From the IMG/VR virus record IMGVR_UViG_3300009788_000102, positions 1-64,000 of that record: 64,000 bases of DNA; one strand, given 5' to 3'. The position numbers and the translations under genes are program-made. Numbering within the stretch: the stretch's first letter is position 1; each line of letters begins with the position of its first letter. Below are positions 1-64,000 of the stretch, one piece after another. The notes beneath the pieces were generated by a model. It saw only the letters and a program-made list of their open reading frames with translations. It made no database searches and had not been told where the DNA came from. The stretch comes from a virus.

Positions 1-199
1 CATCAGCAATGACTGAACCTAACCTTTTGTATTCAGATTGCTTATTAGCTATCAGGTCTCTGGCGACGAACTGATAGTACAACTGACGAAGCGTCAGGAT
101 GTACCCTTGTTGAGCGTATTCGTAAATAATGGTATTGGCATGGGCAATGATAGCCAGCGATGTCTTGGAGAACCTTTTCTCAATGTATTGAATTTTCAT
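1..199 (-). CDS. Conserved phage protein, N-terminal part only (runs off left edge)
   Basis: The 66 visible residues start at an ATG preceded by AGGTG and stay open to the window edge. They contain LTLRQLYYQF near residue 35, followed by a lysine/arginine-rich stretch. This signature recurs in uncharacterised phage proteins and resembles the winged-helix entry of TopoVI-A/Spo11-like proteins; that link is an inference from memory. The start overlaps the stop of the upstream small gene (ATGA), so the two are probably co-translated. Function unknown. Confidence 0.8.
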   Translation of the reverse strand, partial: MKIQYIEKRFSKTSLAIIAHANTIIYEYAQQGYILTLRQLYYQFVARDLIANKQSEYKRLGSVIAD

Positions 200-318
200 C
201 GGCCACACCTACTACATATGACATAAGTAGTCGCGTCCGGAAATCCAGTAACGTCTACGTGTCGTGCACGGTACTTACCATGAGCAATTCGACACCAGAT
301 CAAAAGCAACCATTCCAT
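196..318 (-). CDS. Small protein with C-terminal CxxC, 40 aa
   Basis: AGGAG lies about eight bases before the ATG, and the stop overlaps the next start as ATGA. The protein starts with a hydrophobic stretch (MEWLLLIW) and ends in CSRCGR. Not recognised beyond a half zinc-knuckle. The coupling and the ribosome site make it a real gene despite its size. Confidence 0.7.
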   Translation of the reverse strand: MEWLLLIWCRIAHGKYRARHVDVTGFPDATTYVICSRCGR

Positions 319-329
319 TGACAACACTC

Positions 330-602
330 CTATTCAAAATTCTTTGTTTCTATGTCTATGGCCATCCGATAATCATCCAACATTTCACGAGCCAATCGAA
401 CAGCGTCACTCTTGGCTTTTGCCAATGAACGTCTTCGTGGTCCTTGTCTTCTCGAAGAAGAAATACTATTCAGAGACACAGAAGCGTACCACACGTAATT
501 ACCACTCAGCGTAGTCCATGAATTACAATTCATGCAGATTCTGCCGATTCGAGCATAAGCATAATCTTTAGGTCGCCTCGGTCTCCAATCAACCTTATTC
601 AT
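330..602 (-). CDS. Hypothetical basic protein, 90 aa
   Basis: Starts one base inside the stop of its upstream neighbour. The N-terminal half is arginine-rich and carries CMNC near residue 23; the C-terminal third reads as a charged helix (LAREMLDDYRMAID). No known domain recognised. Position in the leftward operon supports expression. Confidence 0.7.
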   Translation of the reverse strand: MNKVDWRPRRPKDYAYARIGRICMNCNSWTTLSGNYVWYASVSLNSISSSRRQGPRRRSLAKAKSDAVRLAREMLDDYRMAIDIETKNFE

Positions 603-892
603 CAGTTCTTCCTCCCATACATCACCCGCTCATACTCGGACATTGTAACCCACACAGACTTCGTACAAACTTTACCTGTCCCTTTTGTCGTCCCGCGACA
701 CGTCACAGAATATATTGTACCAGGATACTCAATCTCTCCTGAGACAGCAACTAATGGTTGAGTAAGGACGCACTCGCAAGAATACACGGTATCTCGCAAA
801 GCAAGAAATAAACAACCAGACACTATAGCCACTATAATCATTACGACAACAACACCAATTTGCCAGTTACTCGTCTTGTTTGTATCTAACAT
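602..892 (-). CDS. Single-span membrane protein, cysteine-rich ectodomain
   Basis: 96 aa with a transmembrane helix at about residues 12-32 (VVVVMIIVAIVSGCLFLAL), then a domain with four spaced cysteines and a YSVTCRG strand. It is a diverged paralogue of the protein at 3240-3536, which shares the layout membrane helix, VTYEG/VTCRG, KC/VC and a final EYRR/EYER helix. Role unknown; probably in the host envelope. Confidence 0.75.
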   Translation of the reverse strand: MLDTNKTSNWQIGVVVVMIIVAIVSGCLFLALRDTVYSCECVLTQPLVAVSGEIEYPGTIYSVTCRGTTKGTGKVCTKSVWVTMSEYERVMYGRKN

Positions 893-900
893 GTTTTCTC

Positions 901-1074
901 CTAGATAGGCTTCTCGCCTATGAAGTCATTCCAAAATTCATCGCGACACCCACTACATAGATACACCTTGATCTCGCACTTTTCGTTCTTCTCGGTTAGA
1001 ATACACCCACCAATCGAGAATAGGTTGATTTCATCGACATCTGTTCCACATTTGACACAACACTGTTGTAGCAT
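901..1074 (-). CDS. Small zinc-ribbon protein, 57 aa
   Basis: Contains CCVKC near the start and CSGC about 35 residues later, a plausible single zinc site. I chose the internal ATG because AGAGGCAGG precedes it; a longer reading frame from 1119 would overlap the upstream gene. Unknown role. Confidence 0.6.
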   Translation of the reverse strand: MLQQCCVKCGTDVDEINLFSIGGCILTEKNEKCEIKVYLCSGCRDEFWNDFIGEKPI

Positions 1075-1091
1075 GAAATTGCCTGCCTCTC

Positions 1092-1202
1092 TTAATACAA
1101 ATAATCTGTCCAGTACCAAACGCCATCTTTGACAATCGCGATACGAGCACAGCCATTCTTGTCATTTCTGACTCCTATGGGTTGTTTGTGCATTTTTCTC
1201 AT
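1092..1202 (-). CDS. Very small protein, 36 aa
   Basis: Reads MRKMHKQPIGVRNDKNGCAR and ends VWYWTDYLY, a compact beta-rich peptide. A second ATG three codons in has a better upstream purine run. It fills the gap between two leftward genes. Not recognised. Confidence 0.5.
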   Translation of the reverse strand: MRKMHKQPIGVRNDKNGCARIAIVKDGVWYWTDYLY

Positions 1203-1228
1203 ATTGGCTCAGCAGGACGCAAAAAGGT

Positions 1229-1396
1229 TCAAGGGTAGTCCTGGTACATCCTGGGGTAGATCGTTTTGTCTAGGGGTGTTTCTTGGCTCTGTATGGGGGT
1301 CGCAGAAGTGTTAATCCACAGGAGAAATATTGATGTAATGATCAAAACCATAGAAACTATCAATGCGAACTCAATCAACACATTTTTGTTGTTCAT
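1229..1396 (-). CDS. Single-span membrane peptide, 55 aa
   Basis: A GAGG site lies eight bases upstream. One hydrophobic helix covers about residues 7-28 (EFALIVSMVLIITSIFLLW), followed by a short polar tail rich in proline. One of many tiny membrane proteins here; such peptides are common among early phage genes. Specific role unknown. Confidence 0.65.
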   Translation of the reverse strand: MNNKNVLIEFALIVSMVLIITSIFLLWINTSATPIQSQETPLDKTIYPRMYQDYP

Positions 1397-1411
1397 TTAT
1401 TTTTCCTCATA

Positions 1412-1615
1412 TTATCCTGGCGGCTTGGACATGTCGAGGTTGCCTATCGCTCTCCGGACTTCGGCCATGCAATCGTCGCATATGTTAGGATACTGGTCCA
1501 CGTTTTTACGGACAATTCCAGCCATATCAACTTTGTCGATGATTATGCGATGTCTACTTTGATTCACGATATACGCCTTGCAAAAACAACATTGGGCAGT
1601 ATTGCACTTTCCCAC
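1412..1615 (-). CDS. Small zinc-binding protein, 67 aa
   Basis: Has CCFC near residue 9 and ICDDC near residue 44 followed by a helix (MAEVRRAIG). The C-x2-C pair spacing suggests one zinc. No catalytic motif seen. Lies in the leftward operon. Confidence 0.7.
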   Translation of the reverse strand: MGKCNTAQCCFCKAYIVNQSRHRIIIDKVDMAGIVRKNVDQYPNICDDCMAEVRRAIGNLDMSKPPG

Positions 1616-1624
1616 AATTTGCTC

Positions 1625-1837
1625 CTAAGTCCCTGCTACCAGACCTTGTTCCATCGCTTTCGCAGCCATACAGCAGATGCAGCCAGAACACAACACTACT
1701 CCATGATCCGTTTTTTCATCTGGATCAAGCAATTCCATTTGTGGCGCATCACCGCAGTTAGGGAACCAGTTCAGATAGACTCTGACGTGTTTCAGTTTAA
1801 GGTCTGTTGTTCCACATACTTGGCAAAAATAACTCAC
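1625..1837 (-). CDS. Small zinc-ribbon protein, 70 aa
   Basis: CQVCG at residue 5 and CSGCICC near residue 50 form a likely treble-clef or ribbon. Start overlaps the stop of the upstream gene. Function unknown. Confidence 0.7.
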   Translation of the reverse strand: MSYFCQVCGTTDLKLKHVRVYLNWFPNCGDAPQMELLDPDEKTDHGVVLCSGCICCMAAKAMEQGLVAGT

Positions 1838-2262
1838 GACTCATCCTCCGGATTCTTTTGGATTACCTTGCATTTGCCGTCTACTATGTTGAAATCGGTC
1901 GTTGAGTACATGCCGCTGTCTACGATCACATTGAGACACATATTGACTTCCTCAGTCAGAGCCTCTTGCATCATACGAATCATGGTCAAACGAGTGATTG
2001 CAGCAAGTAGCCGTCGCACGATTGCTTCTTTTTTCGCTCTGTGATTGGTGTCGAATATGAAACACCCTTTGTCTGTCGGAGAATCCACGTATATGATTTC
2101 TACCCCCATAGGCTCTCCGCGATCGTCGATATCCACGTTCATCAGATCGCAATTGTCTAGGGTAAATGCCAGTGTCTTATATGGCTTTGTGCCGTCATGG
2201 AACAGGACATACATCGCAATCAAGTTCCCGTTCAAAAGTGATCCAGTTATTTTCTCATCCAT
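1834..2262 (-). CDS. Hypothetical protein, 142 aa
   Basis: The start at MDEKITGS follows GAGAGGATCAGTA and overlaps the previous stop as TAATG; a longer frame from 2349 has no ribosome site. Mixed alpha/beta composition with an arginine-rich central helix. No motif recognised. Confidence 0.65.
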   Translation of the reverse strand: MDEKITGSLLNGNLIAMYVLFHDGTKPYKTLAFTLDNCDLMNVDIDDRGEPMGVEIIYVDSPTDKGCFIFDTNHRAKKEAIVRRLLAAITRLTMIRMMQEALTEEVNMCLNVIVDSGMYSTTDFNIVDGKCKVIQKNPEDES

Positions 2263-2474
2263 TACTGATCCTCTCCCAGACAATCTGGTGGGGTCGGGTT
2301 CGTTTTCTCGTATCGAATAGCCACATGGGTTGGATGTTCTTTGAGCCATAAATCGCGATAGATTTCAGACCAACACGAAGTCTGTACAAAATTGCTGTCA
2401 TTGACGATAACCCATATGTGATCAAATCCCAAGTCTTTGTCTTCTACATCGAAGTGTCTAAGGTCTTTAGCCAT
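2262..2474 (-). CDS. Hypothetical protein, 70 aa
   Basis: Overlaps both neighbours by a base or two, so part of one translational chain. Contains FDHIWVIVNDS and a proline-rich tail. Not recognised. Confidence 0.65.
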   Translation of the reverse strand: MAKDLRHFDVEDKDLGFDHIWVIVNDSNFVQTSCWSEIYRDLWLKEHPTHVAIRYEKTNPTPPDCLGEDQ

Positions 2475-2791
2475 TATGGCTTTTCACCTCTAGTGATCTT
2501 TCCCGACTCATTGAAAAAAGATGCGGCGTGTGATTGGGGTATGTCACTCACTTCTGCCTGCCGCTTTGCCACCACTTCTGACGGAAGACCCTTGAATTCG
2601 GTTTCAGGAAGTACGTGCTTAGCACATTTTTTGCATACTTCCATTTCGATCGTCTCCCATGAACTCACGCAACTGCCGATCTTCGCCATGTGCTCCACTT
2701 TGATCACGAAGAAATCTTCTTCATGCTGAACCGCATCTGGAGCATCAGGTTTAATTTCCTTGTGACATCGATCACAGTGTCTTATTTTCAT
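2474..2791 (-). CDS. Zinc-finger protein, 105 aa
   Basis: CDRCH at residue 6 and VCKKCAKH near residue 53 frame a two-knuckle zinc site around a beta domain. The C-terminus is a flexible charged tail. Probably a small nucleic-acid- or protein-binding module, by inference only. Confidence 0.7.
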   Translation of the reverse strand: MKIRHCDRCHKEIKPDAPDAVQHEEDFFVIKVEHMAKIGSCVSSWETIEMEVCKKCAKHVLPETEFKGLPSEVVAKRQAEVSDIPQSHAASFFNESGKITRGEKP

Positions 2792-2793
2792 TT

Positions 2794-3243
2794 CTATCTC
2801 CCAGTAATAGGGTTGTTGTCACGGATATACTCGAAAAAAGCAAGAGTCTTGTAAGAAGTGGTTTCCATATCAACGATTCGATGGTCCTTAAACACCTGCC
2901 TCATTCCACACTTTCTACACAACAAGGCTGATGTATCATGATCAATCGTGTGTAGATCAAGACTTCCGCCACACGAATGTGTTAAGTACTCGAATCTATT
3001 TTGTTTGCTCCAAGACATGGTTCCTTCATCAATAGCGATCGGATCAAGCTTGACATGTTCTTCTTTTCCGATGCGTTCGCCAGAGCCAGGGCCGATGTTG
3101 AATCTCATGTGACATACGGCGCATATAATGTTCTGACTTCCACCACCACATGGTCCAGCCAAAAATTGGTTCTTAGCACCGCAGTCAGGACAAAGATTCC
3201 TGTTTGTAATCGTATCGTATTCCTTCGTGGTCAAACTATTCAT
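2794..3243 (-). CDS. Double zinc-ribbon protein, 149 aa
   Basis: First ribbon: LCPDCG and ICAVCHMRF near residues 18 and 40, a pattern seen in many phage accessory proteins. Second ribbon: SCGG and LCRKCG near residues 90 and 108. No enzyme motif. Unknown role. Confidence 0.75.
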   Translation of the reverse strand: MNSLTTKEYDTITNRNLCPDCGAKNQFLAGPCGGGSQNIICAVCHMRFNIGPGSGERIGKEEHVKLDPIAIDEGTMSWSKQNRFEYLTHSCGGSLDLHTIDHDTSALLCRKCGMRQVFKDHRIVDMETTSYKTLAFFEYIRDNNPITGR

Positions 3244-3536
3244 TTCTGTTCTCCAACGACAGCCTTAGCTCGCCTGTATTCTGTGACATCCACGCATTTA
3301 CGCTCTTTGCATTTTTCGCCGTTCCATCGGGTACGTCCTTCGTAAGTGACGACGTAAACCGCCTCATCGAGATAATAAAATTCATAATCGACAGGTGTGA
3401 GCGGATCGTGCATGATACATTCGGTCATATATTCGTTGTCGGCAGTGAAGGCAATAAAGTCCTCATAGTACAAAGACATGCCTTTGATAACAAGCAGGAC
3501 ACAGATGATCTTGACGTATGTTGTAGGTTGAAACAT
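3240..3536 (-). CDS. Single-span membrane protein, paralogue of the one at 602-892
   Basis: Start at MFQPTTY follows AAAGGAAT at proper spacing. Membrane helix at about residues 8-22, then an acidic domain with VVTYEGRTRW and paired cysteines before a helical tail. The shared layout with the 602-892 protein indicates an old duplication inside the leftward block. Confidence 0.7.
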   Translation of the reverse strand: MFQPTTYVKIICVLLVIKGMSLYYEDFIAFTADNEYMTECIMHDPLTPVDYEFYYLDEAVYVVTYEGRTRWNGEKCKERKCVDVTEYRRAKAVVGEQK

Positions 3537-3581
3537 TTTTCTATTCCTTTGGCTCAATAATAGATGGAGTCATTTTTTCCT

Positions 3582-3908
3582 CTAAGCTGAAAAACTGCTT
3601 CCGCATCCACAACGATTGGTGGCGTTAGGATTATTGAACACGAATCCACGACCCATGACTTCGTCACTAAAGCCTACCGTTGTGCCATCTAAATACAGAT
3701 GACTCTTGGGATCACAGATAACCACGATACCGTGTTGAGGATAAACCTCATCGTTGTCTGTCTTTTCCGTTGTCAGTTCTAGAGAGTAACGGAAGCCGCT
3801 GCAACCTCCACCCAGGACTCCAATGCGAAGATACAGGTCTGTCGATCTGTTCTTCTCTTCGATGATCTTCTTTATTTCTCGTGCAGCTAATTTTGTTACG
3901 GTGATCAT
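3582..3908 (-). CDS. A-type iron-sulfur carrier (IscA/ErpA/HesB family)
   Basis: 108 aa, the usual family length. The three family cysteines are visible: one in GGGCSGF near residue 36 and CGCGSSF at the C-terminus. The family accepts or delivers Fe-S clusters, so it may load clusters onto phage proteins; the cysteine-tailed PD-(D/E)XK nuclease at 62543 is one candidate. Homologues occur as auxiliary genes in some environmental phages. Family assignment is strong; the in vivo client is inference. Confidence 0.93.
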   Translation of the reverse strand: MITVTKLAAREIKKIIEEKNRSTDLYLRIGVLGGGCSGFRYSLELTTEKTDNDEVYPQHGIVVICDPKSHLYLDGTTVGFSDEVMGRGFVFNNPNATNRCGCGSSFSA

Positions 3909-3922
3909 TTTTTTTCTTTCTT

Positions 3923-4060
3923 TTAGACTATTGCAGCAACGAAACACACGATGACAAGCAGACCAAATGATATAGCCAAGCACCGCGCAACAAATCTGTT
4001 GACTTCTCTATTTATCTGTTTGTCTCTTTCGTTGTCCGGATACGGCGAGTAAATAGACAT
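3923..4060 (-). CDS. Single-span membrane peptide, 45 aa
   Basis: GGAG lies seven bases before the ATG. A charged N-terminus (about 25 residues) precedes one helix (LAISFGLLVIVCFVAAIV) that ends the protein, a tail-anchored layout. Unknown role. Confidence 0.65.
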   Translation of the reverse strand: MSIYSPYPDNERDKQINREVNRFVARCLAISFGLLVIVCFVAAIV

Positions 4061-4096
4061 TACGATCTCCAGGGGAGCAGGACGCAAAAAGGGAGT

Positions 4097-4210
4097 TCAT
4101 ACTAGTCGATTACTAATATGATCCATGAAAGGGACAACGAACTTGATCGCCACAAAGGCTATTATCGCTGTACAAATCACACCGCATAGTAAGGCAGTAA
4201 AAAAACTCAT
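4097..4210 (-). CDS. Single-span membrane peptide, 37 aa
   Basis: Almost wholly one helix (TALLCGVICTAIIAFVAIKF) with a short polar tail. First gene after the promoter at 4267-4295. Too short for a domain call. Confidence 0.6.
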   Translation of the reverse strand: MSFFTALLCGVICTAIIAFVAIKFVVPFMDHISNRLV

Positions 4211-4266
4211 ATCTGTTTCTTTCAAAAACCGTGCGAAGCTCTGGGATCAGGTACTCCTGATACCTT

Positions 4267-4295
4267 ATTATACGTGAAACACACACCCTTGTCCC
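4267..4295 (-). promoter_or_regulatory. Leftward promoter
   Basis: On the minus strand GGGACA, exactly 17 bp, then TATAAT preceded by ACG. It shares this architecture with the promoters at 4542, 39466, 40938 and 54079. It would drive the small membrane gene at 4097-4210 and those beyond. Confidence 0.75.
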
Positions 4296-4371
4296 ACTTC
4301 GTTTCGATTTTTTTCTAGCCGATAATACGGGGGGGTGGAGGAAAGAGAGGGGGGAAGAGCGGGAGTCTACC

Positions 4372-4521
4372 TCACTCATTTTCGAATTGCTTGATGATGA
4401 TGTCTTTCTCGTCTAGATCGTTGAGGCAAGTTTCTAGGTTACGTTCGCTCTCATCCAAGGGACTTAAATCACAATGAACAAGTCCTTTGCGAATCTCGTC
4501 TCGTTGTTTCTTCGTCAACAT
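4372..4521 (-). CDS. Small acidic helical protein, 49 aa
   Basis: AAGGAG at good spacing before ATG. Sequence is charged and helical (LTKKQRDEIRKGL, ending DEKDIIIKQFENE). First gene of the leftward block behind its own promoter, so probably early. Not recognised. Confidence 0.7.
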   Translation of the reverse strand: MLTKKQRDEIRKGLVHCDLSPLDESERNLETCLNDLDEKDIIIKQFENE

Positions 4522-4541
4522 ATCATTTCTCCTTCTATTCC

Positions 4542-4570
4542 ATTATACGTGCAACTGCATCGCTTGTGCC
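4542..4570 (-). promoter_or_regulatory. Leftward promoter heading the left gene block
   Basis: Minus strand reads TTGGCACA, 17 bp after the ACA, then TATAAT with ACG just before it, followed by AAGGAG and the first leftward gene. Same consensus as the four sister promoters in this window. Confidence 0.78.
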
Positions 4571-4880
4571 AAGTGTCTTCGATTTTTTTTGGGAAAAAAG
4601 TGTATGGGGTAAAGCGAATGGGCTCTGGGTTAGATATCATGTACACGAAAAGTTGTAGGCTCTGGCTTTTTTGACCCTGTTGTGCCTAAACCCCCATGGG
4701 TTATCGGACCCACCCGAGTTATCGGACCTATCCATATTTCCGGGCGACCCCCAACCGAGTTCCGTTATCGGACTAGTACCTTCCTTTTGTTATCAGACTA
4801 TGCTATCAGCTTGTTATCAGACCTTGCTTGCTCGACGAGCAAGGCGAGTTATCGGACCAAAAGATTCTTTTCCTTTTCTC

Positions 4881-4909
4881 TTGCTATTCGGTATAACTAA
4901 TGCTATCAT
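4881..4909 (+). promoter_or_regulatory. Rightward sigma70-like promoter
   Basis: TTGCTA, 17 bp, TATCAT, about 40 bp before the first rightward gene. It follows a cluster of six repeat words upstream. Confidence 0.5.
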
Positions 4910-4950
4910 GTAGATAGGATAGAGACACCAAACGAACGAAAGGCAAAGCC

Positions 4951-5070
4951 ATGACCACCAAACTTATCGGACTCGCAGTGACGGCCACTATCGGTTGGGT
5001 CGTTGTTTCTAAAGTTATGGGACTCTTCTCTCATGTAACGTCCGAAATTCAAGCAGCCATCGGTGGCTAG
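4951..5070 (+). CDS. Single-span membrane peptide carrying the repeat word, 39 aa
   Basis: AAAGG precedes the ATG. One helix (LIGLAVTATIGWVVVSKVMG). Two copies of the repeat word are read in frame as LIGL and VMGL, so the DNA word constrains the protein. Unknown role. Confidence 0.7.
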   Translation: MTTKLIGLAVTATIGWVVVSKVMGLFSHVTSEIQAAIGG

Positions 5071-5109
5071 AGTTATCGGACATAACCTCGCAACGAGCGA
5101 AGAATCGAA

Positions 5110-5271
5110 ATGAAGATTATCGGACGACTCGTGATCCTGGCTCTTATCGGACTAACATCCGGATGTGACCTAAAACTTTATCGGACCGCCGAATGCATCG
5201 GAGTTATCGGACCGAACAGTGGCCACTTCGTGTGCTCCGATAACAACAACTGTTATGGGATGGGCCAATAA
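5110..5271 (+). CDS. Small lipoprotein carrying several repeat words, 53 aa
   Basis: Signal peptide with lipobox LTSGC at residue 19 (IGRLVILALIG before it). The mature part has four cysteines. Repeat words are read as IIGR, LIGL, LYRT and VIGP, showing use of two frames within one short gene. Likely membrane-anchored. Role unknown; the next gene starts one base after its stop. Confidence 0.75.
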   Translation: MKIIGRLVILALIGLTSGCDLKLYRTAECIGVIGPNSGHFVCSDNNNCYGMGQ

Positions 5272-5272
5272 C

Positions 5273-5530
5273 ATGCAAATGACATTTGTGAAATATCGGA
5301 CCAAGATCGCCGAAGAGGTTTGCGGTTCCGATAAGTGGTGGTCCGAGTATGCAGTAATTCCAACCATTTGGTTATCAGACTTTCTGAAATGGTTATCGGA
5401 CATCGACGCCGACATCGTAGAAACGACCGATAATTACGACCATGCTCCTAGACTTCCGATAAACTGGCCAAGTTATGAGACGTGCCAGTACGGCATAGCA
5501 GTATCGGACGCTTTCCATTGCGTCCTATAA
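5273..5530 (+). CDS. Hypothetical protein carrying repeat words, 85 aa
   Basis: I chose the ATG one base after the upstream stop, giving coupling; a longer frame would overlap the lipoprotein. Words are read as KYRT, WLSD (twice), VSD and, in reverse orientation, GSDK and TDN. Its stop codon lies in a reverse word (GTCCTATAA). Not recognised. Confidence 0.7.
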   Translation: MQMTFVKYRTKIAEEVCGSDKWWSEYAVIPTIWLSDFLKWLSDIDADIVETTDNYDHAPRLPINWPSYETCQYGIAVSDAFHCVL

Positions 5531-5706
5531 CAAAGACGACGCGCCGAATGGGGTCGAGTTATCGGCCCTTTGCGTTTGCCAGTATCGTGAGGTTATCGGA
5601 CTACCAAGCAGCAGTAGTTATCAGACCAACACCTCGCAGCGACAGTTCTAGTTATCAGACCTTCTCTCTCTCATCTAGTTATCAGACGTTCAGCAGTAGA
5701 GTAGTA

Positions 5707-5792
5707 GTTATCGGACCGCCGTGAGGGCATTATCGGACGGTCCGGGTAATCGTTTGGTCTGTGGTCGTATACGTGAATACTTATAAGACGGT
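5707..5792 (+). repeat. Intergenic repeat unit, copy 1 of 3
   Basis: A spacer segment with two repeat words 22 bp apart, then GGTAATCGTTTGGT and GTGAATACTTAT. Diverged copies lie near 7083 and 8466. Each copy follows a gene block and precedes the next transcription unit. Confidence 0.6.
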
Positions 5793-5882
5793 CCCTGTAA
5801 TAACGACGTTTCGGGGCTGACGGCTAGCCATGGCCATAGTTATAGGACGAAAAAAGAATTTTGTAATAGTTGGTTATCGGGC

Positions 5883-5911
5883 TTGATTTCCTGGTTTTTG
5901 AATCGTATAAT
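5883..5911 (+). promoter_or_regulatory. Rightward sigma70-like promoter
   Basis: TTGATT, 17 bp, TATAAT, followed 26 bp later by the first gene of this unit, whose start codon lies in a repeat word. Confidence 0.7.
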
Positions 5912-5936
5912 GTAGTGAAGCAAAAAGGGGATAATT

Positions 5937-6044
5937 ATGAGACGTTTGCTGACGACAATCAAAGAGTTTTTTTTCGGACCTAAACTTCCGATGACCGCAG
6001 CCGATCTGTACGATGTTACCGGACAGTGGCACAGAAAGGGATAA
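5937..6044 (+). CDS. Small protein, start codon inside a repeat word, 35 aa
   Basis: AGGGG lies seven bases before ATG, and the ATG is the centre of TTATGAGAC. The peptide is basic and hydrophobic (RRLLTTIKEFFFG). The stop is followed at once by the word that starts the next gene. Not recognised. Confidence 0.65.
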   Translation: MRRLLTTIKEFFFGPKLPMTAADLYDVTGQWHRKG

Positions 6045-6046
6045 TT

Positions 6047-6316
6047 ATGGGACTCAGATTAAAATGTCGTTGTGGGCGCGTGAGAAGCCGTTATTCTGGG
6101 ACGTGCCTTACGTGTGATAAAAAACGCCTTGCCGAATGCAAAGCCGAGGCAATATCGGTCGTTTCTACGGGCAAGTGTCCTAATTGCGGACAGGGTTTGG
6201 TCCGAAATTCAGCCATCGCAGGATGGTGGCAATGCGGATGTTATGGGTCCAACAATTTCCGGAATTCGCAGTATCGAGGATTACCGGACTGTTCTTTCCA
6301 GTGCTTTACGGAGTAG
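6047..6316 (+). CDS. Zinc-ribbon protein, 89 aa
   Basis: Start codon lies inside TTATGGGAC. Two ribbons: CRCG with TCLTC near residues 8-24, and CPNCG with WQCGCYG near residues 47-70. The block KCPNCG-x7-NSAIAGWWQC with a phenylalanine/cysteine tail resembles a small protein found in many phages. No function known. Preceded by AAAGGG. Confidence 0.8.
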   Translation: MGLRLKCRCGRVRSRYSGTCLTCDKKRLAECKAEAISVVSTGKCPNCGQGLVRNSAIAGWWQCGCYGSNNFRNSQYRGLPDCSFQCFTE

Positions 6317-6320
6317 TATT

Positions 6321-6398
6321 ATGGGACGCGAAAAACAATTCTGGATGATGGTTATCGGACACACGATTATCATCACAGTTCTCGGACTATGGTTCTAA
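6321..6398 (+). CDS. Membrane peptide, start codon in a repeat word, 25 aa
   Basis: Almost one helix (FWMMVIGHTIIITVLGLWF). Starts in TTATGGGAC and ends just before an AAAGGAGG site for the next gene. Small but fits the tiling of the unit. Confidence 0.55.
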   Translation: MGREKQFWMMVIGHTIIITVLGLWF

Positions 6399-6409
6399 AG
6401 GAGGATATT

Positions 6410-6667
6410 ATGGGACGTGCAACGATCACGATTCCGGCGACCGATAATTGCCCAGAGGCGCACGAGACTAACTTATCGGACCAGATGGCGATGAGTTATG
6501 GGACGCTGTTCGCCAGGACGTTATCGGAACAAGATGGCTTCGTTACAGTAACACTTACATCAGGTTCGATACGGCTTATCGGACATGATACGGTGCGTAA
6601 CCGAATCACTATCGGACGTTTACATACGAATTATCGGACGGCACAACTGGCAATCAAGGAGCGATAA
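6410..6667 (+). CDS. Hypothetical protein saturated with repeat words, 85 aa
   Basis: AAAGGAGG at six bases before an ATG inside TTATGGGAC. At least six further words or near-words are read as TDN, NLSD, SYGT, TLSE, RLIGH, TIGR and NYRT, in all three frames. This is the clearest sign that the nucleotide word, not the peptide, is under selection. No domain recognised. Confidence 0.75.
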   Translation: MGRATITIPATDNCPEAHETNLSDQMAMSYGTLFARTLSEQDGFVTVTLTSGSIRLIGHDTVRNRITIGRLHTNYRTAQLAIKER

Positions 6668-6668
6668 T

Positions 6669-7025
6669 ATGTTGGTTTTTCACTATTCTCCACATGGGAT
6701 TTCGATTATTCGGACGTACTCTCGTACTCCGATAACAAGTGGCAATTATCGGCTCAGCAGGAAGCCGGAAGGTATCGGACGTTTCCATATGGTCCAGAAA
6801 CTACATTGGTTTTGGGACCAAAACAAGGTTTCCATTGAATGTTATCAGACGTTGGATAACACCGAAAAACGGGAGATTATCGGAATGTTGGATGCGCTCA
6901 ACGGTGAGCCGGTACGACCGATAACTGACATGAAGCGACGATGGGAAGAAATTATCGGACCGATCGCGGTTCGGCATCTCGAATTGTTTTCGGACCATGA
7001 GCCCATCTCGCCGATGGACCGATAA
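6669..7025 (+). CDS. Hypothetical protein carrying repeat words, 118 aa
   Basis: ATG lies one base after the upstream stop. Words appear as IGR, CYQT, EIIG and EIIGP; the stop TAA is the end of a reverse word (GACCGATAA). Helical middle with KRRWEEIIG. Last gene of its unit; a terminator follows directly. Not recognised. Confidence 0.7.
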   Translation: MLVFHYSPHGISIIRTYSRTPITSGNYRLSRKPEGIGRFHMVQKLHWFWDQNKVSIECYQTLDNTEKREIIGMLDALNGEPVRPITDMKRRWEEIIGPIAVRHLELFSDHEPISPMDR

Positions 7026-7038
7026 CTAGAATAACACT

Positions 7039-7067
7039 GGGTCCGAATTATCGGACCCTTTTCTTTT
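7039..7067 (+). terminator. Intrinsic terminator made from repeat words
   Basis: GGGTCCG, loop AATTAT, CGGACCC, then TTTTCTTTT. The right arm with its loop is one repeat word; the left arm is its reverse complement. Confidence 0.85.
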
Positions 7068-7082
7068 GCGCCGATTAGAACA

Positions 7083-7172
7083 TTATCGGACCGTAGGGCC
7101 GTGAGTTATTATAGGACGTGGCCGGTAATCGTTTGGCGTGCGTATGTGTGGCCGATAAGTATTCGGATTGGG
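7083..7172 (+). repeat. Intergenic repeat unit, copy 2 of 3
   Basis: Two words 26 bp apart, then GGCCGGTAATCGTTTGG and GATAAGTATTCGGATTGG, aligning with the copies near 5707 and 8466. Confidence 0.6.
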
Positions 7173-7317
7173 GCTCAGAATCGCGGTTTTGTAGCGCGGC
7201 GAAGTTATGGGGCGTGAGGATTATTGGGCGTGGCATATAATGCACGCATGGGGCAGCAGGACAGAAAAGGGCACATTATAGGACGAAGAAAGTTTTTTGG
7301 ATTTATAGGTTATCGGC

Positions 7318-7346
7318 TCGACATTCCGGCGCAGGTATCCTATACT
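7318..7346 (+). promoter_or_regulatory. Rightward sigma70-like promoter
   Basis: TCGACA, 17 bp, TATACT, about 29 bp before the next start codon. Placed like the promoter at 5883 in the preceding unit. Confidence 0.6.
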
Positions 7347-7374
7347 TCAGTGTAAGCACGAAAGGGAATAAATT

Positions 7375-7686
7375 ATGGGACTCATCGACTATTCGGACCT
7401 AGTGGCAAGCGGCAAAATATCGGACGTTAAATCCGATAGTCAAGCGCCCGGAGGCGAGACAATTATTATCGGATGGATAATGGGATGTGTCGCATTTCCG
7501 ATCATCATCTTTATCGGACTCTGGTTGATGGCGCATTCTTTTGAAGTAGCAGTTTATGGATTTATCGGACTCGGCCTGTGGGCGAGCGCACGTTATGGGA
7601 CTAACAACAGCTTGGTGGCCCGATTACGTTATCGGAAGTTCAGCAAGCGGGAACGTCTGATAATCGCGAGGCGATTGTCGGAATAA
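7375..7686 (+). CDS. Two-span membrane protein carrying repeat words, 103 aa
   Basis: Start codon lies inside TTATGGGAC. Two helices, about residues 30-52 (IIIGWIMGCVAFPIIIFIGL) and 58-72. The tail is basic (RYRKFSKRERLIIARR). Words are read as FIGL (twice), IIIG and RYGT. Role unknown. Confidence 0.75.
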   Translation: MGLIDYSDLVASGKISDVKSDSQAPGGETIIIGWIMGCVAFPIIIFIGLWLMAHSFEVAVYGFIGLGLWASARYGTNNSLVARLRYRKFSKRERLIIARRLSE

Positions 7687-7706
7687 TTATAGGACGGGAG
7701 TCAATC

Positions 7707-8075
7707 ATGGCAGTTATGGGACAGACAGGTCGAGTCGTATTATCGGACACAGTGCTCCAGTTCAAGAGCGCCCGAAAAAAGACAGTCCGATACAACTACG
7801 TCCGAGTACAGAATGGGTGGTTGTGCCAAGTTCTCGGACCTTTCCATAGCGCACTTTATGGGATGTGCAGCTTCGCAACAAAGAAATATCGGGCTAAAGC
7901 AGCACTGAAAAGACGGCTGGCGAACGATTATCGGTACTTCGGCTGTCTGTTGTTTTCGGACGTTGACGACGCCGATAATGTCGGCAAAGTGGACCTGAGA
8001 TTATGGGACCAAATCAGTTCGGGTCGTCCTATAATCAAGACACCGGGCGAGCTTATCGGAACCGCTGGCATGTAA
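7707..8075 (+). CDS. Hypothetical basic protein carrying repeat words, 122 aa
   Basis: GGGAG lies six bases before this ATG; an alternative start three codons in would again be a word-embedded ATG. Basic N-terminal half (SARKKTVRYNY, KKYRAKAALKRR) and acidic C-terminal half. Not recognised. Confidence 0.72.
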   Translation: MAVMGQTGRVVLSDTVLQFKSARKKTVRYNYVRVQNGWLCQVLGPFHSALYGMCSFATKKYRAKAALKRRLANDYRYFGCLLFSDVDDADNVGKVDLRLWDQISSGRPIIKTPGELIGTAGM

Positions 8076-8143
8076 TATCGGACGGAGAGCGGGTGGGGTT
8101 ATCGGAACCTCGCCCCTCTTGGGCCGATAACAAGGAGTAGACC

Positions 8144-8401
8144 ATGTGTAGATATAGGACCACAGCCGATGATTTCCTGATTATAGGACCAGCCTTCGGG
8201 ACGTTGTGGGAACGTCCGGTAATTGACGGAATTCTGCGAGACAGGTTACCCGACCATACCCAGGACCATTTGGAGTTATCGGACTGTGCGGTCGGGACGC
8301 TGGAATGGGTGTTATCGGTCCTTCCAACTCGGAAGATTATCGCTCTTTGTGGCGGTTATCGGGAGTATGCGAATCGGCACATTATGGGACCAATCCTTTA
8401 A
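8144..8401 (+). CDS. Hypothetical protein carrying repeat words, 85 aa
   Basis: AAGGAGTAGACC precedes the ATG. Words are read as YRT, IIGP, LELSD, LSVL and HIMGP. Last gene before the second word-derived terminator. No domain seen. Confidence 0.7.
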   Translation: MCRYRTTADDFLIIGPAFGTLWERPVIDGILRDRLPDHTQDHLELSDCAVGTLEWVLSVLPTRKIIALCGGYREYANRHIMGPIL

Positions 8402-8423
8402 GGGGTGATAACTAAAAAGATCA

Positions 8424-8453
8424 GGGGTCCGAATTATCGGACCTTTTTCTTTG
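8424..8453 (+). terminator. Second intrinsic terminator made from repeat words
   Basis: GGTCCG, loop AATTAT, CGGACC, then TTTTTCTTT. Same design as the terminator at 7039. Confidence 0.83.
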
Positions 8454-8465
8454 CGCAGACCAGAA

Positions 8466-8555
8466 AATTATCGGACGTTGGGCCGTGGGCGATTATCGGA
8501 CGTGGCACATAACAGTTTGGTTTGTATGCGTGGACACGAATACTTATCGGATAGG
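8466..8555 (+). repeat. Intergenic repeat unit, copy 3 of 3
   Basis: Two exact words 25 bp apart, then ACAGTTTGGTTTGTATGCG and GAATACTTATCGGAT. No gene follows this copy; instead a phased word array lies downstream. Confidence 0.6.
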
Positions 8556-8584
8556 GCCGAGAATATCGTATGGCGCAGAATGGG

Positions 8585-8776
8585 TTATCGGACCAGCCAC
8601 AAAGCAGTTATCGGACCGCCATGCCCGTTATCGGGCCAAGCGGGTTTTTCGTTATCGGTCCCTGTGTTATCGGACGTTCGTGGACAAATGGTTATCGGAC
8701 TCTTCCTCGTCTTGCTTATCGGACCTTCCTCCCCCCAGAGGGTTATCGGACGTAGCGCGGGGCGGGATTATCGGAC
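8585..8776 (+). repeat. Phased array of nine direct repeat words
   Basis: Words start at 8585, 8608, 8628, 8652, 8667, 8692, 8716, 8743 and 8768; two are one-base variants. Seven of the eight spacings are 20-27 bp, close to two helical turns, as in iteron or cooperative binding-site arrays. No open frame here reads as a protein. Confidence 0.8.
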
Positions 8777-9169
8777 CGTTCCGGGAATCGTTATGTACGT
8801 GTGATAATATCATGGTTTTTGACCCAATTAACCGTGATTTCGTTATAGGGCGTGCTTTTTTATCGGAATCGACCGAAAATATCGCGATTTTAACGGTTAT
8901 AGGACGCTTTTTGCCGATAATTCGCGCATTATAGGACTCGCGTAACACATCTTATAGGACTTTCCGATAAGAATCAGCTTCTAGGGCGCGATAAACGGGA
9001 TATTATAGGCAATTGACCGATAAATGATCTCAAAAAGCGGACGTAAATCAAATCATGCATTATCGGACAAAGTGCGATAATATCGACGATTGACGGCTCT
9101 CAGGGCCGAAAATTTATTTTCAATCCGCGCTTGACGTTTTGTATAACTTTACATAGAGTATTATGTAGG

Positions 9170-9253
9170 ATGAAAAACGAGAGAACGAAAACGGACGCTA
9201 GGTCCGGTTCGTTATTCTCGGACGCAAGCCGAAGTCCCGCGAGGGACCGATAA
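9170..9253 (+). CDS. Possible small basic peptide, 27 aa
   Basis: An ATG 11 bp after a weak promoter (TTGACG, 17 bp, TAGAGT) opens 27 codons ending in a reverse word (GACCGATAA). No convincing ribosome site. The word is again used as the stop. Low certainty. Confidence 0.3.
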   Translation: MKNERTKTDARSGSLFSDASRSPARDR

Positions 9254-9379
9254 TAAGTGGCCGACGCAAGGTTGGTCCGAATAAGTGATGTTCCGATAAC
9301 GAGTCTACTAGGCCCGTCCCATAAGTCAGGACGGTGTAGTCTCGGCTCTTGGGGCGGCAAGTCAATACGGGAGAAACGT

Positions 9380-9712
9380 ATGAGCATTGACACCGCTGTC
9401 AAGAATGATGCCCAAGGAACGTCCGAGAAGTTCGGTCAGGATGCGTTTTTGGCAAACGCCGTCACGTATCGTCAGCACAAGCGAATTGTCGATGCGTGCT
9501 CGGGGTACGATAACGTCGATGACGCCATCGCAGGTCTGACCGCAGCGTGGGAATCGCTCGAAAGTCAGGTCGTAGAGGGTGGTCAGTACACCCCCGACCG
9601 TGAACTGGGTTTCGGGTCCGATAACGCGGCCACGATCGCAGAGACCCTTATGGGACTCAGGTCGACAACCGGCGCGACGCGCAAGGCGTTCAAGGATTTG
9701 GGCAAGGTCTAG
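9380..9712 (+). CDS. Hypothetical protein, 110 aa
   Basis: GGGAG before the ATG at MSIDTAVK. Acidic, helical, with FLANAVTYRQHKRI and an alanine-rich middle. Follows the repeat field and has only one reverse word (GTCCGATAA). A 10-bp GC hairpin (AAGCGCC/GGGGCGCTT) lies about 35 bp downstream and may end the transcript. Not recognised. Confidence 0.75.
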   Translation: MSIDTAVKNDAQGTSEKFGQDAFLANAVTYRQHKRIVDACSGYDNVDDAIAGLTAAWESLESQVVEGGQYTPDRELGFGSDNAATIAETLMGLRSTTGATRKAFKDLGKV

Positions 9713-10703
9713 TCTCGTCGGTCCACAGTCCGAGTAGAGTGTCTGACTCGAAGCGCCTCGAATCGTCGGGGCGCTTTACGATGGACATTCTGACATAAGT
9801 CAGGATAGAGCCGCTTGTCAGGGTAGCACCCTGTCGTTATAGGCACACTTAGAATCAGTGTCAGCGGTTCCCATAACCAATTTCAGCGGGAAGTCCGATA
9901 AGCGTCGGGTATCCCCGGAATGGGTTGGGGAGTAGGTCTGTAGTCTCCGCAGTACGGTCGGCGACGGCGCAGGAAGCGCGTCAATGGTCTGAACCGGGAT
10001 CGTCAAGGCTATCGGTCAAAAGCCAGTCCAAGAAGCGGCAAAACGCAGAGTCTGAATTGCAGACTCAGTCTACGTCAATGACGTGGGCGGATATAAGTGA
10101 CGGTTCGTCTACACGATTCCTTATCTGTCTGGCAAGGTCCGGGTGTCAGCCACCGTGGGAGCAAGACAGCAAAGGGTCTTTGTCGTGTATTACTATCTCT
10201 CGAATCGTCTCGGGAAACCGCTCGTCAGTCAGGTGATAGGCTCTTTTTTTGTCGTGGGATAGGGGCTCATTCGCGCAAGTCTTGTAAACTAATCCTCTTT
10301 GATTTCTCTCACAATGGTCGGACGAAGTTCGCTGAAACTTCCGATGGTCGGCGGGTCGGATATGAGGCACGGTTCAATTCTTGTCTTGAGGCCACATTCG
10401 ATGGCGCACAGCGGGCAGTTGTGAGTCATTGGAAAGTTGGGATACACCCGAACGACACGACACGACGGCGGATCGAATAAACTGGATAACCGCACTGGCG
10501 CGGCAGTCTCGATTCGGATAGTCGTTAAAATAAGGATACATGAAACCATCCAGGGAAGAAACAGATTGCCAGATTATATCTGCCTGGATGTTATCCAAAA
10601 GAAAGTAGAGGAACGGACCTACGGGTCGGGAGTCAGCTACTGCGGGCTAATAACTCGCAATAGTCTGAGTGCGCGTGAAGGTGGGTTGGCGCGTGTCTTT
10701 TCT
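9713..10703. other. About 1 kb without a convincing gene
   Basis: Open frames here have shadow-like composition. I see several perfect hairpins: CTGAC-ATAA-GTCAG, CAGGGT-AGC-ACCCTG, GAGTCTG/CAGACTC around 10050, and CATCCAGG/CCTGGATG around 10550. ATAAGT(C/G)A recurs near 9253, 9280, 9321, 9794 and 10094. It may be a structured RNA or a replication or regulatory region; nothing decides. Confidence 0.45.
10289..10429 (-). CDS. Possible small minus-strand zinc protein, 46 aa
   Basis: Reads MTHNCPLCAIECGLKTR and ends TIVREIKED, with CPLC-x3-C. No ribosome site and no promoter visible, and it opposes its neighbours. Kept only as a possibility. Confidence 0.28.
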   Translation of the reverse strand: MTHNCPLCAIECGLKTRIEPCLISDPPTIGSFSELRPTIVREIKED

Positions 10704-10774
10704 AGGTCGGTGGCGCAATTGGCAGCGCATCCCCAGTCGGGGGAAGGTTGCAGGTTCGAGTCCTGTCCGACCGT
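10704..10774 (+). tRNA. tRNA-like element, possibly a degenerate tRNA-Asp(GUC)
   Basis: Has a GGTCGG/CCGACC acceptor stem, D-stem GCGC/GCGC and T-arm GCAGG-TTCGAGT-CCTGT. The anticodon arm is abnormal: TCCCC/GGGGA leaves a five-base loop AGTCG, or a four-pair stem gives a seven-base loop with GTC but A at position 33. It could be a pseudo-tRNA or a divergent tRNA. Confidence 0.45.
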
Positions 10775-10791
10775 GTTTAAGGGGAAATGAA

Positions 10792-10899
10792 ATGCTAGAA
10801 CGTGTCACGAGTTTGATGCACTGCATGGTTACGGTCCTGGATTGGATCGTGGCTGGCGCGGTGGTTGTAGTGGTGGTGTCAATCGCCGTCACAATGTAG
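10792..10899 (+). CDS. Single-span membrane peptide, 35 aa
   Basis: AAGGGGAAATGAA before the ATG. Helix VAGAVVVVVVSIAV at the C-terminus. Next gene carries the same GGGGAAATGAA leader. Confidence 0.55.
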   Translation: MLERVTSLMHCMVTVLDWIVAGAVVVVVVSIAVTM

Positions 10900-10909
10900 G
10901 GGAAATGAA

Positions 10910-10984
10910 ATGTCAATGAAAGTGGGCATGTGGCTTATGTTCTTGTTGGGAACCATCGTAGGGTTTACCATCAGTACGTTATAG
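10910..10984 (+). CDS. Membrane peptide, 24 aa
   Basis: Same GGGGAAATGAA leader as its neighbour. One helix (MWLMFLLGTIVGFTI). Ends before a terminator. Confidence 0.45.
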   Translation: MSMKVGMWLMFLLGTIVGFTISTL

Positions 10985-11011
10985 GTCCAACATAGAAACA
11001 TAGCGCGCCGA

Positions 11012-11052
11012 GGAAACTATCCGGGGTTCTGAGAAAGAGTTTCCGGGTTTTT
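11012..11052 (+). terminator. Probable intrinsic terminator
   Basis: GGAAACT pairs with AGTTTCC across 19 bases, followed by GGGTTTTT. Ends the two membrane-peptide genes. The next 350 bp hold no convincing gene. Confidence 0.55.
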
Positions 11053-11396
11053 CATCGACAGTCTTGGTGTGCCTGTGTGCCAGGCGCCAAATCCCAGTCC
11101 GTCCCATTTCCGAGCGCTCTGCATTCCTTGTGTTCCTTGTAAAGGTGGTATAGGGTAGACCGAGACAAAAAGTGACTTTATCGGGTCAAAAACCCACCTT
11201 TTCCTACTGCACAGTCGCGCCTCATATGAGCCTCGTTTGGTCCCTATATGTGATTTTTCACCCGTGTGGAGGACAATGTCACCGTGTGGGGAAGAGTGGG
11301 GAAAATGGCGTTGGGAGTACGAGATTTGATCGTGATCGTCATACGATCTTATGCTATCGTCGTATTCGTCGATGGCTATCGTCATGTGCTTTTGGA

Positions 11397-11409
11397 GGTG
11401 TTAAACACC
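11397..11409. promoter_or_regulatory. Perfect 13-bp palindrome at a start codon
   Basis: GGTGTTAAACACC lies between a GGAGG site and the ATG it abuts, and includes the last bases of that site. It could be an operator or a hairpin that masks translation. Confidence 0.4.
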
Positions 11410-11589
11410 ATGACATATTACATAATCATCGACGGGAAAGACATTTGTATAATGGAGGAAAAAGATATACGGATTGCTGACTTTCATGTTGATCATGTGT
11501 TGAGAGTCACAGCGGAGAAAACAACGAGCCTAAAAGTTGAACTGGTAGACGTGAAAACAATAGCAAGCGACGTTAGGCGATTTCCGTGA
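11410..11589 (+). CDS. Hypothetical protein, 59 aa
   Basis: GGAGG about 12 bases upstream. Beta-rich sequence (YYIIIDGKDICI, LRVTAEKTTSLKVEL). In-frame ATGs upstream exist but read as low-complexity. A palindrome at the start suggests translational control. Confidence 0.6.
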   Translation: MTYYIIIDGKDICIMEEKDIRIADFHVDHVLRVTAEKTTSLKVELVDVKTIASDVRRFP

Positions 11590-11618
11590 AAATCTGGCTA
11601 TTATCATATTTGCTTGGA

Positions 11619-11741
11619 ACCGAATAACCATCTCTCTGATGGGTCGATGGGTAAGCCGTAAGGCGTCCAACGGGTTAATAGTGGGAATTACCCACCCACT
11701 GGCGCAGAGCCAACGGTAGTAGGAAATCTACCTTATTCGGT
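11619..11741 (+). ncRNA. Structured RNA or cis-regulatory leader, about 123 nt
   Basis: Closed by a nine-pair helix ACCGAATAA/TTATTCGGT. Inside: CCATC/GATGG hairpin, GCC-GTAA-GGC with a GNRA loop, GTGGG/CCCAC and GGTAG/CTACC hairpins. It ends next to a T-run and eight bases before the GGAGGG of the next gene. I cannot match it to a known riboswitch or ribozyme by eye. Confidence 0.6.
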
Positions 11742-11761
11742 CGTTTTTGGAGGGTACGAAA

Positions 11762-12232
11762 ATGACAACAGAAGTCGTATACAAAGCCACCTGTGACGGA
11801 GTTCGTGGGGTTAACGGAAAATTAACAACTTGTGTGTCTGGCAACCACCGTCCTGATCACAATATGCCTGGAGCGCCAACAAAAGGGTTGGCGATAGAAA
11901 AGGCAAGGACTGGAAACGGATATAGGAGACCACACGACAACCCAGAAGTTCCAGATGGAGAGACGACACACCTCTGTTGTCCCGATTGTTGGCGCGAATA
12001 CCAAAGATGGAACACGGTATTACCTATTCCGAAAGGAATCGACGGCCAGATCGAGCACTTGAAGAACTACGCCCATAAACATGTGTTTGACGTAGAACTC
12101 ACATGTTCCAAATGCGAAAAGGTGGCTCATCTCAAAATGAACATAACAACAATCCTTAGTTGTTTAAGGGAATCTGGTTGGCCAATCTGTCCCGAATGTG
12201 GACAAGACATGGACGATAGCTTGGTTGACTAA
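11762..12232 (+). CDS. Two-ribbon zinc protein, 156 aa
   Basis: GGAGGG at seven bases before ATG. First set: C near residue 9, C at 23, then CCPDC near residue 77. Second set: CSKC near 119 and CPEC near 147. Lies directly behind the structured leader, so likely the leader's target. Function unknown. Confidence 0.8.
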   Translation: MTTEVVYKATCDGVRGVNGKLTTCVSGNHRPDHNMPGAPTKGLAIEKARTGNGYRRPHDNPEVPDGETTHLCCPDCWREYQRWNTVLPIPKGIDGQIEHLKNYAHKHVFDVELTCSKCEKVAHLKMNITTILSCLRESGWPICPECGQDMDDSLVD

Positions 12233-12242
12233 TTCAAGTGCG

Positions 12243-12347
12243 GTGGAGATCGACCTAACGGGATTGACTCGGGGCGATTTGGAAAACGAGGGGTTATCTG
12301 CGAACGAAATCATGTGGATTCTGGCAAATTCGGAGGTGGCGAAATGA
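12243..12347 (+). CDS. Small acidic helical protein, 34 aa (GTG start)
   Basis: Reads VEIDLTGLTRGDLENEGLSA with an amphipathic tail, and its TGA overlaps the next ATG. No good ribosome site before the GTG. The overlap and composition favour a real gene. Confidence 0.45.
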   Translation: MEIDLTGLTRGDLENEGLSANEIMWILANSEVAK

Positions 12348-12556
12348 TCTTTGTGAATAGCAATTGTACTCCCGTAGTGGTGGTTTGTGACGACGAAACT
12401 GGACCTGATTATACGGTCCACACGACCAGGGATGTAGTCACAGTCGTTTGTGAAATATACAGTGTATCAGGCAGACTCCATTTCTCCACACTGGGAAAAT
12501 TCTGCCTAAGCCAGGATTTCATAGACGAAACGGCCAGACAAGTGGGCGAACTGTAG
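12344..12556 (+). CDS. Hypothetical beta-rich protein, 70 aa
   Basis: GGAGG seven bases upstream, ATGA overlap with the previous gene. Valine-rich strands (PVVVVCDD, VVTVVCEIYSV). Not recognised. Confidence 0.7.
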   Translation: MIFVNSNCTPVVVVCDDETGPDYTVHTTRDVVTVVCEIYSVSGRLHFSTLGKFCLSQDFIDETARQVGEL

Positions 12557-12786
12557 TGAGGTACAAGAAGTCAGATAAACGTGCATATCTGAATCTCTGT
12601 AGGCGATACAACAAAGCGTGGCATGACTTAAAAGAAGTGTCCACGAATCCTACCGGGGATGAGCAGGCGATACATGTGTTCACTGTTCTGTCTATCTGTC
12701 TGCACGCGGCAAAAGCCAGAGTCCCGATAAGATGGGGTTTACTTGGATTCGTCCGAAAGTGTGGGATGGCGCGAAAGGTAGGGTAA
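12556..12786 (+). CDS. Hypothetical basic protein, 76 aa (GTG start)
   Basis: The GTG uses the last base of the upstream TAG. Helical and basic (KKSDKRAYLNLCRRYNKAW). Unknown. Confidence 0.6.
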   Translation: MRYKKSDKRAYLNLCRRYNKAWHDLKEVSTNPTGDEQAIHVFTVLSICLHAAKARVPIRWGLLGFVRKCGMARKVG

Positions 12787-12787
12787 G

Positions 12788-13003
12788 ATGGACATTTCTC
12801 TCAAGCCAGGTACTTGCCATCGCGGGTTTGTCATCACTTATTCGATATACAAAGACTCAAGATTGATGGGGTTCCTGTGTTTTTGCGAAACTCTTTGTGA
12901 GTGGCAGATCGTTGGAGTCAAAGATCGTGGCGGGTTTAGTCTTCTGGATATCTCCGAGACTTGGTCGCTGTTGATCAATCGGCTCGGTTTGGAGAAAGCA
13001 TAG
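12788..13003 (+). CDS. Hypothetical protein starting with a KPG motif, 71 aa
   Basis: Begins MDISLKPGTC, like the KPGD proteins further right. Short beta-rich body. Ends at a taGTG junction. Confidence 0.65.
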   Translation: MDISLKPGTCHRGFVITYSIYKDSRLMGFLCFCETLCEWQIVGVKDRGGFSLLDISETWSLLINRLGLEKA

Positions 13004-13161
13004 TGACTTGGCATAGAATGTGTACTCTCATGGCGACCAGAAATTGTTATGAGGGAGGAATGTCTGCCAAGAAAATCGCCGAACAATCAAACGTCTCCTT
13101 GAGTACTGTCTATTATCGACTCAAAACTCTGGGAACAGAAATACGTGGAGGGGGAAAATGA
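13003..13161 (+). CDS. Small helix-turn-helix protein, 52 aa
   Basis: GTG start overlaps the upstream TAG. Residues about 20-45 read SAKKIAEQSNVSLSTVYYRL, a classic resolvase/MerR-like helix-turn-helix with S-x-S-T-V recognition. Probably binds DNA; may regulate neighbouring genes. Confidence 0.7.
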   Translation: MTWHRMCTLMATRNCYEGGMSAKKIAEQSNVSLSTVYYRLKTLGTEIRGGGK

Positions 13162-13388
13162 AGATACTTGTGGACAGTGGTGTACCGTCTCTGAGGGCCG
13201 CAGTCAGTAACGGTAAAGGGAAAGTGATCGAGTACGACATCATCTCGCGAGATGAAGTCATTGGAACTCTACATCGATTTGAAAGTGTTGGCACATGGAG
13301 CATTAACACACACCCTGACTACTCATTCAGCATTGGTTTCGTCGGTCGATTGATTCAGGTCATGTTGGAATACCAAGGACCAGCGTGA
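13158..13388 (+). CDS. Hypothetical protein, 76 aa
   Basis: ATGA overlap with the HTH gene. Beta-rich, with IISRDEVIGTLHRF. Not recognised. Confidence 0.68.
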   Translation: MKILVDSGVPSLRAAVSNGKGKVIEYDIISRDEVIGTLHRFESVGTWSINTHPDYSFSIGFVGRLIQVMLEYQGPA

Positions 13389-13403
13389 AAGAAGGTACAC
13401 GAA

Positions 13404-13697
13404 ATGTCAGATGACTATGCCAAGCCAGGGGATACGATCGAGATTACGTGGGATTATGATGACTGGAAAGGCAGGCGATACATAGTCGTGGAATGTCCAG
13501 AATCGTACAAGGGTACGTCTTGTGACAATCCAGGAAATGCTTGGGTTATTGCAGAAAAGGGCAAATCACCGTCCTATCTCTTTGCCGGTAACTACAAAAT
13601 CGTGGCGAGAGGCAATGGCCAGACGACAACGGGAGAGGGCGTTGACAAGTCTCTGAAGCGTCAATTGAACGACAACTTGAGGAGGGTATTCACATAA
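13404..13697 (+). CDS. KPGD-family small protein, 97 aa (paralogue A)
   Basis: Layout: YAKPGDTIEI at the start, YIVVECP near 30, AWV near 48, NYKIVARG near 68, then a helix DKSLKRQLNDNLRRVF. Two paralogues sit at 17863 and 18563. The fold looks like a small beta-barrel with a C-terminal helix. No function known. Confidence 0.75.
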   Translation: MSDDYAKPGDTIEITWDYDDWKGRRYIVVECPESYKGTSCDNPGNAWVIAEKGKSPSYLFAGNYKIVARGNGQTTTGEGVDKSLKRQLNDNLRRVFT

Positions 13698-13780
13698 TGT
13701 TGACTCATGCAGACGACTATCGGATAATGACCGATGAAGACATGGACAATGGCAAAGAAACTGTCTCGTCTCAGCAATGA
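13697..13780 (+). CDS. Possible small acidic peptide, 27 aa
   Basis: Starts on the last base of the previous TAA with GAGGAGGG upstream. It overlaps the next gene in another frame, so one of the two starts may be wrong. Confidence 0.35.
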   Translation: MLTHADDYRIMTDEDMDNGKETVSSQQ

Positions 13781-13991
13781 ACGTGGATCAACACCACACG
13801 AGGCACGTCTGATGGCGTGTATTCGTCTTCTGCTTGGCCATATCGAGGGTATCAAGGATGGCGCGATTGCAGTAGTCGAGGGGCTGGGTGAGAAAAGAGA
13901 CCCACCGTGTAGCAACATGACAGACATATACGACGAAGGCTATACTCAGTGTAAGGAAGATGTGGCAAATGTGCTTCGAGGTGAAAAATGA
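13734..13991 (+). CDS. Hypothetical helical protein, 85 aa
   Basis: Helical with MACIRLLLGHIEGIKDGAIA. An alternative start at the ATG of MAKKLSR five codons in is equally possible. Its stop overlaps the next ATG. Confidence 0.6.
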   Translation: MKTWTMAKKLSRLSNERGSTPHEARLMACIRLLLGHIEGIKDGAIAVVEGLGEKRDPPCSNMTDIYDEGYTQCKEDVANVLRGEK

Positions 13992-14167
13992 CCGTAGAAC
14001 GTATGTGGATCAATCAGCCATCAAAACTCCAACCGTACCATAATTTACACGGTACTCGTGTGTTAGCGGTGCGTGAATCGTATGAGACATCTCGAATCTA
14101 TTTCCTGAGCGGCGATGTTATCAGTCAAGTGATTGACCCAGTAGCGTTGTCTCCCGGATGGAGGTAA
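13988..14167 (+). CDS. Hypothetical protein, 59 aa
   Basis: ATGA overlap at the start. Contains HGTRVLAVRES and FLSGDVISQVID. Not recognised. Confidence 0.65.
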   Translation: MTVERMWINQPSKLQPYHNLHGTRVLAVRESYETSRIYFLSGDVISQVIDPVALSPGWR

Positions 14168-14170
14168 GAA

Positions 14171-14392
14171 ATGAGTGCGATAAAGCAACTGTTGGAAGGT
14201 CACAATGAGTTCATCAACCCGGTAATCAAGGCGTTGTTGGATCGTAGCGGGGAAAAACCTGTGATCGACGACGAAGATGCAGCAAAAAAAGAAGCTGCCA
14301 TGCTGATCGCTGGGGTACTTACCGGAGTCAAGGTGTTGATCATGCAATCCGCTAAGCTGATCGAGGAAATGGAACTTGACGACGTAGTGTAA
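14171..14392 (+). CDS. Hypothetical helical protein, 73 aa
   Basis: GGAGG before ATG. Two helices, the second hydrophobic (AAMLIAGVLTGVKVLIMQSA). Could be a small coiled-coil or membrane-associated protein. Confidence 0.7.
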   Translation: MSAIKQLLEGHNEFINPVIKALLDRSGEKPVIDDEDAAKKEAAMLIAGVLTGVKVLIMQSAKLIEEMELDDVV

Positions 14393-14406
14393 AGGAGTGG
14401 ACACGA

Positions 14407-14562
14407 ATGGAAACATGTCCTGGATGTCAGACAACGTTCTCGACCGAGGAAAACTTCACACCGCCGAACATCGTCAAGTGTCCCGGATGCGGAATGGTTG
14501 CACTGGGTTTCTCAGGCGGGTTCGGAGAGGTGATGGCAGCGCTGGATATCATATTGCCGTAA
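14407..14562 (+). CDS. Zinc-ribbon protein, 51 aa
   Basis: CPGC at residue 4 and CPGCG near residue 25, a complete small ribbon, then a glycine-rich helix. AAAGGAG upstream. Confidence 0.7.
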   Translation: METCPGCQTTFSTEENFTPPNIVKCPGCGMVALGFSGGFGEVMAALDIILP

Positions 14563-14571
14563 GGAGACAAA

Positions 14572-14658
14572 GTGTCATACGAAGAATGGACCATATGTTG
14601 TTTAATACTTTCGGCGTTTTTCATGTGGAAAGCGAACGGAGGATGGAGACGAAAATGA
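14572..14658 (+). CDS. Membrane peptide, 28 aa (GTG start)
   Basis: AAGGAG upstream. Reads VSYEEWTICCLILSAFFMWK and ends GGWRRK. A near-identical copy about 170 bp downstream carries an in-frame stop. Confidence 0.6.
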   Translation: MSYEEWTICCLILSAFFMWKANGGWRRK

Positions 14659-14807
14659 AATTCTTAGAAACATTCTTCACAGTAGCCGTGGCTCTAGGGG
14701 CATGTTGTTTTGCGGCATTCGTTGCCTGTTGTATTGCACTGCGGATTCTCATGTGGCCGATAATCGTGGTCTGTCTGATCATTCTGGCATACTGTGCGGT
14801 GACGTGA
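14655..14807 (+). CDS. Membrane protein, 50 aa
   Basis: ATGA overlap with the upstream peptide. Two hydrophobic helices (TVAVALGACCFAAFVACCIA and WPIIVVCLIILAYC). Unknown role. Confidence 0.65.
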   Translation: MKFLETFFTVAVALGACCFAAFVACCIALRILMWPIIVVCLIILAYCAVT

Positions 14808-14826
14808 AAAGAAACGGTGATACGAA

Positions 14827-14910
14827 ATGTCGTATGAGAAATAGACTATCTGTTGTATGTTGCTTTCTGCCTTCTTTATGTGGAAAGCAAACGGAGGGTG
14901 TAAAAGATGA
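14827..14910 (+). pseudogene. Duplicate of the 28-aa membrane peptide with an in-frame TAG
   Basis: Aligned with the gene at 14572, the Trp codon TGG is TAG here; the rest (ICCMLLSAFFMWKANGG) stays open and ends in TGA overlapping the next ATG. Either a decayed copy, a readthrough site, or a restart at the internal ATG. Confidence 0.5.
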
Positions 14911-15179
14911 GTGCGACTCTAGAAATGGTCGAAGTTCGGACTCGGAAACTACTCGAACAATACCCAAACGATATCGAGATAGCGTATATGCTGTCCGATA
15001 TAGCTTTGGTCCGTAGTCAATTGGAACAACTACTCGATAGGGCAGGGGCTGGAACAATTCGTCTGAACTTGAGTTGTGGTTCAAAGTGCGGTAATTGCGG
15101 TCGTCACGGGTCGGAAAAGGTGATCGGACAAAGTTGTTTGGCTTGTGGTTGTTGTAAAGGGGTGTTCAAACCGAACTAA
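14907..15179 (+). CDS. Helical protein with C-terminal zinc ribbon, 90 aa
   Basis: GGAGGG upstream. An amphipathic helix covers residues 5-50, then CGSKCGNCG and CLACGCC form a zinc cluster. Resembles a small adaptor; role unknown. Confidence 0.72.
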   Translation: MSATLEMVEVRTRKLLEQYPNDIEIAYMLSDIALVRSQLEQLLDRAGAGTIRLNLSCGSKCGNCGRHGSEKVIGQSCLACGCCKGVFKPN

Positions 15180-15218
15180 TAGAACGAAGGGACACGACAT
15201 ACCAATAGGAGGCACAGA

Positions 15219-15545
15219 ATGAAAGGTCGATGCTATCCGTTGAATGACCGTCCGACTTTCGAGGACATACAGGCTCTAGGTATCAATGGTGACTTCAATA
15301 TCAACAAGGCAATAGCCTGTCCATTCACGCCTGGGGAAATTGGCATCGTATGCGTGAAGGCTGGTGAATTCCGACCGCCTCTCGCTGGTGAATGGTTCCT
15401 CAGCGGCGCGATCATCGAAGCGTATAGGACGAGAAACAATTTCACTACTCCGAAACAAATTGCGCGTCTTGTTGTGGTCAAAACCGAGATGAGCGTGACG
15501 GAAATAAGTAAGCTCAGAGTGGAACAACTGACGAGGGTCGAATGA
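15219..15545 (+). CDS. Hypothetical protein, 108 aa
   Basis: AGGAGG upstream. Contains PGEIGIVCVKAGEFRPPLAG and a helical tail. Not recognised. Confidence 0.72.
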   Translation: MKGRCYPLNDRPTFEDIQALGINGDFNINKAIACPFTPGEIGIVCVKAGEFRPPLAGEWFLSGAIIEAYRTRNNFTTPKQIARLVVVKTEMSVTEISKLRVEQLTRVE

Positions 15546-15760
15546 TGTGCAAATGCAACAAACGGAGACCGGTCCATGACGAATTCATGGCTGAGTACTG
15601 CATCGAGTGTGGGCGTATATGGGTGATTGACTTTGGGTGTGGGGAGCGAAAGACGGAACGGTTCGTTCCAATCAGAAAACCAATGGGGGGTGTCTGGATA
15701 GGGCACACGTTCATCAAGGACAGGTCAGGGCGGTTGGCTGGTGCTTTAAGGGGTAGGTGA
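15542..15760 (+). CDS. Zinc-ribbon protein, 72 aa
   Basis: Overlaps the previous stop. CKC near residue 3 and CIECGR near 21. Basic C-terminus. Unknown. Confidence 0.7.
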   Translation: MMCKCNKRRPVHDEFMAEYCIECGRIWVIDFGCGERKTERFVPIRKPMGGVWIGHTFIKDRSGRLAGALRGR

Positions 15761-15765
15761 AAAAC

Positions 15766-15858
15766 ATGGACAAACAAACGACTATGGCGGCATGTCTGGT
15801 CATTGCTTTTATCTCATTCTTGATCATCATCGGGATCAACTCGGGGGTGATAGGGTAA
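15766..15858 (+). CDS. Single-span membrane peptide, 30 aa
   Basis: AGGTGAAAAAC upstream. One helix (ACLVIAFISFLIIIGI). TAATG overlap with the next gene. Confidence 0.55.
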   Translation: MDKQTTMAACLVIAFISFLIIIGINSGVIG

Positions 15859-16025
15859 TGTCGAAAAGGGTGAAGTTCGTAACGAGGTGTAAGGTCAAGG
15901 GCGCGAAGTGCCCACGATGTAAATACTCTCAGGTGGTAGCCGATCCGAGAGGTGGAGAGTGGCTCGGCTGCACCATTTGTGGAAAGGTCTGGAAAAATGC
16001 CGAGAAAGAAAAAGCAACAGATTGA
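15858..16025 (+). CDS. Zinc-ribbon protein, 55 aa
   Basis: CPRC near residue 18 and CTICGKVW near 38, a classic ribbon. Lysine-rich ends. TAATG coupling to the membrane peptide. Confidence 0.68.
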   Translation: MSKRVKFVTRCKVKGAKCPRCKYSQVVADPRGGEWLGCTICGKVWKNAEKEKATD

Positions 16026-16191
16026 ATCGTTCAATGTTAGGGTGTACGTCAACGAGGACGGAGTGGCCACGTTAGGACATGTCAATAAGTTCCGTCTGAC
16101 TCCGTCGAGTAAGGAGTTTCTCGGGATTTGGGTCCGAGGCAACAGGCGCAGATTGGCCCGTCTACTTGGGATTCGCATACACGAAGACTAA
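15997..16191 (+). CDS. Hypothetical basic protein, 64 aa
   Basis: Overlaps the ribbon gene by 29 bases in another frame. Reads VRVYVNEDGVATLGHV and ends in RRRLARLLGIRI. Not recognised. Confidence 0.58.
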   Translation: MPRKKKQQIESFNVRVYVNEDGVATLGHVNKFRLTPSSKEFLGIWVRGNRRRLARLLGIRIHED

Positions 16192-16201
16192 GGGGTCCGA
16201 A

Positions 16202-16333
16202 ATGTGGAAACAGTTGAAGTGGGCAGGATGGAATATCCCTTTGTGGATACTTGCGGGATGGTGTCCCCACCACGGTCATAATCCCTCAAAGAGATGTCCC
16301 GTCTGTACGGGTATCAAAAAACAGAGGGAGTGA
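16202..16333 (+). CDS. Small membrane-like protein with CPVC, 43 aa
   Basis: Tryptophan-rich hydrophobic start (WAGWNIPLWILAGWCPHHG) then CPVC. AAGGGG upstream. Resembles small phage membrane/zinc hybrids. Confidence 0.55.
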   Translation: MWKQLKWAGWNIPLWILAGWCPHHGHNPSKRCPVCTGIKKQRE

Positions 16334-16334
16334 G

Positions 16335-16580
16335 ATGAGAAAAGTCAAGCTTTTGTTGTTGGACAGACCTGATCAGGATTGGTCAGAGGGCACCGAGGTT
16401 GAATTTCTTGTAGAGGATTTCGTAGACCAGCAATCACAAGAGATATTCTTCCACAACCTACGCTTGCTCGTCGGGCCAAATGTCCAAATCTTCGATGCGA
16501 CAGCGGTACCTGTCGTTCACTTCATTCGTCACAAGCACCAAGAAGTCGGGGTTGACCCGAAACAATCTTCGTTGTCTTGA
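16335..16580 (+). CDS. Hypothetical protein, 81 aa
   Basis: GGGAG before ATG. Beta-rich (RKVKLLLLDRPDQDW, EVEFLVEDF). A longer frame from 16251 overlaps the previous gene. Not recognised. Confidence 0.66.
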   Translation: MRKVKLLLLDRPDQDWSEGTEVEFLVEDFVDQQSQEIFFHNLRLLVGPNVQIFDATAVPVVHFIRHKHQEVGVDPKQSSLS

Positions 16581-16593
16581 AAGGAAAAGAAAG

Positions 16594-16764
16594 ATGTTCA
16601 CGATTTTCAGTCTGAAGCTTCTGTGTATGTTTGTTTTCGGCGTCTGGGGATTGGCGATGGCCATCAACATCGCGAGAGGACATCGAGTCGGAGCAATTCC
16701 CTTGTTTTTGGTCGTGGGGTCGGCGATCTGCTTCAGTTGGTGTCAAGGTTGGTTGGTTCCGTAG
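16594..16764 (+). CDS. Two-span membrane protein, 56 aa
   Basis: AAAGGAAAAGAAAG upstream. Two helices (LLCMFVFGVWGLAMAI and AIPLFLVVGSAICFSW). Last gene before the large RNA region. Confidence 0.62.
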   Translation: MFTIFSLKLLCMFVFGVWGLAMAINIARGHRVGAIPLFLVVGSAICFSWCQGWLVP

Positions 16765-16769
16765 GTATA

Positions 16770-17850
16770 TCAGGGCTAAGCGTTTTCAGGTGATACGTTC
16801 CTGAGATGAGATCAATCCGTAGATTGATTAGCGTTGGCCCGTGTGTCGGAGAGTCTGATTTGGGCGATTAGGGGGTGTAAACCCCCCGCGTGTCGGGTGA
16901 AAACCCGGTTACCTTAACCCAACATGAAGGCCAGTCGGCATGTAGGTGGTGTGGCGGCGGTCGCACCAGGCGGACGATTGTGCGGTGAAAGGCCGGGGTT
17001 ATTTCGTCCCAGGCTAGTCAGGGGGTGGCTAGTCATATGTGTGGTAGAGCGGTCGAGTGATTAGGCATCGTAGCTGATGTCTGGAAGCTAGCTGATTCAA
17101 TTAGGCTTAGGCTCGTTCGCGAGTCGTCATTGCCGTGGCGAGACGAAAAAGGCAATTGCGATATTGATACTCGCCTGGAGTCCCCGATGATAACAAGTTG
17201 GGGAAGGGATTATGGCAATCCACGGGATTGTCAGGTGTCACTGGTGGGGGTAGGCACTTTTAAGATTGTGGGTTGTGTCAGAGTCATGGAGTCTTTATGG
17301 TATGGCTCCTAGTGGCGCAGGAGACGACTGGTAGCCGATTGGCTACCACCGTCATTGCAGGAACAGGTGGGGGTTCCCGTACTTTTAATGGAGAGCCAAT
17401 AAAGAACTGTGAGAAAGGTTCGAGCCGTGTTGGTCTTCCAGTTGAAAACAGGAGAGCGTTCACACAGCGCATGAAGCCAGTGAACGGGAAAACGAGATGG
17501 CTTAGCCGCTTCGTTTGTGCAGGAATTGGTGGGGATTCCTTGATGTACAGGATAGACTCGGGTAACGTGCAGAGTAGTGCATGGCGATGAGTAGGGATGG
17601 GAGAATCGGTGGGGATAACTCCATTGTTGTGAGCAATCAAAGAGCGAGCAGAGGTGGCCTGCGTCGTATTGGCATGTCGGGAGCCTATTGGTAAGCCCGA
17701 AATGCATAGAAACGGCTAAAATTAAACGCTCGTTATGCTGTCGTGTAATACGATAGTATGGCGAGATGTCCCTAGCGCACATGAGTCATTGCCTCTAAGG
17801 CGTAACCGTGTGTTACTGTCGGGGATGTCTCGCTGTACTGTGTGGTGTGG
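16770..17850 (+). ncRNA. Large structured non-coding RNA candidate, about 1.08 kb
   Basis: No open frame here looks like a protein. Many tight hairpins are visible: ATCAATC-CGTA-GATTGAT; GGGGGT-GTAA-ACCCCC (16871) and CGGGT-GAAA-ACCCG (16894) with GNRA loops; CTCG-TTCG-CGAG with a UUCG loop (17112); GGTAGCC-GATT-GGCTACC (17330). GGTGGGG recurs in hairpin context at 17243, 17366, 17528 and 17608, twice followed by ACTTTTAA. A distal helix GGCGAGATGTCCC/GGGGATGTCTCGC is near the 3' end. Size, ornate folding and a tRNA-rich phage setting recall GOLLD and ROOL RNAs, but I cannot confirm either. The next gene's AAGGAGGG follows directly. Confidence 0.65.
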
Positions 17851-17862
17851 AAGGAGGGTCAA

Positions 17863-18171
17863 ATGTCCGATATCGCCTACGCGAAACCTGGGGATACGAT
17901 CGTGTCTCGGAATACGAATGCGAGCAAAGTTAGTCGGATGTTGGTCATTGATCGCCCAGCAGATCAGGTAGGCATCGCCGACGACGAACCTGGGTGTGCT
18001 TGGTTTAGATCAAGTTCCGGACATGCGTTTTTTCTCAGACCAAAGAACTACACAGTTGTGGAGCGTGCTGGAAAAGTCCATCGCGTGGTAGGTGTGGATT
18101 TAGAGTTAGACGTGGACGCTTCTCTGAAAAAACAAAGAGACAATAACTTGAGGCACGCTTTCGGTTTCTAA
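17863..18171 (+). CDS. KPGD-family small protein, 102 aa (paralogue B)
   Basis: AAGGAGGG upstream. Same layout as the 13404 protein: YAKPGDTI, CAWF near 46, NYTVVERAG near 61, helix ASLKKQRDNNLRHAFGF. The central loop is longer. First gene after the large RNA. Confidence 0.75.
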   Translation: MSDIAYAKPGDTIVSRNTNASKVSRMLVIDRPADQVGIADDEPGCAWFRSSSGHAFFLRPKNYTVVERAGKVHRVVGVDLELDVDASLKKQRDNNLRHAFGF

Positions 18172-18182
18172 GGGAGAATGAA

Positions 18183-18362
18183 ATGTCGACGATAACAGTG
18201 AAACCTGGGGACATACTAAGGCTTGAACAAAGTAATGGACAACTCATCGTGATGTCTGTCGGCGAAAACGAACTGATAATTACTTCAGCCAGTGCTGATT
18301 CGCGTCTTGATATAGACAGACCAGCAAGTTTCTCAATGCGTGTCAGGGCTGAAAAAGGGTAA
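18183..18362 (+). CDS. Short KPGD protein, 59 aa
   Basis: Starts MSTITVKPGDILRLEQSNGQ. Matches the N-terminal half of the 18886 protein (KPGDTATIAQENGETL). Beta-rich. Role unknown. Confidence 0.65.
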   Translation: MSTITVKPGDILRLEQSNGQLIVMSVGENELIITSASADSRLDIDRPASFSMRVRAEKG

Positions 18363-18367
18363 AACAG

Positions 18368-18460
18368 ATGTTGCGAGGCGTAATAATCTACATCGCGTTG
18401 GTGGCTACTGCAATCGTCTTCTTCCTCCTGTTCACGCTTCGTGTGTGTCAGAAAATCTGA
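18368..18460 (+). CDS. Single-span membrane peptide, 30 aa
   Basis: One helix (GVIIYIALVATAIVFFLLF). Tiled between coding neighbours. Confidence 0.52.
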   Translation: MLRGVIIYIALVATAIVFFLLFTLRVCQKI

Positions 18461-18471
18461 GAGGTAATACC

Positions 18472-18552
18472 ATGTATAACCCGTCGTTGAGAACGTGTCT
18501 GATTGTCATGTTTCTTTTGGCTGTCTTTATCACGATCGTGACATCTCTTTGA
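18472..18552 (+). CDS. Single-span membrane peptide, 26 aa
   Basis: GAGGTAATACC upstream. One helix (LIVMFLLAVFITIV). A longer frame would run over the previous gene. Confidence 0.48.
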   Translation: MYNPSLRTCLIVMFLLAVFITIVTSL

Positions 18553-18562
18553 AAGGTCTGAG

Positions 18563-18889
18563 ATGAATAGACAAGCCAATCCAGGCAACATGAATACCGA
18601 GTATGCTCAGCCTGGAGATACCATCGAAATCACACATTCGGAATACTCGACTGGTCGTCAGTATGTGGTGGTAGAATGCCCAGATAATGCAAAGCATAAT
18701 CCACCAGGATGTGCGTGGCATAAAAACTCAAATGGTTGTCTGTCATACTGGACAAGAGAATATTACAAGATAGTGAAGCGCAAGGGTAAAGGCGTTTCAA
18801 CTCCGAGTATCGTAAACGATACTCCTATGGATTTGGAGAAGTCTCTAAGACAAAAACGGGATGCACTTCTGAGAGGTTACTTCACATGA
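18563..18889 (+). CDS. KPGD-family small protein, 108 aa (paralogue C)
   Basis: AAAGGTCTGAG upstream. Layout: YAQPGDTIEI, YVVVECP, GCAW, YYKIVKRKG, helix EKSLRQKRDALLRGYF. A start nine codons later is possible. Closest to paralogue A. Confidence 0.75.
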   Translation: MNRQANPGNMNTEYAQPGDTIEITHSEYSTGRQYVVVECPDNAKHNPPGCAWHKNSNGCLSYWTREYYKIVKRKGKGVSTPSIVNDTPMDLEKSLRQKRDALLRGYFT

Positions 18890-19272
18890 ACTACGAACTG
18901 AAACCGGGTGATACGGCTACGATCGCACAAGAGAATGGTGAAACTCTCACGATCAGGGCTTATGAGAATTTCACTATGGTTCAAGCGATGTCTCATAAGA
19001 CAACACTGTCCATAGACTTCGACTCAGACTTCATCGCGGCTGTCAAGGTGGTGGAAAAGAAAGAAGTAAAACAAGTTCGGGTTCGAGCAAATGACGAGGT
19101 GGTCGAATTCATGCAGTCGCAATTCCCAGACAGAGTTGGGAACGCCAAGGTCATGGACTTTGCCGGGACAGCCGTTCTTGGTGTGCTGATCGACATCGAA
19201 GGATTGAATCACAACGATTTGATGCGAGCAGGAATGTCTTACCACGAGGCGGTACATCTTCTAGGCAAATAG
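18886..19272 (+). CDS. KPGD-start protein with extra C-terminal domain, 128 aa
   Basis: ATGA overlap. N-terminal 45 residues resemble the 18183 protein; the rest adds RVRANDEVVEFMQSQFP and a helical end with a YHEAVH segment. The last is short of a full metalloprotease HExxH motif. Confidence 0.7.
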   Translation: MNYELKPGDTATIAQENGETLTIRAYENFTMVQAMSHKTTLSIDFDSDFIAAVKVVEKKEVKQVRVRANDEVVEFMQSQFPDRVGNAKVMDFAGTAVLGVLIDIEGLNHNDLMRAGMSYHEAVHLLGK

Positions 19273-19284
19273 CGGAGTGAAAAA

Positions 19285-19461
19285 ATGAAAACGATTCTTC
19301 TCATCATTGATCTAACACTTTGAATGGCGTGCCTAGTGGTACTCCACTTGGTTATCTGCAATTTTCTGGGAGACACGAGTATGTGGGTATCTGGTGCCAT
19401 TATGGGATGTACCACCACATACGCCAGGTGGGAACAATTCCGTCGTCGCCTGCTGGAGTAG
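19285..19461 (+). pseudogene. Membrane protein frame interrupted by one TGA
   Basis: MKTILLIIDLTL, stop TGA at 19321, then immediately in the same frame MACLVVLHLVICNFLG and a basic tail to TAG. Read through, it would be a normal 58-aa membrane protein. GGAG upstream of the first ATG. Otherwise a 45-aa protein from 19324. Confidence 0.5.
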
Positions 19462-19470
19462 AAAGTTGCC

Positions 19471-19683
19471 ATGTGTGAGACAAAAGATTTCACTCCGATG
19501 AGTGGTGACACTGGGTGTATCGTCGGTTTCGATAATGTCCAGAACGTCATTGCGAGAAGGTACCCAGAAACCACAAGGTTAAGATTCCAAGGTGTGTGGA
19601 ACTTCTTCGAAGAACAAAAGTTGGTAGCACAAGCTTGGGTCAAAGAAGATGATACGTGGTGGGTTGTTGTGAAACCTCTGTAA
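19471..19683 (+). CDS. Hypothetical protein, WW-tail family, 70 aa
   Basis: Ends VAQAWVKEDDTWWVVVKPL, like the 28290 protein (VAEAW then WWLVVKRKQ). Both have an N-terminal helix with a YPE/YPG segment. A paralogous pair of unknown role. Confidence 0.7.
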   Translation: MCETKDFTPMSGDTGCIVGFDNVQNVIARRYPETTRLRFQGVWNFFEEQKLVAQAWVKEDDTWWVVVKPL

Positions 19684-19694
19684 GGAATTTGATC

Positions 19695-20204
19695 ATGAAA
19701 CCTTGTTCATGTTGCAAAGACCAAAAGAAACCAAACAAAACTGGAGCGGAAGGGTATGGATTCAATCGACTTGAGGGTGACTCTCGCCAGTGGGCGGAAG
19801 ACAATCTGTTCGCTCGGTCCGAGTATTGTGTGTCGGTCAGGGGCGGCAAGAAATTCAGCGGACCTTTGTGGCAAAAGGTCAAATGCGGCGATAGAACCAT
19901 GGGGTTCTCGACAAGACGTAAAGGGCAGGTCGACGAAGTCAAGATGGAAATCGGACTAGACGAACAATTCAAGAAGAAGAGGCACACGTTGGTTCGGAAC
20001 AAGTCGGCGAGAGCATCGACTAATAGAAGGGCGCGGAGGGTTGATGGTAGTAAATGGAGTTTGGCGTCTCGTGTAGAGGTGTCTGATGCCAATCGTGATC
20101 CGATGGTGGTAGCTGAGAAGAAAGCTGTCGAGAAAAAAAGTCTGCGTGCCAGAAATCGTAATCGTGGTGCGGCCCGTGGATGGAAAAGGTCTATTGCAGC
20201 CTAA
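19695..20204 (+). CDS. Basic protein with N-terminal cysteine knuckle, 169 aa
   Basis: AAGGA at eight bases before ATG. CSCC at residue 4; the C-terminal 70 residues are arginine- and lysine-rich (RRARRVDGSKW, RARNRNRGAARGWKR), suggesting nucleic-acid binding. It sits beside a large structured RNA, so an RNA-binding role is possible but unproven. Confidence 0.7.
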   Translation: MKPCSCCKDQKKPNKTGAEGYGFNRLEGDSRQWAEDNLFARSEYCVSVRGGKKFSGPLWQKVKCGDRTMGFSTRRKGQVDEVKMEIGLDEQFKKKRHTLVRNKSARASTNRRARRVDGSKWSLASRVEVSDANRDPMVVAEKKAVEKKSLRARNRNRGAARGWKRSIAA

Positions 20205-20360
20205 AGAAGACAAAATGGAAACTTCAGACGATTGGGAAACGATCCCTATATCGTTTGGTAGATAATTCGTGGTCCGTCCCTTGGATAAGAGCTTCGATCA
20301 ACCGCTACAGGCGTCCCGAAGACTAGGGAAAGTGTAGGGCGAAGCCACCACGAATCTGAT

Positions 20361-20441
20361 GGAAGCGGTAGCTCAGTGGTAGAGCGTCTGCGAGACCCCT
20401 TTGGGGCCAGAAGGTCGTGGGTTCGAATCCCACCCGTAACC
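20361..20441 (+). tRNA. tRNA-like element with an abnormal anticodon arm
   Basis: D-stem GCTC/GAGC, T-arm GTGGG-TTCGAAT-CCCAC are canonical. The acceptor GGAAGCGG/CCGTAACC has two A-A clashes. The anticodon stem TCTG/CAGA encloses 17 bases with an extra CCCC-TTT-GGGG hairpin instead of a seven-base loop. Either an insertion in the loop or a structural tRNA mimic. Confidence 0.5.
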
Positions 20442-20633
20442 TTTGTCGCGTTGTCGGGGTAAAACGTGGTCGAACGAAGCCGGTCCCAAAGTATCGGGGT
20501 ATGCATAAAGTCCGAAGCTATAAGTCTTCCACACCCGACAGCGTGATAAGAAGTCCCTGATGCGTATTACCCGTATGCCTAATGGTGCTAGTGTACGTTA
20601 TGAGTCGGGGATTTCTTGTTACGCTGTCAAAGA

Positions 20634-20727
20634 TCGCATGTAGCTCAATTGGAAGAGCTTAGGTAGGTCATTCCTATCTGTAATAACCCGGAAGGGTTGG
20701 TTGTGGGTTCGAATCCCATCCTGCGAG
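20634..20727 (+). tRNA. tRNA-like element, CAU anticodon with long variable arm
   Basis: Acceptor TCGCATG/CCTGCGA has one mismatch; D-stem GCTC/GAGC; T-arm GTGGG-TTCGAAT-CCCAT. Anticodon arm GGTAG-GTCATTC-CTATC gives U33 and CAU. A 24-base variable region holds AACCC-GGAA-GGGTT, as in class II tRNAs. That combination is not a standard bacterial tRNA. Confidence 0.55.
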
Positions 20728-20850
20728 ATACACTACTGAAATGATGAGGGTCGCAAACGTATGTGACGGGGACTACAGCCATCTGATCCATGGCCAATGT
20801 AGTCATTGCCGACTAGGGTGGGCTTTCGGCTTGGATAAGAAAGGGAAAAT

Positions 20851-21276
20851 ATGAGTACAACATACTATGCACATGTGATCGTTGGTCTGAGACTACCAAA
20901 ATCGGCAATTATCACCAGAGAAATGATAAGGGGTTGCGACCACGTTCACCCAGGCGAAACAAGCGATGCTGAGTATTGTTCGCAGTGTGGGGAAGAAATA
21001 TGGGTAGAAGAAACAGGCTACCGTAAAGAATTTGACCCATGCAAAGAAACGCTTGGAGGGATCGGTGTTATCCGATCCCAATACGACGACTTCGTGTTTG
21101 TGTGTGGTATGCATTGCGAAACCAAACTCGACGGAGACGAGGATGGTTTTAAGAGGTTCAACCACACAGAAGTGCGTGAAGAGTTTGTCAGGGAAAGAAT
21201 CAAAACCGCCATGTCGAATCTCGGATTGTGGGATGAAAACGAGTTCGGGACATGGCTTGTCATGACAGCTTCATAA
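20851..21276 (+). CDS. Zinc-ribbon protein, 141 aa
   Basis: CDHVHPGE then CSQCGEEIW near residues 29-47 and C-x24-CGMHC later give a zinc site. C-terminal acidic helix. Resembles small phage proteins of unknown role. Confidence 0.75.
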   Translation: MSTTYYAHVIVGLRLPKSAIITREMIRGCDHVHPGETSDAEYCSQCGEEIWVEETGYRKEFDPCKETLGGIGVIRSQYDDFVFVCGMHCETKLDGDEDGFKRFNHTEVREEFVRERIKTAMSNLGLWDENEFGTWLVMTAS

Positions 21277-21289
21277 AAGGAGATTAACG

Positions 21290-21634
21290 ATGAGAGACGA
21301 GGGGCCTTCGGGCCACATGCACGCAGACAACGATGGACCTATTGGCAATATGTGTAACGAAGCGCCAAAGCCAAGGAAAATTTTATCCCCCCACGAGGCA
21401 CACGAGTCGACCAACATCTTGCTTGGTATGCTGTGTGGTCATGTTGAAAATCTGGTCAAAGAGTCCAACCGAGCAAACGAAGGTGCTCGTCGTCGACACG
21501 ATGAATGGCAAGAAACCATGAGAAATGCGGGAGAGATACAGGTTAAAGCCCAAAAAATTGGGGCGAAAGTAGTCATGATCGGCATCTGTCTCATGTCTAC
21601 GATCATCTCTGTCGTCGTCAGTCTGTTGATCTAA
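21290..21634 (+). CDS. Tail-anchored coiled-coil protein, 114 aa
   Basis: AAAGGAG upstream. A long helix (about 35-90) leads to a C-terminal membrane span (VVMIGICLMSTIISVVVSLL). Probably faces the cytoplasm, by layout. Confidence 0.72.
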   Translation: MRDEGPSGHMHADNDGPIGNMCNEAPKPRKILSPHEAHESTNILLGMLCGHVENLVKESNRANEGARRRHDEWQETMRNAGEIQVKAQKIGAKVVMIGICLMSTIISVVVSLLI

Positions 21635-21648
21635 GTCTGGAGGTTGCT

Positions 21649-22227
21649 GTGGGTGGTAAAGAACTGATCGTTCTGTGTGGTCTCCCTGGTAGTGGAAAAA
21701 GCACATACGCAAAGAAAGAGTGGGGAGACTCACACATAATCATTTGTGCTGACGAATTCAGGAAGGTCTACACAGGTAAAGATTTCGACCTATCTGCTGA
21801 ACATATGATCTATCTGATGGTCTCGACAACTGTCGAAGTTCTACTAAAACGATCCATGCCCGTAGTCATAGACATGACAAGTCTCACAGTCAAGAGTAGA
21901 CTCAAGTGGATCGACTTAGCTGTGAAGTGTAGCGCTCCTGTCAGTTGCGTGTGGATGGATGTGGCAACGTCTGTCTGTCTGGCAAGGAATGCTGGCAGAA
22001 AAAGAAAAGTGCCTGCCCATGTTATCGAAGAAATGGCAAATCGATTCAAGCCCCCAACTGGAGAAAACGACGAAGGTTTTGATAAAATCGTGAGAGTCAC
22101 CGAGTGGGGCCAAAATGAGGGGCCGACGTGCCCTATATACCAGTGTCCAGAGTGTTTGCGTATGAACGACAACTGTACATGTGGGGCAGATTTGTGTGAA
22201 GAAGACAAGAACGAACGAATAGACTGA
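21649..22227 (+). CDS. P-loop polynucleotide-kinase-like protein, 192 aa (GTG start)
   Basis: Walker A GLPGSGKST at residues 11-19, a CADEF strand near 33 and a lid arginine region (ARNAGRKRKVP near 112), matching the kinase half of T4 Pnkp-like enzymes, which phosphorylate 5' ends of DNA or RNA. The phosphatase half is absent. The C-terminus adds CPECLRMNDNCTCG, a zinc knuckle. It abuts a tRNA gene directly, so a tRNA-repair role is attractive but inferred. Confidence 0.85.
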   Translation: MGGKELIVLCGLPGSGKSTYAKKEWGDSHIIICADEFRKVYTGKDFDLSAEHMIYLMVSTTVEVLLKRSMPVVIDMTSLTVKSRLKWIDLAVKCSAPVSCVWMDVATSVCLARNAGRKRKVPAHVIEEMANRFKPPTGENDEGFDKIVRVTEWGQNEGPTCPIYQCPECLRMNDNCTCGADLCEEDKNERID

Positions 22228-22300
22228 GGGGGCTTAACTCAGTTGGTAGAGTAGAAGACTCATAACCTTCAAGTCGTGGGTTCGAGTCCCACAGCCCCCA
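22228..22300 (+). tRNA. tRNA with CAU anticodon (Met or lysidine-type Ile)
   Basis: Acceptor GGGGGCT/AGCCCCC, D-stem ACTC/GAGT, anticodon arm GAAGA-CTCATAA-CCTTC (top pair A-C), T-arm GTGGG-TTCGAGT-CCCAC. 73 nt, no encoded CCA. It starts one base after the kinase stop codon. Confidence 0.9.
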
Positions 22301-22323
22301 TTCCACCCCCATAGGAGATTGCT

Positions 22324-22485
22324 ATGAAATGGCAAGTGGACAAAAGCAACGACGCGTATGGATATTTTACAATACGGCCCTTTGATGGATCGTCCAATGG
22401 GAATATACAGGAGCAACCAATAGCTACTGTGTATGAAGAACAAGACGCGATATCGATTGTCGATGAACACAACAAGGGATTATAA
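22324..22485 (+). CDS. Hypothetical protein, 53 aa
   Basis: AGGAG upstream. Reads MKWQVDKSNDAYGYFTIRPF and ends with a helix. Not recognised. Confidence 0.62.
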   Translation: MKWQVDKSNDAYGYFTIRPFDGSSNGNIQEQPIATVYEEQDAISIVDEHNKGL

Positions 22486-22488
22486 ATC

Positions 22489-22884
22489 GTGCACAGAAAG
22501 CTAGGCAAAAGGCAAAGGATGTTGATGCTTGAGGCGGCTAGGCGATGGCTCTTGGAGACACGGTTTCTTTACTCCAATGTCGAAGCTCGTCATACTTTCA
22601 TGTTGGGAAACAACGAAAAGACAATGACCGGCATCTGGACAGGAGTTGGAACACAGTCTGATTACCAAACAGTTGTGAACGCTGGGTTGATGACCTGGGT
22701 CAATTTCCGTCATGGGTCAACAATGTGGTGTCGCATGACAGACAAAGGGGCTGATCTCGTTCAGCGTTGGATACATGCTGGACTTCACCTTGGTCTTTTT
22801 GACGGGTACGAACCAAGTTACCATGTCGACTCGATTATAGAGTCGTGTCTACAAAGCGAAAGGGAGAAATCATGTACAAGATAA
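22489..22884 (+). CDS. Hypothetical protein, winged-helix-like, 131 aa (GTG start)
   Basis: Basic N-terminal helix (RQRMLMLEAARRWLL), then strands ending GSTMWCRMTDKGADLVQRW, a pattern typical of a winged helix. No certain family. Confidence 0.68.
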   Translation: MHRKLGKRQRMLMLEAARRWLLETRFLYSNVEARHTFMLGNNEKTMTGIWTGVGTQSDYQTVVNAGLMTWVNFRHGSTMWCRMTDKGADLVQRWIHAGLHLGLFDGYEPSYHVDSIIESCLQSEREKSCTR

Positions 22885-23165
22885 CCATCTGGAATCGAAC
22901 GAGCACAAACTTCAACCAAAACTCTTTCGTCAGGCAGCACGGCACAGACAGCTTCAACATAGTAATCGAGGCCAATGCCCTGGCCTGTATGATGACTGCC
23001 GTCAGAAGTTCTGACATCCAGAAAGCAACGCTAGAAGGCCCTCACGGCACTCTCTCTTGGACAAAGAGCCAACCACCCGTACTCGATCCGGCAGATGAGT
23101 GTGACTACAACAACGAAGAGTTTGGTTGTGATGATCAGGACTGTGATTGCAACAATGGCTTTTGA
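22872..23165 (+). CDS. Hypothetical protein with acidic cysteine tail, 97 aa
   Basis: AAAGGGAG before MYKITIW. Ends ECDYNNEEFGCDDQDCDCNN, a possible metal-binding tail. Overlaps the previous gene by 13 bases. Confidence 0.68.
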   Translation: MYKITIWNRTSTNFNQNSFVRQHGTDSFNIVIEANALACMMTAVRSSDIQKATLEGPHGTLSWTKSQPPVLDPADECDYNNEEFGCDDQDCDCNNGF

Positions 23166-23173
23166 GATGTCTT

Positions 23174-23274
23174 AAGGGGGAGGATAACGAGAAGTGTGAG
23201 CAGCCAGTCTGTTGGTGGTAGCCGTTGACTGGACGGTGGAACCATTCCTCGCACTTCGTCATCTCCCCCTTTTG
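23174..23274 (+). ncRNA. Long structured hairpin RNA or elaborate terminator
   Basis: AAGGGGGAG pairs with CTCCCCCTT across about 80 bases; the stem continues as ACGAGAAGTGTGAG with CTCGCACTTCGT. A nested CCAGTC/GACTGG hairpin holds GTTGGTGGTAGCC in its loop. The 3' arm runs into TTTT, so it may also end transcription. Confidence 0.6.
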
Positions 23275-23303
23275 ACTACCCTAACCACGAAAGGACAAGA
23301 TCG

Positions 23304-23561
23304 ATGAAGAAAGAAAAAGCAAAGAAGAAGCTCGAAGACAAAATCACCCCGCGAGGCGAAATACTACATGAGGCCCACAGTCGTCAACATGGAACCAGCC
23401 ATCGCTATGGCGAAACGGTTGCTGTCGGAACTGACGATAACGGCGATGACATCAAACTCACAATTGGCACGAGGTGTAGTTGTGGTCATCGCATTCGTAG
23501 CATCAACCATCTAGAAGGGGCGCATCACAAAAAGACGGTTGCTCGTTGCGGCAATCGTTGA
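23304..23561 (+). CDS. Basic hypothetical protein, 85 aa
   Basis: Lysine-rich start (KKEKAKKKLEDK), then a beta domain with TRCSCGHRIRS and a final cysteine, a possible zinc site. Not recognised. Confidence 0.7.
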   Translation: MKKEKAKKKLEDKITPRGEILHEAHSRQHGTSHRYGETVAVGTDDNGDDIKLTIGTRCSCGHRIRSINHLEGAHHKKTVARCGNR

Positions 23562-23573
23562 TCGGAGATCGAT

Positions 23574-24254
23574 ATGTTGCTGAGCGAAATAGAGGATGTG
23601 ACGAGGCAGAACCACCTAGTACACCAACTCTTTAGCGTCAAGCGATGTTTTGGAGGACATTCCTCTATCGGAGTGGTGGTCGGTTCAGGCGTAGAAACCG
23701 ACCGTTGTTCGACAATAGCGGAACTTGTCCTGTGCGGCCATGTACCATCTGGGTTTGAATGGCTCGATCCATTTCTCTCAGCAGTACCGAAGGTATCAGA
23801 AAACCCATGCAACATCGATATGATCGTGACACCACCTCGATACAATGATGGACCACCTTGTCCGTGGGACGTAGCTCTGGCAGAACAACAAGCCGCTAGA
23901 GCTAGGGTGGCACTCAAGAAACTGCATCGTCGCCGTGGTTGTGAAGTTAGTTTGCCCTGTGTCTGTTTGTGTCCTACTAACTTGGAGAATGGAATGTCGT
24001 ACAAATACGAAGATCAAAAAGAGTGGCTTTTCACAGATGAAGGCCAGAGAAAATTTCTGGCCATTCGGGACAAAGTCTTCGCTCTCCTGAAAACATCAGG
24101 AGCATTCATGATGGAAAATATTCTCAGCGGTGGCGATTGGGAATGTCTCGCCTGTGTCGACAGGATGGTAGAACTCCACGAAATTCGTGAGATTCCGCAG
24201 ATCGATGATTTCCTCGCTGGACAGCACCGTGTCTTTGTGAAAGTTAGTTCTTAG
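23574..24254 (+). CDS. Two-part hypothetical protein, 226 aa
   Basis: The first 140 residues are cysteine- and proline-rich with no known match. From the internal methionine at about 142 (MSYKYEDQKEWLFTDEGQ) the sequence resembles a short stand-alone phage protein whose end reads CVDRMVELHEIREIP. It may be a fusion of two small phage genes, or the downstream part may also be made alone. Confidence 0.7.
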   Translation: MLLSEIEDVTRQNHLVHQLFSVKRCFGGHSSIGVVVGSGVETDRCSTIAELVLCGHVPSGFEWLDPFLSAVPKVSENPCNIDMIVTPPRYNDGPPCPWDVALAEQQAARARVALKKLHRRRGCEVSLPCVCLCPTNLENGMSYKYEDQKEWLFTDEGQRKFLAIRDKVFALLKTSGAFMMENILSGGDWECLACVDRMVELHEIREIPQIDDFLAGQHRVFVKVSS

Positions 24255-24265
24255 GAGTCGGTGTG

Positions 24266-25066
24266 ATGGCAGAGACATACGAGTGGACGCCAGACAGAAT
24301 AGCAAATGGCATACTCACTTGGAATAATTGGCCAGGGTTTGAAGGTCATTGGTGCGACAAGTGCCAAAGAACCATGAACACAATGGGTATGTCGTATGAT
24401 CATGTGTGCCCTATATGTGACCCTGAAAACGAGCACTATGCCATGTGTTCCATGAACCACATGGGGTTTATGCCACACGATAACCCTAAGTTCGGGCCGA
24501 CACTCGCAACCATCAAAGCCGGTAGGGAACTGGCGGGCGTAATCCACGAAAGTAGACGTGCCTATCCAATAGGGACAAGGGTGATGGCGCATGACTACCA
24601 CTACGGATTTGGCCACACGAACTATCCCATTTACACGGCAACCGTTGTTGAGTGGGATGTAGAGAATAGTTGGCCGGGATTGTGGCTGAAATACCGCATC
24701 GCCGTAGATGGTGGCAATCAGTTCAAGTCGGTGTGTGAAAGCAATCTAGCGCCATTCCGACAATTCCATGATGGCCAAAAAGTTCTTGTCAGACACAACA
24801 ACGAATGGCTTCAAGCAACGGTGGTTGGGTTGGCGAATGAGTCAGAAGAATCTTACTTCTCATACCGCCATCATTGGTATGCGATCGTGACTCAGTACAG
24901 TGACGTGGAAGTATCCTCATGTCAACACCAGTCGATTTTCAATGGCAAGGTAAGGGAGTGCGACTTGAGATTGGATGGACCGAACCCGAATTGCCAATGG
25001 TGTGGAGGATCGGGGGAACTCGTGTTGTTTACTTCCAGTAAACCTTGCGTTGATTGTTGGGTGTAA
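24266..25066 (+). CDS. Multi-zinc protein with DnaJ-like tail, 266 aa
   Basis: AGGAG eight bases before ATG. N-terminal ribbon: CDKCQ and CPICDP near residues 29-50. Middle: two beta-barrel-like repeats (AYPIGTRVMAHDY and QFHDGQKVLVRHN). C-terminus: CQWCGGSG then CVDC, half a DnaJ zinc centre. The 37923 protein has a similar CRWCKGTG module. Role unknown. Confidence 0.74.
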   Translation: MAETYEWTPDRIANGILTWNNWPGFEGHWCDKCQRTMNTMGMSYDHVCPICDPENEHYAMCSMNHMGFMPHDNPKFGPTLATIKAGRELAGVIHESRRAYPIGTRVMAHDYHYGFGHTNYPIYTATVVEWDVENSWPGLWLKYRIAVDGGNQFKSVCESNLAPFRQFHDGQKVLVRHNNEWLQATVVGLANESEESYFSYRHHWYAIVTQYSDVEVSSCQHQSIFNGKVRECDLRLDGPNPNCQWCGGSGELVLFTSSKPCVDCWV

Positions 25067-25086
25067 CTTTTCGAAGGGAAAACGAA

Positions 25087-25335
25087 ATGGATATGAAGAT
25101 GAAGCGAGAATTCATGCATGTCATTCAGGACGTAGAGGGCAATGAGACAATGCTTATCCTCGAACGAGTCGAGGGTTGTGTCGTTACCGGGCACGCGGGT
25201 ACGGTGACCGTTACAACTCAGACGATGGGTGGTTTGGCGGCGCTTATTGAATTGTGTCTGACCAACCAAGGTGAGAAAAGAATCAACAGCGCATTTCGTT
25301 CTATTGAAGAAGCACTCATCAACTTCGTCGGGTAG
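25087..25335 (+). CDS. Hypothetical protein, 82 aa
   Basis: AAGGGAAAACGAA upstream. Beta-rich front (ETMLILERVEGCVVTG), helical end. Not recognised. Confidence 0.66.
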   Translation: MDMKMKREFMHVIQDVEGNETMLILERVEGCVVTGHAGTVTVTTQTMGGLAALIELCLTNQGEKRINSAFRSIEEALINFVG

Positions 25336-25367
25336 TCTGTTAGATGTCAGATGGGTAGGAGAAAGTA

Positions 25368-25622
25368 ATGATAGTAGGAATGACCAAAACAGAGACCTGC
25401 GCGTTTCGGAGGATTCTAGATAAGATCGCTGAGAAATTCGGCAGGTATGCCTACCTCGAACTTTACGAAGATGGGAGTGGATTCATCGGAGACAAACTCG
25501 GAGGTGGTCCTGTCGGAATTACTGTGGTAGGATTCGATGGGTTGGGAGAGTTGTCAACCATCTTAGAAACACCTCTGGAAGAGCTTGACTGTAGTCCTGG
25601 AGGAAATCATGGTAAGTGGTAA
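25368..25622 (+). CDS. Hypothetical protein, 84 aa
   Basis: GTAGGAGAAAGTA upstream. Alpha/beta with YLELYEDGSGFIGDKLGGGP. Overlaps the next gene in another frame. Confidence 0.66.
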   Translation: MIVGMTKTETCAFRRILDKIAEKFGRYAYLELYEDGSGFIGDKLGGGPVGITVVGFDGLGELSTILETPLEELDCSPGGNHGKW

Positions 25623-25713
25623 GTGCGTCTTGTGCGGTGATCCAGTCGGGGAAAACGACGAAAGCTTGTGCGATGAGTGCGCCGAATGCCTTGAACCTAC
25701 GTATTTGTTCTAG
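25609..25713 (+). CDS. Small zinc protein, 34 aa
   Basis: GGAGG before ATG. CVLCG and CDECAEC form a compact zinc site. Overlaps the upstream stop. Confidence 0.6.
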   Translation: MVSGKCVLCGDPVGENDESLCDECAECLEPTYLF

Positions 25714-25724
25714 GGGATTGGAAT

Positions 25725-26375
25725 ATGCCCAAAGGAAAAAGGGAACTGTTGAGGAAGGTTGATGTCCCGGAAGGCAAAAGTGGGGATTGGGAAGTCTCCA
25801 GATTCGAAGCTACAGAGGAAGACATTAGACTACACAACCTTCGCGAACGTATTCATCGTACTTATAGATTCATGGAAGCTGGCGTTTACACGAAATTGAC
25901 TCATCGTGGCAAGATCGTTATGTCTGATACGCTAGCGGAATTGCGAGACCACCGGGAACCGGCAAGACGCACAAGGGATGATAGAGGTGATCCAGAATAT
26001 CCGAATCATGTCCTGGTCAACGGCTTGGGTTTGGGTGTGGTGGCACAGGCTATACTGGACGAACCAACAGTAGATTCTCTGACTGTCATAGAAAAATCAG
26101 AGGATGTAATAGCCCTAGTTAGTGGACACTACAAGTGTCGGTATGGAGACAGGTTAATTGTAGTGTGTGCGGATGCATTCGATTGGAAACCGCCAAAGGG
26201 CCAACGATATCGCGTCGTATGGCACGACATTTGGAATGATATCTGCGCAGATAATCTACCGGAGATGCACAAGCTTCATCGCAAGTATGGACGACGATGT
26301 GATTGGCAGGGTAGTTGGTGTAGGCGGATGTGTGAAACAAGGAAAAAAAATAATGCAAAAACAGCGGTTTCCTAA
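25725..26375 (+). CDS. Class I SAM methyltransferase-like protein, 216 aa
   Basis: Rossmann features: VLVNGLGLGVVA near residue 96 (motif I), VIEKSEDVIAL near 120 (acidic motif II), VCADAFDW near 146, then VVWHDIW. Spermidine-synthase-like order. Related phage proteins exist; substrate unknown. The N-terminal 90 residues are charged and unmatched. Confidence 0.78.
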   Translation: MPKGKRELLRKVDVPEGKSGDWEVSRFEATEEDIRLHNLRERIHRTYRFMEAGVYTKLTHRGKIVMSDTLAELRDHREPARRTRDDRGDPEYPNHVLVNGLGLGVVAQAILDEPTVDSLTVIEKSEDVIALVSGHYKCRYGDRLIVVCADAFDWKPPKGQRYRVVWHDIWNDICADNLPEMHKLHRKYGRRCDWQGSWCRRMCETRKKNNAKTAVS

Positions 26376-26577
26376 AGTGCAAATGTTCATCATCGCCAGT
26401 CAAAAAGAAGTTAATGAATTCGTCGAGTACGGCCTTAAGTGGTTGGGATACGACCCCGTTATCAAGGTGTGCCCATTGTCTACAAGCGAATGGGTAGATT
26501 TCCCGTTTCTCCAGGATGATTCTGGTTCTTGGCATGGCGCAGACGGCATAGCGGCTTTTATGAGAAATGCGGATTAA
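26353..26577 (+). CDS. Hypothetical protein, 74 aa
   Basis: GGAAAAAAAATA upstream; overlaps the methyltransferase end by 23 bases. Reads QMFIIASQKEVNEFVEYGLK. Not recognised. Confidence 0.62.
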   Translation: MQKQRFPKVQMFIIASQKEVNEFVEYGLKWLGYDPVIKVCPLSTSEWVDFPFLQDDSGSWHGADGIAAFMRNAD

Positions 26578-26601
26578 CTGTAAAATCCAGAGGATTTTTC
26601 T

Positions 26602-27078
26602 ATGTGTTACTTTGACAACGCAACACAAAAAACTCAAATCACCGTTGATGCCATCTGCCACGAGCTAAAAAACCCGAAACTAGGAAAAGTAGATTTAGTT
26701 GTGGGTATAGGATTCAGCGGCACACTACTGCTTTCCGCTATCCATTTGCAATCTGGTTTACCGTTTGGCGCTATCCGTAAAGATAAAAGCGGAACTCATT
26801 CTAGTAGGACTGTCGAGACTGGCGGAACAAGATATCTTCAAAACGGTCAAAGGTATGTCATTGTCGATGACTTTACCGATTCGGGCATGACTATATCCAG
26901 CATCATAGCTACGATGTCGAGCCATGAGTGTGTGGGTATTATTTTTTACCAAGATACAAAATTCCATCGCGGTGACACGCTGAATGATCATCCAAACATC
27001 CCTCTGATCTGTCTGGCCTGCGACATAGAAGAAATCGTAATGAGTGAGCGCACTGAAAAGGAGACTTGCGGTGTGTAG
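26602..27078 (+). CDS. Phosphoribosyltransferase-like protein, 158 aa
   Basis: PRPP motif VIVDDFTDSGMTI near residues 86-98 follows the family pattern of two acids and a glycine-threonine loop; an earlier GIGFSGTLLL is the pyrophosphate loop. Closest in feel to adenine/xanthine salvage enzymes. Probably base salvage; substrate not set. Confidence 0.8.
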   Translation: MCYFDNATQKTQITVDAICHELKNPKLGKVDLVVGIGFSGTLLLSAIHLQSGLPFGAIRKDKSGTHSSRTVETGGTRYLQNGQRYVIVDDFTDSGMTISSIIATMSSHECVGIIFYQDTKFHRGDTLNDHPNIPLICLACDIEEIVMSERTEKETCGV

Positions 27079-27490
27079 ATCAAAGCGAGAGTTGTTGATG
27101 AAGCTTCAGTCGTTGATTAATAAGTATCGTGGCTCTGAGAACTTTGTCCACATGATGGATGAGTGGCCAAAAACCATCAGGGCACTTGTGTTTAGCTCCA
27201 CACCACTAATGATTCGTCTAGGAATGTTGATGCCACTTGACGATTATGAATTACCTGAGCCCGATAACAACAGCTTTGAAGACAGAATGGCTGATTGTCG
27301 GAAGGGTAATCATCGTCTGAAAATAGTGGCCACGTATTGTGGAGACAACATCTCTGGACCATCAGGAGCGGATATCACGACTATCAGATGGTGTGAAGTG
27401 TGTGGATCAGTGGTCGGGGACATTGATGTAGACAATAGAGTACAGCCTGGCGCTTTGTTTAGTATGGTAATCCCGGAGATTTCAAAATGA
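27071..27490 (+). CDS. Hypothetical protein with zinc site, 139 aa (GTG start)
   Basis: AAAGGAG before GTG. C-terminal half has C near 95 and WCEVCGSVVGD near 113. Overlaps the previous stop. Confidence 0.66.
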   Translation: MCRSKRELLMKLQSLINKYRGSENFVHMMDEWPKTIRALVFSSTPLMIRLGMLMPLDDYELPEPDNNSFEDRMADCRKGNHRLKIVATYCGDNISGPSGADITTIRWCEVCGSVVGDIDVDNRVQPGALFSMVIPEISK

Positions 27491-27633
27491 TGATTACAAT
27501 ATCCATAGTAAGCATCGTCATAGGATACCTTGTAGGCTACAAAGTCGGCTACTCTCTGTGTGTCTGTCAATACAGAGCGGCACTTGATGCGGTCAAAGCG
27601 TCATCCGAAAACCAAGGAAAGAGAAAATCGTGA
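27487..27633 (+). CDS. Single-span membrane peptide, 48 aa
   Basis: N-terminal helix (ISIVSIVIGYLVGYKVGY) with a polar C-terminal tail. ATGA overlap. Confidence 0.62.
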   Translation: MMITISIVSIVIGYLVGYKVGYSLCVCQYRAALDAVKASSENQGKRKS

Positions 27634-27704
27634 TAGTAGGACTGTGCTCTGTGAATCGACACAGGGGTAACGGCGTACATGTAATTGTACCTTCAGTCCA
27701 CTTA

Positions 27705-27777
27705 GCCCCTGTCGTCTAGTGGACCAGGACGGTGGCCCTTCAAGCCACAAACCGGAGTTCGAATCTCCGCAGGGGCA
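27705..27777 (+). tRNA. tRNA-Glu(UUC)
   Basis: Acceptor GCCCCTG/CAGGGGC, anticodon arm GTGGC-CCTTCAA-GCCAC, T-arm CGGAG-TTCGAAT-CTCCG. Position 33 is C instead of the near-universal U. No encoded CCA. Confidence 0.88.
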
Positions 27778-27868
27778 ATGGTTAAAGATTCACCACATGA
27801 CGCAGTAGCCCGCCGCTGTGGTAAATGGTGTGTAAACAAATTGTGGGCCAAAACAACTGGAGAACATC

Positions 27869-28306
27869 ATGTCAGACATTCTTGTAATCGATCTTCAGTG
27901 TCGGACGGCAAAGTGCTATGTGTGTGGCGTTTACACAGACAACAGCAAGGGAATACCTGTCCATGCAGGTATGATACTACCCAACGATTGGTCTGGAGAA
28001 TGGATCGGCGCAGAGGCGTGTGGCAAGTGTTTCGATATCCAACAAGAGATACAATCTCCACTCACCGTATACGAATTCACAGAAAGACATCTACCCCTGT
28101 CGTCTGCTGCCAAACAGATGCTGGAAGAGTTCAGCAACGAAAACACAGTACGCGAACACAACGGAGAATTTTGCTGGTGGGGCTCTGCAAGGGTGGCCAA
28201 CGAGGACGACGTAATGACTCTTCGCCATAGGGGTTTCCTAATATCAGATGGAGATGGCGGGTTTTCAGTCACAGAATCGGGAAGGGCCTATGCGAGAAAT
28301 CTTTAA
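27869..28306 (+). CDS. Zinc-knuckle protein, 145 aa
   Basis: CYVCG near residue 16 and CGKC near 51 hold a likely zinc. C-terminal 60 residues look like a winged helix ending VTESGRAYARNL. Confidence 0.72.
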   Translation: MSDILVIDLQCRTAKCYVCGVYTDNSKGIPVHAGMILPNDWSGEWIGAEACGKCFDIQQEIQSPLTVYEFTERHLPLSSAAKQMLEEFSNENTVREHNGEFCWWGSARVANEDDVMTLRHRGFLISDGDGGFSVTESGRAYARNL

Positions 28307-28517
28307 CCTAGACGGCAAAAAACAACGAGTAAACACCATTGAGGATGCATTACGCATTGTCAGAGAAAGCTATCCTGGCGCATACAAACAGGGTTGTGTT
28401 GGAGCATGGTGTTTTTACTATCCCACATGTAAAACGGAAAACATGGTGGCGGAAGCATGGATTATACAAGGGAAAAATCCCGGATGGTGGTTAGTAGTTA
28501 AGAGGAAACAATCATGA
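28290..28517 (+). CDS. Hypothetical protein, WW-tail family, 75 aa
   Basis: GAAGGG upstream; overlaps the previous gene by 17 bases. Ends AEAWIIQGKNPGWWLVVKRK, like the 19471 protein. Paralogous pair. Confidence 0.7.
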   Translation: MREIFNLDGKKQRVNTIEDALRIVRESYPGAYKQGCVGAWCFYYPTCKTENMVAEAWIIQGKNPGWWLVVKRKQS

Positions 28518-28825
28518 TCCCATTACCAACAACAGAAGATGTCAGAACGATCGGTCAAGAGTTGTTCTTCGAATATCACTGTGAAGAATCCGCATCGTCT
28601 TGTGATGCTGAGTTGTGGTATCATTCCCATCAGAAGGTCACTGTGTTGAAATTCGTAGACAACGACGGGTGGAATATTCAAACCTTGAAAGAAAGAGGCG
28701 AGACTGGGCATCCGATAGCATATGAAATTGAGTTTGTAGACGGGTTCATCGGCACTGCTCTCGAAGATGAACTAGTAGATAGCGAAAAGGAATATTTTCG
28801 TCCTGACCCACCGAAAGGAAGATGA
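28514..28825 (+). CDS. Hypothetical acidic protein, 103 aa
   Basis: ATGA overlap. Beta-rich middle (KVTVLKFVDNDGWNIQ) and acidic tail. Not recognised. Confidence 0.68.
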   Translation: MIPLPTTEDVRTIGQELFFEYHCEESASSCDAELWYHSHQKVTVLKFVDNDGWNIQTLKERGETGHPIAYEIEFVDGFIGTALEDELVDSEKEYFRPDPPKGR

Positions 28826-28829
28826 ACCC

Positions 28830-29075
28830 ATGAGAATCACAGAAGAAGAATTCAAACGGGCTGGGGAACTCGAAGAGGGAATCACTGTTGGTACTCTTGG
28901 GGAAGCATTCGCACACAGTAATGAGGAACTTAAACTCATGATCAAAGCCAAGAGACTTACTCTGGCCTACTTGGAAGGTAGAGGGGCAAGGTGGCAATTG
29001 GCACTAGGCCCTTTGCGTCACGAACTGGAACAACTAGAGGGCTTCTCCGAGGCAAGAAAAAGAGATAAGTCATGA
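28830..29075 (+). CDS. Hypothetical helical protein, 81 aa
   Basis: AAAGGAAG upstream. Amphipathic helices (ITEEEFKRAGELEEGI, HELEQLEGFSEARKR). Probably a coiled coil. Confidence 0.68.
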   Translation: MRITEEEFKRAGELEEGITVGTLGEAFAHSNEELKLMIKAKRLTLAYLEGRGARWQLALGPLRHELEQLEGFSEARKRDKS

Positions 29076-29203
29076 TACACACACTTGTCGATGGCATAGA
29101 AAGTCTCGTGTTGGCGCACGCCTGTGGTGGAGTGGACGTGGAAGACGCCAAATACGTTGAAGGTGTACAAACGGCGATCAATGCCTGTCTCAATCAGGAG
29201 TAA
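29072..29203 (+). CDS. Small helical protein, 43 aa
   Basis: ATGA overlap. Reads LVDGIESLVLAHACGGVDVE and a second helix. Unknown. Confidence 0.6.
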   Translation: MIHTLVDGIESLVLAHACGGVDVEDAKYVEGVQTAINACLNQE

Positions 29204-29209
29204 TTCAGA

Positions 29210-29488
29210 ATGGCTTTAACACAAAAACAAGAAGCTCGACTGGTTCGGATGCAAACAGCACTCAGGATGTGCGATCTGTATGCCATGAAGTGGATGACCA
29301 TGGTCAACTCTGGTGCGAATCAGCGAAGGATAGTGTGCAAAGGTGACCACCGGTTGACACCAGATGAACTGATCGACGACGCAATGTCGGTCGTCCAAAG
29401 GCACATCGAGAGGATGGAGGAAATATCAAACAACATCGCGTTGTTGATGGAAGGGCGCGAAGACGAAATCGAATCACCAACCCACTAG
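29210..29488 (+). CDS. Hypothetical helical protein, 92 aa
   Basis: Two long helices flank a RIVCKGDHRLTPDELIDDA segment. Not recognised. Confidence 0.68.
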   Translation: MALTQKQEARLVRMQTALRMCDLYAMKWMTMVNSGANQRRIVCKGDHRLTPDELIDDAMSVVQRHIERMEEISNNIALLMEGREDEIESPTH

Positions 29489-29497
29489 GAAATAACC

Positions 29498-30049
29498 ATG
29501 AATGCATTTGCAAGAGCAGCGAAAAGAAAAGCAGTGTTCCGTCTCCACGAACATCAGATCGAATTTGAACCAGAACAGACACTAGTCATCATCGACATGC
29601 AGGAATTGTTCATCGAAGCAGACGAAGAGAAAATCATTCCAAACATCATAGCGATGATAAGACACGCAATTGCCAAGAAATGGGCGATCATCGTGGTGGA
29701 ATATTCTGGGTCGGGGGAGACCGATCAAGAAATCACACAAGCACTTCGGGGATACCCGCACAAAGACACTGTAACCAAACATGATTGCGATGGTGGCAGA
29801 CAGGTTATCGCGTGTATAGAATCACATCCAGCATGGTCTACAAACCTACTTGTTTGTGGTGTCTATGGACCTAACTGTGTGGCGGCAACGGTACGAGGTC
29901 TATTTGAAAACAGCGACGTGGTCGAAATTGATGTAGTCCGCGATGCTGTGTGCCCAGAGTACGCATCTTATGGAGGACAATTGCAGTTCGAAAAACTCGT
30001 AACGCTGAAAGACTTGGGTATATTAACAACCGAGGGGAGTGTTGTATGA
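29498..30049 (+). CDS. Isochorismatase/nicotinamidase-family cysteine hydrolase, 183 aa
   Basis: Triad candidates: Asp in VIIDMQELF (residue 33), Lys in TVTKHDCDG (about 91), Cys in YGPNCVAATVRGL (about 127). Full family length. In phages such enzymes may act on nicotinamide or related amides; NAD metabolism is a reasonable guess because NAD depletion is a common defence. Substrate unproven. Confidence 0.85.
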   Translation: MNAFARAAKRKAVFRLHEHQIEFEPEQTLVIIDMQELFIEADEEKIIPNIIAMIRHAIAKKWAIIVVEYSGSGETDQEITQALRGYPHKDTVTKHDCDGGRQVIACIESHPAWSTNLLVCGVYGPNCVAATVRGLFENSDVVEIDVVRDAVCPEYASYGGQLQFEKLVTLKDLGILTTEGSVV

Positions 30050-30504
30050 ACGCTGAACTTATCATGCAGATCGTCGAGGAATCGAAAGAGATACCAGATG
30101 AATCTCTGCGTTTCAATACGTGGTGGTGTGATAAAGATGGTGTGATAACTATGTGTCCAATAGGCCATTACATCACTCGTCACCCTGAGTTGGCTGATCT
30201 ACTCAAAGTAACGTCTGAAGCGATGAGACACGCAAATCATTGCAAGAAAACGTGGCACATCAATACATTCTATCTGGCCAAGTACCTTGATATCTCTCAG
30301 TCAGTGGCGGATGCGTTGTTTAACGATCCCCATCTAACTAGAGATAGCTTCGTTGACCTAGTGGAGAGGTTTATCCATGGAGAAATAGACATTCGTGAAT
30401 GCCATGGAGATCAATGTTATCACACGTATATAACCGACCCCGACGACAAAGCGTGCGTATGTCCTGATTGCAAACAAGACATGATGGAAATGTGCGGGTT
30501 GTAG
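30046..30504 (+). CDS. Hypothetical protein with C-terminal zinc knuckle, 152 aa
   Basis: TATGA overlap with the hydrolase. Helical middle; C-terminus holds CHGDQC then CVCPDCKQD. Perhaps paired with the hydrolase. Unknown role. Confidence 0.7.
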   Translation: MNAELIMQIVEESKEIPDESLRFNTWWCDKDGVITMCPIGHYITRHPELADLLKVTSEAMRHANHCKKTWHINTFYLAKYLDISQSVADALFNDPHLTRDSFVDLVERFIHGEIDIRECHGDQCYHTYITDPDDKACVCPDCKQDMMEMCGL

Positions 30505-30564
30505 CTACTGCAACGGGATAGTCGAGCGTAATCCGGTTTGACCTGTGTCTAAAAGGAGATAATG

Positions 30565-30768
30565 ATGACAGCTTGGTTCCCGATCGTTTTGGCACTCACT
30601 ATGCTCGTGATACTTGCGTTTGGCTTCTTAGAGCTTGAATACGGAAGTCAAGCACAAACCATCATGTCGGAGAATGGAACGTTGATCACAATGACAGTGG
30701 CGTGGGTGTTCAGTCTCGGTGTCGATGCTATTAATGCATTCTTCTTTTACAAGAAAAAAGGCAATTGA
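30565..30768 (+). CDS. Two-span membrane protein, 67 aa
   Basis: AAGGAG six bases before this ATG; an ATG one codon earlier is possible. Helices IVLALTMLVILAFGFLEL and LITMTVAWVFSLGVDAIN, basic tail. Confidence 0.66.
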   Translation: MTAWFPIVLALTMLVILAFGFLELEYGSQAQTIMSENGTLITMTVAWVFSLGVDAINAFFFYKKKGN

Positions 30769-30769
30769 C

Positions 30770-31000
30770 ATGATAGCAATGGAAAATTTGCAATTGAAAC
30801 TCAAAATTCGCGTTGATGGAGACAAACGTGAACTTTCCCAAAGATGTAAAATCTTGGGGGAAAGATTGATGAGATTATCATCAAGCGATATGTCTGATAT
30901 CAATTCTCTTGGAGAAATTCAGCTAGAGAGTACCAGCATTGACGTACTATGTGGTCGGCTGATGGCCAACGTTGCAATACTAGGCGACATAAAGGAGTAA
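30770..31000 (+). CDS. Hypothetical helical protein, 76 aa
   Basis: Start one base after the upstream stop. Basic front, helical end (DVLCGRLMANVAILGDIK). Not recognised. Confidence 0.64.
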   Translation: MIAMENLQLKLKIRVDGDKRELSQRCKILGERLMRLSSSDMSDINSLGEIQLESTSIDVLCGRLMANVAILGDIKE

Positions 31001-31003
31001 ATT

Positions 31004-31258
31004 ATGGTGAACGCTGTTGACTTCAAACCTGTCAGTCTTCTGGACCGCATCAAGAGTGCAACAACTAATGAAGAGTTGCTGGCTCTGTATGCCGAAGGGA
31101 ACGGCTACCTGTATGCAGCCGACAAGACTCGTCGCAGGTGGAATGAGGCGATCGACGCAGGACGCAAAAGGATACGTCAAGAGGCCAAGACCGAGATTGA
31201 CAAGAAGGTTAAGCCCAAGGCGAAACCCAAACCACGAACAAGAAGGAGAGACAAATGA
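31004..31258 (+). CDS. Basic protein with KPK tail, 84 aa
   Basis: AAAGGAG upstream. Helical body, then KKVKPKAKPKPRTRRRDK, a disordered nucleic-acid-binding tail. Contains the word GCAGGACGCAAAAGG, also found between leftward genes at 1212 and 4077 in a longer form. Confidence 0.68.
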   Translation: MVNAVDFKPVSLLDRIKSATTNEELLALYAEGNGYLYAADKTRRRWNEAIDAGRKRIRQEAKTEIDKKVKPKAKPKPRTRRRDK

Positions 31259-31641
31259 ACATGAAGTTAGATATCGAGACAGCAGATGCGTTAGATAGGA
31301 AGATCGGTCAAGAAATGGCAGATGTAGCAGGGAAAAATCAGACCGAATTTACCGAAGACCTTTCGAATCTTGCTGACTCACTTACTGAGTTGTCTGAGAA
31401 ACTACACGCAGTCTCTAACTATGTGGAGGGCAAAATCGAGGAAGCACATCTTCGAAGAGGTGTGAATATGTTCGGCAATGCTCTGAACGAGCAGCAAATC
31501 GAAGGAAACCGGACAGACTTAGGTCATTTATGGGTGGCTACTGTGTCTTGCGAGTGCGTCGCTGGAGAATTTTGCAACACATGCGGACCAGACGTTCTTC
31601 CCAGTATCAAGCTTGCTGTGTCTAAGTTCATAGAGAGTTAG
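31255..31641 (+). CDS. Coiled-coil protein with zinc knuckle, 128 aa
   Basis: ATGA overlap. Long helix (residues 30-70), then CECVAGEFCNTCG near 100. Not recognised. Confidence 0.7.
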   Translation: MNMKLDIETADALDRKIGQEMADVAGKNQTEFTEDLSNLADSLTELSEKLHAVSNYVEGKIEEAHLRRGVNMFGNALNEQQIEGNRTDLGHLWVATVSCECVAGEFCNTCGPDVLPSIKLAVSKFIES

Positions 31642-31650
31642 GGGTAAACA

Positions 31651-31893
31651 ATGGTCACATGGGCTCAGAAAATTGCGTTTGTCGGAATGACATGCGAGGA
31701 TGTTCCACCTAATCAGATGAACTATACGTTCAATGTGATGGTGCGTTTTTCTCCTAAAGGTCTATGTTCTTACGGAAGGGGGAGTACACATGAAAAAGCA
31801 CTAGAATGCGCTTGCGTTGGATTGCCCATGGATTGGAATTCGGTGACACGAAAAATCACCGACAAAGAATGGGAGCTAATAGCTCATATGTAA
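31651..31893 (+). CDS. Hypothetical protein, 80 aa
   Basis: Beta-rich with YTFNVMVRFSPKG and a final WELIAHM helix. Start spacing is fair. Unknown. Confidence 0.66.
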   Translation: MVTWAQKIAFVGMTCEDVPPNQMNYTFNVMVRFSPKGLCSYGRGSTHEKALECACVGLPMDWNSVTRKITDKEWELIAHM

Positions 31894-31905
31894 AGATGTT
31901 GTGTT

Positions 31906-32379
31906 ATGTCTAAGAACAAATCAGTGTGTCCCAAATGCGGAGGAAATCGTAAACAACGAAGGGATAAACACAACAGGGGTCGCGGATGGAGATGCCGTTC
32001 GTGTGAAAATAGACTACGAAGGTCTAGACGAGCAGAAAACAAAGAACGAGCAAAGAATAATCTTCCACCTATCATCAAACAAGAAAAAAATTATGTCATT
32101 TGCCCGAAGTGTGGACGTGACAGAAAACAACACTTTGAATACGGACGCAAACAGGGTTGGCGGTGTTTTTACTGCTATAGAGTAAACAACAAGGAAAAAG
32201 CATCAGCACACGACAAGGTTGAATGGGCCATACATACTGGTAGGTTGATACGCCAACCGTGTGAAATTTGCGACAAAGAAGAAACTGACGCCCACCACGA
32301 AGATTATTCAAAACCGTTGGATGTTAGATGGTTGTGCAAAAGACATCATGCACAACTTCATGCGGGAACAATAGGATAG
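31906..32379 (+). CDS. Zinc-ribbon HNH-like endonuclease, 157 aa
   Basis: Two N-terminal ribbons (CPKCGG/CRSC and CPKCGR/CFYC, about residues 8-31 and 65-87). C-terminal core CEICDKEETDAHHEDYSKPL then WLCKRHHAQLH gives the HNH pattern with zinc pairs. Phages carry many such genes as homing or packaging nucleases. Lies just before the ubiquitin-like locus. Confidence 0.85.
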   Translation: MSKNKSVCPKCGGNRKQRRDKHNRGRGWRCRSCENRLRRSRRAENKERAKNNLPPIIKQEKNYVICPKCGRDRKQHFEYGRKQGWRCFYCYRVNNKEKASAHDKVEWAIHTGRLIRQPCEICDKEETDAHHEDYSKPLDVRWLCKRHHAQLHAGTIG

Positions 32380-32437
32380 ATGGTGTTCATCTGTCCCGAT
32401 TTGAGGAATGGACAATAGTCCAATTTTTAGGGAGATC

Positions 32438-32671
32438 ATGATGATTAACGTGACTTTGGTTCATAATGGGGGCGCTGGGCTACCAGTCAAGACTCCAGTC
32501 GTAGAAGGTACGACCCTGGAGAAGTTCCTGGAGATTGCCTTCGATGGTGACCCGGATGAGTTCACGATTCGTATACGAGCGAATGGAACCTCGGTCGAGG
32601 CACACCGGGATTACGTTCTCTGCGAAGGTGATCGTGTAAGTCTTGCACCTGTGAAGGTTGACGGACCCTAA
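32438..32671 (+). CDS. Ubiquitin-like beta-grasp protein (MoaD/ThiS-like), 77 aa
   Basis: GGGAG upstream; the start could be either of two adjacent ATGs. Order of strands fits a beta-grasp fold: INVTLVHNGG, KTPVVEGTTLEKFLEIAF helix, TIRIRANGTSVE, then YVLCEGDRVSLAPVKVDGP. The ends of MoaD/ThiS-like phage modifiers read much the same. It ends Gly-Pro rather than Gly-Gly, so trimming by the nearby JAMM peptidase could expose Gly. Upstream of E2-like, JAMM and E1-like genes, it is the likely modifier of that system. Confidence 0.82.
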   Translation: MMINVTLVHNGGAGLPVKTPVVEGTTLEKFLEIAFDGDPDEFTIRIRANGTSVEAHRDYVLCEGDRVSLAPVKVDGP

Positions 32672-32690
32672 TCAGGTGGTGCTACGTGCT

Positions 32691-32723
32691 AGGAGGGGGG
32701 CAGAAATGTCCCCCTCCTTTTTT
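32691..32723 (+). terminator. Strong intrinsic terminator
   Basis: AGGAGGGGG pairs with CCCCCTCCT across ten bases, followed by a T-run. It separates the modifier gene from the rest of its locus, which may set a high modifier-to-enzyme ratio. Confidence 0.9.
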
Positions 32724-32741
32724 CCGCGAGAGGTTCTTCCG

Positions 32742-32816
32742 ATGACAGAAGAAAAATTCGCAACCAAACAAGCCGAAATGGGTGGACTGACACAAGGAAT
32801 CAACCATGAAGGATAA
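32742..32816 (+). CDS. Small peptide, 24 aa
   Basis: GAGAGG before ATG. Reads MTEEKFATKQAEMGGLTQG; its end overlaps the start of the E2-like gene by 11 bases. May be a coupling leader for that gene. Confidence 0.45.
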   Translation: MTEEKFATKQAEMGGLTQGINHEG

Positions 32817-34143
32817 ACTTGTAGTTCGTGCCGCCAATCATTACCGCAATTGGATGCACAAAAATGCTCTTGAGCCAATATCTGAATATCGAGAAAGGAT
32901 AGCAAACTACACAGAATGGCTCGAAGTAAGGTCAAGGATTTTTGGGAAATGGACCAAGCGTTTCATGGCGGGGATGACACCTCGTGTTCAGGTCGAAGTA
33001 GGGGCAATGACCGCAAGGCATATTGGTACTCCGAACCCAAAGGTGTATGCCGACATAGCCAACGAAATGATTCCAGACCTAAGAAACACCATGGTAGTCG
33101 CCCTGGACAAATGCACAGCCTTAATGGAATCTATGGTGAGCGACGAAGTTTGTGAACCACTCGGAGTCAAGGAAGCAATTCAGGAACTGACTATTATCAA
33201 TGATGCATGGGATAAAGTCACATACCGAGAGGGGGTTTTATCCGTAAACATTGGCAATGTGTCTCTCGACGACGGCACTGAAGCAGTAGACCTTGGCGAT
33301 TTCATCTTGCGTGTCAACCTTGACGATCCTATGGGCAAAGGGGTTCAGGACGACGATCGTCTGATTTATGGGCTTCTCGTAGAGGCTGTCTGTCCAATAG
33401 AAGGAAATAGTGGATACTGTCATCCTCATGTAAAAGATGGTCAACTCTGCGAGGGTGATGGCGGCGACATAATGCAACTCGCCCTAAGACAAGGAAGGCT
33501 TGAAGATTACTTTCGGATAGTCGAAGCAATCGTCCGCACATACAACGAGGATTCTCCTTATGAGCCACTTAACGACTGGTACGATCCAGACAGAGATGGT
33601 CAATCACTTTGCGACATATGTGAAGAATGGTATTCAGACGAAATCATCTACTATTGTTCTGGGTGTGGAGTCAGTCGATGTCGAGATTGTGGCACCATCG
33701 ACGAATGCAGCAGTTGCGATGAGTGGCATTGTGATGAGTGTATGAATGGATGTAACGGCTGTGGTGAGTCAATGTGTAAATCATGTACCGTATCTTGTAG
33801 TTGTTGCCAAAACTCCTATTGCAAAAAGTGCACAAAAGAATGTGCTCAATGCAGTAATCGTTCTTGTCAAGAATGCTCTACGTCTTGTGAGTGTGACGAC
33901 GAAGTGTGTCATGAGTGCCTCGGGGAATGTTGCCATTGTGGAGACTCACATTGTGATAATTGTCTCACAATATGTGAAGAATGTGGAGAACATGCTTGTA
34001 GTTTGTGCCTGAAGCACTGTCCATCATGTGACAAAGAAATGTGTTCAAACTGTATCGATAACTCGTGTGATCATTGTGGTGTGTCTATGTGTTCGTCATG
34101 CAAAGAAGAGCACAACTGTTTGCTGGCAGAAGTAAACAACTAA
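32806..34143 (+). CDS. E2-like (UBC-fold) domain fused to RING-like cysteine array, 445 aa
   Basis: Residues about 165-265 read like a bacterial/phage UBC domain: ILRVNL, YGLLVEAVCP, then HPHV at 206-209 and Cys215 in QLCEGDGG, the position of the E2 catalytic cysteine, then helix FRIVEAIVRTY and a PLNDWYDP end. From about 268 to the end come some 50 cysteines in CxxC pairs (CDICEEW, CSGCGVSRC, CDHCGVSMC), like repeated RING or zinc knuckles. The N-terminal 160 residues are helical. Known E2 and E3 parts are normally separate, so this would be a one-chain E2-E3. The E2 call rests on motif spacing and context. Confidence 0.78.
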   Translation: MKDKLVVRAANHYRNWMHKNALEPISEYRERIANYTEWLEVRSRIFGKWTKRFMAGMTPRVQVEVGAMTARHIGTPNPKVYADIANEMIPDLRNTMVVALDKCTALMESMVSDEVCEPLGVKEAIQELTIINDAWDKVTYREGVLSVNIGNVSLDDGTEAVDLGDFILRVNLDDPMGKGVQDDDRLIYGLLVEAVCPIEGNSGYCHPHVKDGQLCEGDGGDIMQLALRQGRLEDYFRIVEAIVRTYNEDSPYEPLNDWYDPDRDGQSLCDICEEWYSDEIIYYCSGCGVSRCRDCGTIDECSSCDEWHCDECMNGCNGCGESMCKSCTVSCSCCQNSYCKKCTKECAQCSNRSCQECSTSCECDDEVCHECLGECCHCGDSHCDNCLTICEECGEHACSLCLKHCPSCDKEMCSNCIDNSCDHCGVSMCSSCKEEHNCLLAEVNN

Positions 34144-34159
34144 AACGAAAGGTAACGAT

Positions 34160-35140
34160 GTGGGAAAAGAACAGGAATTTTGCAAACCGCGACTTACGTT
34201 TGGCAAGCAACTGAAGTTGACGCCATATGCCTGGGCAAAACTTATCTGGATGAGGGACAAGGGCAACACAGAAGTCGCTGGATATTGTGTCACAGAAACA
34301 TCTGACCCCCTGTTGATCACAGACTTCGTCTTGATCAAACAAGAATGTACCATAGTCACATTCGATCTTGATTCAGACGATAGCGCAGAATACGTAGAGC
34401 GCATGATGGACGAAGGTCTCGCACCATGGCAATGTATGAACATTCTTGCACACACCCATCCAGGGAATTCTACAGACCCATCTTTCGTCGATGAGAAAAA
34501 CTTCGAAAAAGCGTTTTCTCATCCTAACTGGGCGATCATGTTGATCATTGGCCAAGATGGCAGCGCGTACTGTCGCCTGAAGATGAACACAGGGCCGGGC
34601 ACTATTAGTCTATTAGATGTGGTAATAGAATATGGAGTTCCGTTCAACGGCTCAAATCCTACAGAATGGGAAAATGAGTACAAAGCAAAGGACTCCAAGA
34701 AGACGAGCTTCCATATGACTGGCGCAGAAGGAAAAAGAAAGCGTCTTATTCCGGATGCCCCTCTTCTCGACATTTTCGAAGAAGAATTGGGAGCTACCCG
34801 TCAAACTGGGTCGGGCAATAGCTCTCAGTGGTGGGATGACTACGATTCTGCATGGATTTCTGTCACGCCAGAAGAAAAGCAGAAGCTAGAGTTCAACGAG
34901 ATGATCGACGAGATGGATTGTTACTGGGATTTAGATGGTGATGTGGTATGCTTTATCGCCAACAAGGGAGAAGATTGTTCATACTATTACAATCCGGACA
35001 ACGACACATGGCAACTAGAAAGTGAAGATGACTTCCAGCCTTGTGCTTCTCCAGACAAAGAAGGACTTGACAAAAAGATCAGGTATTGGGCAAAAAAGAA
35101 TGCGTATTGTCGCCCTGAGTGGAGAAAGGCGACAGCATAA
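34160..35140 (+). CDS. JAMM/JAB-family metallopeptidase, 326 aa (GTG start)
   Basis: Complete JAMM motif: Glu38 in TEVAGY, then H98-T-H100-P, six residues, Ser108, two residues, Asp111. AAAGG before GTG. JAB enzymes cut isopeptide or C-terminal bonds of ubiquitin-like proteins. The C-terminal 180 residues are extra, acidic and unmatched, perhaps substrate-binding. It lies between the E2-like and E1-like genes, so deconjugation or modifier processing is the likely job. Confidence 0.92.
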   Translation: MGKEQEFCKPRLTFGKQLKLTPYAWAKLIWMRDKGNTEVAGYCVTETSDPLLITDFVLIKQECTIVTFDLDSDDSAEYVERMMDEGLAPWQCMNILAHTHPGNSTDPSFVDEKNFEKAFSHPNWAIMLIIGQDGSAYCRLKMNTGPGTISLLDVVIEYGVPFNGSNPTEWENEYKAKDSKKTSFHMTGAEGKRKRLIPDAPLLDIFEEELGATRQTGSGNSSQWWDDYDSAWISVTPEEKQKLEFNEMIDEMDCYWDLDGDVVCFIANKGEDCSYYYNPDNDTWQLESEDDFQPCASPDKEGLDKKIRYWAKKNAYCRPEWRKATA

Positions 35141-35352
35141 TGGCGAAGAAGTGGGTGCAAAAGACAGACTTATTGAAAATTCGTCCAGCAGAAGACGGGG
35201 AAATGGTGGAAGCAGGTCAGTTCGCCAAAGATGGGGATATGATCATTGTCCGCCAATGGCCAGACGATAACTTCCTAATAGCAAAAAGGAACTTCGGGGA
35301 TTACGTTGAAGTAGAGGTGACAGACGAGAAAGGGGATAACAATGACGAATGA
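35140..35352 (+). CDS. Small beta-rich protein in the ubiquitin-like locus, 70 aa
   Basis: TAATG overlap with the JAMM gene and overlap with the E1-like gene. Reads LLKIRPAEDGEMVEAGQFAK and MIIVRQWPDDNFLIAKR. Could be a second beta-grasp or an adaptor; not clear. Confidence 0.68.
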   Translation: MAKKWVQKTDLLKIRPAEDGEMVEAGQFAKDGDMIIVRQWPDDNFLIAKRNFGDYVEVEVTDEKGDNNDE

Positions 35353-36001
35353 TCTTGCAGACAGAGATGTGAGACAAAGGGAATTGGTTCCGCCAGATAA
35401 GCTGTTGGAGATGCCAGCTACGGTGGTGGGTGTTGGCGCTATTGGTCGTCAAGTAGCATTGCAGCTTGCAGCTATCGGCGCTCCGAGTATTCAACTCATA
35501 GATTTCGACACCGTGGAGGTGGAAAATCTTGCCCCACAGGGCTTCTATCCGGCAGACATTGGTACACCCAAGGTCGAAGCCGTGGCCGACGTATGTCGAG
35601 CTATCAACCCAGACATCGAGGTGTATACTGCAAATCGAAAGTTTAGGTCATTGCAGTTTACAGTCGGTGCGTTTTTCTGCTGTGTCGATGGAATAGAGAC
35701 TCGAAAGCAAATCTTCAATTCAATCATCGAAAGGGCAGACTTTTTCGTCGATGGTAGGATGAGTGCAGAGTATCTCAGAGTCCTGACTGTTCACGACGAT
35801 GCATCTCGCGAACACTATTCTACTACACTGTTCCCCTCGTCAGAAGCGTACCAAGGCCCATGTACGGCCAAGTCGACTATCTACTGTTCCAATGTCGCAG
35901 CAGGAATCATGGTGTCACAATTCGCCCAATGGCTTCGTGGGTATCCGGTCGACAAAGATATCGATTTGAATCTGCTCACAAATGAGATGGGGGCAAAGTA
36001 A
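35342..36001 (+). CDS. E1-like/ThiF-family adenylating enzyme, 219 aa
   Basis: Nucleotide loop GVGAIG at 30-35, LIDFD (Asp54, Asp56) and ENLAPQ, as in ThiF/MoeB/E1. Candidate catalytic or zinc cysteines at 174 and 182 (GPC and IYC). It would adenylate the modifier C-terminus and pass it to the E2-like cysteine. Shorter than eukaryotic E1, normal for bacterial and phage forms. Confidence 0.93.
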   Translation: MTNDLADRDVRQRELVPPDKLLEMPATVVGVGAIGRQVALQLAAIGAPSIQLIDFDTVEVENLAPQGFYPADIGTPKVEAVADVCRAINPDIEVYTANRKFRSLQFTVGAFFCCVDGIETRKQIFNSIIERADFFVDGRMSAEYLRVLTVHDDASREHYSTTLFPSSEAYQGPCTAKSTIYCSNVAAGIMVSQFAQWLRGYPVDKDIDLNLLTNEMGAK

Positions 36002-36072
36002 CCCGATGTACAGAATCGGCAAATAGTGTAAAAGACGACAAAATTGCCAACACTTGTTCAATTGGAGGTTAA

Positions 36073-36393
36073 ATGACCATGTCGGGAGAAATTCAGCTAA
36101 TCGAACTGACCTTTACTCTTCCTGAGTGGGCGGGTGACGCAAGATTCGAGAAGGAAGTCAAGACATATTATGACTCAGGTCATGTCTGGGCAGGACAAGT
36201 AAAGGGCTATAGAGATGAAAACCCCATGCTTGATGGCCTGTTTGCACTCGAAGGGGTGAAAGAAGTATGTCTGAATATGCAGAACTGGGTAACAGTTGAG
36301 TTCGGTTGTGATCTTGCTAAGCTTCCACAATTAGTAGCGGTGTTCCAGGAAAGTCTACGAAAGTTTCTCCAAGACGAAAGATGGATGAAATAG
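36073..36393 (+). CDS. Hypothetical protein, 106 aa
   Basis: GGAGG before ATG. Beta-rich N-terminal part, aromatic-rich middle (VKTYYDSGHVWAGQVKGY). Not recognised. Lies 70 bp after the E1-like gene. Confidence 0.7.
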   Translation: MTMSGEIQLIELTFTLPEWAGDARFEKEVKTYYDSGHVWAGQVKGYRDENPMLDGLFALEGVKEVCLNMQNWVTVEFGCDLAKLPQLVAVFQESLRKFLQDERWMK

Positions 36394-36396
36394 CTC

Positions 36397-36693
36397 ATGA
36401 GCCTTGAAACAAACATCTACTTCAAATGTGAAACATGTGGACACAACAGAATCATTCACATAAAGACTCATGTGATAGTATCATCACGAGTAGATTCTAT
36501 GGTTAGACACCCTCTCGACCCAAGTAGCACCGATCTCGTGCCAATGTTATCTGGACATGCCCATGGGGGGGGTATAGACGCTGGATTTGCATGTCAAAAA
36601 TGTCGTCATGTGTTTGCTTTCACTATGGAAAAACTGTATGATTATCTTAGCGAACGCAGTATGATCGGCGAATACACCAAAATGGAGGATTGA
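36397..36693 (+). CDS. Zinc-ribbon protein, 98 aa
   Basis: CETCGH near residue 11 and CQKCRHVF near 68 make one ribbon. Histidine-glycine loop between them. Unknown. Confidence 0.72.
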   Translation: MSLETNIYFKCETCGHNRIIHIKTHVIVSSRVDSMVRHPLDPSSTDLVPMLSGHAHGGGIDAGFACQKCRHVFAFTMEKLYDYLSERSMIGEYTKMED

Positions 36694-36699
36694 ATCCAA

Positions 36700-37434
36700 A
36701 TGAAAGGATACAGTCACACGCTGGACATAAGCGGCATATGCAAGCACAGGAAGGTCATTGTCGTCGGAGACATTCACGGGTGCTTTGATGAATTCATGTC
36801 GCTGCTCAAAGAATGCGATTACAACGACATGGACATAGTGGTCGCAACCGGAGACTTGGTAGACCGAGGCCCAAAAATCAGAGAAGTGCTTGCGTGGTTC
36901 TATATCACGTCCAACACGTTTTCTGTCATGGGAAATCACGACAATAAGGTCATAAGGTATTGGAAGGGCAACCCTGTCAAGATAATCAATGGCCTAGACA
37001 TGACCATAGAGCAAACGGATGCCATCAGCGATGAAACGAGAGCAGAATTGTCTAAGTGGATGGGCAACTGGCCCCATATGATTCGTCTAGCAGACAGGAA
37101 AGGCAAGCCAGTCTATGTCGTTCACGCAGGGGTTGATGGTCGCAAACCGATAGAGAGTCAACGAATAGAAACCTGTCTGTACGCAAGGTATCTGGACGGC
37201 AAAGACTTTTTCGACGAACATGGTATCCCGTGGTGGAAAACGTTGACAGGAGATTACATCGTCATCAGTGGGCACATTAGGACAGACAATGTTCACCCAT
37301 GTAGATACGCCTTCTGTATCGACGGCGGTGCCTACGAAGGAGGAAAGTTGAGAGCATTGGTAATACAAGACGGTGCATATACCGTTAAAGAAGTAGATTG
37401 TGGTCAGAGGAAGTCTAATCCAGAAGGAGAATGA
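36700..37434 (+). CDS. PPP-type metallophosphatase, 244 aa
   Basis: All family blocks are present: VVGDIHGC (23-30), TGDLVDRGP (about 50), MGNHDNK (about 74), VVHAGVDG (about 143) and ISGHIRTDN (about 188). Resembles phage lambda PP and ApaH-like enzymes. Could remove protein phosphates or split dinucleoside tetraphosphates. Confidence 0.92.
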   Translation: MKGYSHTLDISGICKHRKVIVVGDIHGCFDEFMSLLKECDYNDMDIVVATGDLVDRGPKIREVLAWFYITSNTFSVMGNHDNKVIRYWKGNPVKIINGLDMTIEQTDAISDETRAELSKWMGNWPHMIRLADRKGKPVYVVHAGVDGRKPIESQRIETCLYARYLDGKDFFDEHGIPWWKTLTGDYIVISGHIRTDNVHPCRYAFCIDGGAYEGGKLRALVIQDGAYTVKEVDCGQRKSNPEGE

Positions 37435-37435
37435 A

Positions 37436-37678
37436 ATGTTTGGATTTGGAAAAAAGGAAGCTAAGGTAGTACGTGGTGTCGATCTTATCAACAAGGTCTT
37501 AGGTCAATTCGGTACGATGATTGAAGAACTTGATTCAGGTTCTTGTGATTGTGATTCTGATTGTGCAGCAATCCAGGAGCAGATGTCAACACTAACTACA
37601 CGACACAGCTTTTTGGAGAAGGCTTCTGATCGTGCAGTTAAGATTGCGACTCGACTCAAAGAACTCATCGGAGAGTAA
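37436..37678 (+). CDS. Coiled-coil protein, 80 aa
   Basis: AAGGAG upstream. Starts MFGFGKKEAK; CDCDSDC near 37 then a helix to the end. Unknown. Confidence 0.68.
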   Translation: MFGFGKKEAKVVRGVDLINKVLGQFGTMIEELDSGSCDCDSDCAAIQEQMSTLTTRHSFLEKASDRAVKIATRLKELIGE

Positions 37679-37687
37679 GGGGGCGAC

Positions 37688-37957
37688 ATGACCATCGGCG
37701 AGAAGATCATCGGAGAATACATCTTGTCCTTGGATGAGGCCGAGATAGTTCATGACAGCATACGAGAATTGTATAACAAAGGAGTGTGGGACACTCCCGA
37801 TTGGGCTGTCGAATTGTCGGAACATCTCAAAGTCGCAACGGCAGACGTAGTTGTTCTGTTTACGGCGTGGAGGGCTTTAGCAATAGCGTATCGACAAGGA
37901 TGTCCAACTCAGGAAGGTGGTGATGTCATTGATCGGGGAACCAGACCCGAAGTGTAG
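37688..37957 (+). CDS. Hypothetical helical protein, 89 aa
   Basis: AGGGGGCGAC upstream. Reads DEAEIVHDSIRELYNKGVW and ADVVVLFTAWRALAIAY. Overlaps the next gene. Confidence 0.67.
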   Translation: MTIGEKIIGEYILSLDEAEIVHDSIRELYNKGVWDTPDWAVELSEHLKVATADVVVLFTAWRALAIAYRQGCPTQEGGDVIDRGTRPEV

Positions 37958-38198
37958 ATGGTGCAAAGGTACCGGCCAAGTACCTCTTTTCACTTCGTCT
38001 TGTGAGTGTGATTGTTCGAAGGTGGTATTCACTTCTTTCCTAGACAAGGATATGGAATTACTTGGAAAGGAATATGGAAATCCACTGGAAAACAATACGT
38101 TTCGGTATACCGAGAAGTTCGACGGCACAATCTTCAAGCAGACACCGTGGAAATCACAGTATCCCGATCCCGCAGATAGTCAGGGGGTAAAAGAATGA
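37923..38198 (+). CDS. DnaJ-type zinc module protein, 91 aa
   Basis: GGAAGG upstream. CRWCKGTGQ then CECDC match a DnaJ-like zinc pair; C-terminus unmatched. Similar module ends the 24266 protein. Confidence 0.7.
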   Translation: MSLIGEPDPKCRWCKGTGQVPLFTSSCECDCSKVVFTSFLDKDMELLGKEYGNPLENNTFRYTEKFDGTIFKQTPWKSQYPDPADSQGVKE

Positions 38199-38446
38199 CA
38201 GAAGACCAATTTTCCATCCTATTGGCTGAGTTAATGGAAAAGATAGGAGAAAACGGCGAGCACATATGTCTCGCAAGAAAATTGGCCCGAAGCCACCCAA
38301 GGATAAAGGACTTGGAATTGCTAACGAAGAATCTGGACGATTCCTATAGCATCTTGCGAATCGTCATTAAGTACCTCATATTAGACGTAGAGGCGACCAG
38401 AAGAGAAAGAGACAGGTTGATGACCCAACTAGGAGATCAGGAATGA
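38195..38446 (+). CDS. Helical protein, 83 aa
   Basis: ATGA overlap. All-helical; the end VIKYLILDVEATRRERDRL resembles VSLLIADLRFNVQATRSEL of the 40972 protein, so likely paralogues. Confidence 0.68.
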   Translation: MTEDQFSILLAELMEKIGENGEHICLARKLARSHPRIKDLELLTKNLDDSYSILRIVIKYLILDVEATRRERDRLMTQLGDQE

Positions 38447-38649
38447 TACAAAAAGGAAGTGCTTTGATCCTCACCACGGAGAATGCAATTTTCTCTCCGT
38501 GTGAAGTGGTTAATATTGGAAAAACCAGCATTACGATCACATATTTCGCCGGATCGAAACGTAATCGTCAGACTGGGAAATTCAACGAAATTCGTCCTGT
38601 TGTAACAATTCCGTTCAGAGATATCAAGGAGGTATCGGAAAGGTACTAA
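38443..38649 (+). CDS. Hypothetical beta protein, 68 aa
   Basis: AGGAG and ATGA overlap. SH3-like alternation of strands (ALILTTENAIF, KTSITITYF). Not recognised. Confidence 0.68.
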   Translation: MIQKGSALILTTENAIFSPCEVVNIGKTSITITYFAGSKRNRQTGKFNEIRPVVTIPFRDIKEVSERY

Positions 38650-38652
38650 GTA

Positions 38653-38886
38653 ATGGCAAGAATTCCAGAAGAAGAGTATGTAGAATCTCAAGGGATGAAG
38701 GTTGTCACCATCGAACTCTTCAACAGACACCACACGCCAGAAGATTTGGTGGTATTTTCAGAGTGGTATTCAGGCCAAACGGGACTGACAATGGAGGATG
38801 GGACTTTGGGTGTCTACATCTGCGACTACGAACGATGGCTCAGAGAAGGAAGATTGGATCGTCAGCTTCCTGGGACGTGGGATTAG
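38653..38886 (+). CDS. Hypothetical protein, 77 aa
   Basis: Short spacer from the upstream stop. Contains GMKVVTIELFNRHHTPEDLV. Last rightward gene before a lone leftward gene. Confidence 0.66.
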   Translation: MARIPEEEYVESQGMKVVTIELFNRHHTPEDLVVFSEWYSGQTGLTMEDGTLGVYICDYERWLREGRLDRQLPGTWD

Positions 38887-38890
38887 GCGC

Positions 38891-38924
38891 GCAAAAGAAG
38901 CTTACTAGATCAAGTCTAGTAAGC
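38891..38924 (-). terminator. Terminator for the leftward lipoprotein gene
   Basis: Perfect ten-pair stem GCTTACTAGA/TCTAGTAAGC with loop TCAAG; on the minus strand it runs into CTTTT. It may also stop rightward transcripts. Confidence 0.75.
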
Positions 38925-38979
38925 CGGGAATCTCAAAGTACCATTGGACTGAATACCATAGGACTTTGAAGATTAGCTT

Positions 38980-39198
38980 TCATTCAGCTTCTGTGACTTC
39001 ACCGTCTGTCAGGTTGTCGATCAGCCGTTCAAGAACGTCCGATTCGATACCAACGGAAGCTGGTTCTTCGCTGATCTTTTCTGTTCGGATACCGCAAAAT
39101 GCCTCCCAAGAACCATTACCCTTGGTGACAATGGCACAACCGGAAGTTCCGACCAGTAGACCTACGACCAACATCAACGTTACAAAGCTTTTTCGCAT
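38980..39198 (-). CDS. Small lipoprotein, 72 aa
   Basis: Signal peptide FVTLMLVVGLLVG then lipobox TSGC (Cys21). AAAGGAG upstream on the minus strand. The only leftward gene right of the hub. Mature part is acidic. Possible roles include superinfection exclusion or lysis; none shown. Confidence 0.8.
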   Translation of the reverse strand: MRKSFVTLMLVVGLLVGTSGCAIVTKGNGSWEAFCGIRTEKISEEPASVGIESDVLERLIDNLTDGEVTEAE

Positions 39199-39288
39199 AA
39201 CAATCTCCTTTCGTACAATAGGTTATACACCAAGAAAGGCCAATCTGGGCGAGATTGCAGGGTTTTTCATAAGAAACGGAGACACGAA

Positions 39289-39450
39289 ATGTCACTAGGT
39301 ATCGTAGTAGAACACCCCGCCCTTGGTGTGGGTGAGATACTAGTAATCCATCTAGACACAAAGAGTCCAGTAATATCCGTCCTGTGGGATGATGGTGGCG
39401 TAAGCGATTATCCGGCAGATGAATTAGAATTCTTGCCGATTGAACAATAA
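39289..39450 (+). CDS. Hypothetical protein, 53 aa
   Basis: GGAGACACGAA upstream. Starts MSLGIVVEHPALGVGEILVI; the pattern hPxlGxGxIl is seen in small DNA-binding SH3-like domains (CarD/UvrD tail type). Tentative. Confidence 0.62.
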   Translation: MSLGIVVEHPALGVGEILVIHLDTKSPVISVLWDDGGVSDYPADELEFLPIEQ

Positions 39451-39465
39451 ATTTCAAAAATTCGT

Positions 39466-39494
39466 CGAACAAGCTGTCTGGTTTGACGTATAAT
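39466..39494 (+). promoter_or_regulatory. Rightward promoter
   Basis: CGAACA, 17 bp ending GACG, TATAAT. Same consensus as 40938 and 54079. About 65 bp before the next gene. Confidence 0.72.
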
Positions 39495-39560
39495 GGAATA
39501 TACGAGATCGATTACGTATGATCGATCATCGAGGTTTCTCAAACAATAGGAGTCGTGAAG

Positions 39561-39854
39561 ATGCAGCAAACAGAAAACGTCGAACAGGTCGAAGAGGTTC
39601 GTAACGATCCAGCGTTCAGGGTCGACGAAGTCAATCTCGCAACGGGCGAAACTGTTATCATCGTCCAAAAGGGCATCATGGGTGCTTTGGCTAATCAGCT
39701 AAAAAACACCAGTAACCGGCGCAAGGGTGCCAGCATTGTCCGCAAGATGGGATACGTTCTTGCTGAATGTGGGGACATCCAGTACGGTGGAGATGTCGGA
39801 GAAACCGATATCGATCCAGAAATCGTTCTCAACGACGCACCAGACGCTGGATAG
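39561..39854 (+). CDS. Hypothetical protein, 97 aa
   Basis: AGGAG eight bases before ATG; a GTG two codons earlier is possible. Helical KGIMGALANQLKNTSNRRKG. Has its own promoter and terminator, so probably well expressed. Unknown. Confidence 0.74.
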   Translation: MQQTENVEQVEEVRNDPAFRVDEVNLATGETVIIVQKGIMGALANQLKNTSNRRKGASIVRKMGYVLAECGDIQYGGDVGETDIDPEIVLNDAPDAG

Positions 39855-39872
39855 TACGATAGGTCGCACGTC

Positions 39873-39910
39873 GGGGTCGTGTCTTTCTATAGGCACGGCC
39901 CCTTTTTTTT
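39873..39910 (+). terminator. Strong intrinsic terminator
   Basis: GGGGTCGTG pairs with CACGGCCCC across 12 bases, then eight T. Confidence 0.9.
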
Positions 39911-39919
39911 GGAGATATC

Positions 39920-40735
39920 ATGTTAACTCACAAAGAAGCAAAATCTCTATTCGACGAATGCAGAAACAAAAGTCGCGGATACTTGCTTGCCCACAAAACC
40001 CATATACATATGAGAGGTAGGTCTTGTGCAGTCCGTCTATACAACACAGATATTGTGATCATACGTCCAGATGGTACTTACAGGATCAATACCGGAGGGT
40101 TAAGAACAACTACAACAAAACGTAGAATGAATCATGTTCTACCGTGTGTCGTTAAGCAACAAAATGGTCTGTGGTCTATTGGAGATTCTTTTTTCCAAGA
40201 CGGTATGCTCGTTGGACATGACGGCGTAGTCGTGGGCGAGAAGATTCCTCTGTCTTACGCTTGTAAAACAAAAAGAGAAGTAGACAGGTACTGCAAAAAG
40301 TTTATCGCACTAGTCTTGGATATGTGTGTCACCGGCCTCATTGAAGAATTATTGGCATTCAAGAAATACCATCTTCCTAACCACAACAACAAGAAACATT
40401 TGAATGATCTGTGGTGGAATGAGATTCTGGATGCAGTAAACGAGAACAAAAGAATAGGAAGACTTCCTTATGGGTTTTATCATCGACTCATGAAGTGGGC
40501 ATATTTGTCTATGATAGAGCGTGGACACCATGACAATGAATGGTGTTGGAGTCACATAAGGAGAGCGTGCAACAAAGGCGATTGCTATATGGTCAGACAC
40601 AATCTTCAAGTATTCATGAGGAAAAGAAAAGTAAATATGACGCAAATGATTCTAGACAAATGCAAAACAGACGCTGATTCCCCCTCTGTGAGTGTGTCGT
40701 ATGGCATCTCAGAGAAAGAATTGGAAATGACATAA
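39920..40735 (+). CDS. Conserved phage hypothetical protein, 271 aa
   Basis: TTGGAGATATC upstream. The N-terminal part, AVRLYNTDIVIIRPDGTYRI then TTTKRRMNHVLP, matches a domain I associate with many phage hypothetical proteins. C-terminal 150 residues are basic and helical. Function unknown. Confidence 0.78.
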   Translation: MLTHKEAKSLFDECRNKSRGYLLAHKTHIHMRGRSCAVRLYNTDIVIIRPDGTYRINTGGLRTTTTKRRMNHVLPCVVKQQNGLWSIGDSFFQDGMLVGHDGVVVGEKIPLSYACKTKREVDRYCKKFIALVLDMCVTGLIEELLAFKKYHLPNHNNKKHLNDLWWNEILDAVNENKRIGRLPYGFYHRLMKWAYLSMIERGHHDNEWCWSHIRRACNKGDCYMVRHNLQVFMRKRKVNMTQMILDKCKTDADSPSVSVSYGISEKELEMT

Positions 40736-40929
40736 TGGCAGATCAATGCAATTTCCCGAGATGCAGAAATTTTCCTGATTTGGGATATATCGGGCATGAA
40801 ATTTGCAGCATCCACTGGAATCAGCTTTGTGGGTCCGATAGCAAGACAGAAAAGAGGCTATTGAAGAAGATAGGTCTGACAAGAGGCGAAGGTGGAGCGG
40901 TACGCCCTATAACCAGCGAAGAAAAATGA
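40735..40929 (+). CDS. Small cysteine-histidine protein, 64 aa
   Basis: TAATG overlap. CNFPRC near residue 5 and CSIHW near 26 form a likely zinc site. Basic C-terminal half. Confidence 0.66.
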   Translation: MADQCNFPRCRNFPDLGYIGHEICSIHWNQLCGSDSKTEKRLLKKIGLTRGEGGAVRPITSEEK

Positions 40930-40937
40930 TTTTCTTT

Positions 40938-40966
40938 GGCACAAACTACCTAGCGAGACGTATAAT
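40938..40966 (+). promoter_or_regulatory. Rightward promoter
   Basis: GGCACA, 17 bp ending GACG, TATAAT; ATG follows only 6 bp later, so the transcript may be nearly leaderless. Confidence 0.72.
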
Positions 40967-40971
40967 AGGGT

Positions 40972-41196
40972 ATGGAGAAGAAAGAGATAATCGCCGTTCT
41001 ACGAAAGATACTCGACAGAGAAGATGTTGAGGCTAATGGTATTCTCAATAGAAAGAAGTCGTCAAAACACGACAGCGATGTTTCTGTGTTGTTGCAGCAT
41101 GTATCGCTTTTGATTGCAGATTTAAGATTCAACGTGCAGGCTACACGTAGCGAACTGTTCCAGGTTCGCAACCTTCTAGAAGAAGACTCTGAGTAA
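40972..41196 (+). CDS. Helical protein, 74 aa
   Basis: No room for a ribosome site between promoter and ATG. Helical, related to the 38195 protein by its QATRSEL end. First gene of the AAA ATPase unit. Confidence 0.64.
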   Translation: MEKKEIIAVLRKILDREDVEANGILNRKKSSKHDSDVSVLLQHVSLLIADLRFNVQATRSELFQVRNLLEEDSE

Positions 41197-41263
41197 CACT
41201 CACGCCTTTATTTTATAGGTCATTTGGTTATCGCCGACAGGAAACCAAAGGAAAGGAATGAAG

Positions 41264-41527
41264 ATGCATCCTGATGAAGTCAAAAACATCAAGTGCGATA
41301 CTTGTACAGTTGTATGTGGACTTTATATGTATGGAGAAGGTTGGAGATGCCCAAGTTGTATATGGAGAGAACGAGAAAAGCTTCTTGCCATAGCTCATTC
41401 TTTGCTTGGTGTCGAAGATTACAATCCTTCTATTCCTACAGCTTTCGTCATGGTCCCTCGACACATTGTGGACAACTTGGCTACTACCGTCGAAAAAATG
41501 GAATCCCTCAACAAAAAAAGGAGTTAA
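41264..41527 (+). CDS. Zinc-ribbon protein, 87 aa
   Basis: AAAGGA before this ATG; one two codons earlier is possible. CDTC and CPSC near residues 11 and 31. C-terminal helix. Sits just before the ATPase. Confidence 0.7.
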   Translation: MHPDEVKNIKCDTCTVVCGLYMYGEGWRCPSCIWREREKLLAIAHSLLGVEDYNPSIPTAFVMVPRHIVDNLATTVEKMESLNKKRS

Positions 41528-41528
41528 G

Positions 41529-43085
41529 ATGCAAAATTTCAATGAGGCAATTAGCAATTACATCTGCTCTGGCCATGCACTGCTACGAGTAGATACATTC
41601 GAAAAAGACAGGGCTATAGCTTCCATCGAAGAAGTTGCGCAAAACATAGACCGACAAATTTACATCTGGACAATTGCGCAGGGATGGGTTGATAAAAATC
41701 AAGTATCTGTTTGCGACTTGAAGCCTGAAGCATCGGTCGAAAAACACCTTGAAGCAATCATGAAATTCCCCAACGACATAATCCTTATCCTTAACGACTT
41801 TGGCGGATACCTGAAACACGAAACTTATCCAACTTATGATGTTGTGATAAGCTGGTTGGATCAACTACGGAAAATCGTATCGTCAGTTAACCAAACAATC
41901 GTCTTCGTCGGACCAGACTTTGACACACCGAAGCCACTACTGCACGATATAACACGAATTGAGTTTGATTTACCGGATGGCGATCAAATCAAAGAACGCA
42001 TTGAGTTTGTGTGTGATGGTGTTGAGAAATCCGATGGTTCAGACTTCGAACTCGACGAAGATATCGTTCCACAAGTGGTAGATGCCTGTAGGGGTATGAC
42101 ATCACAACAAACAACCGACCGCGTGGCACTAGCTCTCCGTAAACATAAAGACTTGAACTTAGATGCGGTTCAAACGATAGTCGACGAAAAAGCTGGGATT
42201 ATTCGTGCATCAGAATTATTGACATATATAGAACCCCCAGAAGGTGGTATGGATAATGTCGGAGGATACGACGCGCTAAAACAACACATCTCTCTAGACA
42301 AACCGTGCTTCACACAAAAAGCAAGAGATTACGGAATAGAATTCCCACGAGGAATTTTATTGGTCGGAATACCTGGGTGCGGAAAAACACTACTGTCTGT
42401 AGCGATTGCATCCGAACTAGGACTTCCCCTTATTGCCATGGACGTTGGCAATCTTATGAACAAATTCGTTGGTGAGTCAGAAAAGAACATGAGAGAAGCC
42501 ATTAAGATGATGGAAGGCATAGCTCCTTGCGTCTTGCAACTCGACGAGGTTGAAAAAGGTTTCGGCGGCTCTGGAGATCATGACGGTGGATCGTCTAAAC
42601 GGTTATTCGGAACGTTCCTCAAATGGCTAAGCGATAGGAATTCTCCTGTCTACGTTGTCGCCACCGCCAATCAAGTACAATCCTTGCCACCCGAATTCTG
42701 TCGCAAAGGTAGATTCGATGAGATATTTGGGTTAGATGTTCCGAGAATTGATGAACGAGAAGAAATCTTTCGTATCCATCTATCTCGGAGGGACAGAAAA
42801 CCCGAAAATTACGACATCACCAAAGTCGCCAAACTTACCGATGGATATACGGGAGCAGATATCGAACAAATCATCAAACTCGCACTCAAAATGTCATTCG
42901 CGAACAATGTTGAGTTAGCAGGAAAACACATAGCTCAAGCTACTTCAGAGATTGTTCCTCTATCCAAAACAGAGGCACAACGTATCGAGATTATCAGGGA
43001 ATGGTGCAAGCTACATGCCAAACCCGCCAATCCGTGTTCGGAAGAGAATTCGCAAGCAAACAAACGGAAGGTCGTATTAAGCTAA
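41529..43085 (+). CDS. Ycf46-like AAA ATPase, 518 aa
   Basis: AAAGGAG before ATG. N-terminal 230 residues are typical of Ycf46 proteins. Walker A GIPGCGKT about residue 282, Walker B VLQLDEVEKGF about 337, sensor/arginine region CRKGRFDE about 399, then DGYTGADIEQI. Such ATPases recur beside DUF1257 and DUF2997 proteins in phages, cyanobacteria and plastids; that trio is present here. Role not known, perhaps chaperone-like. Confidence 0.88.
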   Translation: MQNFNEAISNYICSGHALLRVDTFEKDRAIASIEEVAQNIDRQIYIWTIAQGWVDKNQVSVCDLKPEASVEKHLEAIMKFPNDIILILNDFGGYLKHETYPTYDVVISWLDQLRKIVSSVNQTIVFVGPDFDTPKPLLHDITRIEFDLPDGDQIKERIEFVCDGVEKSDGSDFELDEDIVPQVVDACRGMTSQQTTDRVALALRKHKDLNLDAVQTIVDEKAGIIRASELLTYIEPPEGGMDNVGGYDALKQHISLDKPCFTQKARDYGIEFPRGILLVGIPGCGKTLLSVAIASELGLPLIAMDVGNLMNKFVGESEKNMREAIKMMEGIAPCVLQLDEVEKGFGGSGDHDGGSSKRLFGTFLKWLSDRNSPVYVVATANQVQSLPPEFCRKGRFDEIFGLDVPRIDEREEIFRIHLSRRDRKPENYDITKVAKLTDGYTGADIEQIIKLALKMSFANNVELAGKHIAQATSEIVPLSKTEAQRIEIIREWCKLHAKPANPCSEENSQANKRKVVLS

Positions 43086-43103
43086 GCTGAAAAGGAGAAA
43101 AAG

Positions 43104-44114
43104 ATGGCTACAGTGACCAAAGACCAACCAAAGGTTGATAAAGACACTATCAATCTTTTCGACGTTGGTTGTCTAGTCAACCTGAGTATAAAAATGTGGA
43201 GCGGAAGGAAAATGTTGACCCGCGCCGATCTTGTCCGTGTCGGATATGATCCGGATGCACTCCCCAAAGAAATTGTCAATCTAGGAAGGAAATTGATGGT
43301 TCCAAAGACGGAACTTCAGGCTCTGACCCAGATTGAACAACGTGCTCGTAAGGCGCTCGAACGATGGAGTGTGCCGTTCGGGATAGCAAACGCACACTTT
43401 GTTCCATCCACCATGTTGCTGAGCGTAGAGCAGGAAATAGAAGAACTAAAAGAAGAATTCTTCAAGAGGGTCGACAGCTTCATCTTGCGGTTCGACGACC
43501 TGACACAAGCTGTCAAATCGGCACACCCAGATTTTTGGGATAAGTGTTTGAAAGGTCACTATCCCCGCAATCCGAAAGCCCTGAGAGAACATTTCAAGTT
43601 TGATTGGTACACATTCCAGATAGCAGGTCTTGGGTCTATAGAAGAAACCAGCGTCGAAGAGGTGGTTGCCAAGCAAAAGGTGCAGACAGAAAGAGAAACA
43701 GAACTACGTATTCAGATGAGAGACGCCGTTGGAGAATTTGTCGGAGACTACGTAACGTCCATGAGAGACGAAACCGTTCGATTCTGTGAGTTAATGACTG
43801 CCAGAATCAACGGACAACCATTCGGAGACGAAGAAGAAAGCAAGCAGTTGACTCCAAAATCTATCTCATGTTTCCGAAAGTATGTCGACAGATTCCGTTC
43901 CATGAACATATTCGAGGACGAAGATATCGAAAAGATGCTGTCTGACTTCAGAAACACATTCCTTGACGAAGGTATCCGTCCACAAGACTTTGAGTCTGCT
44001 ACGGTTAAGAATAGTGTATCCGATGCCTTAGAGGCAATCAGGAGCAAAGCTGCGGCAGAAGGTGAAAGCGGATCGAAATTTATTGGCGAACTGAAACGTA
44101 GAGTAATTCTCTAG
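43104..44114 (+). CDS. DUF3150-like protein, 336 aa
   Basis: AAAGGAG upstream. Early LNLS-type segment (DVGCLVNLSIKMWSGRKMLT), then long charged coiled coils. This order fits DUF3150 proteins that sit beside phage AAA ATPases. Family call from memory. Confidence 0.72.
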   Translation: MATVTKDQPKVDKDTINLFDVGCLVNLSIKMWSGRKMLTRADLVRVGYDPDALPKEIVNLGRKLMVPKTELQALTQIEQRARKALERWSVPFGIANAHFVPSTMLLSVEQEIEELKEEFFKRVDSFILRFDDLTQAVKSAHPDFWDKCLKGHYPRNPKALREHFKFDWYTFQIAGLGSIEETSVEEVVAKQKVQTERETELRIQMRDAVGEFVGDYVTSMRDETVRFCELMTARINGQPFGDEEESKQLTPKSISCFRKYVDRFRSMNIFEDEDIEKMLSDFRNTFLDEGIRPQDFESATVKNSVSDALEAIRSKAAAEGESGSKFIGELKRRVIL

Positions 44115-44126
44115 GAGAAAAATGAA

Positions 44127-45104
44127 ATGAATGCAAAGAATTGTGAACTAGCTATCGCTAGATTTGATTCAGACGACAAGAGCAAAAAGTGGGAAGAACA
44201 TGTTTGTTTTGTCACTGGCCGCGATAAGTCAACAACAAAATTCGTGTATTGGGAACATCAATCAAATGGTACATTCATGTACGACTATATCCTTCCAAAA
44301 GGTCGAGTTGTAAGCGCCGCTCCAAAACCTGGAAAAGAACTATTCTTCCTCGGTGGCGAATTCTGTAAACTAACCATTGACGATGTAGTACCAGCAACAA
44401 AAGAAAACATGGCCGCATTATGTCTGAGTATCGAAGTAGATACGTCTAAGGTCAAACTTGGAGGTTGCTATCACAGTGGCAGGGCGTATTGTCTAGGATA
44501 CAGGACTAACCATAACGAAATAGAACTAGACGACAAACTATTCACATGCCTAGATAACAGAATAGAAGGTGGTGCTCAGGCTGCTCTTAAAAGACATCCA
44601 TCAGAATTCCCGCAACTAGACGTTCCTCGTTTTATTGTAGAATTGGCGGCAGTCAGAATCATAGGTGAAGACACAGAAAATACATATTGTGACGGGTGTT
44701 GCAATCTGTACGGAAACTGTACATGTGAAAACATGTGCGAGAATTGTCATGGCTTTGACTGTGTTTGCGACGACGACGACGACGACGAAGATATCTATGA
44801 TAATTGTTTGACATGTTGCGAGAAAAACAGTTGCTGTATCTGCAACGAAGATGATGATCTCGACGACGACGACTGTCTTCGATGCGGTATGGACTCGACC
44901 ACATGTGGATGCTGGGACGAAGATGGCTACTGTACCCAATGTCAGGAAATATGCACCGACTGTGATTGCCTCGCTACGAGTGGTGGATGTATGGGCGATC
45001 CTGATATCGATACCGATGAATTTGACGACGAAAATGTCTATCAGACTTTTCGTCCTATGAATGCATTCGCTCGTGCAAGATGGTTAAAAGCGTGTAGTCG
45101 ATGA
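44127..45104 (+). CDS. Protein with Cys/Asp-rich tail, 325 aa
   Basis: The first 190 residues form a beta-rich domain with HSGRAYCLGYRTN. The last 110 hold about 30 cysteines in CxxC-like pairs between runs of aspartate (CVCDDDDDDED). Reminiscent of the zinc array at 32806 but much more acidic. Metal binding likely; role unknown. Confidence 0.72.
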   Translation: MNAKNCELAIARFDSDDKSKKWEEHVCFVTGRDKSTTKFVYWEHQSNGTFMYDYILPKGRVVSAAPKPGKELFFLGGEFCKLTIDDVVPATKENMAALCLSIEVDTSKVKLGGCYHSGRAYCLGYRTNHNEIELDDKLFTCLDNRIEGGAQAALKRHPSEFPQLDVPRFIVELAAVRIIGEDTENTYCDGCCNLYGNCTCENMCENCHGFDCVCDDDDDDEDIYDNCLTCCEKNSCCICNEDDDLDDDDCLRCGMDSTTCGCWDEDGYCTQCQEICTDCDCLATSGGCMGDPDIDTDEFDDENVYQTFRPMNAFARARWLKACSR

Positions 45105-45289
45105 AAGTAGAAATATTCCAGAACGGCATAAAAACCATCTTCACACCGTTGACAAAAGTCTTCATGAGCAAGAAAGAGGCAGGTAAGTTGATTCAAAATC
45201 TCCAGGAACAATTGGAAAATGGTTTACCTGACGAATTCGACACTGGTAATGGAATGAGGTTCCAGTTTGTAATAAAGGAGGAATCTTAG
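45101..45289 (+). CDS. Hypothetical protein, 62 aa
   Basis: ATGA overlap. Helical with SKKEAGKLIQNLQEQLENG. Unknown. Confidence 0.68.
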   Translation: MKVEIFQNGIKTIFTPLTKVFMSKKEAGKLIQNLQEQLENGLPDEFDTGNGMRFQFVIKEES

Positions 45290-45429
45290 TGGCCAAGTGT
45301 CGCGTAGACATAACTGGACAAAAATTCACCAGACTTACGGTGATAGAGTATGTAGATAATGCTCGTTGGTTATGTCTGTGCGACTGCGGAAAAAGAAAAA
45401 CAGTAAGAGGTGGTGGGAAACAAACATAG
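45289..45429 (+). CDS. Truncated HNH-associated DNA-binding domain, 46 aa (GTG start)
   Basis: AAGGAGG upstream; taGTG junction. ITGQKFTRLTVIEYV then WLCLCDCGKRKTVRGG is the start of the common phage/HNH-associated domain, which normally continues to a SCGC zinc half and often a nuclease. Here it stops at 46 residues, so half the zinc site is missing. Probably a remnant. Confidence 0.72.
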   Translation: MAKCRVDITGQKFTRLTVIEYVDNARWLCLCDCGKRKTVRGGGKQT

Positions 45430-45505
45430 GTCAGAAAGCCCTATGGCACAGATTGGTCACTCTGGGATGGTCAGTGCGAAAATCATTGACAACACCCATA
45501 CAAAA

Positions 45506-45934
45506 ATGAAGGAGAAAGTTATCTCACGCTATTGCACAGTAAAGACGCAGTTCAAAGATGGTAGCTCACTATTCAAGGCTCTGATGGAGACGGGGAACTG
45601 GACAGAAGCCCAGATAGAAGTCCACAGCGACCCACAGCACTTATTCGGTTACCACGGAGATCAACGAGCAGAAGTAGCCCACATCATCATCCGTCGAGTA
45701 TATGTAGGCAATAGCGCTAATGATATTGGATTCGTGAAGAAAGATGACGGAACTTATGAGGCTCTGATTTCAGAATTCGATTCTGACAAATATGGCGCTC
45801 AATGGATAGGTCACCTCAAGGGAAGCTGTGCGTTTTATGCTGTCGAAAAAGAAATGGCGGCTTATGGTCGTACTGTCGCTAGAGTTCGAGAAGCAAATGG
45901 ACACCAAACCATCAGAGTAACGGGGTATCGTTGA
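45506..45934 (+). CDS. DUF1257 (Ycf35-like) protein, about 138-142 aa
   Basis: Matches DUF1257: YCTVKTQFKD near the start, then QHLFGYHGDQR, HIIIRRVYVGNSANDIGF and a tyrosine-rich end. The in-frame ATG used here has no ribosome site. AAGGAG instead lies six bases before an ATC at 45521, which would give the typical family start (M)SRYCTVKTQ. Partner of the Ycf46-like ATPase and DUF2997 protein. Confidence 0.85.
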   Translation: MKEKVISRYCTVKTQFKDGSSLFKALMETGNWTEAQIEVHSDPQHLFGYHGDQRAEVAHIIIRRVYVGNSANDIGFVKKDDGTYEALISEFDSDKYGAQWIGHLKGSCAFYAVEKEMAAYGRTVARVREANGHQTIRVTGYR

Positions 45935-45935
45935 T

Positions 45936-46316
45936 ATGGCACTTCAATTCCTAAACGAAGATACTGGAGATTTGAAAAGCGCAGTATTCTGTTTCACTGG
46001 CAAGTCTCCAAAACCTCGTGACCAAATGACGGCCATAGCAGTACAGGCTGGAGCCTCAATAACAGCATCCATAACAAAATCCACAACAATCTTGGTGATA
46101 GCTGATGCGAACAGCAAGTCTCAAAAAGCAGAAAAGGCCCGAGAAATGGACATAGACCTGATAAGTCCAGAACAATTTTTCGAAATGTGTAAAAACCAAA
46201 CACTCTCAAATACCGTAGATAACATAAGTCGGGTTTACATAACCAAGCCAAAGCCAATCAATAAAAATTCCAATGAAAAAAGAAGGCATTCGTCTGTTAG
46301 ACGGGTACAACTCTAG
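45936..46316 (+). CDS. BRCT-domain protein, 126 aa
   Basis: VFCFTGKSPKPRDQM, AVQAGASI, STTILVIAD and LISPEQFFEM follow the BRCT order seen in NAD-dependent DNA ligases and PARP/RFC1. The domain binds DNA ends or phospho-peptides. C-terminal basic tail. Confidence 0.86.
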   Translation: MALQFLNEDTGDLKSAVFCFTGKSPKPRDQMTAIAVQAGASITASITKSTTILVIADANSKSQKAEKAREMDIDLISPEQFFEMCKNQTLSNTVDNISRVYITKPKPINKNSNEKRRHSSVRRVQL

Positions 46317-46325
46317 GAGAAGTCA

Positions 46326-47336
46326 GTGAAAGAGCGCAAACTGTGTTTCAATGATATCTTGCTTGTCCCGCACTACTCAACCCTTGGGTCTAGAACTTCA
46401 CCAAGTACTGCAACCAAGATAGGATCAGTGGAGCTAAAAATACCACTCATCTCTGCGGCTATGGATTCTATTACAGGAAAATACATGTTGGTAGTCATGG
46501 ATAAGATGGGCGGTCTAGGTATCCTGACCCGACATATCAACCTGGACGACCGTACAGAACTAGACACCCAAATGAAAGAAATCAAATGGGCTCGTGACCA
46601 GGGTGCCAAAAACGTTGGATGCGCAATAGGGTTGAAAGGAGAAATACCTTACAAAGTAAAGATGCTGGCAGATATTGGCTGCAACGTCATCTGTATCGAC
46701 GTGGCACACGGCGACCACGTAAAAATGTACGAAACTATCGATTCTCTATCTAGGGTGAGAGAGAAATATCCGTTCACACTCATGGCTGGTAATGTCTGCA
46801 CTCCCGAAGCAGCAATCAAATTCGCCCAACACGGAGTCGATGCGATCAAGGTTGGTATCGGCCCAGGCGCTGCTTGCACCACACGAATAGTCACAGGATT
46901 CGGCGTCCCACAATTTTCTGCAATACAAGAAACATGCAAAGTAGTAAGTGGCCAATATGGAGTTTCAATTATTGCAGACGGAGGATTGCGAACCAGTGGA
47001 GACATGGTAAAATCAATATGGGCTGGCGCTGATGCGTGTATGATCGGATACATGTTGGCTGGTACACGAGCAACCCCAAGGATTGGGGATAAACGTCTCT
47101 ATCGAGGCATGAGTAGCCGTGCGGCTTCTGGTAGGCCGGATATAGCACCAGAAGGTATCGAGATAGAGATGGAGGACAAAGGCAGGACAGAAAAGGTCAT
47201 TGAGGACTACGTTATGGGAATCAAGTCTGGTCTCGCCATGGGTGGTGCGATGAATTTTGTAGACTTACGTGAGAATGTGGACTACGTACTCGTTAGTCCT
47301 TTGTCGATAGAGGAAACCTTACCAAGGGGATCGTAG
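46326..47336 (+). CDS. IMP dehydrogenase/GMP reductase family enzyme, 336 aa (GTG start)
   Basis: NDILLVPHYSTL start, AMDSITG substrate loop, GIGPGAACTTR catalytic cysteine loop, IIADGGLRTSGD and YRGMSSRAA flap. CBS domains are absent. Loop residues VTGFGVPQ lean to IMPDH, size leans to GMP reductase. It would shift purine pools towards or away from GMP. Confidence 0.92.
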   Translation: MKERKLCFNDILLVPHYSTLGSRTSPSTATKIGSVELKIPLISAAMDSITGKYMLVVMDKMGGLGILTRHINLDDRTELDTQMKEIKWARDQGAKNVGCAIGLKGEIPYKVKMLADIGCNVICIDVAHGDHVKMYETIDSLSRVREKYPFTLMAGNVCTPEAAIKFAQHGVDAIKVGIGPGAACTTRIVTGFGVPQFSAIQETCKVVSGQYGVSIIADGGLRTSGDMVKSIWAGADACMIGYMLAGTRATPRIGDKRLYRGMSSRAASGRPDIAPEGIEIEMEDKGRTEKVIEDYVMGIKSGLAMGGAMNFVDLRENVDYVLVSPLSIEETLPRGS

Positions 47337-47338
47337 AG

Positions 47339-47626
47339 ATGAAGAAGATTGGACAGTATATGTTGGCATTCTGGCTTTTCGGTGGCGGCTTTGTGATCAG
47401 TCTAGGGTGTCTTATCTTGTCTTGGAAGATAGCACTGGGCGTATTCTGTGTCTGGGGTTGTTCTTGGGTCGCATCAATAATCTATTGGTGCTTCAAAGCC
47501 AGAGTCCTCTATCTCATAGAAAAAGACAAGCAAAAGAAAAAACCAACAGCAGGTTCAATCGCAGAAGCTGTCGCGAGAGTAAGAAAGGAAATAAAAGAAG
47601 ATGCAAGTCGATGTTCCAGGAACTAA
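47339..47626 (+). CDS. Two-span membrane protein, 95 aa
   Basis: Helices at about 8-28 (AFWLFGGGFVISLGCLILSW) and 34-52, then a lysine-rich cytoplasmic helix. Confidence 0.72.
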   Translation: MKKIGQYMLAFWLFGGGFVISLGCLILSWKIALGVFCVWGCSWVASIIYWCFKARVLYLIEKDKQKKKPTAGSIAEAVARVRKEIKEDASRCSRN

Positions 47627-47627
47627 C

Positions 47628-47891
47628 ATGAAAACGATAACACTTGATATCGATCAGAACGGAGATGTCCATTGTCTATACACAGACGATGTCAATCTGT
47701 TCGCGATCGGTCTAGTGACGGATATCCACAAGGCGTCGAACGTAGAATTCAACGAGACAGAGCAAACGTGGGAAGTATTGTCTTTGAACGGTAAAGTCCT
47801 TCACACGAATCCCAACAGGGAAAAGGCAATTGAGTGGGAAATAGAGGCATTTTCGCCAGGAGGTACGCACTATGAAAAAAGGACACTATAA
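47628..47891 (+). CDS. Conserved small phage protein, 87 aa
   Basis: CAGGAACTAAC before ATG. Pattern KTITLDIDQNGDVHCLYTDD, SNVEFNETEQTWEV and a final EAFSPGG are familiar from phage genomes of several clades, function unknown. Confidence 0.75.
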   Translation: MKTITLDIDQNGDVHCLYTDDVNLFAIGLVTDIHKASNVEFNETEQTWEVLSLNGKVLHTNPNREKAIEWEIEAFSPGGTHYEKRTL

Positions 47892-48033
47892 AATCACACT
47901 TGAAGTAACCACGACCGAGACAGACAATGTCGACGGAGTAGAGGAACTTGAAGGTATGGAATTTTGGCCAGACGATTGCGACGAGGTAGACGTTCAGGAT
48001 GTGACAGTCAAGAGTGTCGAGGTTATCAGGTAG
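47872..48033 (+). CDS. Acidic protein, 53 aa
   Basis: AGGAGG upstream; overlaps the previous gene by 20 bases. Very acidic (EELEGMEFWPDDCDEVD), DNA-mimic-like charge, but no more can be said. Confidence 0.65.
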   Translation: MKKGHYKITLEVTTTETDNVDGVEELEGMEFWPDDCDEVDVQDVTVKSVEVIR

Positions 48034-48045
48034 AGAAGGAGGTTT

Positions 48046-48276
48046 ATGGTGAAGATGTTTAGGGGTTGGTACCGTCAGTCTCTGAAAACAAGAGGTAAAT
48101 GGCATCGCGTATGGCATATCTCTGGTAATCATCAAGCGATCACTACAGTCTGTAGTGGTAAGATAACCACGATCGATTGTGATTTCCACCAGAACCCGAA
48201 ACTGGAGAACAGATGTCGTCTTTGTGAGAAAAAAGAAGACCACAACTGTGAGTCCATAGGTGTTTTGCTCCAGTAG
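48046..48276 (+). CDS. Hypothetical protein with zinc end, 76 aa
   Basis: AAGGAGG upstream. Basic front; CRLCEKKEDHNC near the end. Unknown. Confidence 0.68.
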   Translation: MVKMFRGWYRQSLKTRGKWHRVWHISGNHQAITTVCSGKITTIDCDFHQNPKLENRCRLCEKKEDHNCESIGVLLQ

Positions 48277-48290
48277 GTAGATCATCAGAT

Positions 48291-48650
48291 ATGACTAGGG
48301 CACTTGCTGTCTTAGAACTACGTCGGCTACTCAAACAGAGAATCTACCGATTTCGAATTTGGGGTAACCGAGGTGTACAAATAACAGCACAATGGTTGTC
48401 TGACACAAGTATCGATACAGAAATCACAGACATCGATTTATCAGGAGGCAGATTAAAGAATGTCTACGCCCTAGATCAAATACAATCAGAACTTGGGCGA
48501 TTCAAAACAGCAATTGACTGGTTGTGCCTAATGAGTGATAAATTGGCCCTAGAAAACAAGAGGAAAAAGAAACTCAAGGGTCGTGTAACATCTTCAGAGA
48601 AAGCCGAGTACTTCGAAGAACTACTTTGTGAAGCGGAGAAAAAACGATGA
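48291..48650 (+). CDS. Hypothetical helical protein, 119 aa
   Basis: Two helical regions around a short beta stretch, lysine-rich C-terminus. Overlaps the DUF2997 gene start. Confidence 0.68.
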   Translation: MTRALAVLELRRLLKQRIYRFRIWGNRGVQITAQWLSDTSIDTEITDIDLSGGRLKNVYALDQIQSELGRFKTAIDWLCLMSDKLALENKRKKKLKGRVTSSEKAEYFEELLCEAEKKR

Positions 48651-48853
48651 GAGGACAAAAAGAAGTCATTATTAATATCGACCCCGATGGTAATTGTTCC
48701 ATAGAAGGTAAGGGGTTTGTGGGACCAGAATGTGCCAAATTTCTATCTGAGATAGAAGAAGTTTTGGGAACAGATGTGTCTCACACAGACAAGCCAGAAT
48801 ATCGACAACGTCGCGTGACCAGAGAAAGAAACACTCAACGCGGAGGAATATAA
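48647..48853 (+). CDS. DUF2997 protein, 68 aa
   Basis: KEVIINIDPDGNCSIEGKGF then GPECAKFLSEIEEVLG is the DUF2997 signature. This family accompanies DUF1257 and Ycf46-like ATPases, both upstream here. Basic tail after residue 50. Confidence 0.85.
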   Translation: MRGQKEVIINIDPDGNCSIEGKGFVGPECAKFLSEIEEVLGTDVSHTDKPEYRQRRVTRERNTQRGGI

Positions 48854-49047
48854 TGTCCAATCTTCTTAATAGAAGTCAGATCAAAGTGTTTATAAGAGCC
48901 AAACTTGCAGCCATGAGGCCGGGGATGGAAGACAAACTGACTCGTATCAGTAAAAGGGCTCTAGATAATTATGAAGCCAGATTAAGGATCATGATTGAGG
49001 ATGATATTATGACACACCCAACTATCGGTAAGACATTCAATCCATAA
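48853..49047 (+). CDS. Hypothetical helical protein, 64 aa
   Basis: TAATG overlap; CGGAGG upstream. Helical and basic (KVFIRAKLAAMRPG). Unknown. Confidence 0.67.
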   Translation: MSNLLNRSQIKVFIRAKLAAMRPGMEDKLTRISKRALDNYEARLRIMIEDDIMTHPTIGKTFNP

Positions 49048-49057
49048 GGAGAAAAAC

Positions 49058-49213
49058 ATGGCTGGATGCGGTGGTAGTTATACTGATGAAGACAAGTGGC
49101 CAGAAGACCCCACATGGAGAGGTTACGGTCCCATCGTTGCAGGTATTTTTGTCGGCCTACTTGGTATAGCTGGCATAGGGGTTGTTATTCTTCTTATCTG
49201 TACTGCACTGTAG
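49058..49213 (+). CDS. Single-span membrane protein, 51 aa
   Basis: AAGGAG upstream. Polar start, C-terminal helix (GIFVGLLGIAGIGVVILLIC). Confidence 0.65.
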   Translation: MAGCGGSYTDEDKWPEDPTWRGYGPIVAGIFVGLLGIAGIGVVILLICTAL

Positions 49214-49266
49214 TCTTGAAAGTCAGGCCAGTTTGGTCTGTATGTGTTTTGAAATGGAGTAGTAGG

Positions 49267-49470
49267 GTGAAGAAAAAGAAAACAGAAAGGCAAATAATCA
49301 ACAGCATCATTATCCATGGATTACGAGAAACAATCAAGGTCCATGGTCCGATAAGTAAGAGGCTGATCGGCAGCGCGGCGAAACGAATCAGTGGTCCACT
49401 TCTTAAAAGGAAAGAAAAAGATGAAGATGAAAGTGTTCGTAGTGACTCACAACACAAGAACAGGAGGTAG
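49267..49470 (+). CDS. Basic protein, 67 aa (GTG start)
   Basis: GGAGTAGTAGG before GTG. KKKKTERQIINSI, then HGPISKRLIGSAAKRI, a small phage motif of unknown role. An upstream longer frame overlaps the membrane gene. Confidence 0.58.
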   Translation: MKKKKTERQIINSIIIHGLRETIKVHGPISKRLIGSAAKRISGPLLKRKEKDEDESVRSDSQHKNRR

Positions 49471-49654
49471 GGTGCGAGGTGTGTTCTTCACAAAACAAGC
49501 AGCAGAAGAATATATCAGACCAGGAGTAGTCGTAGAGACCATCAAGTGTGGTGGTTGTGGCCAACAGAAACCAAATCCAGAATATGATCCTCTTGAAGCG
49601 TGGAAAGATAATTTGTTGATTACAGAATGGAAAGTAGAAGGAGACCAAGAATGA
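49421..49654 (+). CDS. Hypothetical protein with CGGCG, 77 aa
   Basis: AAAAGGAAAG upstream. Beta-rich front (KVFVVTHNTRTG), KCGGCGQQ near 42. Overlaps the previous gene by 50 bases. Confidence 0.66.
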   Translation: MKMKVFVVTHNTRTGGRVRGVFFTKQAAEEYIRPGVVVETIKCGGCGQQKPNPEYDPLEAWKDNLLITEWKVEGDQE

Positions 49655-49914
49655 GAACACAAATGCCGATAGTCGTTAGATTCTGGGCCAATCGTATGGG
49701 AACCATTCCAATAGATGTGTGTCATGGACCGATACCTGATATTTTCAGAACATCTATGTTTGAACCAGCGACAGAATTTGAGTTGCCAGACACAAAAGGG
49801 TCAGATGATCAGTTCTCAAAATGGTTGGATATCTATAGATCATCAACGTATCCCGATGAGTCATTGGGGATTCTAGACTGGTCTCTAACGAAGGGGCGGG
49901 TAAAATGCAATTAG
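49651..49914 (+). CDS. Hypothetical protein, 87 aa
   Basis: AAGGAG upstream; ATGA overlap. Not recognised. Overlaps the deformylase start. Confidence 0.66.
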   Translation: MRTQMPIVVRFWANRMGTIPIDVCHGPIPDIFRTSMFEPATEFELPDTKGSDDQFSKWLDIYRSSTYPDESLGILDWSLTKGRVKCN

Positions 49915-50405
49915 TGTATTATCCGGACCCAAGACTTCTTATGAGATGTCAGGAGTACGATTCTTCAATCAAAGAGAGCATTAAGAAACGAAGGATAATG
50001 CGAGCAGAGATGTTCCGAATTCTCGAAAGACACAATGGAGTAGGATTAGCAGCACCACAGGTTGGAATGAACGTCAGAATGTTCGCCTGGAAAGAGCATG
50101 GATTCTGCCAAATCATATGGAATCCAGTATTGAAAAGTGTCAGCGGACAACAACCATCAATAGAAGGATGTCTTTCTCTTCCTGGTGTCTCGGTCACGAT
50201 GACTAGAGGTACGTCTTCTATCTTGACGGGGATAGGTATCAACAACCTGCCGATACAATTTATCGGAGACACACACACGACTCGGATTTGGCAACACGAA
50301 ATAGATCATCTGGACGGAAAATTGATCATCGACAACATGACAAAAGAAGAGACTAGCTTAAACAAGTGTACACTAAGACGATTATTAAAAACGTTCGACG
50401 GTTGA
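49905..50405 (+). CDS. def: Peptide deformylase, 166 aa
   Basis: All three motifs are intact: GVGLAAPQ (about 48), EGCLSLP (about 88) and QHEIDHLDG (about 127), giving the Cys-His-His metal site. Removes the N-formyl group from new proteins. Phage deformylases are known auxiliary genes. Confidence 0.96.
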   Translation: MQLVYYPDPRLLMRCQEYDSSIKESIKKRRIMRAEMFRILERHNGVGLAAPQVGMNVRMFAWKEHGFCQIIWNPVLKSVSGQQPSIEGCLSLPGVSVTMTRGTSSILTGIGINNLPIQFIGDTHTTRIWQHEIDHLDGKLIIDNMTKEETSLNKCTLRRLLKTFDG

Positions 50406-50779
50406 TAAAATACAGAGGGACTTGCTGATTTTGATTATTTTCATTTTTTTTCATTTTGCGCGAGCGCTTTTGTCTTTTTTGCACTGTCTATATTTGTAGT
50501 AATATAGTAGTTTGCTAACTAGCCGGTTCATACAGCGTAATAGAATTCCGAACCGCGACAATCATCGACAACTTCACGACATGAATACTTTTGAGTTTTC
50601 CACCTAACGTACTATTTTCTGTCTGGCAATTATTACCATTGATTTGTTGAAGGTTTTGTTTCTCGAAGGTTACAGCTTCGTAGAAACTCTTTAACATATT
50701 CAACAAAAGAAGAAAAAGTTTAGGTTGAGAACAACTGTGTTTAATTGAAATCTGGGTCGGTTCGTTCGGAGAAAATGGA
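50406..50779. other. Non-coding gap with T-runs, possible promoter region
   Basis: AT-rich. GCGCGAGCGC followed by TTTTGTCTTTTTT may end the deformylase transcript. A minus-strand frame at 50515-50706 (63 codons) exists but lacks a ribosome site. No promoter of the window's consensus type seen. Confidence 0.5.
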
Positions 50780-51019
50780 ATGGAATGCCTAGTTTGTGGT
50801 CTTGAAATTCGTCAAAACGATTCTGTACTTCTGATTACCGAAGCGGTGTATAATGGCCCATGTGCGGATGATATAATCCACCAAATTGGCGCAAACAGAG
50901 TAGATGGTGTCATCCATCTAGAATGTCTTCAAAGTTCAGGAGACGCGGCGAGAACGTCAAATACGGGTGTTGTAGAGGCTGTTGTGGAAAGGTCAGATGC
51001 GTTATCGCTCTTCAAATAA
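50780..51019 (+). CDS. Hypothetical protein with CxxC, 79 aa
   Basis: GGAGAAAATGGA upstream. CLVCGLEIRQNDSVLLITEA then GVIHLECL near 55, a likely zinc-bound small domain seen in other phages. Unknown role. Confidence 0.7.
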   Translation: MECLVCGLEIRQNDSVLLITEAVYNGPCADDIIHQIGANRVDGVIHLECLQSSGDAARTSNTGVVEAVVERSDALSLFK

Positions 51020-51092
51020 AAAAGAGTTGGTAAAAGCGAGCCAACAGTAAACAGTATTATGGAATGAGTAATGGATGAAGTGGGAGTTTAAT

Positions 51093-51221
51093 ATGCCAAA
51101 ATGGATTTGTCGGTTTTTTCATTGGAAATTCTGGACTTTTCACACCTCATGGGTGTGGTGTAACAAATGTAATGGAATCATCATCCATATAACGAAGGGA
51201 GCCACAGATGGCCGAAGTTGA
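51093..51221 (+). CDS. Small aromatic protein, 42 aa
   Basis: GGGAG upstream. Tryptophan- and histidine-rich (FFHWKFWTFHTSWVWCNKC). Overlaps the next gene by 14 bases. Confidence 0.58.
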   Translation: MPKWICRFFHWKFWTFHTSWVWCNKCNGIIIHITKGATDGRS

Positions 51222-52668
51222 TACAAAACAGAAGATTTTGAGTGTCTTCAGCGAACATGGGGTTGTGATAGATAAAAGTATTGCCTATCTCAACGAACAG
51301 TTCCGTAAGCTTCCGACGTTTGTTATCGATTATCTGGTTGCCGAGATGGTAGATGTATCCAATCCGAGCGTTGGCTTAGAGAGGATCGGCAAACTTCTGG
51401 ATGATCACTTTATGGACTCAGACAAGAAGGAGTGGATCAAAAGTCGGATCAGGGAAGATGGCGAGTATACCTTGATTGGTCGCATTCGTTGTCGTCTTGA
51501 TGAGGGGCGAGATGAATATTGGGTAGATGTTACGTCACTGGGCAATCAGTTTATCAGAATTGACCCGATTTTAATAGAAGAATACGGAGAGGTTCTGTTA
51601 ACGACGGGTGCTTGGGGTGTATTCAAAATCGCTTACGACGATTCTTTCATTATGAGGAATAAATTGTACCCGTTTGTCATAACGGAGTTTAAGCCTATCC
51701 AGATCACAACGATAGACCTAGATTCATGGATAGATCGTCGAGTACAGTTTAGTCACGATGAATGGTTGGACCTAATGATTACCAGTATCGGATTCGATCC
51801 AGGTCAGCTTTCACTAGAAGAAAAAATGTTGTACGTTGTACGATTGGTCCCGTTCGTCGAATCTAATGTCAATTTGGTAGAGCTAGGGCCTCCCGAAACA
51901 GGGAAGACTTTTGCATACCAGTCTCTTAGTTCTCATGGATTTGTAATATCCGGTGGACAAACTACTGTCGCATCTCTGTTCTATGACAAATTACGAAGAC
52001 AACTGGGTTTGGTCGGATATCGAGATTGCGTTATGTTCGATGAGTTCGCAAATAGTAGGGTAGGAAACAAGTGGTCTGGCCACGGCGATTTGATCGATAT
52101 GTTGAAAGACTTTATGAACTCTGGTCGATTTGGAAGAGGTACCGCTGAGTTCGCGTCTGGTTGCTCAATAATGTTTGCAGGTAATATTGATTGTGATAGG
52201 GGCAAGGGAACGGTATCGGCTCGGTATAGAAATCTGTTTCAGCCATTGCCGGAAGCGGTCAGTAGAGATCGCGCATTCTTGGACCGTATCCATGGTTTTA
52301 TTCCGGGGTGGAGGATTCCTCAAATTCGTGAATCGAAATTAGCCAAAGGGCATGGATTCATGGCTGACTACATAAGCGAAATTATGCATCGGATGAGAGA
52401 CAAGAATTACACAAATGTAATTTTACACAACGTTACATTCGGAGATATGTCACAGCGTAATCAACGTTCTCTTCTAAGGATAGGATCAGGATTGTTGAAA
52501 TTGGTGTTCCCACACAGAACCTCGATGACTGTTGAGGCAGAAGAATTGAAAACCGTTCTTGACATAGCTGTTGATCTTAGGCAGAGGGTTATTGATCAGT
52601 TAGCTGTTATATTGCCTTCTGAATTCAAAGGTGTAAAATTGTCCTACGAGATAGAGGATGGTAAGTAA
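51208..52668 (+). CDS. BrxL-like AAA+ protein without protease domain, 486 aa
   Basis: Walker A GPPETGKT about residue 231, followed by SHGFVISGGQTTVASLF and Walker B CVMFDEFA about 276, with the GLVGYRD link, as in BREX BrxL. BrxL proteins are usually about 200 residues longer with a Lon-like C-terminus; that part is missing. No other BREX gene is nearby. Might be a phage DNA motor or a decoy against host BREX. Confidence 0.82.
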   Translation: MAEVDTKQKILSVFSEHGVVIDKSIAYLNEQFRKLPTFVIDYLVAEMVDVSNPSVGLERIGKLLDDHFMDSDKKEWIKSRIREDGEYTLIGRIRCRLDEGRDEYWVDVTSLGNQFIRIDPILIEEYGEVLLTTGAWGVFKIAYDDSFIMRNKLYPFVITEFKPIQITTIDLDSWIDRRVQFSHDEWLDLMITSIGFDPGQLSLEEKMLYVVRLVPFVESNVNLVELGPPETGKTFAYQSLSSHGFVISGGQTTVASLFYDKLRRQLGLVGYRDCVMFDEFANSRVGNKWSGHGDLIDMLKDFMNSGRFGRGTAEFASGCSIMFAGNIDCDRGKGTVSARYRNLFQPLPEAVSRDRAFLDRIHGFIPGWRIPQIRESKLAKGHGFMADYISEIMHRMRDKNYTNVILHNVTFGDMSQRNQRSLLRIGSGLLKLVFPHRTSMTVEAEELKTVLDIAVDLRQRVIDQLAVILPSEFKGVKLSYEIEDGK

Positions 52669-52669
52669 A

Positions 52670-53236
52670 ATGAGATGGCAAGAAATCGAAGGTTGGTTCT
52701 CTCAGTATGATGTAGATTTCGTGGTAGCTGTATGTGAAGGAATCCACGAAGGAATCGTTGTGGAACTAGGGTGTTATGCTGGTAAGTCTACTGCGGCTAT
52801 GGCTCCAGTTTGTAAGAAAAATGTTAATAACTATTGTGTCATTGATAATTTTTGGGGAACGGACCCGAAAGACCCAGCGACAAGGAATCAACGCAAGAGA
52901 AATATGCGAGAGGTGTTTGAAAATAACATGAGGGCGATGAATATTCTAGATTATCTAGAAATTCACAAGTTGGATAGCGCTGCGTCATCGCAATTGTTTG
53001 TTGATGGTGAGGTAGATTTTTGTTTCATAGATGCCTCTCATGCAAAAGAAGACGTAAGACGGGATGTAGATGCGTGGTGGCCAAAGATTAAGGTCGGAGG
53101 AACTTTGGGCGGTCACGACTACCAGTGGCAGGAAGTAAGAGAAGTCGTGAATGCTTTTGTGAAAACCAACCAATTGAAATTGGTTTTGGGAAAGGATAAA
53201 CAGTGTTGGAAAGTTGTAAAAAAGGAGCAGAAATGA
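52670..53236 (+). CDS. Class I SAM methyltransferase, 188 aa
   Basis: VVELGCYAGKSTAAM (motif I) about residue 30, VDFCFIDASHAKEDV about 110 and GGTLGGHDY about 145 fit the Methyltransf_24/CmcI-like group. Start one base after the upstream stop. Substrate could be a small molecule or sugar. Confidence 0.85.
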   Translation: MRWQEIEGWFSQYDVDFVVAVCEGIHEGIVVELGCYAGKSTAAMAPVCKKNVNNYCVIDNFWGTDPKDPATRNQRKRNMREVFENNMRAMNILDYLEIHKLDSAASSQLFVDGEVDFCFIDASHAKEDVRRDVDAWWPKIKVGGTLGGHDYQWQEVREVVNAFVKTNQLKLVLGKDKQCWKVVKKEQK

Positions 53237-54060
53237 ACGGATTTGTAACAGAACCAGAAGTCGTACTCGTCGGTAAGCCGGTGATAGAAATTGGTGGGGT
53301 CATGAAGTTCCTGGAGGACCACGGTCTTGTCTGGCCAGAACTTGAAGACAAACTGTCGTCTATGACATCACTCGGGGACGACGATGGAGAATGGCTTGTC
53401 GAGATGGCTGCTAGATTGTGTTACATGTCGTGGGCCAAAGAGGGCGAGACGATAAAGAGTAGGTGTCACGAAGACCATATCAAGCACCTCGTTGAAGTTG
53501 GGCATGGCGCGTGTATCGAGCATTGTAACATGAGTTTTATCATGTGGAATGTTTCTCGAAGCCTGACTCATGAGTTGGTACGTCACCGTATCGCCTCTTA
53601 CTCTCAGTTGTCTCAGCGGTACGTCGATTCGTCTAACGTGTGTTTTATTGTACCTCCTGCCATTCAAGAGTTGGCTAAGAATGATCCAGATAGCTACCGC
53701 GAGTGGGTCAGCCATTGTGAACAGTCTCGTCAGCTTTACGAAAAACTGACCGGCAAATTGTCTGAAATGTATTCGGATGTAGAAAGTGGATTGGAGCGTC
53801 GTAAGATGGCTCGCCAAGCTGCCAGATCGGTGCTTCCGAATGCTACCGAAACCAAGATATACGTCACATTGAATGCAAGGGCTATTCGTCATCTGATCGA
53901 GTTGCGAGCGAGCAAATTCGCTGATGTTGAGATAAGGAAATTGGCAGTCAAAGTATTCCGTATCATGCAAGATAAAGCGCCACTTTTGATTCACAGGATG
54001 GAGGTTTTAAGGCTGGAAGACGAAACGGAAGGTGTTAATTCCGAATATCGTCGCGTGTAA
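53233..54060 (+). CDS. thyX: Flavin-dependent thymidylate synthase ThyX, 275 aa
   Basis: Signature RHRIASYSQLSQRY about residue 118 contains the RHRx7S motif. AAAGGAG upstream. Makes dTMP from dUMP with FAD. Insert of about 40 residues between the signature and the C-terminal RHLIELR core is normal. Works with NrdJ for DNA precursors. Confidence 0.96.
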   Translation: MNGFVTEPEVVLVGKPVIEIGGVMKFLEDHGLVWPELEDKLSSMTSLGDDDGEWLVEMAARLCYMSWAKEGETIKSRCHEDHIKHLVEVGHGACIEHCNMSFIMWNVSRSLTHELVRHRIASYSQLSQRYVDSSNVCFIVPPAIQELAKNDPDSYREWVSHCEQSRQLYEKLTGKLSEMYSDVESGLERRKMARQAARSVLPNATETKIYVTLNARAIRHLIELRASKFADVEIRKLAVKVFRIMQDKAPLLIHRMEVLRLEDETEGVNSEYRRV

Positions 54061-54078
54061 TAAAAAAAGATAATTCGT

Positions 54079-54107
54079 GGGACAAAGACCTGTTTCTGAC
54101 GTATAAT
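54079..54107 (+). promoter_or_regulatory. Rightward promoter
   Basis: GGGACA, 17 bp ending GACG, TATAAT, 20 bp before the recombinase TTG. Same consensus as 4267, 4542, 39466 and 40938. Confidence 0.75.
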
Positions 54108-54127
54108 GTAGAGGAAGGATCAACATC

Positions 54128-55009
54128 TTGAACATAATACTCGACTTCGAAAGATATGTCAACACAGAGCTTGGTCTGTCCACGGAGACGCTTTCTGCGT
54201 ACAAAAGAGATGTACAAGAATTTCTTGATTTTATCGGGGACGAACAGTTGACATCTCGATTGATCGATACATTTATCCGAAGTCTTCAGTCACAAGGAAT
54301 GAAGGCTACCACCGTGCGTCGGAAGTGTATGTCTGTCCGTTGTTTGTGTCATTTTATGGTTGGTATCGGTCGTCTTGATAAGAATATCCATAAGATGATC
54401 GATCCTATTCGTATAGACAGGAGAACACCTGATGCGATTGAGTCTGATGATGTGGATGCTATTGTTTCCGCTGTGGAAAAGCGTTTACCAGCATCTAGAG
54501 CCGTTAACATTCGCCGCGACATCGCTATTATATTGATCTTGTATCGGAGTGGACTGCGAGTGTCTGAATTGTGCAACCTTGATTTGAAAGATATAAACAC
54601 AAGTCGAAGAGACATACTTGTCATGGGCAAAGGTCGTGTGGAAAGAATTGTTCCAACGACCGAAAAATGTATGAAGGCGATATGCGATTACATCAATATT
54701 GATCGCGTTTCGGACACTGATGCTGTTTTCGTCAAGCTTGATGGATCGAGAATTACTCGAAGAAGTGTTGGGGATATGTTAAGGGCAGCATCTAATACTG
54801 CTGGTGTTAAACACACCACACCCCATTTACTTCGTAGAAGTTGTGCTACGGACCTTATGGATCGCGGAGTCGACATAGAATTGATCCAATTTCTTCTTGG
54901 ACATCAAGATTTATCCACAACTCAGTCGTACTTGTGCGTTAGTCAAGACAAATTGAAATGTCTACACGAACGTTGTCATCCTTTTGGAGAAGAACATGCT
55001 GCAAGGTAA
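54128..55009 (+). CDS. Tyrosine recombinase (Xer-like), 293 aa (TTG start)
   Basis: AAGGA eight bases before TTG. N-terminal SAM-like core-binding domain; catalytic Arg in RSGLRVSEL (about 142), Lys in GKGRVERI (about 165), HLLRRS (about 236), LLGHQDLSTTQSY with Tyr about 272. Size is that of XerC/XerD, so dimer resolution or integration. No attachment site recognised. Confidence 0.95.
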   Translation: MNIILDFERYVNTELGLSTETLSAYKRDVQEFLDFIGDEQLTSRLIDTFIRSLQSQGMKATTVRRKCMSVRCLCHFMVGIGRLDKNIHKMIDPIRIDRRTPDAIESDDVDAIVSAVEKRLPASRAVNIRRDIAIILILYRSGLRVSELCNLDLKDINTSRRDILVMGKGRVERIVPTTEKCMKAICDYINIDRVSDTDAVFVKLDGSRITRRSVGDMLRAASNTAGVKHTTPHLLRRSCATDLMDRGVDIELIQFLLGHQDLSTTQSYLCVSQDKLKCLHERCHPFGEEHAAR

Positions 55010-55637
55010 AAAGGAACCGATCGATCCTCAAGAAGAAGAATGTCAGTGTCCAGACCAGAATCTTCCGTTGGGCCTCAACGCTGTGGTTGAAGATTTCCTT
55101 CGTCGTACTCGTCGAATTTTAGTTGTTGGTGAAATCGACGATATAGCCTCTGCTAATATCTGTAGCTGTCTTCAAGTATTTGCGATAATGAACGAACCAA
55201 TCTACATGTACATCAACAGCCCAGGTGGAAGTCTTTATGCTGGTTACGCAATCATAGATCAGATGTTATCATGTACCGGACCTGTTGTTACTATCGTCAG
55301 AGGGACAGCACATTCGATGGGAGCTATGATAGCTGCTTTCGGTACAAAGGGATATAGGTATGCAACACCGAATTCTTCTTTGATGTTGCATTCTGTCACA
55401 ATACACGATCCAGCAAGTTGTCTAGAGCATCACAAAAAGATGTTTGATTATACACGATTAGATTACGACAAAAAGATAGCGGTATTAGCTCGAAAGATGG
55501 GAATAACCAAAAAGAAGCTTACCGGTATAATGTCGGAAACAACATGGATGCAACCTAAGCAGGCGGTAAATATTGGTCTCATCGACGGTATATGGACGGC
55601 AGAAAAAGAACGTGCTGTGACAAGGAGTTTCATGTAA
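54996..55637 (+). CDS. clpP: ClpP-like serine protease, 213 aa
   Basis: GGAG before ATG. Catalytic Ser in GTAHSMGAM (about 110), His in LMLHSV (about 135), later Asp about 184. INSPGGSLYAGYAI is the ClpP groove. Phage ClpP proteins may act as maturation or regulatory proteases. Confidence 0.93.
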   Translation: MLQGKKEPIDPQEEECQCPDQNLPLGLNAVVEDFLRRTRRILVVGEIDDIASANICSCLQVFAIMNEPIYMYINSPGGSLYAGYAIIDQMLSCTGPVVTIVRGTAHSMGAMIAAFGTKGYRYATPNSSLMLHSVTIHDPASCLEHHKKMFDYTRLDYDKKIAVLARKMGITKKKLTGIMSETTWMQPKQAVNIGLIDGIWTAEKERAVTRSFM

Positions 55638-56140
55638 TGATGGTGCCGCAACGAAGAATAACAGATACGTATTTTAGGATAGCTCTCAAGCAATACGAAC
55701 CAATGGTTCAGAAAATGGCTTCGGTGGTCGGGCTAAAGCCCTCGCAGATGGACGAATGCTTATCTCAGGCTCGTGTCGAATTGTTGAAGTGTATGATTTG
55801 TTACCAGAATATTGGTTCATTCATCACATTTTTCCATTACAGACTGCTGGGTGCCTTTAGACACATGAGGGATGTTGAAAAAAGGTTCGGGAGGGTACAA
55901 ACATCGTTTCTGGAGGACACGAGCGACACGTTGACCAGCGAATATAATATGGATACTGGGATAATGGTGGAGGAATGTCTTTCGTGTCTTACGGCAAAAG
56001 AACGATGTATTATCGTGGAACTGTTTTTTAACCATAAGACTGTGAGACAAATATCTAGTGAGAATGGAATTGCTCCATCAACCCTATGTAGGGTTAAGAA
56101 CAAAGCACTAGAAAAAATGAGGGTCAAATGCAAGGTATAG
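55637..56140 (+). CDS. Sigma-70-like factor, 167 aa
   Basis: TAATG overlap; AAGGAG upstream. C-terminal LTAKERCIIVELFFNHKTV then ISSENGIAPSTLCRVKNKAL is a region 4 helix-turn-helix. The N-terminal part (LSQARVELLKCMICY, FRHMRDVEKRFGR) fits a compact region 2. It may read the recurring TATAAT promoters of this window. Confidence 0.82.
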   Translation: MMVPQRRITDTYFRIALKQYEPMVQKMASVVGLKPSQMDECLSQARVELLKCMICYQNIGSFITFFHYRLLGAFRHMRDVEKRFGRVQTSFLEDTSDTLTSEYNMDTGIMVEECLSCLTAKERCIIVELFFNHKTVRQISSENGIAPSTLCRVKNKALEKMRVKCKV

Positions 56141-56151
56141 CGAGGTAGTCA

Positions 56152-56472
56152 ATGGCAGGAAAAAGTCGAAAACAAGAGAAAAGCAGCCAGAAGAAAGCAG
56201 AACGGTTAATCAAATTTGTTGGTCTCGATTTGTGCGCATGTTGTAGTGGGCATCAAAAGATATGTGAGGGTAAGTGCAGAGAAGCTCACACGAATTCCAA
56301 CTCAGGACGAGTAGAATGTGGTGAATTGTATCAGGTCGAATGCAAAGACCTTGGTCGAAAGGGTTCCAAGAGACCCAAAAGGGGGTGGAAATTCGGTAAA
56401 CAAAAAGAATCTACCGAGCACAAAGACGCGAAACAAAGTCGTAAGAAAAAGATGGACAGAGATAGGTCTTAA
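56152..56472 (+). CDS. Basic cysteine protein, 106 aa
   Basis: LCACCSGHQKICEGKC near residue 27 looks like a zinc or disulfide cluster; flanks are lysine-rich. Unknown. Confidence 0.68.
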   Translation: MAGKSRKQEKSSQKKAERLIKFVGLDLCACCSGHQKICEGKCREAHTNSNSGRVECGELYQVECKDLGRKGSKRPKRGWKFGKQKESTEHKDAKQSRKKKMDRDRS

Positions 56473-56540
56473 TAGTGTTTTGAGGTGTATAAACTCTTAG
56501 TAGTTTCACCTTCTGTTCCCAAATTTGAAAGGCGAACAAA

Positions 56541-56984
56541 ATGAAGCGATGGTTTACGGTATTGATGTTGTTGGTGGCATTGGCCCTCCCTCTCACGGGC
56601 TGTGCAACTACGGGTGGTGGCAATTGGAATGACAACGTCCCTCAACTCAAGCAGGATCTTGCGATGTTCTCAATTATTGCCACGAGGCTTCTGCTCCACG
56701 AAGCAAATATGTCGGCTGAAGATGTTGGGGTCATTAAGGGGTATCTAGTGGCTTTGCGAGACTTGCTGGCCGTCCCAGGCAAGCCCAACTTCAATGGGGC
56801 TAAGATGCTTGTCGGAGATTTGCCAACGAAATATCAGGTCTATGGTTTCTCCATAATTAATCTGATAGAAAGGTATTTGACATCTGCCAACCTTGATATC
56901 ACAGCAGACCAAGAAGACATTATCGGAATCATCTTTGCGGCAATAGACGGCGCTCTTGAAGCAGTCGAAGAATTCTCGAAGTAA
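56541..56984 (+). CDS. Lipoprotein, 147 aa
   Basis: Signal LMLLVALALPLTGC (Cys21). Mature part is helical without motif. Followed by a terminator. Could be a spanin-like or superinfection protein; not shown. Confidence 0.78.
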   Translation: MKRWFTVLMLLVALALPLTGCATTGGGNWNDNVPQLKQDLAMFSIIATRLLLHEANMSAEDVGVIKGYLVALRDLLAVPGKPNFNGAKMLVGDLPTKYQVYGFSIINLIERYLTSANLDITADQEDIIGIIFAAIDGALEAVEEFSK

Positions 56985-56995
56985 AAAAATTCGAT

Positions 56996-57033
56996 GGGGC
57001 GATCCGGATTGGGTCGCCCTCTCGTTTTTTTTT
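56996..57033 (+). terminator. Intrinsic terminator
   Basis: GGGCGA pairs with TCGCCC across 11 bases, followed by CTCG and nine T. Confidence 0.88.
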
Positions 57034-57050
57034 GAAGTTTGGAGGTATGA

Positions 57051-57902
57051 ATGGTTTCTTTGCCGAGTAGAATTACCCCTATTTGTTTGGTCTTGATGTT
57101 GTTTGTTGGAGTTATCTTTCTCGCCGCAGAAAATAAACCGGCAATTTCCAGTGTCCCAGAAAAACAATGTAACTTACACGAAATCCAAAAAGTTGATCAG
57201 ATAGCAATAAAACAACGAGAAATGCGAGACCCTATCGTCCGAGTAGAAACACGTCAAGCATTAGGTTCTGGAACTATATATGAAAAACTCGACACAGGAA
57301 CAAAGAACTTATTTGAATATAGAGTATTGACCAACCAACACGTAACCCAGACAAGAATGATGTTTCCATCTGATGCTGATTTCTTGACAGGAAAGCTAAT
57401 CATATTACCCATCGACACAGGATGCAGCATAGATGTATTTGATCACAAAAATCAGAAACAAAAGAGATATGTAGTCAAAGTTGTTGCAGAAAATCCCTAT
57501 TTAGACTTGGCTATATTGTCCTTTGAAACAGACGACCCAATAACAGTCGCCTTATTAGCTACGGATGAGATACTAGAAAGTATCAGAGTTTTTGATAACG
57601 TTTTTGCATTAGGGTGCCAACTAGGAATGCGTCCAACGCCAACATTTGGTATCATATCTGATATTATTTCTGGAGTCACCAGACAAGTAAAATGGATGCT
57701 ATATGGAACAACATCACAAATCGCTTCTGGCTCAAGCGGCGGCGGGCTTTTCGTGGAATATGACGGACATTACTATCTTATAGGCATCATATTACGAGCG
57801 GCAGTAACACGGGATCACCATATTATGCCACACTTAGCGAATGCAATTTCTCTATCTACAGCAAAAAATTTCTTAGAAGAAAACAGAGTAAGCAAGGAGT
57901 AA
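57051..57902 (+). CDS. Secreted trypsin-like serine protease, 283 aa (copy 1)
   Basis: Signal peptide (ICLVLMLFVGVIFLAA). Chymotrypsin-fold triad: His in LTNQHVT (about 98), Asp in YLDLAILSF (about 152), Ser in ASGSSGGGLF (about 230). HtrA-like without a PDZ. GGAGG upstream. The next gene is a tandem copy. Confidence 0.88.
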   Translation: MVSLPSRITPICLVLMLFVGVIFLAAENKPAISSVPEKQCNLHEIQKVDQIAIKQREMRDPIVRVETRQALGSGTIYEKLDTGTKNLFEYRVLTNQHVTQTRMMFPSDADFLTGKLIILPIDTGCSIDVFDHKNQKQKRYVVKVVAENPYLDLAILSFETDDPITVALLATDEILESIRVFDNVFALGCQLGMRPTPTFGIISDIISGVTRQVKWMLYGTTSQIASGSSGGGLFVEYDGHYYLIGIILRAAVTRDHHIMPHLANAISLSTAKNFLEENRVSKE

Positions 57903-57905
57903 GAT

Positions 57906-58670
57906 ATGTTACCTATGCCGAAAACAAATTTCTTGGTTAGCATCTTGTTGCTGTGTCTTGTTTCAGTAGCTTCCTACGCATCTGATGGTGAGACGAAATG
58001 TCGAGAGATGCTTTACACATCAGTGTTCGTCTCGGCAGAAACTACGAACGGCTCTGGGACAATAATAGGCAAGACCGCAACCGAAATGAATGGTGTTTTC
58101 AGATACTCCGTGTTGACAAACGAACACATCACAAAAGGTAGATGGGTCATTTACCCAAAGTCGCCGAATAAAAAAGTCGACAAAGGATGCATAGTCTGGA
58201 CTTTCGATCACACCGCGAATAGCTATGAATCATATCCAGCATCAGTCATCGTAGAAAACAGAGAAGTGGACATATCGTTGTTGGCCTTCAGTTCCTCAGA
58301 AGTGCTTTCTGTTGCAAAATTCGCAACTCAAAAAATGCTGGATAAAATAGGTGTTTTCGACGAAGTATTCGCTATAGGATGCAATCTGAAAGATGATTTT
58401 CCTGGACCAACAGTCGGTATTATATCTCTGATCCATACAGAACTGATGGGAGAAGTAGATGTTATAATCTATGCCAACACGGCACAGATTGTCCCTGGCG
58501 CAAGTGGTGGTGGTTTGTTCAAAGAATATGGCAATCACTATTATCTAATAGGCATCCCATTCCGTGTTGGTTTAATCGAGGAAGGTCATGTAGCACCACA
58601 CTTGGCCGAAGCCATCTCCACATCGGCGGTTAAGAATCTGATACACGAAAATGCGGAAATACTACCTTGA
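57906..58670 (+). CDS. Secreted trypsin-like serine protease, 254 aa (copy 2)
   Basis: Signal peptide (LVSILLLCLVSVASYA). Triad: His in LTNEHITK, Asp in EVDISLLAF, Ser in VPGASGGGLF. Shares HYYLIGI and PHLA-AIS-S-VKN-end segments with copy 1, so a tandem duplication that has diverged. AAGGAG upstream. Confidence 0.88.
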   Translation: MLPMPKTNFLVSILLLCLVSVASYASDGETKCREMLYTSVFVSAETTNGSGTIIGKTATEMNGVFRYSVLTNEHITKGRWVIYPKSPNKKVDKGCIVWTFDHTANSYESYPASVIVENREVDISLLAFSSSEVLSVAKFATQKMLDKIGVFDEVFAIGCNLKDDFPGPTVGIISLIHTELMGEVDVIIYANTAQIVPGASGGGLFKEYGNHYYLIGIPFRVGLIEEGHVAPHLAEAISTSAVKNLIHENAEILP

Positions 58671-59305
58671 ATCAAGTAACGGAAATTATTCGCGGTATGA
58701 TGGCGGTGAACGAGCCAAGCGACTATTGGTACGACGCTACCGTATATTTTTCAGAGCTAGAGAATAGCCATTCAGTACAACAACGAGACAGACGATCTGT
58801 ATGGGAACACACGATGCGAGTACTCGACGCACTGACGGTAAAAAACCCCACTACTTTGCTGTCTGGCCTATTCCATGACCTGGGCAAGTACTACATAGAC
58901 CCAACGGATGATCCGTCGCGTTCGAAGTTCCCTGGTCACGCTGGTAAGTCGGCAGAAATAGCCAAAGCAAGACTTGAAAAATGGGGAGCTAACCCTGATT
59001 TAGTAGATAGTGTAGTCCGTGTCGTCTCCACCCACATGTTTGACATCAGAGACGTGACACAAGACAAGACCATTCGAAAGTTTGTGGCAAGTGTTGGAAA
59101 AGACAATGTTGAAAATTGGTTTGTGTTGCGCATGGCTGATTCATCTTCTTATAGTGGATACCAACGATATGTAAATTACCTGATAGAACCATTCAGAAGG
59201 GCTGTTGTGTCATATTTAGAACGACAACCTAGTTCTGAACCATTGGATTTTGAACCTAATGATGTCATTGGTGGCATACAGATAAAAGGGGGCGAAGAAG
59301 AGTGA
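58667..59305 (+). CDS. HD-domain phosphohydrolase, 212 aa (TTG start)
   Basis: TTG overlaps the TGA of the protease gene. HD residues: His in VWEHTMRVLD, His-Asp in GLFHDLGK (about 65), His in VSTHMFD and Asp in LRMADSS. May act on nucleotides, or resemble the HD half of tRNA nucleotidyltransferase. Confidence 0.85.
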   Translation: MNQVTEIIRGMMAVNEPSDYWYDATVYFSELENSHSVQQRDRRSVWEHTMRVLDALTVKNPTTLLSGLFHDLGKYYIDPTDDPSRSKFPGHAGKSAEIAKARLEKWGANPDLVDSVVRVVSTHMFDIRDVTQDKTIRKFVASVGKDNVENWFVLRMADSSSYSGYQRYVNYLIEPFRRAVVSYLERQPSSEPLDFEPNDVIGGIQIKGGEEE

Positions 59306-61086
59306 GTGTTGTTCAGAAGTACGAACCGCATGGATTTGCGCTGAAGATTTTTCGTGATAGGTACGCTATTCACGCTGAAGAAACGTTTACACAGGCGTGC
59401 GAACGAGTTGCTAGGACGATATCTGACGCAGAAATGGGAACCAAGAGAGATGAATATTGCGCTAGGTTTCTAGATATCCTACAGACAAATCGTTTTTCTC
59501 CTGGCGGAAGGATATGGAGAGGGGCAGGACGCAGAAGGGGACAGATGTTGAATTGTTTCGTATGGACAGACGATTTAGACTCTAGAGAGGGGTGGGGAGA
59601 TGCACTCAGAGCAGTTACAATTATCTCTGGTACTGGTGGTGGAGTCGGAATCAACTTTTCAAAAGTACGTCCAAGAGGTTCTCTTATCCGTGGTACGGGG
59701 GGTGAGGCTACCGGCGCGGTTAGTCTCATGCGAGCAATCAACTCTGTCTGTAATGAACTTAGAGAAGGCGGCGGCAGAAGATCGGCTCTCATGTTTTGTC
59801 TCAAATATGATCACCCGGATTTGATGGAATTCTTAGAAGCGAAACTAGACAACAACGAACTCAGTAATGCCAACATATCCGTACTGATAGATGATGTCTT
59901 TTTGAAGCTACTAGACGACGGAGAAGATGTGGTTTTCAAGTGGCAAGGTGAAGAACGAGGTAAAATAGCCGCTCAGGATATTTGGGACAAAATCGTTAAG
60001 AATGCCCTCAAGAATGGAGACCCTGGATTGTTGAACATAGGTTTTGCGAACGTCATGAATACGATATCCTATCGGCATGAACTGGTTAGTACTAACCCCT
60101 GTGGTGAAATTTGGATGCCACCATACGACTGTTGTTGTCTTGGGGCAGTGAATCTCCATACGCACGTAATAGACGGAGAGATTGATTGGGATTTGCTCGA
60201 AGAAACAGTCGCGATGAGCGTCAGGTTTTTGGATAACGTACTCGACCAGAACAATTATCCCATGCCCATAATCCAAGAGACGTGTCAAAAGTTTCGTAGA
60301 ATAGGTTTGGGAGTCATGGGACTTCATGACATGCTGTTGGAACTTAATCTGAAATATTCTAGCCAAGCAGCTAGAAACGTTGTCGACAAGGTGATGGATT
60401 TTGTGAAAAAGCAGGCTTATCACGCAAGCATATCTCTCGCTATTAAGAAGGGGTCGTTCCATGCATTTGATGTTGATCAGCATACCAAGACTGGATTTGC
60501 TCGCAGATGCTTAACAAGAAGACTTCATAGACTGATCAAAGAACATGGTGTTCGCAATTGTGCCCTATTGACGATTGCCCCAACGGGTACAATTTCTATT
60601 GTGGCTGGTTGTTCTTCTGGTATAGAGCCGTTGTTTCAACCTGTTTATCAGAGACGATTCAATGAACACAAAGATATTCATGATAAGGTTTCTAAAACTG
60701 GCAGCATGGAGGTTGTTGTTCATCCATTGTTGAAAAGCTTTTTGGCAAAACGCAAGTCTATAAAACATTTTCAGGGTGCTCATGACATTTCACCAGAAGC
60801 ACATCTTGCTATGCAAGCGGTTTGTCAAAAGCATATAGATAATTCTATTTCTAAGACAATCAATTTGCCGAAAGGCTGTACTTTCGAACAGTTGTCGAGA
60901 GATATGAGGAAGTACATAGGCGAATTGAAGGGAATCACGGTGTACCAGGATGGGAGTAAGGGCGAATCACCTTTGATTCCACTGCCCTTGTCCGAAGCTA
61001 ATGAATATTTGGAACAAATGGCGGAAGAGGCGGCAGTGAATGATTGCCCAAGTGGAGTGTGCGATACTACGAAAGGTGGTAGTTAG
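59302..61086 (+). CDS. nrdJ: Class II (cobalamin-dependent) ribonucleotide reductase, 594 aa (GTG start)
   Basis: Core features: LNCFVW (first redox Cys), GTGGGVGINFS, NPCGEI (radical Cys), ALLTIAPTGTIS, and C-terminal CPSGVC swivel pair. ATGA-type overlap with the HD gene. Reduces NTP/NDP to deoxy forms using adenosylcobalamin, in any oxygen state. Confidence 0.95.
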   Translation: MSVVQKYEPHGFALKIFRDRYAIHAEETFTQACERVARTISDAEMGTKRDEYCARFLDILQTNRFSPGGRIWRGAGRRRGQMLNCFVWTDDLDSREGWGDALRAVTIISGTGGGVGINFSKVRPRGSLIRGTGGEATGAVSLMRAINSVCNELREGGGRRSALMFCLKYDHPDLMEFLEAKLDNNELSNANISVLIDDVFLKLLDDGEDVVFKWQGEERGKIAAQDIWDKIVKNALKNGDPGLLNIGFANVMNTISYRHELVSTNPCGEIWMPPYDCCCLGAVNLHTHVIDGEIDWDLLEETVAMSVRFLDNVLDQNNYPMPIIQETCQKFRRIGLGVMGLHDMLLELNLKYSSQAARNVVDKVMDFVKKQAYHASISLAIKKGSFHAFDVDQHTKTGFARRCLTRRLHRLIKEHGVRNCALLTIAPTGTISIVAGCSSGIEPLFQPVYQRRFNEHKDIHDKVSKTGSMEVVVHPLLKSFLAKRKSIKHFQGAHDISPEAHLAMQAVCQKHIDNSISKTINLPKGCTFEQLSRDMRKYIGELKGITVYQDGSKGESPLIPLPLSEANEYLEQMAEEAAVNDCPSGVCDTTKGGS

Positions 61087-62277
61087 ATGGCGAAAGAAAA
61101 GCCCCGGTTGACTGAACAAATGCAGGACGTTATCAAGCTGATTAGGCTACACAACAGAGCAGGGGGTATCGGAACTCTTCGAGATGCTGTTGCTGAATCT
61201 CTCAATGTGAGTGTCTGGAAAGCCAGGAAGCTGATAACACAAACAGAAACGGTGATGGCAGGTATCCCACAGGTAGGTATTGACCCTAGCGATCCACTTT
61301 TCCGATCAGAGATTCAGCGACGTATGAAGAAAGCTATTACACCCAAAAAAATAGCAGAGCAACTACATTCGACAGAAGAGGAAGTACTTGCTGTTATTGG
61401 CGACATGGAAGAACGTGGATACATTATTCAGCGACGAGGTTCTACGGTTCAGGTTGGCAAATCTGCTGAATTGTCCAGTGGCAAAATCATCATGGAAAAT
61501 CATTTACACGAAAAGCCAGTGGAATTCGGAATTGTTGCAGACATGCATATGTGTAGCAAGTCCGAAAGATTGGATGTTCTACAGGCGGCATATGACACAT
61601 TTGAAGAACGTGGTATCACAACTGTTTTCTGTCCAGGCAACTATATTGACGGAGAATGCAGGTTCAATACGCACGAATTGTATGCACACGGTATAGCCGA
61701 TCAGGTACAATATGCGATCGACCATTGGCCACACAAGCCAGGGATGAAAACATATTTCGTAGATGGTGACGATCACGAAGGATGGTTTCAGCAACGAGAA
61801 GGCATAGAGATAGGTAGATATCTGATGCTAGAAGCCCAATCACAGGGTCGTGACGATCTTGTTTACATGGGTTACATGGAAGCAGACATTGAACTCAAAG
61901 CACCAAAGGGAAGTGCTGTGATCAAAGTTATCCATGCGGGTGGTGGCAGTTCATACGCATATTCATATGCTAGCCAAAAGCTTGTGGAATCATTCCAGGG
62001 TGGAGAAAAGCCAGCAGTTTGTATCATCGGACACTATCATAAAGCAGAGTATTGCTTTCCTAGAAATGTCCATTGCGTCCAAGCTGGTTGTATGCAAGAC
62101 CAAACTAGGTTCATGCGCAAGAGAAAGCTGGCTGCTCATGTCGGTTTCGTTATCGTAACACTACAGCAGGATATCGGCGGCAGTATCACAAGATTCTGTC
62201 CTGAGTTCTATCCGTTCTGGGACAGAGGCTACTACCTCAACCGTGATGGTATCGGGGAAAGACTACAGGGGAAATAA
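61087..62277 (+). CDS. Winged-helix plus calcineurin-like phosphoesterase, 396 aa
   Basis: N-terminal 130 residues: DNA-binding-like helices (TLRDAVAESLNVSVWKARKL, then TPKKIAEQLHSTEEEV). C-terminal metallophosphoesterase: DMHM about 158, PGNYID about 182 (usual GDxxD is GNxxD here), GDDHEG about 225, GHYHK about 317. SbcD/Mre11-like chemistry is likely. Abuts nrdJ. Confidence 0.82.
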   Translation: MAKEKPRLTEQMQDVIKLIRLHNRAGGIGTLRDAVAESLNVSVWKARKLITQTETVMAGIPQVGIDPSDPLFRSEIQRRMKKAITPKKIAEQLHSTEEEVLAVIGDMEERGYIIQRRGSTVQVGKSAELSSGKIIMENHLHEKPVEFGIVADMHMCSKSERLDVLQAAYDTFEERGITTVFCPGNYIDGECRFNTHELYAHGIADQVQYAIDHWPHKPGMKTYFVDGDDHEGWFQQREGIEIGRYLMLEAQSQGRDDLVYMGYMEADIELKAPKGSAVIKVIHAGGGSSYAYSYASQKLVESFQGGEKPAVCIIGHYHKAEYCFPRNVHCVQAGCMQDQTRFMRKRKLAAHVGFVIVTLQQDIGGSITRFCPEFYPFWDRGYYLNRDGIGERLQGK

Positions 62278-62278
62278 A

Positions 62279-62530
62279 ATGAGAACTTGTGTTTGTGATT
62301 TGTGCAAAAATACCATAGACCCAGAGTCAAGTGTGGAACTTACTGTTCCAGGCATTGGCCTTTATGACTTTTGTGTTGATTGTGTGAAAAGGCTTCGCAA
62401 AGCTATCTGTAAGAAATGTAAGGGAAAAGGTAGACATGAAGAGGCGGATAGAGAAGCATCTAACAGACAAGCTACGTGCGGAGAGAACAGAACACAATAC
62501 CATACAGTTACGTGCCAAGAATGTAAATAA
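62279..62530 (+). CDS. Double zinc-knuckle protein, 83 aa
   Basis: CVCDLCKN, CVDC, CKKCKGKG and CQEC give two zinc sites, the second DnaJ-like. Sits between two DNA-acting enzymes. Role unknown. Confidence 0.72.
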   Translation: MRTCVCDLCKNTIDPESSVELTVPGIGLYDFCVDCVKRLRKAICKKCKGKGRHEEADREASNRQATCGENRTQYHTVTCQECK

Positions 62531-62542
62531 GAGAGATGAGAT

Positions 62543-63496
62543 ATGGGAAAAATTGAACTGACCTACGCATGGTCAAACTCAAGAGTCAAGACTTTCAGAG
62601 AATGTGCGTGGCAATACTATTTGACGTACTTCCAAAGTTGGGAAGGCTGGCTTGGCAGTGCCCCACAAGAGTGCCAACGGGCATACATGCTCAAGAAGAT
62701 GACCAATCTTCCCATGTTTATAGGGAGCGTTGTCCACGACACTATCGAAGAAGTAATACACGATGGCAGAAATACAGGTCGATGGTGGACATTAAAACAA
62801 GCACAAGAAGCTGCTGTGCAACGACTGAGGCGAGGGTGGAAGCAATCCAAAAACAAAAGATGGCAAGGTAGCCCCGCCAAAAATGTCAATCTAGCAGAAC
62901 ACTTCTACCAGGAAGAACTCGATCCAAAAAGGTTGAAAGAATTCAAACAGAAAGTTCTTCGATCACTGAAGGCATTCTATGAAATGCCTTTGTTTGAAAT
63001 TCTTCGGGGTCTCAAAAAAGAAGACTGGTTATCAATAGAAGATTTCCAAAAATTCCAACTCAATACGGGGGAAGAAGTTACCCTTAAGATTGACTGTGGC
63101 TTCAGGTATCAATGTAAGATATATCTCTTGGATTGGAAAACTGGTCGCGTTAGCGATAGTGTTATCGATCAACTCACGACATATTCAATGTATGCGCTCA
63201 AGCAAGGATGGACCGACAAACCAGAGAACATAATCATCATACCTGTTTATCTAGCAACTTATGCAGAACTCGGCGATCGGGCTACTCCATACCTAGAAGT
63301 GACAATGCAGCATATGAAAAGACAAGCGGGTATAATCAGGAGTGAGTACCCAATGTTGACAGAAGCCTTTGAGAACAAAGACAATCCTGATTACTTTCAA
63401 CGAACAGACAATGAACACGCCTGTACGAGATGTTTCTTCCGTGAAATGTGCCCTGGTGCCAAGACTGAAATTGGTGACGATGAGACTCCATTCTGA
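62543..63496 (+). CDS. PD-(D/E)XK nuclease with C-terminal cysteines, 317 aa
   Basis: SRVKTFRECAWQYYL start and MFIGSVVHDTIEEV are Cas4/RecB-like. Active site: LKIDCGF then LLDWKTGR about residue 217, and QLTTYSMYA. C-terminus C-x2-C-x5-C together with an early Cys could hold a 4Fe-4S cluster, as in AddB or Cas4. The Fe-S carrier at 3582 may serve it. Confidence 0.88.
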   Translation: MGKIELTYAWSNSRVKTFRECAWQYYLTYFQSWEGWLGSAPQECQRAYMLKKMTNLPMFIGSVVHDTIEEVIHDGRNTGRWWTLKQAQEAAVQRLRRGWKQSKNKRWQGSPAKNVNLAEHFYQEELDPKRLKEFKQKVLRSLKAFYEMPLFEILRGLKKEDWLSIEDFQKFQLNTGEEVTLKIDCGFRYQCKIYLLDWKTGRVSDSVIDQLTTYSMYALKQGWTDKPENIIIIPVYLATYAELGDRATPYLEVTMQHMKRQAGIIRSEYPMLTEAFENKDNPDYFQRTDNEHACTRCFFREMCPGAKTEIGDDETPF

Positions 63497-64000
63497 TGCC
63501 TACGAACAAAATGACAACAGACGAAATGTTGGAAAGTTGTGCTGAAATTGAGCCAAAGACTTTGTTAAACATTGGAGTTGGTCCTGTACCCCACAACGAG
63601 GCTGAAGTATTTCAAGCTCGATGGCCGAAGATGAGAATAATAGGTCTTGAACCACATATAAACATATTCAGAGAAAGAGCTTCTAAATATCCAGGTAAAA
63701 TATACCCATGGGGATTATGGAGTACCCCATGTCTCAAAATACTTTCTATGGTCAGAAAAAGCAAGGGTAAATCCAGTATGCTCGCTCCTGACGATCGATG
63801 GGTAGGTAAGTGGTCATACAAACAAAAAACAACATGCAGTAAAGGAATCGTTTGTTGCACAACACTAGATCATCTTGATGAAGTGTTGAAGTTTCCTGAA
63901 GATATTTTTCTGTGGATGGACATAGAAGGTTCTGAGTTAGAAGCACTCAAGGGTGGTCACAAGTTACTAGGATCAGGGAGAGTAAAATGGATCAATCTGG
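63496..64000 (+). CDS. FkbM-type methyltransferase, N-terminal part (runs off right edge)
   Basis: TGATG overlap. LLNIGVGPVPHNEA, IIGLEPHINIFRE, then WMDIEGSELEALKGG, the FkbM signature. Open to the window edge. O-methylation of a sugar or small molecule is likely. Confidence 0.82.
   Translation, partial: MPTNKMTTDEMLESCAEIEPKTLLNIGVGPVPHNEAEVFQARWPKMRIIGLEPHINIFRERASKYPGKIYPWGLWSTPCLKILSMVRKSKGKSSMLAPDDRWVGKWSYKQKTTCSKGIVCCTTLDHLDEVLKFPEDIFLWMDIEGSELEALKGGHKLLGSGRVKWINL

Follow-up and report, generated by a model that had tools for sequence, protein, structure and literature searches.

What does a phage gain from a short word repeated dozens of times, almost always on the same strand, through its early genes? 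The question is raised by a stretch of 64,000 nucleotides (hereafter the window), part of a 71-kb uncultured phage contig, whose early-gene region carries a field of TTAT[C/G/A][G/A]GAC. Each field word is the reverse complement of GTC[CT][GCT]ATAA, a sequence like the XerC arm of dif, and we give about an even chance to the field being a dense one-way array of Xer half-sites, most likely loading recombinase at an origin-like switch.

A polar and confined word field

An earlier note, made from the letters alone, had counted about 63 polar copies over 4.4 kb against a chance expectation near 0.1, and both figures are borne out. In the 64 kb, the pattern TTAT[CGA][GA]GAC gives 65 forward and 8 reverse matches; 64 of the forward matches lie at 4701-9060, within the field that also holds 3 of the reverse ones, and one further forward match stands at 9648. 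The exact form TTATCGGAC occurs 36 times forward and never in reverse within the field, where word density is 15 per kb. A chance origin was rejected, as 100 dinucleotide shuffles of the whole window (both strands) gave a mean of 2.93 matches (sd 1.67, maximum 9) and none reached 73; from these shuffles, about 0.1 is expected on one strand of 4.4 kb. The statement that the word is essentially absent elsewhere is right beyond 9.9 kb, where only two matches were found, both reverse (18990 and 49346), but not nearer the field, where three reverse words (9316, 9616 and 9893) surround the next gene, besides the forward match at 9648.

The word reads TTAT-NR-GAC, with little conserved flanks. The heptamer TTATCGG is polar when followed by AC (194 forward, 10 reverse in 15 fields); without AC it is enriched on both strands, with 17 forward and 14 reverse copies in the window's field and 150 forward and 100 reverse in the 15 fields, versus 2.1 expected per strand. 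All words in these fields amount to 397 forward and 37 reverse (tallies that count the close relatives L137 and L138 both and leave out L147). Preferred word spacings are 24-27 and 33-36 bp (L147 and L138 left out). The Xer reading leaves both these spacings and the reverse cores without AC unexplained.

The field is also present in a second contig 99.96% identical to the window (8 mismatches over 18,072 bases), possibly not an independent sample, and in 16 further contigs (one as a cut tandem array only). Misassembly is ruled out by the near-identical contig together with divergent relatives that have fields of their own.

Downstream of these fields lie a conserved orphan gene, p9380, and a covarying RNA of about 0.9 kb (Table 1). 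Searching by p9380, blind to the words, retrieved 12 loci (nine already in the alignment, three from new contigs), each preceded within 6 kb by 8-64 forward words. p9380 matched no PDB fold at E <= 0.001, its PHROG matches were weak and single (best 0.0019) and its scan of genome contigs for prophages was empty; the RNA has no Rfam match, and no cultured-phage match was found for p7707, p9380, the field or two arrays.

Table 1. Position and description of the features of the window
Feature	Position	Strand	Description
Word field	4690-9070	+	64 TTAT[CGA][GA]GAC forward, 3 reverse
Leader	4701-4857	+	6 words, upstream of first early promoter-like site (4881-4909); conserved in relatives
Promoter-like site	5874-5911	+	word core abutting -35: TTATCGGGC / TTGATT-17-TATAAT
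Small field gene	6410-6667	+	85 aa; relatives in G002, G004, G016
Terminator-like hairpin	7039-7066	+	3' arm is the word, T-run; by eye
Promoter-like site	7310-7346	+	word core abutting: TTATCGGC / TCGACA-17-TATACT
Small field gene	7375-7686	+	103 aa; relatives in G002, G006
p7707	7707-8075	+	122 aa; most widely conserved field gene
Terminator-like hairpin	8424-8452	+	3' arm is the word, T-run; by eye
Reverse word	9316-9324	-	TTATGGGAC; beyond field
p9380	9380-9712	+	110 aa; conserved orphan gene downstream of field
Reverse word	9616-9624	-	TTATCGGAC; inside p9380, FGSDNA codons
Large structured RNA	9713-10640	+	3' of p9380; covarying
Reverse word	9893-9901	-	in structured RNA region
Xer-type tyrosine recombinase gene	54128-55009	+	293 aa; relative in each of six long clade contigs tested

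The word within genes, starts and promoters

As the earlier note had proposed, the genes have adapted to the word, which is read in all three frames: in orthologous copies of one field gene it falls in frames 1, 2, 0 and 0 (L153) and 1, 2, 0 and 1 (L137). By eye, the word also overlaps the ATG starts at 5935, 6045, 6319, 6408 and 7373 and two terminator-like T-run hairpins; in the leader, a CTTGC..GCAAG hairpin lies between words 5 and 6. In two fields, an HNH homing-endonuclease gene bears four words each time, while five cultured homologues bear none, and word load therefore follows location. The word could also have spread by mutation or mobility without serving any function, which we regard as extremely unlikely. 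Such spread would fit the paralogous modules within the field (78% identical) and the tandem 23-bp units of G022; however, inspection by eye places the words of the HNH and p7707 genes at aligned codons, most of them with no three-residue insertion, and polarity and confinement are kept across divergent contigs.

Word cores abut the -35 boxes of promoter-like sites in the window (5883 and 7318) and in G002, G007, G008 and G009, and by eye words lie between terminators and promoters in G034 and in the -35/-10 spacer in L045 and L296. Such placement, like the polarity that follows transcription in the window's clade, would suit an operator- or stoperator-like control of early transcription, by repression or a road-block, through Xer or some other bound protein, with L5-type stoperators, as described in parts of PMC9283540 and PMC6550527, as precedent. 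We consider this decidedly unlikely: no excess of promoter-abutting cores was found (8 of 73 forward versus 6 of 59 reverse), and at 34 loci of other phages the orientation of the words does not track coding direction (141 with and 193 against, a crude count in which ORFs of at least 90 aa were taken as genes). The claim that polarity matches transcription thus stands for the window's clade and fails for these loci.

The same polarity could reflect an RNA word, recognised by an RNA-binding protein or endoribonuclease or by pairing with a complementary RNA. Reverse words do lie near the structured RNA, and the structure model of p7707 (alpha-beta-beta-beta-alpha, pLDDT 66.9) suggests a dsRBD-like topology; its fold matches are weak (best Z 4.9, unrelated folds alike; Foldseek best E 0.036) and it has no Pfam dsRBD match. 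Against this reading, which we find highly improbable, no special RNA accessibility of the words was detected (342 sites, 11 fields, p = 0.51), and word-complement hairpins were not supported, as near-distance counts of word and CCGATAA were just slightly above other bins (19 and 17 in two 15-bp bins at 15-30 bp, mean 12.4 elsewhere; 1 and 0 at closer distances), without clear pairing. Moreover, the six leader words lie upstream of the first promoter-like site, the word complement in the structured RNA is not strictly kept (GTCCGATAA, GTCCGATAC, GTCCGTTAA and GTCCGGATA among seven relatives), and other phages hold complete dif-like DNA sites.

Correspondence with the XerC arm of dif

Bacterial dif is one 28-bp site near the replication terminus. 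Of the seven delta-proteobacteria listed in PMC2731167, five have as their dif XerC arm the reverse complement of the word, GTCC[G/C/T]ATAA, namely Desulfovibrio (ATGTCCCATAA), Geobacter (ACGTCCCATAA), Anaeromyxobacter (ACGTCCGATAA), Myxococcus (AGGTCCGATAA) and Syntrophus (TTGTCCTATAA); the dif listed there for Bdellovibrio and Desulfotalea lack this arm. The variable base of the arm is also that of the word (C 254, A 64, G 61, T 27; n = 406). Exactly TTAT[C/G/A]GGAC is found in 314 of 407 words, and the other 93 differ from the listed arms (TTATCAGAC, TTATTGGAC and others). The match arose from a literal string search of the literature, whose 142 matches are mostly chance (the string also occurs in primers of an integrase paper, PMC4928290), and both follow-up tests were post hoc.

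A complete dif-like site, GTCCNATAA followed by exactly 6 bp and TTATGT, was found in six arrays of other phages (L041, L087, L088, L101, L283 and L302). When GTCYNATAA-Nk-TTATG was counted at 37 loci of other word phages, six sites occurred at k = 6, the dif spacing, versus 0-2 at any of the other values between 2 and 12. The six all have TTATGT and stand among 6-18 words within 400 bp, five of them coming from related phages (G010, G013, G014, G031 and, by look, L101). The window's clade has no strict site at spacing 6 (field and p9380 region, 15 contigs), nor have the examined pieces of G001, G002, G006 and G011. With relaxed arms, spacings of 6 and 9 give 4 sites each in the clade and a spacing of 10 gives 3, and CATAA at the XerD-arm distance of 6 bp accompanies 0 of 406 words in the clade versus 6 of 409 in other phages.

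Because the 6-bp centre and TTATGT were not found in the clade's fields, these would be composed of half-sites and not of dif sites, and on sequence grounds we think it quite probable that the field words are Xer half-sites. The earlier note had wavered between an RNA signal and a polar DNA signal, recombination being among the latter; since the word matches the dif arm, a DNA recombination word is favoured, and the RNA tests gave nothing.

A Xer-type recombinase and its possible use of the field

A tyrosine recombinase domain (PF00589) is encoded in 6 of 6 long clade contigs (E 3e-37 to 2e-42) and was found in 0 of 10 other word contigs, which are possibly incomplete. The recombinase of the window matches the XerD (4e-66) and XerC (6e-64) profiles end to end, as well as solved XerC-like and XerD chains, but remains below the NCBIfam equivalog cut-offs (223 versus 330 bits for XerD, 216 versus 335 for XerC); we therefore call it Xer-like without naming it XerC or XerD.

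We infer that a Xer recombinase, either the phage's own or host XerC, binds the half-sites, which would load and concentrate it at an origin-like switch of the phage genome. The loaded recombinase might then recombine phage copies with each other, for multimer resolution or circularisation, or with a chromosomal dif. If the words are half-sites, such a platform function is rather likely. Alternatively, the half-sites may be a decoy that titrates or blocks host XerC, disturbing chromosome dimer resolution or a Xer-using competitor. Their very high copy number in the early region, without a complete core in the window's clade, and the gain of words by any DNA placed in the field would fit; yet a decoy needs neither polarity, strong as it is (397 to 37 in the 15 fields), nor a set location, a recombinase is encoded by the clade itself and the arrays of other phages retain a complete core, and we judge the decoy unlikely.

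The origin-like position rests on GC skew, the field lying at the skew minimum in 3 of 3 long contigs examined (4-kb bins). GC skew also follows gene direction. A replication, partition or Chi-like word serving an unrelated host or phage factor, which we rate as very unlikely, would share this position. Words pointing to DNA ends were rejected, since they face the nearer contig end at 17 of 35 loci, or 16 of 34 without L303, which looks like the window's clade; this sample leaves out the rest of that clade, contigs below 15 kb (L018, L051, L101, L106, L129, L298), mixed arrays (L041, L066, L081, L088, L302) and tandem ones (L046, L073, L080, L099). The DnaA box, TTATNCACA, has CACA where the word has RGAC. 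Chi is likewise a polar over-represented word and gathers near the origins of some phages, according to parts of PMC3784561, but its quoted density of 0.2 per kb is about 75 times lower than that of the field, and the orientation tests gave no support.

Word arrays in other phages and comparison with known systems

About 40 other phage contigs, several of them near-duplicates, carry short TTATCGGAC arrays. The idea that a single protein family runs through all word phages was rejected: among 13 labels, the widest families with the window's clade reach three others (G035 and group 2 with either G037 or G031), and the widest of all spans five labels, the clade not among them; 18 of the G001 family profiles tried match any other group, none more than two. 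Shared genes do exist, with 57 query matches between the window's clade and group 2 and 40 with G035. A single exact word in phages that otherwise have little in common would be explained by the use of Xer, a conserved host enzyme. In the phages where no tyrosine recombinase was found, XerC half-sites surround a complete dif-like core, presumably for host XerCD, and these phages too probably make use of Xer recombination in a hitherto undescribed way.

The earlier note knew of no described phage system with this pattern. This holds for the field in the literature searched, although phages using dif/Xer are already known (PMC5357621, PMC3025954, in the parts available). The field resembles dif in its arm, shared with several delta-proteobacteria (PMC2731167, as listed), in the Xer-type recombinase of the clade and in the complete sites with a 6-bp centre of other arrays; it differs in having dozens of one arm alone, in genes and at the skew minimum, instead of a single site near the terminus. 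IMEX such as the filamentous vibriophages, which use host Xer, also have phage DNA with dif-like sequence, and the ten other word contigs tested resemble them in having no tyrosine recombinase match. However, an IMEX attP has one or two dif-like sites, whereas half-site arrays stand here in tailed-phage contigs, and IMEX rely on host XerCD without an integrase of their own, whereas the window's clade has its own recombinase (6 of 6). The available parts of the IMEX accounts PMC5357621 and PMC3025954 make no mention of a half-site array.

A DUF7178 gene lies in the arrays of some word phages and has relatives in mycobacteriophages, which we take to be those of Cluster A. Cluster A stoperators, of 13-bp GGTGGMTGTCAAG-type consensus, are also asymmetric repeated sites, some of them near promoters, but the consensus of the word is another, TTAT-NR-GAC. 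Their single orientation to transcription is matched in the window's clade and not at the 34 other loci. More than 20 and up to 30 stoperators occur per genome, mostly at promoters and in short intergenic spaces and some in genes (PMC6550527, in part).

For Xer, half-site arrays inside genes would be new, as far as we know. We put slightly below even the chance of a new use of Xer in which tailed phages build XerC half-site arrays and one clade, equipped with a Xer enzyme of its own, spreads them through kilobases of early genes as a recombinase-coated locus, overriding codon choice, beside an orphan protein and a giant structured RNA; this locus may serve resolution, integration or the seizing of host Xer. 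If so, Xer, a conserved host enzyme, would be the common target on which many uncultured phages converge via half-site arrays, protein-coding constraint would yield to a recombination signal over kilobases, and an unexplained repeat would become a testable system whose partners are the phage recombinase and host XerC.

Host search

L229, in which Ns link a piece of the window's clade to a Heimdallarchaeota MAG, gives no safe host clue. The MAG itself has no word excess (TTATVRGAC 119 and 117 versus control 219 and 236), which also speaks against a replication or Chi-like word. Among genome stretches with three words, 82 in number, most looked like tandem or protein-repeat DNA. A clue to the host may come from the dif arms listed for delta-proteobacteria (PMC2731167, in part). 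Finally, several of ten genomes chosen for three words together exceed the reversed control, which differs in composition (G049 92:5, G047 10:1 and G055 50:19).

Word counts and polarity

The IMG/VR record containing the window is 71,032 bases long. TTAT[CGA][GA]GAC occurs in the window 65 times on the forward and 8 times on the reverse strand, compared with 2.93 matches on both strands together in whole-window dinucleotide shuffles. Of the forward matches, 64 lie within 4701-9060, which bears out the polar word crowded into about 4.4 kb described in an earlier note made from the sequence. The exact form TTATCGGAC accounts for 36 field copies, and the flanks hold little information except a purine at -1. 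With similar pairs collapsed, spacings of 24-27 and 33-36 bp are favoured and 28-32 bp avoided; part of this preference stems from related intergenic modules.

Fifteen fields with a combined length of 43.5 kb contain 397 forward and 37 reverse copies of the full word. In them TTATCGG not followed by AC occurs 150 times forward and 100 times reverse, where three genomes give an expectation of 2.1 per strand; followed by AC it occurs 194 and 10 times. These fields show two layers, a polar full word and a non-polar TTATCGG core.

Features of the window and of related word-bearing loci
Feature	Position	Strand	Description
Iron-sulphur cluster biosynthesis protein	3585-3983	(-)	Pfam Fe-S_biosyn, E 4e-19
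Paralogous intergenic modules	7021-7151, 8407-8533, also ~5708		terminator, two words, GGGCCGTG box; first two 78% identical
p9380	9380-9712	(+)	110 aa, helical orphan family, GYTP..FGSDNA motif
Structured RNA	9713-10640		~0.9 kb, strong covariation; 3' of p9380, ahead of tRNA-Asp gene
IMP dehydrogenase/GMP reductase	46326-47333		window
Xer-type tyrosine recombinase	54128-55009		window; 293 aa, XerD and XerC profiles matched over length
Trypsin-like protease	57051-57899		window
HNH-AP2 homing endonuclease genes carrying the word	L010 10781-11314; G007 1557-2060		inside the field of two phages

The field in related phages

An assembly artefact was ruled out by the contig IMGVR_UViG_3300028610_000987, which matches the window at 99.956% over 18,072 bases, and by G002 (IMGVR_UViG_3300037560_000207), whose own field has the same polarity and in which a shared gene is 53% identical. 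Further fields were traced by a scan for three successive words and by whole-contig counts, and other relatives also carry their own; the field belongs to a phage clade. Many core genes are common to contigs G001, G002, G006 and G011, and G001 encodes a portal and a terminase typical of tailed phages; identity of this terminase to its best cultured counterparts is about 25%.

The orphan gene p9380, downstream of the field, is carried by at least 17 distinct contigs (the window and its near-identical contig counted as one): the window and 11 of the 20 loci fetched from the word scan, three additional contigs from an alignment search, and two that a subsequent scan brought in, L293 and L299. In each of the 12 loci of the alignment search the 6 kb upstream holds 8-64 words forward and 1-6 in reverse, against 0-1 forward-strand control matches per whole locus; nine had been in the search alignment, and the three new ones, L153, L157 and L160, hold 30/1, 8/3 and 31/1 forward/reverse words. 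Most forward words stop 0.35-1.2 kb ahead of the p9380 stop codon, apart from a few strays, and reverse words lie between -480 and +210 of it in 10 of 12 contigs. One contig, G022, holds a tandem array only, cut by the contig end.

The word is indeed read in different frames of genes, as the earlier note had stated: in orthologues of the field gene p7707 some words stand at constant codons (VIGQ, LSD) and others at new codons and frames. An HNH gene within the fields of G002 and G007 carries four full words in each, and 8 and 7 sense-strand words when at most one mismatch is allowed. This family is widespread (344 cultured records). Five cultured homologues, representing the distinct phages in the eight listed rows of matches, contain no words where they match. 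Both comparisons indicate that selection acts on place.

Word arrays in other phages

Viral contigs contain 63 stretches in which the exact word TTATCGGAC is found three times within about 100 bases; excluding the clade and tandem repeats leaves about 40 contigs, several near-identical, with a local G+C of 36-67% around the arrays. Four of them (G010, G013, G014 and G031) are mutually related, with arrays of about 12-22 words in both orientations and, like G034, a DUF7178 gene between or within arrays. In G034 the words sit, by eye, between terminators and promoters of successive genes, and a second word, TTGATAGTCGCC, stands beside TTATCGGAC upstream of repeated promoters (L297 2277-8950). 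In L043, L288 and L291, TTGATAGT adjoins words. No protein family spans all word-phage groups, although groups do share some genes.

That polarity matches transcription holds in the clade but not as a general rule: in these other phages array orientation does not follow coding direction. Nor do arrays consistently point towards whichever contig end is closer (17 of 35). In 15 of 35 viral contigs, against 3.6 expected, the contig ends less than 2 kb from an array of either orientation, which we take for assembly breaks. A Sedimentisphaerales MAG (G049) has 92 TTATCGGAC versus 5 copies of the reversed pattern, a control not matched in composition, and no longer repeat surrounds the word at the 20 places inspected. 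The first ~94 kb of a Heimdallarchaeota MAG 'chromosome' (CP070695.1, G029; L229) is an N-joined clade piece with a terminase 69% identical, probably a binning or concatenation error.

The word as a predicted Xer half-site

We consider it likely that the word is a half-site for Xer recombinases. In the passages of a dif survey (PMC2731167) retrieved by literal string search of papers, five of seven delta-proteobacteria have the XerC arm GTCC[GCT]ATAA, the reverse complement of TTAT[C/A/G]GGAC, with the variable base coinciding. Complete sites (GTCYNATAA, then TTATG at 2-12 bp) were sought in word phages outside the clade, at 37 loci: six occur at 6 bp and 0-2 at each other distance. All six (L041, L087, L088, L101, L283, L302) read TTATGT and have 6-18 words within 400 bp, so that in these arrays XerC half-sites surround a complete dif-like site. 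One PF00589 tyrosine recombinase was found in each of six long clade contigs and in none of 10 other word contigs; that of the window scores under the XerD/XerC equivalog cut-offs and also matches solved Xer chains. A 9-base match from a text search may arise by chance; agreement at the variable base, a spacing of exactly 6 bp and the presence of a recombinase speak against this.

Clade fields contain half-sites only: they have no strict complete site at 6 bp, and none of 406 clade words has CATAA at XerD-arm distance. Relaxed arms gave four sites at 6 bp (L132, L136, L153, L157) and equally many at 9 bp; those of L132, L153 and L157 near p9380 end in TTATGCTAGT(C/T) and are possibly the clade's own core site.

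Among possible roles for such half-sites, we rank first a loading platform on which the recombinase would assemble, second titration of host Xer and third control of transcription. The earlier note had allowed either an RNA-level or a polar DNA signal. Against a word acting in RNA, the accessibility test of word sites gave no signal and the pairing test was null, whereas the match to the dif XerC arm favours a recombination word.

The earlier view that no described phage system shows this pattern stands in part. Filamentous phages are described as exploiting dif/XerCD through pseudo-dif sites (PMC3025954, PMC5357621), whereas here predicted half-site arrays lie in genes of tailed-phage contigs with a phage Xer enzyme, a combination absent from the sections consulted of the literature on phage dif/Xer use. 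As presented in excerpts, stoperators (PMC9283540, PMC6550527) and Chi sites (PMC3784561) are weaker analogies than dif/Xer.

Genomic setting and a structured RNA

In G001, G002 and G006 the cumulative GC-skew minimum lies at most two 4-kb bins from the upstream edge of the field, a place at which gene direction switches as well. Pfam, PHROG, PDB, cultured-phage and genome searches gave no convincing match for p9380. An Rfam search of the adjoining 3' region also gave no match, and its covariation indicates a previously undescribed structured RNA: the alignment (A4) of seven relatives has 206 consensus pairs, 97 of them changed on both sides, where shuffled alignments give 40.4 (sd 4.3); pairing falls from 90.8% to 35-40% when the pair partners are slid. 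A divergent version seems to be present in G004, L157, G007 and G011.
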